Source of the DNA: Deltaproteobacteria bacterium
GTDB lineage: Bacteria; Desulfobacterota; Syntrophia; Syntrophales; UBA2185
Assembly (NCBI GenBank): GCA_026388545.1
Contig: JAPLJS010000112.1
Coordinates: forward strand, 1-35,906
Length of the DNA: 35,906 nt
Direction of reading: 5' to 3'
In this document: in pieces, positions 1-35,906 of the stretch
Layout of the letters: every line of letters starts with the position of its first letter
Numbering within the stretch: position 1 is the first letter of the stretch
Notes under the pieces: generated by a model
Databases searched by the model: none
Told to the model about the DNA's origin: nothing
The model's input: the letters and a program-made list of their open reading frames with translations, nothing else
Translations under genes and position numbers: made by a program

Positions 1-1
1 G

Positions 2-1333
2 GCGCGACATAAGGCAGCTAAAGCGCGTGAACAAATGTACTTCCTTCTGTTTCTCGGAGCCATCGTGGCTATTCTTTACATGTTCCTCATCGGCCGATGG
101 ATTCTCCGTCCGATCAAAAGCCTGACGCAGTCTGTCGATGAGATCAAGCAGGGAAATCTTGATCTTATGGTAAAGAGCGATACCCGCGACGAGATAGGAC
201 ACCTTTCAGAGGCATTCAACGAAATGACGGCAAGCCTCAGGGAAATCCGACGCAGTGAAGAGCTGAAGCTGGTCCGTATGCAGCACTCCACACAGGAAAC
301 ATTTAATAATCTCCCTGATGTAGCGGCAATCGTCGACCTGGAAGGCAGGGTGGATGTGTCAACGGAAACGGCCAGAAACATTTTCGGGCTCAACCGTCAT
401 GTCCAGATCCAGATTCTCCCCTACAAATGGATGGCCGATCTCTTCAGAGAAGCCCTCAAAGGCGATCAAACGTTGATGAACCAGGATAATGTCTCCCTGA
501 TACAGCAGTTTATCAATGGAGAAGAACACTACTTCCGGCCCACGGCCGCACCCATCCTGAACAACCGCAGGGAAGTAACCGGTGTGATCCTTATTTTGAA
601 GGACGTGACGGAGCAACTGGAGCACGACGAGCTGAAAAGGGGCGTCATCTCAACCGTCTCCCATCAGTTGAAGACGCCGCTTACGTCCATTCGTATGGTT
701 CTCCACCTCCTTCTCGAGGAAAAATTGGGACCCCTTACCCCAAAACAGGCGGAGCTCCTGATTGCCGCCCGGGAAGACAGCGACCGCCTGCACAGGATCC
801 TCGAGAACCTGCTGGACATGAGCCGCATCGTATCCGGAAAGGTGGCCATGGAATTACGCACCGCCCAATCTCACCAGATGGCGCTCGAAATAGTCGAATC
901 CTACCGGGCAGCTGCCCGTCAACGCGGGGTGGAACTGAAGACGGAGCTGCCGGGTGATCTGCCTGATGTATGGGCAGATACGGTACAGATCGGTCATGTG
1001 TTCGCCAATCTGCTGTTCAATGCCCTGAAGTACACCGATTCGGGCGGCACAATTACCGTGTCCGCGCAGATTGATGAAGAGCAGGTTCGCTTCTCCGTCT
1101 CGGATACCGGGAAGGGGATACCGGAGCAGTATCTTCCGCGGGTCTTCGATCGATTCTTTCGCATCCCCGGGCAGGAAGAGGAATCAGGCATAGGACTGGG
1201 GCTTTCTATCGTCAAGAATATTGTCGAGGCCCATGGGGGAGCGGTAAGCGTGGAAAGCCGCATAGATGAGGGAAGCACGTTTACTTTCACGGTTCCGAGG
1301 GCCGATAAAATTGCAAAGGATACCATTACATGA
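2..1333 (+). CDS. Sensor histidine kinase (HAMP-PAS-HisKA-HATPase), 5' end outside window
   Basis: The frame is open to the first base of the window, so the gene starts upstream; the ATG at 35 has no ribosome binding site and lies at the start of a membrane helix. What remains is one transmembrane segment, a HAMP linker (RPIKSLTQSVDEI), a PAS-like domain, a HisKA domain with the phospho-acceptor in VSHQLKTPL (His codon at 662-664), and a HATPase domain with N box (FANLLFNALKY), DTGKGIP and GIGLGLSIV. The missing N-terminus should hold the first helix and a periplasmic sensor. The stop overlaps the start of the next small ORF (ATGA), which ties it to the kdp operon. It is probably the kinase that serves Kdp regulation here, because the kdpD-like gene downstream has no kinase domain; that pairing is inference. 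Family call is secure, ligand unknown. Confidence 0.93.
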   Translation, partial: ARHKAAKAREQMYFLLFLGAIVAILYMFLIGRWILRPIKSLTQSVDEIKQGNLDLMVKSDTRDEIGHLSEAFNEMTASLREIRRSEELKLVRMQHSTQETFNNLPDVAAIVDLEGRVDVSTETARNIFGLNRHVQIQILPYKWMADLFREALKGDQTLMNQDNVSLIQQFINGEEHYFRPTAAPILNNRREVTGVILILKDVTEQLEHDELKRGVISTVSHQLKTPLTSIRMVLHLLLEEKLGPLTPKQAELLIAAREDSDRLHRILENLLDMSRIVSGKVAMELRTAQSHQMALEIVESYRAAARQRGVELKTELPGDLPDVWADTVQIGHVFANLLFNALKYTDSGGTITVSAQIDEEQVRFSVSDTGKGIPEQYLPRVFDRFFRIPGQEEESGIGLGLSIVKNIVEAHGGAVSVESRIDEGSTFTFTVPRADKIAKDTIT

Positions 1334-1413
1334 TTGATCTCACATACGTTTTAACAACCTTAACTTTCTTCGCGATTTGTATTTTTTATGCCTGGTTCTG
1401 CGGGAGGCTTTAG
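1330..1413 (+). CDS. 27-residue membrane peptide preceding kdpF
   Basis: The ATG overlaps the stop of the histidine kinase (ATGA), and the ORF ends 3 bases before the kdpF ATG. The peptide begins MIDLTYVLTTLTFFAIC and ends in CGRL. It is one hydrophobic helix followed by a short basic tail, a typical small inner-membrane peptide. I recall similar short ORFs upstream of kdpF/kdpA in other bacteria, ending in a Cys-x-Arg/Lys-Leu tail, but cannot confirm this without a search. Tight coupling on both sides argues for translation as part of the operon. The role is unknown; a Kdp assembly or stability peptide, similar in style to KdpF, would be a guess. Confidence 0.6.
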   Translation: MIDLTYVLTTLTFFAICIFYAWFCGRL

Positions 1414-1416
1414 AAC

Positions 1417-1500
1417 ATGACGGAACTAATCGTTCTTATGATCGGGGTATTCCTGATCATCTATCTCTTTTTTGTGGTCCTGCGTCCCGAAAAGTTTTAA
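1417..1500 (+). CDS. kdpF: KdpF, small subunit of the K+-transporting ATPase
   Basis: A 27-residue single-helix peptide, starting MTELIVLMIGVFLIIY and ending LRPEKF. This matches the known KdpF pattern: about 29 residues, one hydrophobic helix, and a C-terminal R/H-P-E-x-F motif. KdpF sits at the lipid-facing side of KdpA and stabilises the KdpFABC complex in the inner membrane. It is followed after 65 bases by kdpA and preceded closely by another small membrane peptide. It is short enough that automated annotation often misses it. Confidence 0.88.
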   Translation: MTELIVLMIGVFLIIYLFFVVLRPEKF

Positions 1501-1565
1501 CCGTGCCTTCCCTTCCCTCCCCTGGTGGGAGGGATAAATGGATGGGGTATAAGGTAGATTTTATT

Positions 1566-3368
1566 ATGAATATATACGGCTGGCTCCAATTAACCGTTTT
1601 CATCGTCATCCTTCTCTTACTGACGAAGCCAGTGGGAGTATATCTCACGCAGGTTTTGGACCCTGAGGGAAAGACCTTTCTCGACCCGGTGCTTTGCCCT
1701 GTGGAAAGGCTGTTTTATCGGCTCTTCGGACTTGACCCGAAAAAGGAGCAGGCCTGGCAGGAGTATGCCCTGTCCCTTCTTGCCTTCAGTCTGGTGAGTC
1801 TTTTATTGACTTACATTATCCTCCGCGTTCAGCACCTCCTGCCTTTGAACCCCCAGGGGTTCGGACCGGTAAGCGAGCACTTAGCCTTCAATACAGCGGC
1901 AAGTTTCACAACCAATACCAACTGGCAGAGCTACGGGGGAGAAGCCACCCTCTCTTATTTTTCGCAGATGGTCGGCCTTGTTTTTCATAACTTTACCTCT
2001 GCAGCCGTCGGAATTGCCGCGGCTGCCGTTCTCGTAAGAGGTATTTCCAGATACACTACCCGTAAGATAGGCAATTTCTGGGTTGATCTTGTCCGCGTGA
2101 ATCTTTATCTGCTATTGCCGATTTCCCTTGTCTATGCCCTTTTTCTCGTTTCCCAGGGAATGATCCAGAATTTCAAGCCTTACGATACAGCGCAACTTGT
2201 GGAAACTGCCGTCATTCAGGTTCCCAAGAAGGATGCCGCCGGTCAGGGAATGATGGATACTCAGGGAAAACCGGTTATGGGGGAGCAGAAAGTTGAAACA
2301 CAAACAATAGCGCAGGGTCCCGCAGCATCCCAGGTGGCGATCAAAATGCTGGGGACGAACGGCGGGGGATTCTTCAATGCCAACGCTTCTCATCCATTTG
2401 AGAACCCTACACCCCTTTCCAACTTCGTGCAAATCCTCTCCATCTTCCTCATACCAAGCGGCCTGACGTATTATCTGGGCCGGATGGTAAAGAACCAGCG
2501 GCATGGCTGGACTGTGTGGGGGGTGATGCTTGTTCTCTTCCTCGCAGGAGTCCTGACGTGCTGGTGGTCAGAGGCGGCGGGAAACCCGAGGATGCATGCC
2601 CTGGGTATCGATAGCAACGGCGGGAACATGGAGGGGAAAGAGGTCCGCTTCGGGATATTCGCATCCGCTCTCTTCGCCGCTGTGACGACGGACGCCTCCT
2701 GCGGCGCCGTCAACGCCATGCACGACTCCTTTACACCCCTCGGCGGTTTGATCCCTCTCTTCAATATACAACTGTGCGAGGTCATCTTCGGCGGTGTAGG
2801 AGCGGGCCTGTACGGGATGTTGGTTTTCGTATTGCTCACGGTGTTTTTGGCAGGGCTGATGGTCGGGCGCACGCCCGAGTACCTGGGTAAAAAGATCGAT
2901 GCCTATGATGTAAAGGTCACTGCGTTATTCGTTATGGTACCGGTATTCAGCATTCTAGGATTCACCGCCTGGGCAGCGGTGAGCGCCTGGGGTATAGCCG
3001 GTCTTAATAATACCGGTCCTCACGGTTTCAGCGAGATACTCTATGTCTTCTCATCGGCTGTCGGCAATAACGGGAGCGCCTTCGCCGGGCTCACAACCAA
3101 TACCTACTGGTACGACACGACGATGGGCATCGCCATGCTTCTTGGCCGTTTTTTCATGATCGTCCCAGTGCTGGCACTTGCAGGCAGCCTGGCGCAAAAG
3201 AAGCAGATTGCCACAAGCGGGGGCAGTTTCCCCGTTTCCGGGGTAATGTTCGCTTTTCTTCTGCTCGGCACCGTTCTCATCGTTGGCGCCCTGACGTTTC
3301 TCCCGGTACTGGCGCTTGGTCCCATTGTCGAACATCTTCTGATGACCGGATCACAGATTCTTTATTAA
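1566..3368 (+). CDS. kdpA: KdpA, K+-translocating subunit of the Kdp ATPase
   Basis: A 600-residue polytopic membrane protein of the Trk/Ktr/HKT-related KdpA family that forms the selectivity filter and binds K+ from the periplasm. The four filter segments are visible: TNTNWQSYGGE, MLGTNGGGFFNANASHPFEN, TDASCGAVNAMHDSF and GNNGSAFAGL. I chose the ATG at 1566 (MNIYGWLQLTVF) because family members begin there. An in-frame ATG at 1542 has a better placed GGAGG (about 1528-1532) and would add eight residues, so the exact start is open. There is a hydrophilic insert after FKPYDTAQLVETA (near residue 210) compared with the shorter E. coli protein; I believe such longer forms are common outside Enterobacteria. 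KdpB follows after 12 bases with an RBS overlapping the kdpA stop. Confidence 0.97.
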   Translation: MNIYGWLQLTVFIVILLLLTKPVGVYLTQVLDPEGKTFLDPVLCPVERLFYRLFGLDPKKEQAWQEYALSLLAFSLVSLLLTYIILRVQHLLPLNPQGFGPVSEHLAFNTAASFTTNTNWQSYGGEATLSYFSQMVGLVFHNFTSAAVGIAAAAVLVRGISRYTTRKIGNFWVDLVRVNLYLLLPISLVYALFLVSQGMIQNFKPYDTAQLVETAVIQVPKKDAAGQGMMDTQGKPVMGEQKVETQTIAQGPAASQVAIKMLGTNGGGFFNANASHPFENPTPLSNFVQILSIFLIPSGLTYYLGRMVKNQRHGWTVWGVMLVLFLAGVLTCWWSEAAGNPRMHALGIDSNGGNMEGKEVRFGIFASALFAAVTTDASCGAVNAMHDSFTPLGGLIPLFNIQLCEVIFGGVGAGLYGMLVFVLLTVFLAGLMVGRTPEYLGKKIDAYDVKVTALFVMVPVFSILGFTAWAAVSAWGIAGLNNTGPHGFSEILYVFSSAVGNNGSAFAGLTTNTYWYDTTMGIAMLLGRFFMIVPVLALAGSLAQKKQIATSGGSFPVSGVMFAFLLLGTVLIVGALTFLPVLALGPIVEHLLMTGSQILY

Positions 3369-3380
3369 GGAGCTATGGTA

Positions 3381-5402
3381 ATGGTTGCCAAGACGCATTC
3401 TCTCTTTGATCGGGAAATTATATCGCAGTCACTGATCGAGGCTGCAAAGAAAATGAACCCCATACACATGGTCAAAAATCCCGTCATGTTCGTTACCGAG
3501 GTGGGGGCGCTCATTGTAACCGCCGGACTTTTTTTCCGACCGGAGGATGAAAATATAGGATTCAGCGTGCAGATCGCCCTGTGGCTCTGGTTTACTGTAT
3601 ACTTCGCTAATTTCGCGGAGGCTATGGCGGAGGGCCGCGGGAGGGCGCAGGCAAACGCGCTCCGGAAGACGCGGACAGGGACAACAGCCAACCGGATCAG
3701 TACCGATGGTTCTGTGGAAAAGGTTCCCGCGGAGCAGTTGCGGAAGGGTGACCTGTTCCTCGTTTCCTCGGCTGAGGTAATCCCTGCCGACGGCGAGATC
3801 ATCGAGGGGGTCGCCACGGTCGATGAATCCGCCATCACTGGAGAGTCGGCTCCTGTGATCCGTGAAGCAGGCGGGGATCGGAGCTCTGTCACGGGAGGTA
3901 CAAGGGTGCTTTCGGACTGGATCAAGGTCCGCGTGACGGCAAACCCCGGTGAGAGTTTTCTGGACCGGATGATCAGCCTCGTGGAAGGCGCCAGGCGCCA
4001 GAAGACCCCGAACGAGATCGCCCTCACGATTCTTCTTGCGGCCCTGACCATCATCTTCCTTGTAGTTGTCATAACACTGAAGTTCTACGGGCTCTATGCG
4101 GAGATATCCTTTTCCGTCACCGTCCTGGTAGCGCTTCTGGTCTGCCTGATCCCGACCACCATCGGCGGCCTTTTGAGCGCCATCGGCATCGCGGGGATCG
4201 ACCGCATGGTGCAGAGAAATGTTCTGGCCATGAGCGGCCGGGCCGTTGAGGCGGCAGGCGATGTGGATGTGCTCCTCCTCGATAAAACGGGCACCATCAC
4301 ACTGGGAGACCGCCAGGCCACGGAATTTTTGCCCGCCCCGGGCATTACCGTGGAGGAACTGGCCGACGCGGCGCAATTAGCTTCGCTTGCCGACGAGACG
4401 CCCGAGGGGAGAAGCATTGTCGTCTTGGCAAAAAAATTCGGTCTGAGAGGCCGTTCGATTTCGGATATGCCGCAAGCCAAATTCATTAATTTCACGGCGC
4501 ATACGCGGATGAGCGGCGTCGATTTAGACGGCCGTCGTATCCGGAAGGGGGCGACCGATGTCATACAGTCATTTGTCGGCGGGCATTTCCCCGTGGAGGT
4601 CCACAATACTATCGTCCTGATTTCCCAGTCGGGCGGAACGCCGCTCGTCGTTGCAAGCGATGCGCAGGTTCTGGGCGTTATCCATCTGAAGGACATCGTA
4701 AAAGGAGGGCTCAGGGACCGGTTTGAACGGTTCCGGGCAATGGGGATCAAGACCGTGATGATCACCGGTGACAACAAGCTCACCGCTGCCTCCATCGCCC
4801 GGGAGGCGGGGGTGGACGACTTCATCGCCGAAGCCCGGCCTGAAGACAAGCTGGTATTGATCCGGAAGGAGCAGGCAAAGGGACACCTTGTGGCCATGAC
4901 CGGCGACGGTACGAATGACGCGCCCGCGCTGGCACAGGCCGATGTGGGTGTGGCCATGAATACGGGCACGCAGGCGGCCAAGGAAGCGGGAAATATGGTG
5001 GACCTTGATTCCAACCCGACAAAGCTCATAGAAATTGTGGAGATCGGGAAACAGATGCTTATTACGCGGGGAGCGCTGACGACCTTCAGCATCGCCAATG
5101 ACGTGGCGAAATATTTCGCCATTATACCGGCCCTGCTCGTCGGTTTGTTCCCGGTCATCGAGCCTCTCAATATCATGAGACTTGCGTCACCGGCGAGCGC
5201 AATTCTGAGCGCCGTCATCTTTAACGCTCTGATCATCATTACCCTCATTCCGCTCGCTCTCCGGGGCGTGAAATTCCGGCCGGTCGGCGCCGCGGTCCTC
5301 CTGAAGCGCAATATCCTGATATACGGACTGGGCGGCCTTGTGGCGCCTTTTCCCGGGATAAAAATAATAGATATCATTGTAAACGCCTTGCATCTCACGT
5401 GA
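3381..5402 (+). CDS. kdpB: KdpB, P-type ATPase subunit of the Kdp K+ pump
   Basis: A P-type (P1A) ATPase that hydrolyses ATP to drive K+ uptake through KdpA. The ATG at 3381 ([10 protein letters not shown]) lies 8 bases after AAGGAG at 3367-3372; the in-frame ATG at 3375 is too close to that site. With this start the actuator motif TGES is at residues 153-156, the phosphorylated Asp is D301 in [10 protein letters not shown], and the hinge motif reads [20 protein letters not shown]. The serine of TGES corresponds to the inhibitory phosphorylation site known in E. coli KdpB (Ser162). Length, 673 residues, is normal. The stop overlaps a possible GTG start of kdpC (GTGA), typical of translational coupling. 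Confidence 0.97.
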
Positions 5403-5419
5403 AAGGGGAACTCTCGACC

Positions 5420-6001
5420 ATGAAAAATCTGCTGACAGAACTTCGGATCTCCCTCATCGCGACGTTATCCATGGCGGTACTTTTATGCGGTTTTTACCCG
5501 GCGCTGGTCTGGGTAATGGCGCAGGGAATTTTCCACGACGAGGCCAACGGTTCTCTTATCATCAGAAATGGCAAAATTGTGGGATCGAGCCTCCTTGCGC
5601 AGGGATTTACCGCTGCAAGATACTTTCATCCCCGTCCCTCAGCGGCGGGTTCCGGATACGATGCCTCCAATTCCGGAGGCAGCAACTTCGGCCCCCTTTC
5701 CAGAAAGCTGATGGACGGCATCGGACAGCGTGTCTCTGAATATCACACCAGGAACGGGCTATCACCCGACACCAGGGTGCCGGTGGACGCGGTAACGGCA
5801 TCGGGAAGCGGCCTTGATCCGCATATAAGTATGGGAAACGCCCTGCTGCAGGCGCCCCGTATCGCACGAGCACGAGGGTTGAGAGAAGAAACTGTACAAA
5901 AGAATATCGCGGCGCACATGGAAGGGCGTACGCTGGGAATCTTCGGTGAACCGCGGGTAAATGTGCTCCTTTTGAACCTGGATATGGATGAGGGGAAGTA
6001 A
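5420..6001 (+). CDS. kdpC: KdpC, catalytic chaperone subunit of the Kdp ATPase
   Basis: A 193-residue protein with one N-terminal membrane helix (LIATLSMAVLLCGFYPALVW) and a periplasmic domain. Family motifs visible are AARYFHPRPSAAG, YDASNSGGSNFGPLS, VPVDAVTASGSGLDPHIS and ALLQAPRIARARGL. KdpC stabilises the KdpFABC complex and assists ATP-driven transport. I prefer the ATG at 5420, 10 bases after AGGGGA at 5404-5409; the upstream in-frame GTG at 5399 overlaps the kdpB stop and would add seven residues. The kdpD-like gene follows after 3 bases, so all of these are one operon. Confidence 0.95.
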   Translation: MKNLLTELRISLIATLSMAVLLCGFYPALVWVMAQGIFHDEANGSLIIRNGKIVGSSLLAQGFTAARYFHPRPSAAGSGYDASNSGGSNFGPLSRKLMDGIGQRVSEYHTRNGLSPDTRVPVDAVTASGSGLDPHISMGNALLQAPRIARARGLREETVQKNIAAHMEGRTLGIFGEPRVNVLLLNLDMDEGK

Positions 6002-6004
6002 GAT

Positions 6005-7678
6005 ATGCCTGATGAAAATCGCGCAGATGCTTTCCTACGAATGATTCGCCGCTCCCGGCGCGGCCACCTGAAGGTATACCTCGGGTATGCCGCCGGCGTG
6101 GGGAAAACCTACCGTATGCTCCAGGAAGCGCACCAGCTTAGGGACGAAGGAATCGACGTGGTCGTGGGACTCGTGGAGACCCACGACCGGGCCGATGTCG
6201 CTAAACTCCTGGAGGGGCTCGAAATTATCCCCCGGCGCAAGCAGGAATACCGCAGTATTATTGTGGAAGAGATGGATGTCGACGCCATACTGACCCGCAG
6301 GCCCCAGATCGCCCTTGTCGATGAGCTGGCGCACACAAACGTGCCGGGCAGCAAGAACACGAAGAGGTACCAGGATGTCCAGGATATCCTGGCCCAGGGG
6401 ATTCACGTCATCACTACCCTGAATATACAGCATCTCGAGAGCCTCTATAATGTTGTCGAAAGGGCCTCAGGGGTAAGGGTCCATGAACGCCTCCCCGATG
6501 CAGTTCTTGCCGAAGCGGACCAGATCGTAAACGTCGATTTGACTACGGAGGACCTCAATGAGCGCTTGAGAGAAGGGAAAATATATCCCCTGGACCGCAT
6601 CGAAACAGCCCTCACAAACTTTTTCAGAAAATCAAATCTGGAGCAGCTCCGGGAGCTTACCCTGCGCGAACTGGCTTCACAGATCGACCTGCGATACCGT
6701 GATGACCTGGAGGAAGAGATTGCGTCAACGCCCGATCAGGTAATGGTGTGTCTCAGCTCTAAGGGCCCCAACAGTGAAAAACTCCTCCGTTACGCGTCAA
6801 GGCTTGCGGGCAGGCTGAACAGAAACTGGTACGCCATCTATGTCCAGACCCCGTCGGAGGCGCCCACGGCCATCGATGCGCAGACACAGCGGATTCTTTC
6901 GGGAACGCTCACGCTGGCCAAGCAGTTAGGCGCCATCGTCTTCACCTTTAAAGGAGAAGACATCGTGAAAACTATCTTGCAGTTTGCCAGGGAATACCGG
7001 GTCGGTCATATTGTCATCGGCAGCCCGGGTAAAATCCCTTTCTGGAAAAGATTGCGCGGCGAACGCAGCGTTGCCGAAAGTCTGATCCGCAACGCACGGG
7101 GTGGTACCGTCACCGTCCTGGACACACTGGAATCCAAGGCAGCCGCTCCCCTCCCGGTGGATGCGAAGATCATCCAGGAGGAGATTGTCCCTTCATCGCC
7201 TCCCCCGGAAACCGGCCGTCCAGGCTTAAGTCAATTCCTATCACCGCAAAGCATCGTGATCTGGGATACCCCTGTTACAAAAGATGATGTGCTCCAGAGG
7301 CTCACGGAGGCGGCATGGTGTGAAAGCACGATAGAACAGCGATTACAGGGACTCACTCTCGTCAGGGAAAGAGAAGAACAAGGCTCAACCTTCTTCAACG
7401 AAGGGGTTGCCTTTCCCCATGCCAGAATCGAAGGACTTAAAAGCTCATGTGTCGCCATTGGAATCCCGCGCCGCGGCGTGTCTGATGTGACGACCGAGAA
7501 ACCCATCGAGTGCGTATTCTTGATTTTCTCACCCGCGGATATTCCCGATGAACAGATTCAGATACTGGGCCTTGCCAGCAAGGTCGCCCTGGACAGACAG
7601 CTCATGGAAAATCTGTTGTCAGCATCAACCCCTGATAAAGCCTACGCAGCCATCCGGAACTGGGAAAACCGCCGGTAA
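6005..7678 (+). CDS. Kinase-less KdpD (sensor + USP domains) fused to a PTS EIIA-type domain
   Basis: A 557-residue soluble protein of unusual build. Residues about 20-230 are the KdpD N-terminal sensor domain, with a Walker A-like GYAAGVGKT (27-35), VDELAHTNVPGS and the family signature TLNIQHLESL. Residues about 240-380 are a universal-stress-protein-like domain (VMVCLSSKGPNSEKLL; VIGSPGKIPFWKRL). From about 405 to the end is a PTS EIIA type-2 (PtsN/FruA-like) domain with the motif EGVAFPHAR and the phosphorylatable His at residue 472. The four membrane helices, GAF and histidine kinase domains of classical KdpD are absent. In E. coli, EIIA-Ntr binds KdpD and alters its kinase activity; here a comparable domain is covalently attached. 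It probably acts on the separate histidine kinase at the start of the operon, which is inference. Confidence 0.92.
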   Translation: MPDENRADAFLRMIRRSRRGHLKVYLGYAAGVGKTYRMLQEAHQLRDEGIDVVVGLVETHDRADVAKLLEGLEIIPRRKQEYRSIIVEEMDVDAILTRRPQIALVDELAHTNVPGSKNTKRYQDVQDILAQGIHVITTLNIQHLESLYNVVERASGVRVHERLPDAVLAEADQIVNVDLTTEDLNERLREGKIYPLDRIETALTNFFRKSNLEQLRELTLRELASQIDLRYRDDLEEEIASTPDQVMVCLSSKGPNSEKLLRYASRLAGRLNRNWYAIYVQTPSEAPTAIDAQTQRILSGTLTLAKQLGAIVFTFKGEDIVKTILQFAREYRVGHIVIGSPGKIPFWKRLRGERSVAESLIRNARGGTVTVLDTLESKAAAPLPVDAKIIQEEIVPSSPPPETGRPGLSQFLSPQSIVIWDTPVTKDDVLQRLTEAAWCESTIEQRLQGLTLVREREEQGSTFFNEGVAFPHARIEGLKSSCVAIGIPRRGVSDVTTEKPIECVFLIFSPADIPDEQIQILGLASKVALDRQLMENLLSASTPDKAYAAIRNWENRR

Positions 7679-7697
7679 AATGCAGTATAAAAATACC

Positions 7698-7793
7698 ATG
7701 CACTCCACTAATAAGGCTTTTAAGAGATATTTTAGGATTGAAGGGGATGATTTAAAATCGATCTATAGAAAAACGATTGCACCAGAAAAATGA
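7698..7793 (+). pseudogene. C-terminal remnant of a tyrosine recombinase (copy 1)
   Basis: A 31-residue ORF starting MHSTNKAFKRYFRIEGDDL. The spacing H-x8-Y with R just before Y matches the end of tyrosine recombinases (GH.T...F.RY....DL): the His-box residue followed nine positions later by the nucleophilic Tyr. The rest of the recombinase (the Arg and His-x-x-Arg boxes) is absent; upstream is the end of the kdp operon. A second, diverged copy sits at 10882. It is either decayed junk from a mobile element or a short expressed peptide; the first is more likely. Confidence 0.55.
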
Positions 7794-7841
7794 GCAGACT
7801 GAAGAAAATAACATATTGAAATTTAATGACTGAAAATATAT

Positions 7842-7918
7842 GGACACTTCCCGTATTTATGCCAAGCAAACCGAAAGAGATTTATTATGGAAAGTGTCCC
7901 TGATTTAACCCTGCTTGG
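7842..7918. repeat. Interleaved inverted repeats (A-B-A'-B'), possible pseudoknot
   Basis: GGACACTT at 7842-7849 is complementary to AAGTGTCC at 7892-7899, and CCAAGCA at 7862-7868 is complementary to TGCTTGG at 7912-7918. The arms interleave, and both gaps between neighbouring arms (7850-7861 and 7900-7911) are 12 bases. An RNA from this stretch could form an H-type pseudoknot with 8- and 7-bp stems. It lies just beyond the 3' end of hepT. It may be chance or a decayed mobile-element end. Confidence 0.3.
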
Positions 7919-7934
7919 AAAAGCGAAAAAGTTC

Positions 7935-8357
7935 TCAGATTCCAATAAAAGCACCGAATTCCTTCAGAAAACGCTTTATATCCCCAAGTCTGGTCTGGAT
8001 GATCCGATACAGTTCTTTATCGTCAATGTCCCAGTAGATGTGTACCAGTCTGTTCCTGAATCTTGCCATCTGGATCAGAGCCGTCGTAAATTCTTTATCA
8101 AAGGCGCCCTGTTCAGCCATTACCCTGAATGTATCGGCATAATCCTCAGGTGTCCGGAATCTGTTTTTTGCAATAATGTGATTGCAAAGATCAACGGCCC
8201 CTTCTATGACAACGATCAGATTATACTTTGCGCTTCCTGTTTTATGGTGATCAGCGATAAATGTTTCCTCGGAAAGCTTCTGTAAATCCTCCAGCCTGCC
8301 GAGGGCAATAAGGATCTCAGATGTTATCTTCCTTACCTTGTCCTCATTAAACTCCAC
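7935..8357 (-). CDS. hepT: HepT-family HEPN ribonuclease toxin (DUF86)
   Basis: A 140-residue helical protein of the HepT/DUF86 HEPN family. The catalytic Rx4HxY motif is intact: R101-N-R-L-V-H106-I-Y108. Family knowledge: HepT is an mRNA or tRNA ribonuclease that its partner MntA neutralises by adding AMP groups to the Tyr of this motif. The start overlaps the end of mntA by 11 bases, the usual arrangement of this toxin-antitoxin class (type VII). The only large opposite-strand ORF here is its shadow. It is probably a plasmid-, phage- or island-maintenance or anti-phage module; the surrounding recombinase remnants fit that. Confidence 0.9.
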   Translation of the reverse strand: MEFNEDKVRKITSEILIALGRLEDLQKLSEETFIADHHKTGSAKYNLIVVIEGAVDLCNHIIAKNRFRTPEDYADTFRVMAEQGAFDKEFTTALIQMARFRNRLVHIYWDIDDKELYRIIQTRLGDIKRFLKEFGAFIGI

Positions 8358-8775
8358 GACCCAGCGCCTCCTTCAGATACAGTTTTCGATAAGGGGCAAA
8401 ATCAAAATAATGGCTGAAAGTCGATTCTTCAAAATCACTTCTGGCATCATCATCAAAGACGACAAGAGGTTTCCCGTGCTTGATAATATTATATCGGAAA
8501 GACAGGGGGGCGTCGTTCAATATCCTGACATCTACAGGATAGTTATTAATAACATTGGCAAGTTCTGTCTCAAGGTCAAGCTCCATTTGTAATGGGGATA
8601 AGGGTGCTGCTTTCAGATAAACAGCCACATCAATGTCCCTGAATTTCTCGTCCGTGATGAAAGAACCATGCACATACGCAAACACCAAATCGGGAAGCTT
8701 TTCCAAAAAGCTCCTGATATGGGTAATAATTTCTTCTTTAGTCTGCGTTGAAATTTGAAAATATATGCTTTTCAT
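8347..8775 (-). CDS. mntA: MntA-family minimal nucleotidyltransferase antitoxin
   Basis: A 142-residue protein of the minimal nucleotidyltransferase family. The catalytic signature is GSF at 37-39 followed by DID at 47-49 (G37-S38-x8-D47-x-D49), which coordinates metal and ATP. The third acidic residue is probably the Asp in YPVDVRIL. Family knowledge: MntA AMPylates the HepT toxin on its active-site Tyr and so inactivates it. It is the promoter-proximal gene of the pair. The start at 8775 has only a weak RBS (AAGGTTAG upstream). Confidence 0.88.
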   Translation of the reverse strand: MKSIYFQISTQTKEEIITHIRSFLEKLPDLVFAYVHGSFITDEKFRDIDVAVYLKAAPLSPLQMELDLETELANVINNYPVDVRILNDAPLSFRYNIIKHGKPLVVFDDDARSDFEESTFSHYFDFAPYRKLYLKEALGRGV

Positions 8776-8833
8776 ATATGTCTAACCTTGAATCTCTTTC
8801 TGCCACTTTTTCTGCTTCCCATAATTGGTGAAC

Positions 8834-8861
8834 AATATACAATAATTACACGGACAGTCAA
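8834..8861 (-). promoter_or_regulatory. Predicted sigma-70 promoter of mntA-hepT
   Basis: On the minus strand a -35 TTGACT (8856-8861) is separated by 16 bases from a -10 TATATT (8834-8839). It lies about 58 bases upstream of the mntA start and faces it. Confidence 0.5.
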
Positions 8862-9243
8862 GTTATAAATCATAATTCCATGAATCTGCCGCACCAATGA
8901 GAACAACAATGACGTGTTTTCTTGCAGGGCACAGTTTTTCCCTCGATCTTCATTAATTTCTCATTTATCCTCTTTTACATGAAACACCCCTCACGATGCT
9001 TCTGCCCAGGGGAATAATCTCAAGGGAAATGATCCGCATATTCTCATCTGGATGTCTATTAATGATAGTGACCACGACCTTGAGTCTGTACGATAAGAGA
9101 CCTTTGAAAAAAACCCCCTATGTCGTTGAGAACGAAATGAACCATTGTATATACTCACTATTAGTGTGTCTCCGAAGTCTATAGCCCGAATCCGACCCGA
9201 AGCATTAAATCATTTTCCCTAAATTAAGTCATCATAAATTGTC
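8862..9243. other. Intergenic gap between mntA and the higB remnant
   Basis: This part of the roughly 500-base gap holds no ORF with family features. The longest plus-strand frame (8996-9184) has no ribosome binding site and no recognisable motif. I see no RNA gene or strong hairpin in it. The only regulatory elements of the gap are the mntA promoter at one end and the higBA promoter at the other. Confidence 0.5.
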
Positions 9244-9271
9244 TTGCTTATTATACCATATGTGGTATAAA
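9244..9271 (+). promoter_or_regulatory. Predicted higBA promoter overlapped by a palindromic operator
   Basis: A -35 TTGCTT (9244-9249) and -10 TATAAA (9266-9271) are 16 bases apart. The palindrome TTATACC (9251-9257), 6-base centre, GGTATAA (9264-9270) fills the spacer and the -10. This is the usual place for autoregulation by a HigA-type antitoxin. Confidence 0.55.
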
Positions 9272-9278
9272 TGTATTC

Positions 9279-9567
9279 ATGGATACGAAGCCGTTACTCT
9301 GGATAGGTAGCAGCAGAGAGGATCTCAAAAAGTTTCCAGGAGCGTTTAATGATGTTGCCGGTTTTGCCTTATATAAGGCCCAAATGGGTGGTAAACATGC
9401 GGCAGCAAAGCCATTAAAAGGGTTTCATTCTGCATGCTTTCCAGAAAAAGGCAAAGACTGGGATTGAAACACTGAAACAGGAGATTGATTTGATAAATAG
9501 TAGACTGAAGACAGCGTCAGAATACCATGAATTACGATTCAAAAATGAGGTATACCATGAAGGATAA
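9279..9567 (+). pseudogene. HigB/RelE-type toxin gene broken by an out-of-frame internal deletion
   Basis: The first frame encodes a typical phage-related HigB/Gp49-like N-terminus (WIGSSREDLKKFP, FALYKAQMGG, AAKPLKGF) and then runs out of frame to a stop at 9467. The family C-terminus is still present in another frame from about 9427: FILHAFQKKAKTGIETLKQE and on to the stop at 9565-9567. The central beta-strands of the family (usually an E-x-x-x-D-x-Y-R-A-V-Y-like stretch, about 30 residues) are missing, with KPLKGF joined directly to the LHAFQKK region. The toxin should therefore be dead. The decayed end still overlaps the antitoxin start by 11 bases, which shows the original operon layout. 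Confidence 0.8.
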
Positions 9568-9880
9568 AGTAACGATGAGTAGTGGGAATGTATTCGCAGA
9601 TATCGGGCTTCCAGATGCGGAAGAACGCCTGGCAAAAGCACAGCTTGCCCACAAAATCGCTGATATAATTAAGATACGCCATATTAGTCAGGCAGAGGCT
9701 GCAAGAATCCTTGGTACAGAACAGCCTAAAATTTCGGCTATCATGAATGGCAAGCTGTCGGGTTTTTCCCTGGAACGTCTCATTTATTTTCTTAATGTCC
9801 TTGGCAGTGACGTGCAAATAATTGTTAAACCAAAACCGCCACGTCGTAAATCTGCTGCCCTGGAAGTTGTTTTCGCGTGA
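9557..9880 (+). CDS. HigA-type antitoxin (XRE helix-turn-helix), partner toxin inactivated
   Basis: A 107-residue protein with a helix-turn-helix domain at about residues 40-80 (ISQAEAARILGTEQPKISAI; LERLIYFLNVLGSDVQI). This is the HigA-like antitoxin type that follows Gp49-like HigB toxins. I chose the ATG at 9557 because GAGG lies 6 bases upstream; in-frame ATGs at 9527 and 9545 would extend it into the toxin remnant. The frame is intact while the toxin is not. It probably still binds the palindrome at 9251-9270 and represses its own promoter, which is inference. Confidence 0.85.
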   Translation: MKDKVTMSSGNVFADIGLPDAEERLAKAQLAHKIADIIKIRHISQAEAARILGTEQPKISAIMNGKLSGFSLERLIYFLNVLGSDVQIIVKPKPPRRKSAALEVVFA

Positions 9881-9979
9881 CCATAGATATGGGAAATCCT
9901 TTTGGATGATCAAGGGAACTCTCTGTTTTCACCTTGACAAAACTTATCATAGATGTCCCCAGAATATAAGGAGTTTATT

Positions 9980-10174
9980 ATGGCTTTGCTGAAGGAAGGT
10001 GCAATCCCTATTGGCCGGATGATGTATATTCCCAAGGAGGAAGGTGTGACGAAGGACAGTCTGGAGATTGAATCCAATGGCCAGTATACTATCATTGAGA
10101 GGCCTGACCGTTTCGAAATAAAGAACGCCGAATGCTGCAGAAGCATCCTCGTTAAGGTAAAGACTCGAGAATAA
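9980..10174 (+). CDS. Small protein of unknown function (64 aa)
   Basis: I do not recognise this protein. The start at 9980 (MALLKEGAIPIGRM) is supported by TAAGGAG at 9967-9973, 6 bases upstream. It is soluble, of mixed charge, with two adjacent cysteines (ECCRS) near the C-terminus and a probable beta-rich middle (GQYTIIERPDRFEI). It precedes the cyclic-nucleotide-binding-domain gene by 115 bases on the same strand and may be co-transcribed with it. Confidence 0.55.
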   Translation: MALLKEGAIPIGRMMYIPKEEGVTKDSLEIESNGQYTIIERPDRFEIKNAECCRSILVKVKTRE

Positions 10175-10289
10175 TAAGGAGATGCGAAGCTTAAGCAATC
10201 TCGTCTTGAAAATATTAACTGCGTACCTGGATGGGCAAAAGAAGAAACCCAAGAAATGACCCCTATTTTCAGAAAGGAGGTAGCAATTT

Positions 10290-10772
10290 ATGGTTTCGGT
10301 GGATCTCTTAAAGCAGTATACTTTTTTCAAAGGGTTCAGGGCTGAACAGATCAAGAAGCTGGCGGATATAGCCACTCAAGAATCTTATAAGGCCGATTTT
10401 CTGTTATGGAAAAAGGGGGATCCGGCAAAATACCTCTACTTCTTGGAAGGGGGAAAGGTTCTTCTGTTCCTGGATGCTTACATGGGCACTACCAGACCAC
10501 CCGTGTTTGTTTCCGTAGACCTCATCACAAAAGGAGACGTCATGGGATGGTCATCTGTCATTGAACCTTACGTGTACACCTTAGGAGCCCGATGTATTGA
10601 TGATTCGAAAGCCATCGTCTTCGATGGAGCTAAGCTCAGGAAGCTACTCGATAAAGACAGTAAGCTAGCGTATAAATTCATGCATGCCACGGCAAAAGTA
10701 ATAGCCACCCGTTTGAACAATACCGAGATTATTCTGGTCGGTGAGCGAGGACTGTCTATTCTTGACGAATAA
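10290..10772 (+). CDS. Stand-alone cyclic-nucleotide-binding-domain protein (Crp/Fnr-like, no DNA-binding domain)
   Basis: A 160-residue protein with one cNMP-binding beta-roll: residues about 1-30 are the helical cap (LLKQYTFFKGFRAEQIKKLA), followed by WKKGDPAKYLYFLEGGKV, the phosphate-binding-cassette region ITKGDVMGWSSVIEPYVYT and the closing helices to about 155. The cassette lacks the GELAL...RxA residues of classical cAMP binders and has GDVMGWSS instead, so the ligand is uncertain. There is no helix-turn-helix. A strong AAAGGAGG precedes the start. It probably senses a ligand or redox state and acts by protein contact; no partner is evident besides the small ORF upstream. Confidence 0.85.
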   Translation: MVSVDLLKQYTFFKGFRAEQIKKLADIATQESYKADFLLWKKGDPAKYLYFLEGGKVLLFLDAYMGTTRPPVFVSVDLITKGDVMGWSSVIEPYVYTLGARCIDDSKAIVFDGAKLRKLLDKDSKLAYKFMHATAKVIATRLNNTEIILVGERGLSILDE

Positions 10773-10881
10773 GGAATCGACACCAGAAGAATGGAACCCG
10801 AGAAATAACCCTTCACTGAGGGCTATCATGGACTGATTATTCAAACCCTGTTTCTCAAAAATAAACGGATTGTGAGCAACG

Positions 10882-11016
10882 ATGCACAGCACGAACAAGG
10901 CATTCGAGAGATACTTTAACATGGAATCGGATGATCTAAGAAACATATATGAAGACACAGGAAAAGTAATAAAATTTGACCGTGAATTGAAATTGAACAA
11001 GAATACAGACAATTGA
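10882..11016 (+). pseudogene. C-terminal remnant of a tyrosine recombinase (copy 2)
   Basis: A 44-residue ORF starting MHSTNKAFERYFNMESDDL, clearly homologous to the remnant at 7698 (same H-x8-Y spacing, followed by DDLR.IY), but diverged at DNA level. An in-frame TGA lies three codons upstream of the ATG, so the recombinase body is gone. The two copies bracket the HepT/MntA, HigBA and CNBD genes. Confidence 0.55.
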
Positions 11017-11018
11017 AA

Positions 11019-11024
11019 TATAAT
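11019..11024 (+). promoter_or_regulatory. Consensus -10 element upstream of the DGQHR gene
   Basis: TATAAT lies 47 bases before the ATG at 11071. No good -35 is found at 16-18 bases; TTGAAC is 20 bases away. The GAGGGGG at about 11056-11062 is the ribosome binding site. Confidence 0.3.
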
Positions 11025-11070
11025 TAGATGAGTCTTCGATCCGACCTAATTTGATGAGGGGGCAAATGTT

Positions 11071-12171
11071 ATGAATATTGAAGTATTGAAATATCGTCAG
11101 AAGGATAAAGATATATTTATTTTTTCGGCTGAACCGAACTATATCAAAAAATTAGTTAAGATCAGTGATATTTCTGCCGGTGATGATAATTTCCAGCGCC
11201 CATTTGATCCTAAGAGAATTATCGAAATTAGGAACTATGTGTCAGGGAAAGATAAGCTTTATAAGAAGGGGAAAGAGATTTATGCAAAAGGGTATATACC
11301 TAATGCAATCGTTCTGAATTTGAGTTCTCGGTACAAACTGACAGAAAGTGACAAAAAGTTCTATTTAAATTTTCCTGATACAGAAAGTGTAAGTAAATTT
11401 AAAGAATCAATTGAGATAATTGACGGACAGCATAGGCTGTTGGCATTCAATGAGGAATGTGTACATGATTTAGAAAAACAACCATATTTGATGTGTTTCG
11501 TAGCCTTTATAAATTTGTCGAGTGATGAAAAGAAAGAGATATTTATGGTTTTGAATGAACGTCAGAAAACCGTAGATAAGAACATCTTATTACGACACAA
11601 AAAATTGCTGAATTTACTTTTGGATGAAGAGGAAACTAGATATGAAGTAATTGCGAAACTTAATGATGAAAATGATTCACCATTTTATAATAGAGTAATC
11701 ATGGCTGGGGAAAAGAAAAAGAATGCATTTAAGGCTAGTTCAATAGACGAAATACTAAGTTCGTCAAAAGCACTTGACAAATTAATTGATTCGAAAAATC
11801 AGATCAGTGTAAAACATTACAAAGTATTTAAGAACTATTTAAATGCGTGGCAACAAAATTTCAAAGGTGCTTGGGCTGATAGTAAAAATACTTTATCAAA
11901 GGTTTCAGGCGTCAGATTTATGTTTTATTTATTTCCATCGTTTTATGAAGTGCTTAAAATGAGGGATGGTGGCAAAGACTTTCAGGTATCAGCTTTTTCT
12001 GCTATAGTACAGGAACTAAAAAATAATCACTTTAATGATTCATTTGACTTGAAGAAAGCTGGCAAATTTCAGTTTTTTCAAGATAAGACCAGTATTGGTA
12101 AATTAGCAAATACGTTGGGGAAAGAGCTTGTTGAACAATATCAAGATCGAGGAGATGATATTCTAGTTTGA
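11071..12171 (+). CDS. DGQHR-domain protein (DndB-like superfamily)
   Basis: A 366-residue protein with the DGQHR motif at residues 118-122, within IEIIDGQHRLLAF, and FMVLNERQKTVDKN downstream. These are the two hallmarks of the DGQHR/DndB-related, ParB-superfamily-like fold. Members occur in DNA phosphorothioation (DndB) and 7-deazaguanine DNA modification (DpdB) systems and as stand-alone genes in defence islands. No dndC, dndD, dndE or dpd genes are in this window. It is very AT-rich compared with kdp or nuo genes, which signals transfer. It forms a two-gene unit with the next ORF, starting 13 bases after its stop. The molecular function is unproven; DNA binding or nucleotide-dependent sensing is inferred from family. 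Confidence 0.85.
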   Translation: MNIEVLKYRQKDKDIFIFSAEPNYIKKLVKISDISAGDDNFQRPFDPKRIIEIRNYVSGKDKLYKKGKEIYAKGYIPNAIVLNLSSRYKLTESDKKFYLNFPDTESVSKFKESIEIIDGQHRLLAFNEECVHDLEKQPYLMCFVAFINLSSDEKKEIFMVLNERQKTVDKNILLRHKKLLNLLLDEEETRYEVIAKLNDENDSPFYNRVIMAGEKKKNAFKASSIDEILSSSKALDKLIDSKNQISVKHYKVFKNYLNAWQQNFKGAWADSKNTLSKVSGVRFMFYLFPSFYEVLKMRDGGKDFQVSAFSAIVQELKNNHFNDSFDLKKAGKFQFFQDKTSIGKLANTLGKELVEQYQDRGDDILV

Positions 12172-12184
12172 TTTAGGTGCTGGT

Positions 12185-12952
12185 ATGGTTAAGTTGGGTA
12201 ATCTGACAATTTCAAAAATTGATAAAGTAACTTTTGGCTACGAGAAATTAATTCTAGATAGGCTGAAATTATTTGATTTTGCTAAGTCAGCGATCGGGGA
12301 GTATTGTCTAAGTAAGGCAGATCAACTGAAAGGTTATGATTTTCAGAATTTTAAGGGAAGATTTCAGACTATTAAATTTAGGGCTGACAGAGAAATCAAA
12401 AGCATTAAATATGATCAAATGGTTAATATTGGAAATGGTTTTATTGAGTCCGAATTATCTGATGCGATTTTTGTTTTAAATATCGCAAATTTTGAACAAT
12501 GGATTTTAGAAATATTGAAAATTATGATTATGCAGAATCCTGATATGTTTGAAGGAGACAAAAAGATCGATTTATCTATGATCCGAGAATCTGTTGACTT
12601 AGACAATTTATGGGAAAGAATAGTTGAGCGATATTTGATTGGTCTTCCTTATGACGGAATGAAAAAAATGATAGAAAGGGTTGTCAAAATTTTCGAAATA
12701 AATAAATCAGTTATCACAACTGACCACATAGGTAAAATTAATGAATATAGCCAATGCCGTAACTTGATTGTCCATAATCATAAAATTGTTAATGAGGCTT
12801 ATGTTAGGAAATCAGGTAAGTTTGCAAGATACAAACAGGGTGACAGTATCAGTATCAACGAAAAGATACTATTTGACGAGGGAGATGCATTATTAAGATT
12901 TATGCAGGATATTAGAAATTATCTTGGAAAAAAAGTAAAAAAGAATCCTTAG
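12185..12952 (+). CDS. Candidate HEPN-type protein, partner of the DGQHR gene
   Basis: I do not recognise the full-length 255-residue protein. It is soluble and mostly helical. Near the C-terminus it has R192-N-L-I-V-H197 followed by N-H199, within a helix context (QCRNLIVHNHKIVNEAY). This fits the Rx4-6H catalytic motif of HEPN ribonucleases of the large MAE_28990/RiboL-PSP-like kind. The rest (FVLNIANFEQWILEILKIMI) resembles the packing helix of such domains. Same AT-rich composition as the DGQHR gene and a 13-base gap suggest co-transcription. The HEPN call rests on motif and predicted helices only; a role as toxic RNase effector is inference. Confidence 0.6.
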   Translation: MVKLGNLTISKIDKVTFGYEKLILDRLKLFDFAKSAIGEYCLSKADQLKGYDFQNFKGRFQTIKFRADREIKSIKYDQMVNIGNGFIESELSDAIFVLNIANFEQWILEILKIMIMQNPDMFEGDKKIDLSMIRESVDLDNLWERIVERYLIGLPYDGMKKMIERVVKIFEINKSVITTDHIGKINEYSQCRNLIVHNHKIVNEAYVRKSGKFARYKQGDSISINEKILFDEGDALLRFMQDIRNYLGKKVKKNP

Positions 12953-13086
12953 ATATGCTGGACGGTCATATTCTATTGGTAATCGACATACTTTTTAAAA
13001 GGATTTATTGTAAAATATTTGACCCTATTCTGACCCTGAAAAAAAGAACCTGCCAAAAAATAAAACATTGTTATAACTAAAGAAAT
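12953..13086. other. Boundary between accessory island and ssrA 3' end
   Basis: AT-rich spacer without a gene. It contains the short direct repeat TGACCCT (around 13020 and 13031). The 3' end of ssrA starts at 13087. No duplicate of the ssrA 3' end was found elsewhere in the window, so an att repeat cannot be shown. Confidence 0.4.
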
Positions 13087-13441
13087 TGGTGGAGGCGGCG
13101 GGAATCGAACCCGCGTCCGAAAATATTCCACTGTAGCTTCTACATACATAGCCTCTGTTTTAATTTCACTCTCGAAATCTCCCGGAGGCAGGATTCATCA
13201 AGAGCTATCCCTACTGGATTTTCGCCCTTCTCGCTTCGGGAAAGTGAGATCAGCTATCCTGCCTTTATGACGCCCTGTGCTGATTCGGCAGGCGGAATCA
13301 GAAGGACGTAGCCGTCTATGCGGCTAAAGCGTAATCGTAATTGCTTGCGCTTATATGTTTCCTACCTGTTTAACGAGGCCTGGTAGGAACCTCGGTATGC
13401 CACCACAGCTTCCACATCCCCGTCGAAACCTTTACGCCCCC
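13087..13441 (-). ncRNA. ssrA: tmRNA (ssrA)
   Basis: The reverse strand begins GGGGGCGTAAAGGTTTCGAC and ends with the T-arm (GGTTCGATTCCCGCC) and encoded ACCA. The acceptor stem GGGGGCG pairs with CGCCTCC, with one G-U. The tag reading frame at 13319-13348 encodes ASNYDYALAA followed by TAG, the normal degradation tag type. tmRNA rescues stalled ribosomes and marks the nascent protein for proteolysis, together with SmpB, encoded just upstream. The 3' end faces the accessory island, and ssrA 3' ends are common phage and island integration sites. A very similar gene layout (smpB-ssrA) is known from many bacteria. Confidence 0.96.
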
Positions 13442-13473
13442 ATTATGGAGTGGATAGAAAACTGTTATGAGAT

Positions 13474-13502
13474 AATATAATGCGGGACATCTTTCTAGTC
13501 AA
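13474..13502 (-). promoter_or_regulatory. Predicted sigma-70 promoter of ssrA
   Basis: On the minus strand TTGACT (-35, 13497-13502) is 17 bases from TATATT (-10, 13474-13479). Transcription would start about 25 bases upstream of the mature tmRNA, leaving a leader for RNase P to remove. It lies directly after the smpB stop. Confidence 0.7.
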
Positions 13503-13529
13503 GTTAATTCAGTCAGTCCGTGAACTGTC

Positions 13530-13997
13530 TTATCCTTTTCCACGCAGTCCCCGATCGATTTCCCTCCTATCCTCTTTGTTCTTGAGGCTTTCCCGTTTAT
13601 CGTACAGCCTCTTCCCCCGTCCAACACCGATCTCTATTTTTATCTTTCCGTTCTTGAAGTATACTTTTAGAGGAATGAGAGCAAGTCCCTTTTCTCTAGA
13701 CCTTCCGTATAGCCGCTTGATCTCCCCCTTATTAAGGAGAAGTTTCCTAACCCTCAGCGGATCATGGTTTGAACGGTTGCCGAAAGAGTAAGGACTGATG
13801 TGCATTTCATGGATAAATACCTCCCCGTCCTTTACCATGGCATAACTGTCCTTAAGATTTGCCTTCCCCTCCCGGAGCGCCTTCACTTCCGTACCCACAA
13901 GGACGATCCCTGCCTCATAGGTATCGTCTATGAAGTAGTTCAACCGCGCGGTTTTATTCTGGGCGATTATTTTTTCTGCTGACTGTTTTTTAACCAT
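13530..13997 (-). CDS. smpB: SmpB, tmRNA-binding protein
   Basis: A 155-residue protein, the normal size, with SmpB motifs: [38 protein letters not shown], and the C-terminal basic tail ([20 protein letters not shown]). It binds tmRNA and places it in the ribosomal A site during trans-translation. GAGG lies about 5 bases before the ATG. Its RNA partner ssrA is the next gene downstream on the same strand. Confidence 0.97.
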
Positions 13998-14080
13998 GTT
14001 TCCTCAACGAAGACTTTAAAAATACCGTCCTTGGCAATGATGACAGGCGAGATGCCCGTCCTGCGTGGAAAATATGAAAT

Positions 14081-14098
14081 ATGCCGGCGGACCGGCAT
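14081..14098 (-). terminator. Hairpin between ttcA-like gene and smpB
   Basis: ATGCCGG (14081-14087) and CCGGCAT (14092-14098) form a 7-bp stem with loop CGGA. On the minus strand it is followed by a T-rich but interrupted stretch, so it may be a weak terminator after the ttcA-like gene. Confidence 0.4.
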
Positions 14099-14125
14099 CA
14101 TTGATAATCCGGACATTTCCCATCT

Positions 14126-14890
14126 TTACTTAATGTCTCTCAGGACTGTCGGCAGATAATCCACCTTCACGTGTCTTAATGCCTTGTAAATATTCTCACG
14201 GATGCCTCTGTTTTCCCGTTCGAGTTCTTTTAAAAGTTTCTTGATATACACCCTCTTGGATGTTTTGCTCGTGGGACATCGATTTTCGATAACGGGAATA
14301 TTTTGTTCTCTCCCGTATCTCTTCACCAGGTCCTCTCCGATAAACGCAAGAGGACGGATGATATGAAGACTCCCCTGGAAAATCGACTGCATGGGCATCA
14401 TGGTACTGATCTCTCTCCCATAAAAGAGATTGATGAGAAGCGTCTCGATAATATCATCCTTATGGTGAGCAAGGGCAATTTTGTTACAGCCGGCCTCATC
14501 GGCTATCTGGAATATCCGCTTCCTTCGGAGTCTTGAACACATAAAACATGGATTCTTCCAATTATAATCACTGTGGGAGAGAGAACCGATATCCGTCTTT
14601 TCCATGGCATAGGAATAGTTTTTTTCCTTAAAATACGCTTCCAGGATGCCGTAATCACGATAATCCGGATCAAAACCCATATCGATGTTCACTGCCAGAA
14701 GTGTAAACGGGGGAACATATACCATTGGAGCATTGAGAAGGTCGAGGAGCGCAAGGCTGTCAATCCCGCCGGACACGCCGACCAGGACCTTGTCACCCTC
14801 TTCTATCATGCTGTAATCCATAATTGCCTTTTCCATCCATTTTTTCAGATGATGAAAAAGTTTTCTTTTCTTATCCGCTACCACATCCAC
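14126..14890 (-). CDS. TtcA-family tRNA thiolase-like ATPase (PP-loop)
   Basis: A 254-residue N-type ATP pyrophosphatase of the TtcA/TilS superfamily. The PP-loop is SGGIDS at 40-45. The cysteine pair C115-x2-C118 (PCFMCSRLRRKR) plus C205 (ENRCP) match the three Cys that hold the 4Fe-4S cluster in TtcA. AHHKDDIIETLLINLFYG is the family signature. TtcA makes 2-thiocytidine at position 32 of some tRNAs; paralogs with other substrates exist, so I leave the symbol empty. The start at 14890 is a GTG with only a weak RBS; the N-terminus length fits the family. The gene precedes smpB on the same strand. Confidence 0.88.
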   Translation of the reverse strand: MDVVADKKRKLFHHLKKWMEKAIMDYSMIEEGDKVLVGVSGGIDSLALLDLLNAPMVYVPPFTLLAVNIDMGFDPDYRDYGILEAYFKEKNYSYAMEKTDIGSLSHSDYNWKNPCFMCSRLRRKRIFQIADEAGCNKIALAHHKDDIIETLLINLFYGREISTMMPMQSIFQGSLHIIRPLAFIGEDLVKRYGREQNIPVIENRCPTSKTSKRVYIKKLLKELERENRGIRENIYKALRHVKVDYLPTVLRDIK

Positions 14891-14968
14891 ACTATTCCCT
14901 GCTGCCTTTTTTGTAATCTTACACGAGGTTCAGTATTATATCAAGATTCTTCAAGCGCTTATCGCATT

Positions 14969-14985
14969 TTGAACGAAATGTCGAA
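14969..14985 (+). promoter_or_regulatory. Copy of a 17-bp palindromic motif upstream of eno
   Basis: TTGAACGAAATGTCGAA lies about 90 bases before the eno start. It matches 15 of 17 positions of a motif in the atpE/NtrC-type regulator spacer (20044-20060, minus strand). It may be an operator for an unknown regulator. Confidence 0.4.
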
Positions 14986-15019
14986 GTGGCTGACTTTTGA
15001 TAATGACCTTGTATTTTGA

Positions 15020-16378
<1,359 letters not shown>

Positions 16379-16397
16379 CGCTTTTTTCGGAAATATT

Positions 16398-16443
16398 AAA
16401 GCCGTTGTCTTCGCCTTTCTTTGTGAAGACAACGGCTTTTTTT
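16398..16443 (+). terminator. Rho-independent terminator after eno
   Basis: A perfect 15-bp inverted repeat, AAAGCCGTTGTCTTC (16398-16412) and GAAGACAACGGCTTT (16425-16439), with the distal arm running into seven Ts. It lies between the convergent eno and ppdK genes; on the minus strand the T tract is poorer. Confidence 0.9.
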
Positions 16444-16480
16444 GATCACGAAGGTTCTACAGCAATTCAATATACGGATT

Positions 16481-19189
16481 CTACTTGTTCGTCAGTGCCG
16501 CATGAGCGGCTGCCAATCTCGCAATAGGCACACGGAACGGCGAACAGGAAACGTAGTCCATTCCGACACGATGACAGAGGTCAATGGACCTGGGATCGCC
16601 GCCGTGTTCACCACAGATACCTACCTTGAGTTTTGGCCTTGTAGAGCGGCCTTTCCTGGTACCCATTTCGACTAATTGACCGACTCCCGTTTCATCCAGA
16701 CTCTGGAAAGGATCTTCGGGAAGTATTTTCTTTTCAAGATAAATGGGAAGGAAACCGCCGATGTCATCACGTGAAAAACCAAAGGTGGTTTGCGTAAGGT
16801 CGTTCGTACCAAAGGAGAAGAATTCGGCGGTTTTCGCGATCTCATCCGCTGTCAGCGCCGCCCTCGGCACTTCGATCATGGTTCCGACTAGGTATTTGAA
16901 CTTCACACCCTTCTCTTTCATCACCTCGTCAGCCATGCGGCGAATAATAGCTTCCTGATGATTATATTCAGTGGCAGAACCTACCAAGGGAACCATTACC
17001 TCCGGATACACTTTAACGCCTTTCTTTGTTAATGCAGCGGCAGCCTCAAAAATGGCACGAGCCTGCATTTCGGTGATTTCCGGATAGGCGATGCCCAGAC
17101 GGCATCCGCGGTGACCGAGCATCGGATTGAGTTCATGCAAGGAATCAATGCGTGCTTTCAGTTGCTTAACGGTAATGCCGAGCTGCTTTGCCAAGTCTTC
17201 AGCCTGCTGATCATCAAGTGTCACAAATTCATGCAATGGGGGATCGAGGAGACGAATGGTTACAGGGAGACCTTTCATAGCTTCGAGTATGCCCATAAAA
17301 TCCTGTCGCTGGAACGGCAATATTTTCATGACTGCCTTGCGGCGGGCCTCTTCATTCTCGGCAACGATCATCTCACGCATGGGCATGATGCGCTCCGGAC
17401 CGAAGAACATGTGCTCCGTTCGGGTGAGACCGATACCTTCAGCGCCAAAGGCTCGTGCCTGAGCGGCGTCTTGGGGACGATCAGCATTGGTGCGAACACC
17501 GAGCTTGCGGAACTTATCAGCCCATTTCATGAGCTGCATGTATTCTTTATTGGTTTTCAGATCAGGCGTGATCGATGGGATTTTCCCCTCGTAGACCCTC
17601 CCTGTTGAACCATTGAGAGAAATCCAGTCTCCTTCTTTTATTGTTCTGTTATTCACGTTCATCAGCTTCTTGCCCATATCGATTTCCAGTGCGGAGCAGC
17701 CAACGATACAGCATTTTCCCCATCCACGGGCCACTAGTGCCGCATGGCTCGTCATACCGCCCTTTGCAGTCAGTATCGCCTCAGCGATATGCATCCCATG
17801 CACATCTTCAGGAGAAGTCTCGTTACGTACAAGAATTATTTTTTTACCTTCTTTTACCCATTTTTCAGCATCCTCTGCAGTGAATACGACCTGGCCGGTT
17901 CCCCCACCGGGACCCGCCGGCAAACCCTTTGCGAGGACACGGGCTTTTCTTTCCTCTGCCGGATCGAGCATATCATGGAGTAACTCATCCAACTGCGACG
18001 GCCTCACCCGCAGTACAGCCGTCTTCTCATTGATAAGCCCTTCTTTCACCATTTCCACGGCTACTTTTATCGCCGCAGCGCCGTTGCGTTTTCCCGTGCG
18101 GGTCTGCAGCATCCACAGGCGTCCTTCCTGGATGGTGAATTCAATATCCTGCATATCTTTATAGTGCTTCTCCAGCCTGTTTCGAATCCCTACAATCTCC
18201 TTATACAATTTCGGCATAGCTTCTTCGAGGCTTTCGAGGTGTTTGGTATCTTCTGTCTTATTTTTAATATTGAGGGGGTTCGGCGTCCGGGTACCCGCTA
18301 CGACGTCTTCTCCCTGTGCATTAACCAGCCATTCACCGTAAAAATTGCTGTCGCCCGTCGCGGGATTTCTTGTGAAGGCAACACCGGTCGCACTGTGATC
18401 ACCCATATTCCCGAAGACCATGGATTGAACGCTCACCGCTGTGCCCCATTCATCCGGAATGCCCTCAATCCGGCGATAAGAAATGGCGCGTTTCCCGTTC
18501 CAGCTCTGGAAAACTGCGCCTATCCCACCCCAAAGCTGTTCGTAGGGATCATCGGGAAATTCTTTCCCCAGGGCTTGCTTTACTTTTGCTTTGAATATTC
18601 TTGTAAGCTCTTTCAGGTCGGCTCCGGTAAGATCCGTATCCTGAACAATGCCGCGTTTTTCTTTCATTGTGTCCATGGCATGCTCAAGTTGCATGCGGAC
18701 GCCTTTGCCCTCCTTTGGTTCGATGCCGGCTGCTTTTTCCATAACAACATCCGAATACATCATTATCAAACGACGGTAGGCGTCATACGCGAAACGATCA
18801 TTACCTGTTTTAGCAATCAAACCTTTAATAGTCTTTTCGTTAAGACCGACATTCAAAACCGTTTCCATCATGCCAGGCATGGAAGAGCGCGCGCCGGACC
18901 GAATGGAAAGCAGAAGGGGATTTTCCGGATCGCCGAATTTAGCCTTCATAATAGTTTCAACGTTTGCGAGAGCTTTCTTGACATCATTTTTAAACTGAGG
19001 CGGATACGATTTTTTGTGTTTATAGTAATAATTGCAAACTTCGGTTGTAATAGTAAAACCTGGAGGTACGGGAATACCAAGCTTGGCCATTTCCGCCAAA
19101 TTCGCCCCCTTGCCGCCCAGCAATTCTTTCATGTCAGCCTTACCGTCAGCCTTACCGCCGCCAAACCCATAAACATACTTTCCAGACAT
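16481..19189 (-). CDS. ppdK: Pyruvate, phosphate dikinase
   Basis: A 902-residue PPDK interconverting pyruvate, ATP and phosphate with PEP, AMP and pyrophosphate. Domains in order: N-terminal ATP-grasp (YGFGGGKADGKAD; LLGGKGANLAEMAKLG; IRSGARSSMPGMMETVLN), central phosphohistidine domain with catalytic His in GGMTSHAALVARGWGK, and C-terminal PEP-binding TIM barrel (EGIGLTRTEHMFF; VGICGEHGGDP). AAGGAGGG lies just upstream of the ATG. In anaerobes it allows reversible PEP-pyruvate exchange at low energy cost, consistent with eno nearby. Monocistronic by context: the atpE upstream has its own terminator. Confidence 0.98.
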   Translation of the reverse strand: MSGKYVYGFGGGKADGKADMKELLGGKGANLAEMAKLGIPVPPGFTITTEVCNYYYKHKKSYPPQFKNDVKKALANVETIMKAKFGDPENPLLLSIRSGARSSMPGMMETVLNVGLNEKTIKGLIAKTGNDRFAYDAYRRLIMMYSDVVMEKAAGIEPKEGKGVRMQLEHAMDTMKEKRGIVQDTDLTGADLKELTRIFKAKVKQALGKEFPDDPYEQLWGGIGAVFQSWNGKRAISYRRIEGIPDEWGTAVSVQSMVFGNMGDHSATGVAFTRNPATGDSNFYGEWLVNAQGEDVVAGTRTPNPLNIKNKTEDTKHLESLEEAMPKLYKEIVGIRNRLEKHYKDMQDIEFTIQEGRLWMLQTRTGKRNGAAAIKVAVEMVKEGLINEKTAVLRVRPSQLDELLHDMLDPAEERKARVLAKGLPAGPGGGTGQVVFTAEDAEKWVKEGKKIILVRNETSPEDVHGMHIAEAILTAKGGMTSHAALVARGWGKCCIVGCSALEIDMGKKLMNVNNRTIKEGDWISLNGSTGRVYEGKIPSITPDLKTNKEYMQLMKWADKFRKLGVRTNADRPQDAAQARAFGAEGIGLTRTEHMFFGPERIMPMREMIVAENEEARRKAVMKILPFQRQDFMGILEAMKGLPVTIRLLDPPLHEFVTLDDQQAEDLAKQLGITVKQLKARIDSLHELNPMLGHRGCRLGIAYPEITEMQARAIFEAAAALTKKGVKVYPEVMVPLVGSATEYNHQEAIIRRMADEVMKEKGVKFKYLVGTMIEVPRAALTADEIAKTAEFFSFGTNDLTQTTFGFSRDDIGGFLPIYLEKKILPEDPFQSLDETGVGQLVEMGTRKGRSTRPKLKVGICGEHGGDPRSIDLCHRVGMDYVSCSPFRVPIARLAAAHAALTNK

Positions 19190-19396
19190 TCGTCCCTCCT
19201 TGAATAGTGTCTAAATTAGAATTTAATAATTTCTCTTGATTCGGTATAACATAAATGAAACTATAGGTTTAACTCGTGAGGATGTTACGCAATTAAAATA
19301 TTCCATAACCGTGTATTTTTAGCAGTTTTGCTTTTTTAAGTCAAATGGAAATGTAGGTAAGTTTAAGGAAAGAATTACAGGGAGAGGATTTGTAAT

Positions 19397-19429
19397 AAAA
19401 AGGCCGGAATTAAAAATTCCGGCCTTTTT
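19397..19429 (-). terminator. Bidirectional-looking terminator downstream of atpE
   Basis: An inverted repeat AAAAAGGCCGGAATT / AATTCCGGCCTTTTT with a three-base loop. It has A and T runs on both sides. It follows the atpE stop by about 35 bases and separates it from ppdK. Confidence 0.85.
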
Positions 19430-19464
19430 GCAACCATTAATTTAAGTGCTTGATTTGTCTCGAA

Positions 19465-19833
19465 TTAACCCAAGAAAAATTTTGTAAAGGGGTTTGCAAA
19501 GAGAAGAACAAGCGAAATAACCAGAGCATAAATGGCGATTGATTCTGCCATGGCCATACCGATGAGCATGGTCATCATGATTTTGCCCTGTACGCCGGGG
19601 TTTCTTCCTACTGCCTGACATGCGCCGTTAGTGGCGGTACCGATTCCCAACCCGGCTCCTACAGCACCCACACCCATCGCTATACCTGCTGCAAACATGG
19701 CGCCAAAAGCGAAAAGAACCTTTACGTAAGACTCCCCACCCTGTTCTGCAGCCTTTTCTGCCGCAAAGATAACCTGCGAAGATAGCAAGAAAGCGGCCAT
19801 TGTCATTAATACAGTTGTAATTTTCTTTAACAT
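19465..19833 (-). CDS. atpE: F-type ATP synthase subunit c with N-terminal signal-like extension
   Basis: A 122-residue c-ring subunit. Residues 1-25 look like a signal peptide (MLKKITTVLMTMAAFLL ... VIFA-AEKA), followed by two helices joined by the polar loop GRNP. The ion-binding carboxylate is E97 in MAMAESIAIY. The Na+-type pattern (Gln in helix 1, Glu-Ser-Thr in helix 2) is only partly present: Ile replaces both the Gln and the Thr. H+ coupling is therefore more likely, although the Ser after Glu is kept. The ATG at 19833 is 8 bases from GGAG; a GTG one codon upstream is an alternative. No other ATP synthase gene is adjacent; the next gene upstream is divergent. Confidence 0.93.
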   Translation of the reverse strand: MLKKITTVLMTMAAFLLSSQVIFAAEKAAEQGGESYVKVLFAFGAMFAAGIAMGVGAVGAGLGIGTATNGACQAVGRNPGVQGKIMMTMLIGMAMAESIAIYALVISLVLLFANPFTKFFLG

Positions 19834-20198
19834 CACTTCTACTCCTTTCCTTAATTTTTTTTATTTATATAGATCTCCCCCCAGAGTTGGGATTTCTTTG
19901 GGGCAAAAACTTCTAAAACATAGAGGGACATACGCAATAGGCATGCCATTTGTTTCAATTTATGGTATTAGTACTAACATTGTGGAATAACGCTATAATA
20001 TTTTCCGGAGACATCAATACTTCTGTTTTGCCGGGGCATTGGGTTTAACATTTCGTTCAATTGCACAGATGAATTTAACGAAACGTTAAATCTAAAGAAT
20101 ATATATATATTTTTATTGAAATTTTAACGTGAGACCATTAGTATTAAAACTTGCAACTCGCTGCCGGCATAGTAACGTTTTTTATAAAGACAAAAGAA
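19834..20198. other. Divergent spacer between atpE and the NtrC-type regulator
   Basis: A 365-base AT-rich spacer. Besides the two palindromes at 20044-20090 it holds the 10-bp palindrome TTAGTACTAA at about 19968-19977. I found no promoter with both boxes near consensus and no RNA gene. Confidence 0.5.
20044..20090. promoter_or_regulatory. Two similar palindromes 30 bp apart (candidate operators)
   Basis: The first, TTTAACATTTCGTTCAA at 20044-20060, is an imperfect palindrome. The second, TTTAACGAAACGTTAAA at 20074-20090, is a near-perfect one (arms ATTTAACG and CGTTAAAT around AAA, 20073-20091). Their centres are 30 bp apart, about three helical turns. They lie between divergent atpE and the NtrC-type regulator and could serve either. 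A third copy lies upstream of eno. Confidence 0.5.
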
Positions 20199-21578
20199 AT
20201 GGCAAAAATTCTTATTATTGATGATGACGATTCGGTTTGTAAGGCCCTGAGCTATAGTTTTACCGAAGAAGGGTATGAAGTATCCACAGCCGCAACCGGA
20301 ACTGACGGTTTGAACAGATTCGTAGAAACCTCACCTGACGTTGTTATTCTGGATATAAGCCTACCCGATATTGATGGATTTACGGTTCTTGAGGACTTAA
20401 AAGAGGATGATGAAAATGTCAAGGTAATAATGGTTACGGCAGATCATGACATGGACACAACGATTAATGCCATGAAGGCCGGAGCTTTTGATTATATCAG
20501 CAAACCCCTCAACATGGATGAACTCCGAACGGCTGTCCGAAAGGCTTTAAGGGCCAGTCAAATGGAGAAAAAAGTAGATGGTCTTCTCCTGAAGCCCCCG
20601 CTGCGTTTCAAAGCCGGGGATATCATCGGCAGGGGTAAGGAAATGAGTGATATCTTTAAGATCATCGGTGTCGTTTCTCAGAGTAAAACCACTGTGCTTA
20701 TCCAGGGTGAGAGCGGCACGGGTAAGGAATTAATTGCCAAGGTCGTTCACCGCAACACATCACCGAATGAACCGTATGTTGCGGTTAACTGTTCAGCAAT
20801 TGTGGAAACATTGCTTGAATCAGAACTGTTTGGCCATGAGAAGGGTTCTTTTACAGGAGCCATTTCCCGGAAACTTGGAAAGTTTGAACTTGCCCGGTAT
20901 GGCACCGTATTTTTGGATGAGATCAGCGAGATGTCCTTGAATCTTCAGGCTAAACTTCTCAGGGTGCTTCAGGAGATGGAATTTGAAAGGGTTGGCGGAA
21001 AAGACAGGGTAAAGGTAAATGCAAGAATTGTTGCAGCAACGAATAGGGAAATTAAAAGCCTTGTCGAGGAAGGAAAATTCAGGGATGATCTTTATTATCG
21101 CCTTAATGTCGTATCGATAAATATCCCGCCGCTTAGGGAAAGAAAAGAAGACATTGCCCCCCTTGTTGATTATCTTCTTGCAAAGATCAACCTCGATCTT
21201 AATAAGCAAATATTGGGTGTATCTGACGATGTGATGGAAGTCTTTCTCAAATACAGTTGGCCTGGAAATATCAGAGAATTGGAAAATCTCCTCGTCAGTG
21301 CCGTTGTGATTGCCAAGGGACAGATACTCGTAAGAGAAGATTTTTTTGAATTTTTTGAGGGTATCCAAAAAAACAAGACTGAAGCAAACAGTAATGATAC
21401 GATTACTGAATCGGGCAGACCGCGGACGCTGGATGAGGTTGAAGAGAGGTACATCCGCAAGGTTATCAAAACAAGCAGCAACAAAACCAAGGGAGAAATA
21501 TGCGAAATACTTGGTATCTCTCGCCCTACCTTTGAAAGGAAGCTGGAAAAATACGGAATACCCTTTGAACAGGAATGA
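20199..21578 (+). CDS. Sigma-54-dependent response regulator (NtrC/AtoC type)
   Basis: A 459-residue regulator with a receiver domain at 1-120 (acidic pocket IDDDD; phospho-acceptor D52 in VVILDISLPD; K in ISKPL), an AAA+ sigma-54 activator domain at about 145-380 (Walker A GESGTGKE; Walker B TVFLDEISEM), and a Fis-type DNA-binding domain at the end (KTKGEICEILGISRPTFERK). The sigma-54 contact loop is GSFTGA at 216-221 instead of the usual GAFTGA, a substitution known in a minority of family members. I use the ATG at 20199 (MAKILIIDDDD), the normal receiver N-terminus; the frame extends upstream to 20151. No partner histidine kinase is adjacent, so its signal is unknown. Confidence 0.93.
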   Translation: MAKILIIDDDDSVCKALSYSFTEEGYEVSTAATGTDGLNRFVETSPDVVILDISLPDIDGFTVLEDLKEDDENVKVIMVTADHDMDTTINAMKAGAFDYISKPLNMDELRTAVRKALRASQMEKKVDGLLLKPPLRFKAGDIIGRGKEMSDIFKIIGVVSQSKTTVLIQGESGTGKELIAKVVHRNTSPNEPYVAVNCSAIVETLLESELFGHEKGSFTGAISRKLGKFELARYGTVFLDEISEMSLNLQAKLLRVLQEMEFERVGGKDRVKVNARIVAATNREIKSLVEEGKFRDDLYYRLNVVSINIPPLRERKEDIAPLVDYLLAKINLDLNKQILGVSDDVMEVFLKYSWPGNIRELENLLVSAVVIAKGQILVREDFFEFFEGIQKNKTEANSNDTITESGRPRTLDEVEERYIRKVIKTSSNKTKGEICEILGISRPTFERKLEKYGIPFEQE

Positions 21579-21642
21579 CGGTTGCATTATATGGTACAAA
21601 CTCTATTGTATTTTGCATCTGAAATTCAATTGAAAGCGTTTT

Positions 21643-22254
21643 ATGAAAATAGTATCGACAGAATTTATCAAATCCGCAACTTCGCCTGCTCACTATCCTG
21701 AAGAAGAACTTCCCGAGGTTGCCTTTGCGGGCAAATCCAATGTAGGAAAATCTTCACTCATCAACGCTTTAACGCAAAGAAAAAAACTTGCACGGACGAG
21801 CAGTACGCCCGGTTGCACCCAGCTCATCAATTTCTTCAAGGTGAACAATCAAATATCTTTTGTTGATTTACCCGGCTATGGATTCGCGAAGGTACCGGAA
21901 ACAGTAAGAAAAAAGTGGGGGCCGATGATAGAAACATACCTCAAGGAAAGAGAAACCTTAATTCTCGTCGTTCTTATCCTTGATGTCAGAAGAGATCCTT
22001 CAGCGGAGGAAATTGCTTTCCATCAGTGGCTTTGCTTGTACAATATTTCCGTCCTTTTCGTTCTGACAAAAAGTGACAAACTGTCCCGAAGCCAGGCGGT
22101 TGTCCGCCATCGCCACATCAAGGAATTTCTCGGTTTGACCACAGATCCCATCCTTTTTTCCGCACGAACCGGAGAGGGGAAAATTGCTATCTGGAGAGCC
22201 ATACAGAATGAAATAGATCAAGATCCTTCACTATCCATCGTTCCAAAAGTATAA
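21643..22254 (+). CDS. engB: Ribosome-biogenesis GTPase YsxC/EngB
   Basis: A 203-residue TRAFAC-class GTPase needed for assembly of the large ribosomal subunit. G motifs: G1 GKSNVGKSS, G2 around TSSTPGCTQ, G3 DLPGYGFAKVP, G4 TKSDK and G5 FSART. Length and motif order are those of YsxC/YihA. No strong RBS is visible before the ATG. It follows the NtrC-type regulator by 64 bases on the same strand and may be co-transcribed. hypC downstream has its own promoter. Confidence 0.96.
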   Translation: MKIVSTEFIKSATSPAHYPEEELPEVAFAGKSNVGKSSLINALTQRKKLARTSSTPGCTQLINFFKVNNQISFVDLPGYGFAKVPETVRKKWGPMIETYLKERETLILVVLILDVRRDPSAEEIAFHQWLCLYNISVLFVLTKSDKLSRSQAVVRHRHIKEFLGLTTDPILFSARTGEGKIAIWRAIQNEIDQDPSLSIVPKV

Positions 22255-22255
22255 C

Positions 22256-22284
22256 TTGACACACAGTTTTCAATTGCCTATACT
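22256..22284 (+). promoter_or_regulatory. Predicted sigma-70 promoter of hypC-hypE
   Basis: TTGACA (22256-22261), a 17-base spacer, then TATACT (22279-22284). It is nearly consensus and lies right after the engB stop, 55 bases before hypC. Confidence 0.75.
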
Positions 22285-22339
22285 CCCGCCGCATAAAAAT
22301 CTGCATTTGAGAGTTTCATAAAGTAAGGAGTTATTACCG

Positions 22340-22570
22340 ATGTGCCTTGGTTTTCCTGGAAAGATAATTTCAATAGCTGAGAATAAACGAGCTATTATCG
22401 ATATCAGCGGTACACGGCGTGAAATGCGTCTCGATCTGGTTGATGATGATACAGCGCCGGGTGATTATGTAATATGCCATGCGGGTTTTGCTATTCACAG
22501 GATAGATGATGAGTTGGCTCAGGAAATGTTGGATTGCTTAAAAGCGATAGTTGAAACTGAAACACGTTGA
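22340..22570 (+). CDS. hypC: HypC/HybG-family hydrogenase maturation chaperone
   Basis: A 76-residue protein starting MCLGFPGKIISI. The Cys at position 2 and the motif GDYVICHAGFAIHRID are diagnostic of HypC. HypC works with HypD to carry the Fe(CN)2CO group to the large subunit of [NiFe]-hydrogenase. AAGGAG lies 9 bases before the ATG. Here it is followed by hypE with a 39-base gap, and no hypD lies between them, which departs from the common hypC-hypD-hypE order. Confidence 0.95.
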   Translation: MCLGFPGKIISIAENKRAIIDISGTRREMRLDLVDDDTAPGDYVICHAGFAIHRIDDELAQEMLDCLKAIVETETR

Positions 22571-22609
22571 CGACCCTTCGATACAACGGTTGAAGAGAGA
22601 TATCTAAGG

Positions 22610-23620
22610 ATGCAATACGACAAAATCTTGCTGGATCACGGGGGCGGCGGTTTATTGATGAGTGAATTAATCGCCCATACATTCCTCCCCAAATTGAAGA
22701 ATACATACCTGGAACGAATGGAAGACGGCGCCGTCTTCGACATAGGCAACAAAAAGCTTTGTTTTTCCACAGATTCTTATGTCGTAAGTCCTATCTTTTT
22801 CCCCGGCGGCGACATCGGTTCCCTTGCTGTACACGGCACGGTTAATGATATTGCCATGTGCGGAGGAGTTCCTCTTTTTTTAAGTGCCGGTTTTATTCTT
22901 GAGGAAGGTTTCAGCATGGAGGATTTGGAAAAGATTATTACCTCCATGGCAGGGGCGGCAGCAAAAGCCGGTACGCAGATTGTTACAGGGGATACAAAGG
23001 TAGTAGCAAAAGGAGCGGCGGACGGTATTTTTATCAATGTTTCCGGTATCGGTGTTATTAAGTATAAAGGAATAATCTCTCCAAAGAGCATAATGCCGGG
23101 AGACAAGGTGATCATCAACGGAACTATCGGTGATCACAGCGCTGCTATATTAAGCAAACGGCAAGACCTGGGTTTTAGGTCCGAGATTGTATCGGATTCT
23201 GCACCGTTGAACTCTCTCGTTGAAAGCATCCTGAAGGTAAGTCGTAACATTCACTGCATGCGGGATGTAACGAGAGGCGGTCTTGGTGCTATCCTTTGTG
23301 AAATCGCGACACAGTCAGAGTTCCAGATCACAATCGAAGAAATAGACATTCCGGTACAGGATGAAGTAAGAGGGATCTGCGAGATCCTCGGCCTTGATCC
23401 ATTATTTCTGGCCAACGAGGGAAAGATGGTAGTATTCTGCCCTCCGGAAGATACCGGAAAAGTTTTAAAGGCCATGAAGAAAAACGAATATGGTAAAAAT
23501 GCCGCCATTATCGGAGAAGTCCATAAAAAAGGCCGTGGACGCCTTGTAATGAATACGGTAATCGGCGGAGCACGGGAAATAGACCTGCCAACCGGGGAGT
23601 TGGTTCCCCGAATTTGTTAA
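22610..23620 (+). CDS. hypE: HypE, hydrogenase cyanide-ligand synthesis protein
   Basis: A 336-residue PurM/AIR-synthase-like protein. Motifs: DHGGGGLLMSELI near the N-terminus, STDSYVVSPIFFPGGDIGSLAVHGTVNDIAMCG (ATP site), VTGDTKVV, RDVTRGGLG, and the C-terminal PRIC with the essential terminal Cys that is carbamoylated by HypF and dehydrated to thiocyanate. With HypF it makes the cyanide ligands of the [NiFe] centre. The terminal Cys is intact, so the protein should be active. hypF and hypD must be elsewhere in the genome. Confidence 0.97.
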   Translation: MQYDKILLDHGGGGLLMSELIAHTFLPKLKNTYLERMEDGAVFDIGNKKLCFSTDSYVVSPIFFPGGDIGSLAVHGTVNDIAMCGGVPLFLSAGFILEEGFSMEDLEKIITSMAGAAAKAGTQIVTGDTKVVAKGAADGIFINVSGIGVIKYKGIISPKSIMPGDKVIINGTIGDHSAAILSKRQDLGFRSEIVSDSAPLNSLVESILKVSRNIHCMRDVTRGGLGAILCEIATQSEFQITIEEIDIPVQDEVRGICEILGLDPLFLANEGKMVVFCPPEDTGKVLKAMKKNEYGKNAAIIGEVHKKGRGRLVMNTVIGGAREIDLPTGELVPRIC

Positions 23621-23638
23621 GATAGATATCCCTTACCA

Positions 23639-23661
23639 TAAAAAGTCGGGGCTTCTCCCGA
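23639..23661 (-). terminator. Probable terminator of the nuo operon
   Basis: On the minus strand TCGGG-AGAAGC-CCCGA is followed by CTTTTT. The stem is short (5 bp) but it sits about 40 bases after the nuoN stop, between convergent nuoN and hypE. Confidence 0.5.
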
Positions 23662-23700
23662 ATTTCAACACGTATCGTACAGGGGGGAACTTCGATCCGT

Positions 23701-25176
23701 TTAACCTAAAAGCAGGGAAACGGATTGACGGGCAAGGCTAATGAATTTCTCAGGGAATATCCCCAAAATCAAGGTTGCCAAAGCTGCAATGGTCGTCGCC
23801 AGGGTGGCTGCCCGGGAGAATTGCAGGGGAGGCATATCGGTTGTCGGCTCACGCATATAAATCATGATCGTGACGCGTAAATAGTAATACACGGAAAGTA
23901 CGCTGTTGATGACGCCGATAATTGCTAAATCAATGAATCCTCCTTTAATCGCAGCGGCAAAAACATAGAATTTGCCAATAAATCCGGCAGTGGGTGGAAT
24001 ACCCGCCAGGGAAAACATGAAAATTGCCATGGTTGCGCCCAACACCGGGTATTTGTAGCCCATTCCGGCATAGTCGCTTATATTCAAATTGTCTTCCGCT
24101 TTCCGCCCATAGAGAATAACAATGATGAATGCTCCCACATTCATGAACGTATAGGCCATCAGGTAGTACAAGATACTATACGTGCCCATATCATCAGCGG
24201 CATGCTTAGCCGCAACCATGCCTATCATAATATAGCCGGCATGAGCGATGCTGGAATAGGCAAGCATGCGCTTGATATTCTCCTGTAAAAGCGCTGCAAG
24301 ATTACCTATAGTCATGGTCAGGACTGCCAACACCCACAGAATGACTGTCCAATCCGGCTGCAACGAGGGTAATGCGTAAACAAAGATCCGCAGGAAGGCC
24401 GCAAAGGCTGCTGCTTTTACACCGGCAGACATGAAAGCGGTAACTGTGGTGGGCGCCCCTTCGTATACATCCGGCGTCCACATGTGGAACGGCACGGAGG
24501 CAATTTTAAACCCGAACCCTACGATCAATAGCCCCATACCGAAGAGAAGCATGGGTGAGAATACCTTGGCGGGCACATTCAGATATTTGTAGATCGCAAC
24601 GAGATTGGCAGAGCCGGTGGCGCCGAAGACGAGAGCGATTCCGTAAAGTAAGAAGCCCGTGGAAAAGGCGCCCAGCAGCAAATACTTGAGAGCGGCTTCG
24701 TTGCCTTTGATGTCCTTTTTGACAAAGGCTGCCAAGATATAGATGGAGATGGACATAGTTTCAAGGCCCAGGAATATGGTGATCAAATCCGCACCTGCTG
24801 ACATAAACATCATTCCTACGCAGGAAAAAAGAATCAGCCCGTAGTACTCTGCATGCTCGACGGATTCCGAAAATTTCCCGAAGTAGCCGATGGAGGCAAG
24901 GATGGTTAACCCGGTGCAAATGAGAAAAATAAAATTGAAAAAGAGACTGTAGTTGTCAAGTGCCAACATATTGGCGAAAGCAAGCTCCGAACTGCCCCAC
25001 AGGGAGGCAGTCACCAGAAAGCTGAGCGCTACTCCTAAAAGACTTATTCCCGCAATAAATCCACTCGATACCCTGGGGAAAAACGCCCCGACCAAAAGCA
25101 CGACCAGCGCGGTGATAAAGATAACGAGTTCCGGGGCGATGCTGGCCCAGTTAATCGCAGGAATAATGATATTCAT
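23701..25176 (-). CDS. nuoN: NuoN, complex I antiporter-like membrane subunit
   Basis: A 491-residue polytopic membrane protein of the Mrp-antiporter-like family. The conserved Glu of TM5 is in FLGLETMSISIYIL, and the TM7-8 region reads FGFKIASVPFHMWTPDVYEG and AFMSAGVKAAAF with the conserved Lys residues of the proton channel. It is the last gene of the nuo operon and follows nuoM by 54 bases. Part of the proton-pumping arm of the complex. Confidence 0.97.
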   Translation of the reverse strand: MNIIIPAINWASIAPELVIFITALVVLLVGAFFPRVSSGFIAGISLLGVALSFLVTASLWGSSELAFANMLALDNYSLFFNFIFLICTGLTILASIGYFGKFSESVEHAEYYGLILFSCVGMMFMSAGADLITIFLGLETMSISIYILAAFVKKDIKGNEAALKYLLLGAFSTGFLLYGIALVFGATGSANLVAIYKYLNVPAKVFSPMLLFGMGLLIVGFGFKIASVPFHMWTPDVYEGAPTTVTAFMSAGVKAAAFAAFLRIFVYALPSLQPDWTVILWVLAVLTMTIGNLAALLQENIKRMLAYSSIAHAGYIMIGMVAAKHAADDMGTYSILYYLMAYTFMNVGAFIIVILYGRKAEDNLNISDYAGMGYKYPVLGATMAIFMFSLAGIPPTAGFIGKFYVFAAAIKGGFIDLAIIGVINSVLSVYYYLRVTIMIYMREPTTDMPPLQFSRAATLATTIAALATLILGIFPEKFISLARQSVSLLLG

Positions 25177-25230
25177 TTATTGTTTCCTCCACGGATGCGG
25201 TAATTCTAGTTCAAAAAAATCCACAGCCGA

Positions 25231-26805
25231 CTAATGTTTTTCCGTTACCGGTGGCGTCTTTTCAATTTTAGAGAGGTGATATCCACCCTGCTTTTCCGCA
25301 TTCACAACTAATGTGTATTTCTTATCTATCTGCTGCAAAAGATTATTCACCGAAGCTTCCGTGGTGCGCAGAAACGGCGTGGGATACAAGCCGATCCAGA
25401 AAATAAAGAGCAGCACCGGCAGCAGCACCGCCCATTCTCGTTTTGAGAGATCCTTTAACACCTGATTCTTCGGGTTGGTCACTTCGCCATACATCACACG
25501 CTGGAACATCCAGAGCATGTATACTGCTGCAAAAATCACCCCGGAGGCCCCAAGGATGGCAAATATTTTGTATTTCATGAAAGTGCCCACCAGAATCAAG
25601 AATTCTCCTACAAAACCGTTCAATCCCGGCAGTCCGATGGATGATAAGGTTACGATTAAAAAGATTGTGGCAAAAGCCGGCATCACCTTTGAAAGTCCGC
25701 CGAATTCCTCGATCATGCGGGTATGCCGTCTCTCATAGATCATGCCTACAATGAGAAAGAGGGCGCCGGTTGACAGCCCATGGTTAATCATTTGTAAAAT
25801 AGCGCCTTCCATGGCGATGGCGTTGAATGCAAAAATACCCATCACGACAAATCCCAGGTGGCTTACGCTTGAGAAGGCAACCAGCCGCTTCAAGTCTTTT
25901 TGCACGATGCAGACCCATGCACCGTAAATGATTCCGATCAAACCCAGGGTCAGGAATAACCATACGCCATAATCTATGGCAGCATTGGGGAAAAGCGGAA
26001 GACTAAAGCGCAGGAATCCGTAAGTACCCATCTTCAGGAGTATCGCTGCAAGAAGGACACTGCCCACCGTGGGCGCCTCCGTGTGAGCGTCCGGAAGCCA
26101 GGTATGAAACGGAAATATTGGTACCTTGATGGCGAAGGCCAGCGAAAAAGCGAGAAATAGCCACAATTGTGTGTCGCTATCAAGCACCGTGTTATAGAGA
26201 TCAAATATGTTGAAGGAATATATCCCTGTCGTTTCATAGTGTTGGAAATACAGGTAAAGAATGGCGACCAGCATGAGTACGCTTCCAAACATTGTATATA
26301 TGAAGAACTTGACTGCGGCGTAAATCCGGCGGGCGGGGTTGCCCCAGATGCCGATGAGAAGATACATGGGAATCAGCATGACTTCCCAGAAGACATAAAA
26401 GAGGAATACATCGAAAGAAACAAATACGCCGATCATGCCGGTTTCCAGGAACAGCAGGCAGATCATGAATTCTCTCACCATTTTCTGAATGTCTTCCCAG
26501 CAGGCCAGCACACAAATGGGTGTAAAGAAGGTGGTGAGCAGTACCAGCAATAGCGACAGACCGTCAATTCCTATAAAATAGTTGATGCCGAAGTCGGGAA
26601 TCCACGCATATTTTTCCACGAACTGGGCGCTGGCGGTGGTACAGCTAAAATCCCGTAACAGAAGAAGGGAGACCAGAAAGGTTGCCAGGGTAACCACAAA
26701 CGTCATCAGCTTCATCAACTTCCCCTGCTCCCGGTTCATGAACAGGAGAATCAGCACCCCAAGCATGGGCAAAAAAGTAATGGTTGTAAGTAGATAACTC
26801 ATCAA
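25231..26805 (-). CDS. nuoM: NuoM, complex I antiporter-like membrane subunit
   Basis: A 524-residue polytopic protein. The key Glu is in YVFWEVMLIPMYLLIG, and the channel Lys residues are in AFAIKVPIFPFHTWLPDAH and LLAAILLKMGTYGFLR. The C-terminus after the last helix carries a short hydrophilic tail (KIEKTPPVTEKH). It is one of the three antiporter-like proton pumps of complex I. Confidence 0.97.
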   Translation of the reverse strand: MMSYLLTTITFLPMLGVLILLFMNREQGKLMKLMTFVVTLATFLVSLLLLRDFSCTTASAQFVEKYAWIPDFGINYFIGIDGLSLLLVLLTTFFTPICVLACWEDIQKMVREFMICLLFLETGMIGVFVSFDVFLFYVFWEVMLIPMYLLIGIWGNPARRIYAAVKFFIYTMFGSVLMLVAILYLYFQHYETTGIYSFNIFDLYNTVLDSDTQLWLFLAFSLAFAIKVPIFPFHTWLPDAHTEAPTVGSVLLAAILLKMGTYGFLRFSLPLFPNAAIDYGVWLFLTLGLIGIIYGAWVCIVQKDLKRLVAFSSVSHLGFVVMGIFAFNAIAMEGAILQMINHGLSTGALFLIVGMIYERRHTRMIEEFGGLSKVMPAFATIFLIVTLSSIGLPGLNGFVGEFLILVGTFMKYKIFAILGASGVIFAAVYMLWMFQRVMYGEVTNPKNQVLKDLSKREWAVLLPVLLFIFWIGLYPTPFLRTTEASVNNLLQQIDKKYTLVVNAEKQGGYHLSKIEKTPPVTEKH

Positions 26806-26865
26806 TCCGGCTCCTTATTTGGTCAGTATGAGACCTTTGTGAAAGGTCTCTGCTATGCAAACATC

Positions 26866-28833
26866 TCAGTACAAATAAACAATATAGGAAAAGATCAGCA
26901 TCAAGCCGACCACAATCATTAAAGCGTAGTTTTGTACGTAGCCGGTCTGCACGCGTCGTGTCCAATCACCCAACCCCTTGGCTACGTTCGCAATACCGTT
27001 GACGGTACCGTCAATGATTTTGTCATCGACCACTTTCAACAGTAATTTGTCAGAAAGCCAAAGAATAGGCATAACGAACAGACGATCGTACAACTCGTCA
27101 ATACGGTATTTATCCAGTACAAGCCTGTACATCGGGAAAAATCTGCCATAGGTTAAGCGGTCGGGAAGTTCCGGGTTCTTTACATAGAACTTATGGGCAA
27201 TGAATATGCCGATTGCAGCTATAATAACAGAGACTAACGCCATCAACAGCTCGAAACTTATGGAATGGTGGACAGCATGTACGGTAACCGCAGTCATTTG
27301 ACTTACGACTTCCTTGCCCTTCATCACGGGCTCCAGCCATTGTGGAAAGAGATTCAGGCTTCCAATCCAGGGTATCCCGATCCAGCCGCCGATGATGGAA
27401 AGGATGGCTAAAATCCACAGGGGTACGGTCATCACCGCGGGGGATTCATGCAGGTGCTTGGCCACCTCCGGCGCCACACGGCTTTTTCCGTAGAAGGTCA
27501 TGAACACCGCACGGAACATGTAGAAGGCCGTAATAAGCGCCGCAGTAAGGCCGATGAACCACAGTACATAGCCGCTCATTTCCCAAATCGTACCCTGATT
27601 ACTGAATGCCTTATAGAGAATTTCGTCTTTACTGAAGAACCCGGCGAGTGGTGGGATACCGGCTATGGCCAGGGTGCCGATCAGAAAAGTACGGTAAGTG
27701 TGGGGCATGTGCTTTCGCAGATCACCCATTTTCCGCATATCCAACTCCCCGGAAAGAGCGTGCATGACGCTGCCGGCGCCCATAAAGAGCAGGGCCTTGA
27801 AAAAGGCGTGCGTCATCAGATGAAAGATACCGATGGAAAACGCCCCTACCCCGCAGGCTAAAAACATATATCCCAACTGACTGACCGTGGAATAGGCCAG
27901 CACCCTTTTGATGTCAAACTGGGTCATACCGATGGTGGCAGCAAAAATGGCGGTAAGTGCTCCGATAATTCCCACCACCAAAAGCGACACGGGCGCCATC
28001 ATGAAAAGAATGTTCATACGTGCGACCATATAAACGCCGGCGGTCACCATTGTAGCAGCATGGATGAGGGCGGAAACCGGGGTGGGACCCTCCATGGCAT
28101 CAGGCAACCAGGTATAGAGCGGAATCTGGGCCGACTTTCCCGTGGCCCCCACAAAAAGAGCCAGCGTAATTAAGGTAATCTCCATACCGCCGTATGCAAA
28201 AGCCGAAGGCGCCCTGGCAAAAACATCCTGGAAATTGAGGGTCCCCGTATAAAAGAAAATAGCGAAGATTCCCAGGAGAAACCCGAAATCGCCGATCCTA
28301 TTAACGATGAATGCTTTATTCCCTGCATCGGTCGCGGATTTCTTTTCATACCAGAAACCGATGAGGAGGTAGGAGCAGAGCCCTACACCTTCCCATCCTA
28401 CAAACATCATAAGTAAGTTATTGGCGGATACTAAGATCAGCATGAAGAAGACAAACAGGTTAAGCTCGGTGAAATAACGGGCGTAACCGGGGTCGCCATG
28501 CATATATCCGATGGAATAGATATGGATCAGCAGGCTTACCCAACAGACCACCAGAAGCATTACGAGGGAAAGGGGATCAATCAGAAAACCGATATCCACG
28601 GAGAAGTCTCCGGCCACCATCCATGTATACGATATGACGTCGTTCAGGATGCGAGATTCGGGGGGCAAGGCCTTCACTTCTAAAAAAATCAGTGTTGACA
28701 GAATTGCCGAAAGCCCTACGGCAATGCAGGCAATCGGACCGATCACCTTTTTCGGCAGCTTATGTCCCAGAAGTCCGTTGATCAAAACTCCCAAAATGGG
28801 AAATAAAGGAATCAGCCAAACATACTGATGCAT
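26866..28833 (-). CDS. nuoL: NuoL, complex I antiporter-like membrane subunit with lateral helix
   Basis: A 655-residue protein, the largest and most distal membrane subunit. Family signatures: MFVGWEGVGLCSYLLIGFWY (conserved Glu), GKSAQIPLYTWLPDAMEGPTP with channel Lys, and HAATMVTAGVYM. The long C-terminal part (after about residue 500) carries the lateral helix and the final anchoring helix (YALMIVVGLMLIFSYIV). Full length, so the pumping arm looks complete. Confidence 0.97.
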   Translation of the reverse strand: MHQYVWLIPLFPILGVLINGLLGHKLPKKVIGPIACIAVGLSAILSTLIFLEVKALPPESRILNDVISYTWMVAGDFSVDIGFLIDPLSLVMLLVVCWVSLLIHIYSIGYMHGDPGYARYFTELNLFVFFMLILVSANNLLMMFVGWEGVGLCSYLLIGFWYEKKSATDAGNKAFIVNRIGDFGFLLGIFAIFFYTGTLNFQDVFARAPSAFAYGGMEITLITLALFVGATGKSAQIPLYTWLPDAMEGPTPVSALIHAATMVTAGVYMVARMNILFMMAPVSLLVVGIIGALTAIFAATIGMTQFDIKRVLAYSTVSQLGYMFLACGVGAFSIGIFHLMTHAFFKALLFMGAGSVMHALSGELDMRKMGDLRKHMPHTYRTFLIGTLAIAGIPPLAGFFSKDEILYKAFSNQGTIWEMSGYVLWFIGLTAALITAFYMFRAVFMTFYGKSRVAPEVAKHLHESPAVMTVPLWILAILSIIGGWIGIPWIGSLNLFPQWLEPVMKGKEVVSQMTAVTVHAVHHSISFELLMALVSVIIAAIGIFIAHKFYVKNPELPDRLTYGRFFPMYRLVLDKYRIDELYDRLFVMPILWLSDKLLLKVVDDKIIDGTVNGIANVAKGLGDWTRRVQTGYVQNYALMIVVGLMLIFSYIVYLY

Positions 28834-28846
28834 CGTCAGCTCCTTT

Positions 28847-29149
28847 TTACCACTTCATCAAGTTGATGTCGTCTATGTTGGCTGTTCCCCAATTACGGTA
28901 GAGCAGCATAATAATGGCCAGCCCCACAGCTACCTCGGCAGCCGCCACAGTCATGACAAAAAATACGTAAATCTGGCCATGGAGAGTTTCCAGATAGCGG
29001 GACAAAGTGATAAAAGTCAAGTTCACCGCGTTTAACATTAGCTCGATGGACATGAAGATCACCAGGGCATTGCGTCGTATCAATACCCCCAGAACCCCCA
29101 ACCCGAAAATCAGGGTGCCGAGTACCAGGTAATAACTCATGGGAAGCAT
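28847..29149 (-). CDS. nuoK: NuoK, complex I membrane subunit
   Basis: A 100-residue protein with three helices, the normal size. The two conserved membrane glutamates are in [14 protein letters not shown] and [11 protein letters not shown]. The ATG at 29149 has AAGGA upstream; a second ATG four codons in (MSYYLVLG) is also possible. The nuoL start lies 13 bases beyond its stop. Confidence 0.96.
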
Positions 29150-29189
29150 ATCTTTTCCTTCTCTCTCCTGTTCTTAAAGTTCCTTGCTT

Positions 29190-29747
29190 TCAGCTCTTCT
29201 CCCCGGAAGGATTTGGCTTTTTAATGCGCCTTGCCAGGTAAACCACTCCTACCATTGCCACCAGGAGCAACACCGAGGTGATTTCAAAAGGCAGGATGTA
29301 GTCCGTGAACAACAAAGACGCGACCGCTGCTGTATTACTTACTTTTTCGGCTATTTGCGGGCTATAGGTTCCTTGTGCACCCAACTGGGAATTGCTGAAC
29401 AAGAGCGAAGTGGATATTCCCAAACCGATTAACGGTACCAGCACCACGACAATAACGAATCCGAGAATTTTCTGTATCGTATGCCCCGTCAGCCAATCAC
29501 GCTTCTCTTTGTCTAAATTCAGAAGCATAATAACAAAAAGGAAAAGTACCATGACGGCGCCGGCATAGACAATCACCTGGATGAGGGCTATAAATTCGGC
29601 TCCCAACACGAGGTAAAGACCAGCCATGGAGAGCAAGGTAAGAATCAAAAAGAGGGCTGAATAGAGGGGACTCCTCTGAAACACAACGAAAAAGCTGGAT
29701 ATTAGAGTGATTCCGCCGATAACAATAAATAAAAACAGCTCCATCAA
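29190..29747 (-). CDS. nuoJ: NuoJ, complex I membrane subunit
   Basis: A 185-residue protein with five predicted helices. The conserved region YSALFLILTLLSMAGLYLVL and EFIALIQVIVYAGAVMVLFLF is the NuoJ signature, including the pi-bulge helix TM3. The C-terminus is basic (ARRIKKPNPSGEKS). It starts 9 bases after the nuoI stop, so the two are tightly coupled. Confidence 0.96.
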   Translation of the reverse strand: MMELFLFIVIGGITLISSFFVVFQRSPLYSALFLILTLLSMAGLYLVLGAEFIALIQVIVYAGAVMVLFLFVIMLLNLDKEKRDWLTGHTIQKILGFVIVVVLVPLIGLGISTSLLFSNSQLGAQGTYSPQIAEKVSNTAAVASLLFTDYILPFEITSVLLLVAMVGVVYLARRIKKPNPSGEKS

Positions 29748-29756
29748 GCCTTCTCC

Positions 29757-30161
29757 TTATTCCGGACACTGTAAAAGATCTTCTTTGTTGAGAAGAAGCT
29801 TCTTCTTATCATCCGTGGCCAATTCATACGCATGACTCAGTATTATGGCGTCCTTCGGGCAGCTTTGTGCACAGAAACTGCAGAAGATACAGCGACCGAT
29901 ATCCAATTCAAATGTCGTCGGGTAACGGGTATTGTCTTCCCTTTTCCCGCTTGTAACCTTGATCGCCTGTGCAGGGCATCCCCGGGCGCAGATACCACAG
30001 CCGATACATGTTTCCTGTCCGTCTTCTCCTTTAACAAGACAAGGACGTCCGCGCCATCTTTCATACATGACTTTTTTCTCTTCGGGATACTGCAGGGTTA
30101 TCCGCGGACGGAAGAGGGTCTTGAATGTAAGTGCTAAACCTTTTGCAAGTGGAATTATCAT
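29757..30161 (-). CDS. nuoI: NuoI, 2x[4Fe-4S] ferredoxin-like subunit
   Basis: A 134-residue subunit carrying clusters N6a and N6b: CIGCGICARGCP and CIFCSFCAQSCP. It passes electrons to NuoB. The frame is open to 30272, but that would run into nuoH; the ATG at 30161 (MIIPLAKGLALTFKTLF) has AGGAAA upstream and matches family N-termini. In a complex lacking NuoEFG this subunit is the likely entry point for electrons from ferredoxin or another donor; that is inference. Confidence 0.95.
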   Translation of the reverse strand: MIIPLAKGLALTFKTLFRPRITLQYPEEKKVMYERWRGRPCLVKGEDGQETCIGCGICARGCPAQAIKVTSGKREDNTRYPTTFELDIGRCIFCSFCAQSCPKDAIILSHAYELATDDKKKLLLNKEDLLQCPE

Positions 30162-30193
30162 GATCTTTCCTGTACCAATTTTTCGCTTTAAAT

Positions 30194-31288
30194 TTACATG
30201 TCTCCAAAAAACTTCATCGTAATCGGAGAAATGAGAATGTTTACCAGTGTTGCAGGCAGTAAAAATTTCCATCCCAACTTCATCAGGAGGTCATAACGAA
30301 GACGGGGGTATGTGGCCCGTACCCAGATGAAGAAGAACACCCCAATAAAAGTTTTTACGCTAAAATAAATAACCGGCAGGAAATACATTAATACAGGCAC
30401 ATCCAGGAACGGCCCCTGCCATCCACCGAAGAAGAATGTCACCATCAATGCGCTGGCGGCCAGGATATGTCCATATTCTGCCAGATAGAACAAAGCGAAT
30501 TTCATGGAGCTGTATTCCGTTTGATAACCCGCAACAATTTCATTTTCACATTCTGTGAAGTCGAAAGGCGTACGACCGGTCTCGGCAAAAATCGCTATCA
30601 AAAAAATTACGCAGGCCAGCGGTTGTTTAAAACAGAACCACTTGGGAATGATACCGAACCAACAGCCTTCTTGATACTTCACGATATCCATCAGGCTCAT
30701 GGAACCGGTGGTCATGATAATGCCTATGACGGCCAGTCCGGCAGCTAATTCATAGCTTATCATCACAGCCGAAGCGCGCACGCCCCCTAAAAAGGAATAT
30801 TTGTTGTTGGAGCTCCAGCCGGCCATGATGAGGCCGTAAATCCCGATGGAGGAAATCGCAAAAATCACCAGTATTGCCACATTGACATCGGCGATAACCC
30901 CGCGATTGGCATTGGCCAGGGTGAAATTATAGACTCGACCTCCTATTTCCATCGTCGCCGGCCAAATCACATCTCCGAAGGGAATCACCGCAAATGTCAT
31001 GAGGGCTGCAGAGACAAAAACAATGGGGGCCATGATATATACTGCTTTGTTGGCTTCCGAGACCGTTATATCTTCTTTTAAAAACATTTTAATGCCGTCT
31101 GCGACCGGCTGCAGAAGCCCCTGCCAACCCACTCGATTGGGACCGTAGCGCTCCTGGAAGAAACCCAGGAAGCGCCTTTCCACAAGGGTGATGTATGCCA
31201 GGATTAACATAAATATGGCGAAAAACACCCCTATCTTTATCAGCATTAAAATAACTGAAGCCACCAGATCCATATTCATTTCAGGCAT
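30194..31288 (-). CDS. nuoH: NuoH, quinone-site membrane subunit
   Basis: A 364-residue subunit with eight helices. Signatures: ERRFLGFFQERYGPNRVGWQ, LLQPVADGIKMFLKED and ETGRTPFDFTECENEIVAGY, the charged loop that lines the quinone chamber. All are intact, so the complex should reduce a quinone. It follows nuoD by 59 bases. Confidence 0.97.
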   Translation of the reverse strand: MPEMNMDLVASVILMLIKIGVFFAIFMLILAYITLVERRFLGFFQERYGPNRVGWQGLLQPVADGIKMFLKEDITVSEANKAVYIMAPIVFVSAALMTFAVIPFGDVIWPATMEIGGRVYNFTLANANRGVIADVNVAILVIFAISSIGIYGLIMAGWSSNNKYSFLGGVRASAVMISYELAAGLAVIGIIMTTGSMSLMDIVKYQEGCWFGIIPKWFCFKQPLACVIFLIAIFAETGRTPFDFTECENEIVAGYQTEYSSMKFALFYLAEYGHILAASALMVTFFFGGWQGPFLDVPVLMYFLPVIYFSVKTFIGVFFFIWVRATYPRLRYDLLMKLGWKFLLPATLVNILISPITMKFFGDM

Positions 31289-31347
31289 GATTGTTCTGTC
31301 TTCCCAATTGGAGTTTATACAGCGTTTTAAGTTTAATGAATACTCAC

Positions 31348-32487
31348 CTAACGGTCCACCTCTGCCAGTACCAAATCCACGCTGGCCAGCGCCGCCACCA
31401 TGTCGGAAAAAAGCTTCCCTTCACTCATCTTGGCCAGAGATTGCAGATTGACAAACGTGGGAGCGCGGATTTTCATACGGAACGGCTGCACGGTGCCGTC
31501 ACTTATAATATAGAATCCGAGTTCGCCGCGGGGGGCCTCAATCGCCATATAAACTTCTCCCGCCGGAGGCTTGATGGAAGCCTTCATTGCTACACTGTGA
31601 TCTCCCTCCGGCAGACCTTCCAAAGCCTGGCGGATGATCTCGTTGCTCTGACGCATTTCCATCATGCGTACCCGATAGCGGTCATAGGCGTCGCACCCAT
31701 GATATACAGGGACCTTAAAATCAAAGTTGTCATAGCCCGAATACGGTTGATTCTTCCGTAAATCCCAGTTAATGCCGGCGGCTCTCGCCATAGGACCGGA
31801 AACTCCGAGTTTCATGCAATCCTCTGCCGAAAGATACCCTACTCCTTGCGTACGGCTCTTCCAAATCACGTTCTCCGTTAAAAGCGCTTCATATTCATCC
31901 ACGCGTGGTGGAAAGGCTTTTACGAACTTCATGCATTCGTCGTGGAATTCAGGGGGAAGATCCATCGCCATACCGCCGATACGGAAAAAGGATGGGGTGA
32001 GGCGGGAACCGGTAATCATCTCCAGGAAAAAGAGGATCTGTTCACGTTCCCTGACCATATAGAAGAAGGGGGTCATAGCGCCCAGGTCGTGAGCTGTGGC
32101 GCCTGCCCAGAAAAGATGGCTGGAGATGCGGCTCAACTCGGTGATGATCACCCGGATATATTGTCCTCGTGGCGGTATCTCGATCCCCATAAGTTTTTCT
32201 ACTGTCAGGCAATAACCCAGGTTGTTTGATGCTCCGGCCATATAATCCAGCCGGTCCGTCAAGGGAATAATCTGATGATACGTTCTGTTTTCTGCGAGTT
32301 TTTCAATGCCGCGGTGCAAATAGCCAAGATGCGGGACCACCTTGACCACAGTCTCACCGTCCAGTTCAACCACCGCCCGGAAGACTCCGTGGGTGGAAGG
32401 GTGCTGCGGCCCCATGTTAATTTCCATGGTCTCGGTTTCGCCGCCTTCTCGCTCCTTTTCATATAACTTGATTTCCGGTTCTGCCAT
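31348..32487 (-). CDS. nuoD: NuoD, 49-kDa-type subunit
   Basis: A 379-residue subunit related to the [NiFe]-hydrogenase large subunit. Motifs: MGPQHPSTHGVFR (quinone headgroup His region), HLGYLHRGIEKLAE, DRLDYMAG, and the C-terminal DLVLAEVDR. It lacks the four metal-ligand Cys of hydrogenases, as NuoD should. It is separate from nuoC (65-base gap), not fused as in some bacteria. Confidence 0.97.
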   Translation of the reverse strand: MAEPEIKLYEKEREGGETETMEINMGPQHPSTHGVFRAVVELDGETVVKVVPHLGYLHRGIEKLAENRTYHQIIPLTDRLDYMAGASNNLGYCLTVEKLMGIEIPPRGQYIRVIITELSRISSHLFWAGATAHDLGAMTPFFYMVREREQILFFLEMITGSRLTPSFFRIGGMAMDLPPEFHDECMKFVKAFPPRVDEYEALLTENVIWKSRTQGVGYLSAEDCMKLGVSGPMARAAGINWDLRKNQPYSGYDNFDFKVPVYHGCDAYDRYRVRMMEMRQSNEIIRQALEGLPEGDHSVAMKASIKPPAGEVYMAIEAPRGELGFYIISDGTVQPFRMKIRAPTFVNLQSLAKMSEGKLFSDMVAALASVDLVLAEVDR

Positions 32488-32552
32488 GCTTGACCCTTAT
32501 CTATTTATTCATTCCTGCTGTCTTTACTGTTTTCCGACTGCTGGAAATCCCT

Positions 32553-33011
32553 TTACAACTCGCCTTTACCTTCCAGTGGATAATCCTTTCTGAGTGGGTG
32601 ACAATCCCAATGGTAGGGGAGAAGGATACGCCGCAGATCGGGGTGATTCACAAATTTGACGCCCATCAAGTCATAGGTTTCGCGCTCGTGCCAGTTGGCG
32701 GTTGGCCAGATACCGACAACCGTTTCGATTTCAGGCCTCTCGCCCTCCAGAGGAACCTTAAGTCGCAGCCTCTGATTGAGTTCATGGGAAAGCAAATGAT
32801 AAACCATGACGAAACGAGGGGTCTTGTCTTTATAATCCACTGCGGTGACATCCGCTAAAAAGCGGAAAGAGTATTCCGGATCATCCCGCAAAAAGGTGCA
32901 CACCTGAAGCAACGCCTCCCGCTTCACAGTAACGGTGACATCTCCCCGAAACTCTTCTACGTTCAATACCGCATCGGGGAATGTGCTTTTGAGCTTGGTT
33001 ACATCCGTCAT
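32553..33011 (-). CDS. nuoC: NuoC, 30-kDa-type subunit
   Basis: A 152-residue hydrophilic subunit. The signature [37 protein letters not shown] is intact. It overlaps the end of nuoB by 4 bases (ATGA-type coupling). It belongs to the connecting module of complex I. Confidence 0.96.
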
Positions 33012-33529
33012 ATTTTGCAGCTCCCTGATTGGATTGTTTCTTTGGAATGCAGTGGCTTTTCCTGCATAATCTTATCATGCAATTTGAGAATACCGTCGAG
33101 AAGCGCCTCCGGACGCGGGGGACAACCGGGAATGTACATATCCACGGGGAGATATTGATCAATCCCCTGAACTACCGCATAGGAGCGAAAGATCCCTCCG
33201 CTGGAAGCACAAGATCCCATGGAGATCACCCATTTAGGCTCAGTCATCTGCTCATAAATCCGCAAAACCACGGGCAGCATCTTTTTGGTAACTGTTCCCG
33301 CCACAATCATTAAATCCGCCTGGCGTGGGGAAGGCCGGAAAACCTCCATGCCGAAGCGGGATAGATCATAGGGTGACAATGCTACATCAATCATCTCCAG
33401 GGCGCAGCATGCCAGCCCAAAAGTACAGGGCCACAATGAACTCTTTCGCGCCCAGTTGATCGCCTTTTCCATGGAAGTTATTATCAGCCCGTCGCCACAC
33501 TTATCGCCTAAATAAGTCTCTAATCCCAT
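33008..33529 (-). CDS. nuoB: NuoB, subunit with terminal [4Fe-4S] cluster N2
   Basis: A 173-residue subunit. The N2 ligands are visible: tandem Cys in [12 protein letters not shown], Cys in [10 protein letters not shown], and Cys in [17 protein letters not shown]2 passes electrons to quinone at the NuoB-NuoD interface. Overlaps nuoA by 10 bases and nuoC by 4. Confidence 0.97.
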
Positions 33530-33876
33530 TCCAACGCTCCTTTACGCCATACGTATGCCAGGCCGGCGAACAAAATGACGATGAATATGCCCATTTCAAT
33601 GAACCCGAAAAGTTTCAGATCCTTGAAGACAACCGCCCAGGGGAAAAGGAAGACCGCTTCAATATCGAACACAATGAAGAGCATGGCAATGATGTAGAAT
33701 TTTACGCTAAAACGGATACGGTTGGGTCCGATGGGTTCCATGCCGCATTCATACGGCTCGTGTTTGACTCTCCCGGGGATTCGTGGTCCTAAGAGTGTTG
33801 AGAAGAGAACGATAACAACACCAAATCCGACAGACACAATGAGATAAATGGCGATTGGCAAATAATCAAGCAACAT
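33520..33876 (-). CDS. nuoA: NuoA, complex I membrane subunit
   Basis: A 118-residue protein with three helices and the conserved loop [21 protein letters not shown] between the first two, plus [12 protein letters not shown]. It is the first gene of the operon, with GAGAAAGGG upstream of the ATG. The cluster order nuoABCDHIJKLMN has no nuoEFG. Confidence 0.97.
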
Positions 33877-34043
33877 AACGGCCCTTTCTCAAAACAATTC
33901 GGTCTTAATGCTATACGAATTTTATTGTCTACCTGGTCGGCTCTGCCTCCGGGTTCAGCGGCATGTCCTTTTGCCAGACTGGGATGAATAGATACGTGGA
34001 CTGCATTGCCTTGATAAATTTACACAGATATTTTTGTGAGAAT

Positions 34044-34060
34044 GTCAACTTACAGTTGAC
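34044..34060. promoter_or_regulatory. Palindromic operator candidate over a nuo -35 element
   Basis: GTCAACT-TAC-AGTTGAC, a perfect 7-bp inverted repeat. Its left arm overlaps a minus-strand TTGACA (34043-34048), 17 bases before a weak -10 GTGTAA (34020-34025) facing nuoA. The regulator is unknown. Confidence 0.4.
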
Positions 34061-34111
34061 TTTGTCGCGCTCTCTTACTTTAAGTGTCGCAGTAAGTCAA
34101 GCGAAATAATC

Positions 34112-34141
34112 CTTCTCCTTAAGAATATTTGAAAGGAGAAG
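34112..34141. repeat. Inverted repeat in the nuoA/nfnA spacer
   Basis: CTTCTCCTT (34112-34120) and AAGGAGAAG (34133-34141), a perfect 9-bp repeat with a 12-base loop. There is no T run, so it is not an obvious terminator; it may be an operator or leader hairpin. Confidence 0.45.
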
Positions 34142-34200
34142 CAACAATACGAAGGGATGCATCTTCCTCTGGTTATCCATAGTAAGATATTGATATTCGG

Positions 34201-34227
34201 AGATATTTTTACTTAAATAAAATATCT
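34201..34227. repeat. AT-rich inverted repeat in the nuoA/nfnA spacer
   Basis: AGATATTTT (34201-34209) and AAAATATCT (34219-34227). Perfect 9-bp arms, 9-base loop, AT-rich, so chance is possible. It lies just upstream of the predicted nfn promoter. Confidence 0.35.
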
Positions 34228-34254
34228 CTGCATATATGTGTCTTATATTATCTC

Positions 34255-34282
34255 TTGACTTTCAAGCGAAATGTGGTATCAG
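34255..34282 (+). promoter_or_regulatory. Possible sigma-70 promoter of nfnAB
   Basis: TTGACT (34255-34260), 16-base spacer, TATCAG (34277-34282). The -10 is poor. It is about 115 bases before the nfnA start. Confidence 0.35.
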
Positions 34283-34398
34283 AGTGACCGTTTGTCATAA
34301 GGTCGATCACAAGAAAATTGTGCGGTAACGGTCAGTTATTGAATATAGGGAGATGCATAATCTTCCTAAAATATTAATAAATGATAGGAGATAGAGCA

Positions 34399-35235
34399 TT
34401 GTTCAAGATATTAGAAAAGACATTTTTACAGGAAATTGTTGTCAAAATGGTTATTGAGGCTCCTGAGGTTGCCCGCAAGAGAAAGGCAGGGCAGTTCATC
34501 GTTCTGATGATCGATGAAAAAGGAGAGAGAATCCCATTGACCATCGTTGATTCCGACAGCGAAAAGGGAACCCTCACGATTATCTATCAGATCGTGGGTA
34601 AGACAACCGCCAAACTGGCGAAGATGGAAAAAGGTGATTACATCCTCAACGTACTGGGACCCCTTGGTCACCCCACCGAGATAGAAAACTTCGGTACAGT
34701 CGTGGTTGTCGGCGGAGGGGTGGGAATTGGCGTGGCGTATCCCATAGCTGCGGCACTCAAGAAAGCCGGGAACAAGGTCATATCCATTATCGGTGCGCGG
34801 ACAAAGGATATCCTGATTCTCGAGGATGACATGAGAAAGGTAAGTGATCAGTTGCTCGTAGCCACCGATGACGGGAGTTATGGTTTCCATGGTTTTGTCA
34901 GCGCGGTGTTGCAGAATCTCATCGACTCGAAAGAAAAGATCGACATCGTGTACGCCATCGGGCCGGTACCGATGATGAGGGTTCTTGCCAATGTGACGAA
35001 GCCGTATGGTTTAAAGACCATCGTAAGTCTGAACCCGATCATGGTCGATGCCACAGGGATGTGCGGTGCATGCCGTGTATCGGTAGGGGGAAAGACAAAG
35101 TTTGGCTGTGTGGATGGTCCGGAGTTTGACGGCCATGAAGTCGATTTCAATTTATTAATAACCCGCCTCAAAATGTATAACGAGCAGGAAAAGCAGGCGA
35201 CGGAGAGATACAGGTGTGAATGCCATGGAAAATAA
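34399..35235 (+). CDS. nfnA: NfnA-type flavoprotein (FAD/[2Fe-2S] ferredoxin-NADP+ reductase subunit alpha)
   Basis: A 278-residue protein of the dihydroorotate-dehydrogenase-electron-transfer/NfnA family. It has an FAD domain (GQFIVLMIDEKGERIPLTI), an NAD-binding domain (VVVGGGVGIGVAYPIAAAL; YAIGPVPMMR) and a C-terminal [2Fe-2S] site (GMCGACRVSVGG ... FGCVDGPEFDG). I prefer the TTG at 34399, giving FKILEKTFL right after the start as in the family, with GGAG at 34387-34390, 8 bases upstream; the ATG at 34381 has no ribosome binding site. It overlaps the next gene by 11 bases. Together they form NfnAB (also annotated sulfide dehydrogenase), which couples NADPH, NADH and ferredoxin by electron bifurcation. 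Confidence 0.9.
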   Translation: MFKILEKTFLQEIVVKMVIEAPEVARKRKAGQFIVLMIDEKGERIPLTIVDSDSEKGTLTIIYQIVGKTTAKLAKMEKGDYILNVLGPLGHPTEIENFGTVVVVGGGVGIGVAYPIAAALKKAGNKVISIIGARTKDILILEDDMRKVSDQLLVATDDGSYGFHGFVSAVLQNLIDSKEKIDIVYAIGPVPMMRVLANVTKPYGLKTIVSLNPIMVDATGMCGACRVSVGGKTKFGCVDGPEFDGHEVDFNLLITRLKMYNEQEKQATERYRCECHGK

Positions 35236-35906
35236 GGAAAAGAAAGAAAAGAAGGAAAAGATTCCCCGTCAGGCAATGCCTGAACAGGACCCCAAAAAAC
35301 GTGTAAACAACTTCGACGAGGTCCCGTACGGATATACAGCGGAAATCGCTATGACAGAGGCAAAGCGCTGTATTCAGTGTAAAAAACCGGCGTGCGTAGC
35401 AGGTTGTCCTGTCGATGTTAAGATTCCCGAATTCATAAAGTTGATTGCGGATGGAGATTTTATCGGAGCAGCCCGCAAACTTAAGGAAACAAACGGTCTG
35501 CCCGCTGTATGTGGAAGAGTCTGCCCCCAGGAAGATCAGTGTGAGAAGGTCTGTATCCTTGGCAAGAAAGACGATCCCGTAGCTGTCGGAAGACTTGAAC
35601 GCTTCGCGGCGGATTTTGAGCGTGAGTCCGGCAATATTTTAATTCCCGAGATAGCTCCGCCAACAGGTAAAAAGATCGCCGTAGTCGGCGCCGGGCCTGC
35701 AGGACTCACCATAGCCGGTGATCTGGTAAAAATCGGCCACGATGTAACGATTTTCGAAGCCCTGCATAAGTCGGGCGGCGTTTTGATCTATGGCATTCCC
35801 GAGTTCCGTCTTCCCAAGGCGATCGTCGATGCGGAAGTGGATTACCTGGAAAAACTCGGTGTAAAGATCGTAACGAATGCGGCAATCGGCAGATTAAAAA
35901 CGGTGG
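35225..35906 (+). CDS. nfnB: NfnB/GltD-like flavoprotein subunit, 3' end outside window
   Basis: The ATG at 35225 overlaps the nfnA stop, and the frame is open to the window end (227 codons). After a lysine-rich start come two [4Fe-4S]-type Cys groups, CIQCKKPACVAGCP and CGRVCPQEDQCEKVC, as in NfnB and the small subunit of glutamate synthase, then the FAD-binding GAGPAGLT (in KKIAVVGAGPAGLTIAG) and GGVLIYGIPEFRLPK. In NfnB one FAD is the bifurcation site. A glutamate synthase small subunit is less likely because the partner is NfnA-like and no large subunit is present. Confidence 0.92.
   Translation, partial: MENKEKKEKKEKIPRQAMPEQDPKKRVNNFDEVPYGYTAEIAMTEAKRCIQCKKPACVAGCPVDVKIPEFIKLIADGDFIGAARKLKETNGLPAVCGRVCPQEDQCEKVCILGKKDDPVAVGRLERFAADFERESGNILIPEIAPPTGKKIAVVGAGPAGLTIAGDLVKIGHDVTIFEALHKSGGVLIYGIPEFRLPKAIVDAEVDYLEKLGVKIVTNAAIGRLKTV

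What the first reader, a model, noticed from the sequence alone, without database searches (positions are those of the whole stretch)
6005..7678. KdpD sensor-USP protein fused to a PTS EIIA domain and lacking a kinase
Seen: complete N-terminal KdpD and USP domains followed by an EIIA type-2 domain with intact H472 and no membrane or kinase domains. Known: EIIA-Ntr binds and stimulates KdpD in E. coli. A covalent fusion would make PTS phosphorylation state a built-in input for K+ uptake control, acting through a separate histidine kinase.
Basis: partly seen in the sequence, partly recalled or inferred. Interest (0 to 1): 0.62.

Follow-up and report, generated by a model that had tools for sequence, protein, structure and literature searches.

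The report
Short KdpD fused to PTS EIIA
A bacterial protein that probably switches off a potassium pump by serine phosphorylation carries, built into the same chain, a sugar-phosphotransferase regulator domain (EIIA), so potassium uptake could be tied directly to the cell's energy and nutrient state.

Summary
In detail: window 6005-7678 encodes one 557-aa protein with KdpD (18-227), Usp (246-365) and PTS EIIA-2 (411-552) domains, with H472 intact, no transmembrane segment and no histidine-kinase domain. It is not a one-off. Intact fusions occur in 15 genomes of this order (Syntrophales, including the window's own), 20 of 394 other genomes drawn from the phylum, and in Aminicenantes, Hydrogenedentes and an Acidobacterium. 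H472 and R456 are invariant in 35 of 35 aligned fusions. The operon is NtrC-type σ54 activator, HAMP/PAS histidine kinase, kdp(F)ABC, fusion. The genome has EI, EI-Ntr, HPr, PtsN, HPr kinase and diadenylate cyclases.

The interpretation needs changing. "Lacking a kinase" is true only for histidine kinase: the KdpD domain is now known (PMC11018627) to be an atypical serine kinase that inactivates KdpB, and its key catalytic residues and the KdpB target serine are conserved here. The domains of KdpD that PtsN docks on in E. coli (HisKA) and S. fredii (GAF) are absent from this chain. Best reading: a short KdpD/Usp pump-inactivating serine kinase with a cis PTS input; an input to the neighbouring kinase remains possible. 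New variant of a known kind; function untested.

The parts
6005..7678 (+). KdpD-Usp-EIIA fusion, 557 aa
6056..6685 (+). KdpD (PF02702) domain, aa 18-227; Walker A GYAAGVGKT 27-35, Walker B D106/E107, R187: predicted atypical serine kinase
   Evidence: VIA Z 23.2 to 2r8r
6740..7099 (+). Usp domain, aa 246-365; C249, S251, N256 and Y279 of the c-di-AMP motif kept, second Ser replaced by K/R/H
7133..7213 (+). low-confidence, poorly conserved linker, aa 377-403
   Evidence: pLDDT below 50
7235..7660 (+). PTS EIIA-2 domain, aa 411-552, phospho-acceptor His472, Arg456
1..1333 (+). HAMP-PAS-HisKA-HATPase histidine kinase, 5' end cut by the contig start; homologues are about 605-653 aa; the one checked (L043) has two TM segments
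1417..1500 (+). kdpF-like 27-aa hydrophobic peptide (MTELIVLMIGVFLIIYLFFVVLRPEKF)
   Evidence: by position and sequence only
1566..3368 (+). kdpA (600 aa from ATG 1566; the listed TTG start at 1377 is too early)
3375..5402 (+). kdpB; Ser158 in TGES aligns with E. coli Ser162, the target of the KdpD serine kinase
5399..6001 (+). kdpC, 3 bp before the fusion gene

Best explanation
The protein is a short KdpD of the KdpD/Usp type, that is, an atypical serine kinase that phosphorylates KdpB (Ser158 here) and inactivates the KdpFABC pump when K+ is ample, and that has gained a C-terminal EIIA-Ntr-like domain as a second, built-in input. EI or EI-Ntr passes phosphate from PEP through HPr to His472; whether the EIIA is phosphorylated biases the serine kinase, alone or together with a nucleotide bound to the Usp domain, so pump shut-off is coupled to PEP/nutrient state. 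Transcription of the operon is handled separately by the linked HAMP/PAS histidine kinase and its NtrC-type sigma-54 activator. Shown: domains, conservation, operon, presence of donors and substrate serine. Inferred: serine-kinase activity, phosphorylation of H472, the effect of one on the other, and the sigma-54 circuit. The direction of the effect cannot be called.
For: All catalytic residues of the E. coli KdpD serine kinase that were checked are kept: K34, T35, D106, E107 and R187 are 35/35 invariant; the W39 position is Y in 29, W in 4, C in 2. Substrate TGES is present in 52 of 53 KdpB ORFs over 400 aa from these loci. Precedent: the KdpD domain phosphorylates KdpB, and a KdpD/Usp protein without any histidine kinase does so under c-di-AMP control (PMC11018627). 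The gene sits 3 bp behind kdpC; kdpB is near the fusion in 30 of 34 loci with room to see it. H472 and R456 are 35/35 while the EIIA domain as a whole is only 43-46% identical to most relatives. EI, EI-Ntr, HPr, PtsN and HprK are present. Diadenylate cyclase is in 19 of 20 genomes examined. The KdpD DUF4118 membrane K+-sensor domain was not found in the window's genome, so input must come from elsewhere.
Against: No biochemistry. The adenine-coordinating Trp is usually Tyr. The c-di-AMP motif is met at four of five positions only. The co-conserved histidine kinase and NtrC activator, also beside unfused members without kdpABC in view (L156, L158, L159), suggest that the protein may also or instead serve the two-component system. 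AlphaFold gave no confident interdomain arrangement (pTM 0.35), so no allosteric path can be argued from structure.
Confidence: 0.5

Rival explanations
1. The fusion is mainly a cytoplasmic input subunit of the neighbouring two-component system: KdpD/Usp plus EIIA bind the HAMP/PAS histidine kinase and adjust its activity, and so sigma-54-dependent kdp transcription, according to PTS state.
For: A homologous histidine kinase is beside the fusion in 14 of 15 loci with enough sequence, and the NtrC activator in 10 of 12. Unfused members of the clade occur as histidine kinase-KdpD-NtrC clusters without kdpABC on the 10-12 kb stretches L156 and L159. PtsN regulates KdpD histidine kinases in several proteobacteria.
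Against: The docking domains used by PtsN (HisKA in E. coli, GAF in S. fredii) belong to KdpD kinases; the partner here is a different, HAMP/PAS type of kinase. In D. radiodurans and Anabaena, which also have a separate kinase, the short chain behind the pump is read as the serine kinase.
Confidence: 0.27
2. Both at once: the protein is a serine kinase for KdpB and also a partner of the separate histidine kinase, so that the two chains rebuild a split, PTS-coupled equivalent of full-length KdpD.
For: Conservation of serine-kinase residues together with conserved linkage to histidine kinase, activator and pump.
Against: No direct evidence for contact between the chains; no co-folding could be run.
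Confidence: 0.15
3. The EIIA domain is a passive passenger or only a phosphate sink, with no regulatory effect; the protein works as a plain KdpD/Usp serine kinase.
For: One or two sub-lineages inside the fusion clade lack EIIA, so the module is dispensable there.
Against: H472, R456, G460 and P471 are invariant in 35 fusions from several phyla, which a passenger would not be expected to keep.
Confidence: 0.08

Closest known systems
Short KdpD/Usp atypical serine kinase (Deinococcus geothermalis KdpD, PMC11018627)
   Same: KdpD plus Usp, no TM, GAF or histidine-kinase domain, catalytic residues kept, gene behind the pump genes, diadenylate cyclase in the genome
   Different: Carries a C-terminal EIIA domain; second Ser of the c-di-AMP motif is K/R/H; activity not tested
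E. coli KdpD sensor kinase
   Different: E. coli KdpD has DUF4118 TM, GAF, HisKA and HATPase domains and pairs with OmpR-type KdpE; here these are absent and the operon has a HAMP/PAS kinase and NtrC-type activator
EIIA-Ntr (PtsN)
   Same: Fold (Z 19.8 to 1a6j), H73 and R57 equivalents
   Different: Fused, about 21-24% identical, the position of the second His of E. coli EIIANtr is Gln517; a separate PtsN in an rpoN-hpf-ptsN-hprK-rapZ cluster exists in the same genome
PtsN-KdpD regulation in E. coli, P. putida, R. leguminosarum and S. fredii
   Same: EIIA module meets KdpD in K+ control
   Different: There it is a separate protein, contacting HisKA (E. coli) or GAF (S. fredii) of a full KdpD; here it is covalent to a chain lacking both
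EIIA-2 domains fused to ion transporters (Na+/H+ exchanger, CNNM-CBS, P-type ATPase)
   Same: EIIA as regulatory part on ion-transport machinery
   Different: Here it is on the regulator, not on the transporter

Membership tests
KdpD domain family (PF02702) | Profile match above gathering score | tested here: met
   310 bits against 26.1, residues 18-227
KdpD atypical serine kinase | Walker A, Walker B D/E and adenine-site residues | tested here: met
   K34, T35, D106, E107, R187 invariant in 35; Trp39 position Y/W/C
KdpD atypical serine kinase | Phosphorylates KdpB at the TGES serine | not testable with these tools
   Target serine present; activity needs an assay
KdpD sensor histidine kinase (NF007793) | Full-length profile score incl. 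TM, GAF, HisKA and HATPase | tested here: not met
   358 bits against cut-off 1123; covers 10-363 of 895
KdpD-like non-kinase potassium sensor (NF038185) | Score over curated cut-off 550 | tested here: not met
   357 bits, covers 6-342 of 373
PTS EIIA-2 (PF00359) | Profile match and phospho-acceptor His | tested here: met
   59.8 bits against 27; H472 in 35 of 35
PtsN (TIGR01419 equivalog) | Score over curated cut-off 138.7 | tested here: not met
   37 bits; structural match to EIIANtr only
PTS phosphorylation target | EI and HPr in the same genome | tested here: met
   HPr and EI on C22, GAF-type EI-Ntr on C15
c-di-AMP-binding KdpD Usp | (A/G/C)XSXSX2N(Y/F) motif | tested here: inconclusive
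   C249, S251, N256, Y279 kept, second Ser is K/R/H/Q/G/N

The most novel reading that the evidence does not exclude
A PTS-gated serine kinase: the phosphorylation state of a fused EIIA domain directly switches post-translational inactivation of an ion-pumping P-type ATPase, so PEP/nutrient state and a nucleotide messenger are integrated on one soluble chain.
Probability: 0.4. Interest if true: 0.75.

Novelty: new variant of a known kind. Interest (0 to 1): 0.56.

Why it matters
PtsN has been tied to K+ control for years with conflicting models (review PMC13104625), and how the newly found KdpD serine kinase is regulated is left open by the paper that described it. A natural, soluble, conserved fusion of the two modules makes the link testable in vitro with a handful of purified proteins, without a membrane kinase. 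I found no paper on this fusion in the library searched, and the main text of the 5495-species KdpD survey does not contain the word EIIA; its supplements could not be read.

Tried and rejected
Assembly or frame artefact: rejected, many intact ORFs from separate assemblies. Viral or mobile origin: no relatives in viral contigs. Riboswitch ahead of kdp: none at Rfam gathering scores; only the tmRNA was found in the window. A first sigma-54 scan had an indexing error and was redone. The first tree contained seven wrong-strand full-length KdpD rows and was rebuilt. First AlphaFold run with 15 sequences was poor (mean pLDDT 58.7); 35 sequences gave 70.0, enough for single domains, not for their arrangement. 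No sigma-54 site scored 9 or more in the window's first 8 kb; the operon head lies beyond the contig end.

Full report
Observation. The frame at 6005-7678 (+) is open for 557 codons and starts 3 bp after kdpC. Pfam places KdpD at 18-227, Usp at 246-365 and PTS_EIIA_2 at 411-552, all over the curated cut-offs. There is no transmembrane segment and no HisKA or HATPase domain. H472 aligns with H73 of E. coli EIIANtr and R456 with its R57 (the roles of those E. coli residues are from my own knowledge). Structure prediction with 35 sequences gives confident KdpD core, Usp and EIIA domains joined by a low-confidence linker at 377-403. Against solved structures the three parts match the P. syringae KdpD N-terminal domain (Z 23.2), the S. 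aureus KdpD Usp with c-di-AMP (7ji4, Z 16.4) and EIIANtr (1a6j, Z 19.8).

It is a conserved family. Fifteen genomes of the order, the window's own included, have the intact fusion; named relatives are Syntrophaceae and Smithellaceae MAGs, so the order is most likely Syntrophales. A draw of 395 genomes across the phylum gives 20 intact fusions besides the window's. A scan of 84,980 species' contigs with the EIIA part alone gives 34 intact fusion ORFs, among them Aminicenantes, Hydrogenedentes, an Acidobacterium and Desulfomonile. Most are MAGs, so single taxon labels should be taken with care, and the three surveys overlap in part. In an alignment of 35, H472, R456 and G460 are invariant, as are K34, T35, D106, E107 and R187.

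Origin. A tree of the KdpD-Usp part puts all full-length KdpDs on one side (100/99) and 41 fusions plus 7 unfused short forms in one clade (100/100), with more distant short forms next to it. A single gain of EIIA on a short KdpD/Usp chain, followed by loss in one or two sub-lineages, is the simplest reading; the place of the unfused rows L152 and L153 is not resolved.

Operon. In relatives the usual order is NtrC-type sigma-54 activator, histidine kinase with HAMP and PAS (two TM segments in the one checked), kdpA, kdpB, kdpC, fusion; in some loci the kinase lies between kdpC and the fusion. kdpB is near in 30 of 34 loci, the kinase in 14 of 15 and the activator in 10 of 12 where enough sequence is held. 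Some loci carry a divergent KdpABC with the same kinase or fusion (L045, L048, L089, L103, L167), which suggests that the regulatory set travels as a unit. In the window the kinase is cut by the contig start, so activator and promoter are out of view. A sigma-54 -24/-12 scan at 11 or 12 of 12 positions found 13 sites in 455 kb against 0-6 in simple base shuffles; eight lie between 123 bp inside and 251 bp ahead of the called start of the kinase or kdpA, for example TGGCACACCGGTTGCT 44 bp before the kinase start in L043. So these kdp operons are probably sigma-54-driven in place of KdpE; this is an inference from sequence.

What the protein most likely does. Silberberg and co-workers (PMC11018627) showed that the KdpD domain is an atypical serine kinase that phosphorylates KdpB S162 and shuts the pump, that the domain alone suffices, and that a KdpD/Usp protein of D. 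geothermalis does so under c-di-AMP control. The fusion keeps K, T, D, E and R of that site, with Tyr usually at the Trp39 position, and the co-encoded KdpB keeps the serine in TGES. Diadenylate cyclases are in 19 of 20 genomes tested, and the Usp keeps four of the five c-di-AMP motif positions reported in PMC8214093. The EIIA domain then adds a PTS input. Donors are present: HPr and EI on one contig, a GAF-type EI-Ntr on another, and rpoN-hpf-ptsN-hprK-rapZ on a third. No DUF4118 (the KdpD TM sensor) was found in the genome.

Why the analogy to E. coli is weak. PtsN contacts the transmitter of E. coli KdpD and the GAF domain of S. fredii KdpD (review), and its active form is reported to differ between species. 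Both contact domains are missing here. The fused EIIA could act on the serine kinase in cis, or on the HAMP/PAS kinase in trans. I weigh the first at about one half, the second at about a quarter, both together at about 0.15.

Novelty. The parts are known, and EIIA-2 domains are found on ion transporters. The particular fusion was not found in the papers searched (open-licence library only), and neither curated KdpD full-length model accepts it. I call it a new variant of a known kind, unproven in function.

Noticed in passing
L119:6851-14303: Nitrospirae contig: EIIA-2 domain at the N-terminus of a 1065-aa cation P-type ATPase, directly upstream of kdpA and kdpB.
   Followed up: partly
L058:7933-10019 (same contig as L093): A group II intron reverse transcriptase/maturase ORF lies directly upstream of an orphan C-terminal part of the fusion (251 aa, EIIA), as if an intron had entered the gene.
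   Followed up: no
L045, L048, L089, L103, L167: The same kinase and/or fusion accompany a divergent KdpABC (KdpA about 38-44%, KdpB 57-60% identical to the window's).
   Followed up: partly
L104, L106, L116, L132, L137, L142, L135: EIIA-2 domains fused to Na+/H+ exchangers, a CNNM-CBS transporter or CBS pairs in several phyla.
   Followed up: no
window 1417-1500: kdpF-like 27-aa ORF between the kinase and kdpA.
   Followed up: partly
window 11071-12171: DndB-like protein (DNA phosphorothioation-associated, PF14072, 43.9 bits) shortly before the tmRNA gene at 13087-13441 (-).
   Followed up: no
window 15026-16378 and 16481-19189: Enolase next to a convergent pyruvate phosphate dikinase-like gene, both PEP-related; link to the PTS input not tested.
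   Followed up: no
L156, L158, L159: Unfused short KdpD lies between the histidine kinase and the NtrC activator, without kdpABC on the stretch held.
   Followed up: partly

Follow-up and report, generated by a model that had tools for sequence, protein, structure and literature searches.

Two intact open reading frames on the + strand, P0001 (11071..12171; 366 amino acid residues) and P0002 (12185..12952; 255 amino acid residues), lie 13 bases apart in the window, which is the whole 35,906-nucleotide stretch of DNA analysed in this study. P0001 encodes a DGQHR/DndB-superfamily protein of the ParB/sulfiredoxin type with its DGQHR pentapeptide at residues 118-122, and P0002 encodes a probable HEPN ribonuclease, whose sole R-x4-H motif, R192-N-L-I-V-H197, is specified by the codons at 12758..12775 (+ strand). 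The positions of both genes, the gap and the two motifs are as given in the initial annotation. In 300 shuffles of the DNA of the pair, the longest stop-free run was only 162 codons, and both reading frames are therefore considered real. The pair was also correctly described as very AT-rich, its GC content being 0.31-0.32 versus 0.40-0.47 in the seven nearest genes measured. Moreover, GC3 was 0.29 in both P0001 and P0002 and ranged from 0.38 to 0.70 in eight other genes. At the settings used, a search of the 348 bases around the start of P0001 for inverted repeats gave nothing.

The earlier view that the pair sits in an accessory island was a fair one. It is surrounded by a MntA/HepT toxin-antitoxin pair (7935-8775) and an HTH_37 regulator gene (9527-9880), both recognized by profile matches, as well as by ssrA, a tmRNA gene predicted by ARAGORN on the - strand (13087..13441; tag ASNYDYALAA), whose end is 134 bases from the end of the gene pair. 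As judged from the end points of homology, the 3' end of ssrA (13085..13113) is an integration site in relatives. Among the five relatives whose ssrA match reaches the 3' end, three (G777, G774, and G778) had a match that stopped inside the contig at 13083-13087. In G773 the match ended at 13086, a point that coincides with the edge of its contig, and that of G771 continued to 13063. In addition, G773 holds extra copies of the ssrA 3' end of 45 bp (93%) and 29 bp (100%), of which the 45-bp copy adjoins a Phage_integrase gene. Since G000 contains the ssrA 3' end in a single copy only, we infer the insertion from where the homology of the relatives stops and not from paired att sites. Reading the translations of the window ORFs by eye, we recognized no methylase, dpd, or dnd gene.

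The assignment of P0001 to the DGQHR/DndB superfamily was confirmed by curated cut-offs: P0001 scored 115 bits against TIGR03187 (DGQHR; cut-off 58.85) and 43.9 against PF14072 (DndB; cut-off 29.1). The features listed for this superfamily are the DGQHR pentapeptide, a QR pair and an FxxxN motif (PMC4619093). All three were invariant in alignments A1 and A3, as Q42-R43, D118-R122, and F158xxxN162, respectively. P0001 also matched NF041060 (DpdB) at 1.6e-21 and 76.6 bits and TIGR04172 (Dnd DGQHR protein 1) at 53.6 bits. The equivalog cut-offs of 300 and 450 were, however, missed widely, and P0001 was rejected as a DpdB or Dnd DGQHR protein. Neither DUF262 (the Pfam scan gave DndB only, and the motif is DGQHR, not DGQQR) nor a nucleotidyltransferase (Pfam and NCBIfam scans) was matched by P0001. 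Scanning viral contigs with the single P0001 sequence or with A2 yielded nothing useful, and a sequence search of solved structures with P0001 gave no relevant match. To our knowledge, no job has been established for the widespread DGQHR proteins outside the Dnd and Dpd systems.

The sequence of P0002 and a low-confidence structural model suggest that it is probably a HEPN RNase. The residues L154, E187, R192, H197, N198, V202, Y206, and G219 were invariant in P0002 and four homologs with identities of 24-39%, and the residue after the motif arginine was N or D in all five. Among 20,000 shuffled P0002 sequences, the pattern R[ND]x3H arose in 2.1% and a more permissive one, R[NDHQ]x3-5H, in 8.3%; thus, the motif by itself says little and its conservation in the homologs is what counts. 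CARF_HEPN of PADLOC matched residues 96-204 of P0002 below threshold (E 0.0019). Alignment A9 has five rows, two of them fragmentary, and with E values up to 5 these gave just three matches to PADLOC, all to HEPN models (CARF_HEPN, 0.0019 and 0.025; RTasHEPN, 0.061). One P0002 homolog weakly matched Csm6_HEPN of Pfam (0.071), and the full-length homologs L142, L140, and L024 had no PADLOC match. P0002 did not match any HEPN model of Pfam or NCBIfam, nor HepT or PF05168. When the P0002 family was compared profile to profile (hhalign) with A8 (described below), with MAE_28990-type HEPN and with MNT-type HEPN, none of the three gave a match (A6 versus A8, probability 0.1). Membership of P0002 in the MAE_28990 family was rejected, PF18737 being unmatched by P0002 and in G000. 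The top structural rows of the AlphaFold model of P0002 were HEPN/HepT toxins with Z scores of 6.9-5.7, intermixed with IKK kinases at 6.6 and 5.9, and they carry little weight because the model was built on two rows and had a pLDDT of 38.5. The HEPN assignment is therefore a probable one, supported by the invariant R192/H197, the sub-threshold HEPN match and, weakly, the low-confidence model. Nothing useful came from a single-sequence scan of viral contigs or a tblastn search of plasmids and phages with P0002, and searching solved structures by sequence with P0002 and A6 gave no relevant match.

The pairing of P0001 with P0002 was seen once, and none was found in the other genomes sampled. 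Conserved co-occurrence of the two families, which the initial annotation had set as its own test, failed in the readable neighborhoods of the relatives of each, and the exact pair was rejected as a conserved system. The nearest relatives of P0001 formed a 100/100 clade with it (L051, L136, and L137) in a DGQHR tree for which the long class defined below was subsampled to one in eight. L051 had no partner and L137 no recognizable one, whereas the third member, L136 (G480), had an HNH gene as its neighbor. No DGQHR gene was upstream of the P0002 homologs in the three cases that could be read, G734, G123 (whose copy is broken), and L140, a viral contig; the homologs in G071 and G723 lie at a contig end that truncates their upstream side. 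Two further genomes from this order also had P0002 homologs, and both were without a P0001 match.

At a more general level, a DGQHR gene with a HEPN-like gene directly downstream is a recurrent layout in prophages and islands. Besides the window's own P0001, 49 short DGQHR genes (<460 amino acid residues) were counted, and 21 of them have directly downstream a gene for an A8-family protein, a helical protein with an R-x4-Y motif and a predicted HEPN-like fold; an example of an A8-type pair is that of Geobacter argillaceus in L056. The 49 come from a sample and not a census (from one search the best 80 among 354 confirmed loci, from another at least 600 candidates), with L001-L004, L141, L147, and L166 omitted and identical DGQHR surroundings counted once; DGQHR genes of 460-600 residues (n = 11) and longer ones (n = 70) were tallied apart. 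Of these 21 partners, 14 had built the A8 profile, one was a near-copy of one of its rows, and six were independent, although two of the six loci (L175 and L176) had been fetched with A8 itself and thus favor A8. A search of 395 genomes with A8, made without reference to DGQHR, gave three strong matches, each of which directly follows a DGQHR gene. No gene was found within 60 bases downstream in 17 of the 49, and other neighbors were HNH or metallo-beta-lactamase genes. A PPY motif of the methylase type was present in a neighbor of 7 of the 21 A8-type pairs, and a D12-methylase-type motif in a neighbor of 48 of the 70 long DGQHR proteins (both counts by motif, with single cases by Pfam or PADLOC). 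Neighbor labels such as MNT, DUF262-type, HIT, pta, alaS, and folC were read from translations.

The HEPN-like fold of A8 is suggested by several comparisons. The best rows for its model in VIA-align were 4nqf and 2hsb (HEPN), followed by 1ufb, with Z scores of 9.3, 8.9, and 7.1 (the next was 5.7), although by the tool's own note values below about 13 may be chance for helical bundles. These rows came from a VIA-align re-examination of the Foldseek list, in which nothing reached E <= 0.001. By profile, A8 matched PF05168-type HEPN with a probability of 94.4 over 59 columns, a match that is partly circular because the HEPN rows, one of which passes PF05168, were fetched with A8. A sequence search of solved structures with A8 gave no relevant match. 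The A8 motif has Tyr in place of His, plus a nearly invariant upstream His.

Similar to these DGQHR-A8 pairs, the window has a DGQHR gene directly upstream of a partner with an R-x4-H/Y motif (13-base gap, RNLIVH). Different from them, however, P0002 is not an A8 protein (G000 has no A8 match), its motif has the canonical His instead of Tyr, and P0001 belongs to another clade. Relative to DndB/DpdB, P0001 shares the domain and its three motifs but differs in the missed equivalog cut-offs, the HEPN-type partner and the lack of any Dnd/Dpd gene recognized by eye in the window. The pair resembles MntA/HepT (type VII) in having two genes, one for a probable HEPN RNase with R-x4-H, but not in the nucleotidyltransferase and HepT/PF05168 matches, which are missing. 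In the type IV restriction system GmrSD (DUF262 + HNH), a ParB/sulfiredoxin-fold protein with a DGQ-motif is likewise coupled to a nuclease, and the HNH neighbor in G480 adds to the similarity, whereas the motif in the window is DGQHR, DUF262 is not matched and the effector is HEPN-type.

The accessible parts of the literature place HEPN proteins in similar company. HEPN of the MAE_28990 family was tabulated in an operon with a ParB-type nuclease and a DNA methylase in 2013 (Anantharaman et al.; PMC3710099), and HEPN is among the nucleases of Dnd neighborhoods, also fused to DndF (PMC10853773), in loci that often hold DndB (PMC3506569, PMC10853773). In the MAE_28990 operons a ParB/sulfiredoxin-superfamily gene also adjoins the HEPN gene, but that gene appears to be of the DUF262 kind rather than DGQHR, and P0002 has neither PF18737 nor an adjacent methylase. 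For instance, L169 and L170 contain a DUF262-type gene, a PF18737 HEPN and a methylase, and L171 a DUF262-type gene and a HEPN (DUF262 and methylase labels read from translations). Thus, the claim that the pair is undescribed holds in part: publications already describe HEPN beside ParB-type genes and within Dnd loci, whereas a two-gene DGQHR-HEPN layout was not found in those parts of the literature that were accessible.

We propose that P0001 and P0002 form a two-gene conflict (defense) module that came in together at the ssrA site and in which the DGQHR protein governs the putative HEPN RNase and releases it on infection, a reading to which we assign a probability of roughly 0.48. P0001 would be translated first, from a transcript common to both genes, and by analogy with DndB/DpdB might bind DNA and NTP. 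It could restrain P0002 by binding P0002, its operon or both. Infecting DNA or a nucleotide imbalance would then alter the state of P0001 and release P0002, whose R192 and H197 would cut RNA, so that growth stops. Our best reading is that this combination of DGQHR sensor/repressor and HEPN RNase was assembled independently.

The same two genes might instead be a toxin-antitoxin pair, with P0001 as autorepressor or antitoxin and P0002 as RNase toxin, which would stabilize a mobile element without dedicated phage sensing. Consistent with this are the transcriptional repression attributed to DndB, the regulator-then-toxin order with its 13-base gap and the MntA/HepT pair in the same island. We nevertheless consider it unlikely: some P0001 relatives have no recognizable partner, unlike what is expected of an obligate antitoxin, no inverted repeat was detected upstream at the settings used, and the methylase-type neighbors of A8-type pairs fit restriction or defense better. 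These partnerless relatives (L051 and L137), together with P0002-type genes standing alone in G734, G123, and L140 and the P0002 homologs in the two further genomes without a P0001 match, are also what would be expected if two unrelated single-gene defense cargoes had landed side by side at ssrA by chance, each acting alone. Their common strand, short gap and identical GC3, far under that of the neighbors, as well as the general layout of DGQHR genes with downstream effectors, argue against such a coincidence, which we regard as having a rather low probability. Finally, P0001 and P0002 could be orphan subunits of a DpdB/DndB-like modification or modification-dependent system, P0002 being an accessory RNase and the modification genes lost or in trans. 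Both the DpdB match and the methylase-type motifs near other DGQHR genes point in this direction, but the scores far under both equivalog cut-offs and the lack of any methylase, dpd, or dnd gene recognized by eye in the window make it very improbable.

The module proposed here probably represents one form of a broader, candidate phage-defense layout of DGQHR genes with HEPN-like or nuclease genes. It is conceivable, although we would put the chance somewhat below even, that a short DGQHR gene with a HEPN-fold gene is a general unnamed two-gene defense system of prophages, plasmids, and islands. DGQHR would be the common sensor or governor, and the effectors would have been swapped several times (R-x4-Y HEPN-like, HNH, metallo-beta-lactamase-fold and, here, canonical R-x4-H HEPN), with the window pair as an independent re-invention. 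If the toxic effectors that DGQHR proteins govern are interchangeable, then RNase-based abortive infection, type IV-like restriction and the regulation of phosphorothioate systems would share a single sensing principle, an idea that is directly testable in two-gene constructs. The R-x4-Y partners beside DGQHR genes constitute a sizeable candidate effector family, whose scanned members were barely covered by the models of Pfam, PADLOC, and PHROGs.

The genes for P0001 (DGQHR/DndB-domain protein) and P0002 (candidate HEPN RNase) are on the + strand at 11071-12171 (366 amino acid residues) and 12185-12952 (255 residues), respectively, 13 bases apart, as described in the initial annotation. DGQHR at residues 118-122 of P0001 and RNLIVH, the single R-x4-H motif of P0002, at residues 192-197 were also found where they had been reported. 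Across 300 shuffles of this DNA, no stop-free run exceeded 162 codons. The GC3 was 0.29 in both genes, 0.38-0.54 in seven nearby genes and 0.70 in kdpB.

P0001 exceeded the cut-offs of TIGR03187 (DGQHR) and PF14072 (DndB). It missed by far the equivalog cut-offs for DpdB (76.6 vs. 300) and Dnd-DGQHR (53.6 vs. 450). In PMC4619093 (2015), this domain is characterized by DGQHR, a QR pair and FxxxN and is described as related to GmrS (DUF262) and the ParB/sulfiredoxin fold; P0001 has each of these three features, and they were invariant in alignments. Among 155 genomes of the order, P0001 matched only its own, and 15 of 395 phylum genomes, its own included, matched at 1e-8. Its closest relative among the best 80 of 354 confirmed genome-contig loci was that of an Oscillospiraceae MAG (L051, 34% identity), in whose family 3 of 300 genomes, that MAG included, contained a match.

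As far as sampled, the P0001-P0002 pairing was not conserved, and the co-occurrence by which the initial annotation would have judged a two-gene defense module was not borne out. In a tree of 69 DGQHR proteins, P0001 and its relatives from L051, G480 and G560 joined at 100/100, and these relatives had other neighbors or none: no close downstream gene on the DGQHR strand in L051, an HNH gene overlapping the stop of the DGQHR gene in G480 and just an unrelated-looking ORF of 112 residues, 44 bases downstream, in G560. Around the P0002 homologs of G734, G123 and viral contig L140, no DGQHR was found in any frame within 6-15 kb. The contigs of G071 and G723 end on the upstream side of the homolog, and no DGQHR was found in the sequence available there. 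Thus, P0002 homologs were paired with a DGQHR gene in 0 of 3 cases with readable surroundings. In addition, nine genomes that carry short DGQHR genes gave no P0002 match in a search run without a positive control.

Taken alone, the R-x4-H motif of P0002 is weak evidence for HEPN, because R[ND]x3H also arose in 2.1% of the trials with shuffled P0002, and R[NDHQ]x3-5H in 8.3%. P0002 had no match in a Pfam scan and no HEPN match in an NCBIfam scan. Residues 96-204 had a sub-threshold match to the PADLOC model CARF1--CARF_HEPN (0.0019), and the three PADLOC matches found up to E 5 with the five rows of the P0002-family alignment, two of which are fragments, were all to HEPN models (0.0019, 0.025, and 0.061). 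The full-length homologs L142, L140 and L024 had no PADLOC match, and one homolog marginally matched Csm6_HEPN of Pfam at 0.071. A motif-region profile identified homologs in G734 and G723 (3 of 155 genomes, including that of the window) as well as in L140; an earlier search had identified a homolog in G071 and a disrupted one in G123 (with the genome of the window, 3 of 395). L154, E187, R192, H197, N198, V202, Y206, and G219 were invariant in P0002 and four homologs. The AlphaFold model, built from a two-row alignment, had a pLDDT of 38.5. HEPN/HepT proteins headed its structural matches, and 6 of the first 11 titles named HEPN or HepT (Z 6.9, 6.7, 6.6, 6.3, 6.2, and 5.7), although human IKK1 and IKK2 also matched (Z 6.6 and 5.9) and Z under 13 in this tool may mean little for helical bundles. 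SO_3166 (5yep), a HEPN member according to the abstract of PMC4621449, was also among the 11. Profile-profile comparison of the P0002 family with three HEPN or HEPN-like sets gave no match. Overall, P0002 is likely a HEPN protein, with a probability of about 0.85.

Among the matches listed for viral loci drawn by DGQHR alignment, 15 of 22 had an ORF with R[NDEHQ]x3Y within 60 bases after the DGQHR gene; this order was also seen in phage and plasmid records. In filamentous Pf-type phage PfAC19, a DGQHR gene and a gene of the A8 family described below adjoin the repressor (L027, 2974-4953). Fifteen partners from viral and genome contigs were aligned as family A8, whose identities to the first row were 52% in one and 13-21% in the others. 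Y88, R173, and Y178 were invariant, and H135 and W139 were found in at least 90%. The model of the Geobacter argillaceus member (pLDDT 70.6, pTM 0.76) best matched the HEPN proteins 4nqf (Z 9.3) and AF_0298 (2hsb; Z 8.9, 2.6 A over 117), followed by TT1696 (1ufb; Z 7.1), which we take to be HEPN; the next matches had Z of 5.7 and 4.3. In profile comparison, A8 also matched MNT-partnered HEPN (probability 94.4, 59 columns); the rows of that set had themselves been retrieved with A8, and the single row tested was above the PF05168 cut-off. Similar to AbiV and AF0298-type HEPN, which the accessible text of PMC3710099 describes as lacking the motif histidine and having another conserved histidine N-terminal to the motif, A8 has no motif histidine and a conserved one N-terminal to it. 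Nine of 395 phylum genomes matched A8. Three of the matches were strong (E < 1e-9), each directly downstream of a DGQHR gene; six were weak and limited to one helix region, five of them adjoining an ORF that reads as nucleotidyltransferase-like in translation. For A8 and its relatives, PADLOC matched 0 of 5 tested, PHROG matched 1 of 15 weakly and PF05168 matched 1 of 7 below threshold (L035, 0.0022).

The partner type followed the DGQHR tree (A8, 5 changes vs. a shuffled mean of 18.3). Within 60 bases downstream of the 49 distinct genes for short DGQHR proteins (<460 residues; that of the window left out), an A8-family gene was present in 21 cases and another ORF in 11; the remaining 17 had neither. 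Fourteen of the 21 had served to build the profile and L028 nearly duplicates one of its rows, which leaves six independent cases (L005, L019, L027, L047, L175, and L176), two of them fetched with A8. A neighbor with a methylase-type PPY motif was found in 7 of the 21. Other neighbors of short DGQHR genes were HNH genes, downstream in L136 (the G480 locus) and upstream in L026/L006, and a metallo-beta-lactamase fold gene downstream in L055. DGQHR genes of 460-600 residues had a partner of about 420 residues with RNxxSY in 8 of 11 cases. This second class, of about 500 residues (L021, L031, L043, L050, L066, L131, L132, and L134), also has a DNA adenine methylase in several loci; for its partner, Pfam gave no relevant match in the three members tested, and PADLOC gave none in the single member tested. 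Most of the 80 genome loci (L058-L130) encode long DGQHR proteins of about 750-800 residues with an extra N-terminal part, which in L061 matched a Card1-like endonuclease weakly (0.032). Judged by motif, with one tested by Pfam, 48 of 70 long genes had a D12-methylase-type neighbor, a possible two-gene restriction-modification system. Finally, a DGQHR clade of phylum relatives (L007, L009-L012, and L014-L017), in which no nuclease partner was seen and several members adjoin an FAD-dependent oxidoreductase-like gene, is perhaps not involved in defense at all.

HEPN genes in operons with ParB-type genes are already in print: in its accessible text, PMC3710099 places MAE_28990 HEPN with ParB nuclease and DNA methylase genes and RiboL-PSP HEPN with ParB. 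L169-L171 show this layout within the phylum: a DUF262-like gene is followed by a MAE_28990-type (PF18737) HEPN gene and, in L169 and L170, is accompanied by a DNA methylase. The literature searched, from which most subscription journals were missing, yielded no two-gene layout in which DGQHR and HEPN stand alone. Partly because HEPN RNases are described as suicide effectors in PMC10853773 and PMC12839542, our preferred reading is that P0001 acts as a regulator or sensor that restrains P0002, a probable RNase, until infection; we infer the sensing by P0001, the release of P0002 and the RNase target alike. The tandem genes could also be a plain toxin-antitoxin pair or two separate cargoes side by side; both readings appear less probable, to an equal degree.

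The 3' end of ssrA (tmRNA; 13087-13441, minus strand) is 134 bases from the end of P0002. With 13000-13530 as query, matches were found in 8 of 9 genomes of the family, that of the window counted, and extended to the ssrA 3' end in five relatives. They ended mid-contig at 13083-13087 in G777, G774, and G778 and at 13086, there the contig edge, in G773, and continued to 13063 in G771. G773 has copies of the ssrA end at 1263-1307 and 7113-7141 of L162 (counterpart 13069-13113 in the window), of which the 45-bp copy (93%) adjoins a gene with Phage_integrase, SAM-like, and arm-binding domains. These breaks and copies mark ssrA as an integration site in the family. Any integrated element at the ssrA of the window would be a remnant, since this genome has just one copy of the ssrA end. 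Located upstream are genes for MntA and HepT, for an HTH_37 regulator and for a cNMP-binding protein. MntA and HepT form a complete type VII toxin-antitoxin pair (7935-8775, minus strand), both members above NCBIfam cut-offs. The regulator (PF13744, 3.7e-25) and a preceding ORF of 62 residues without a Pfam match (9279-9880) are possibly a decayed HigB/HigA-like pair. Between P0002 and ssrA, two close copies of TGACCCT (13020-13042) might serve as arm sites for an integrase or might occur there by chance.
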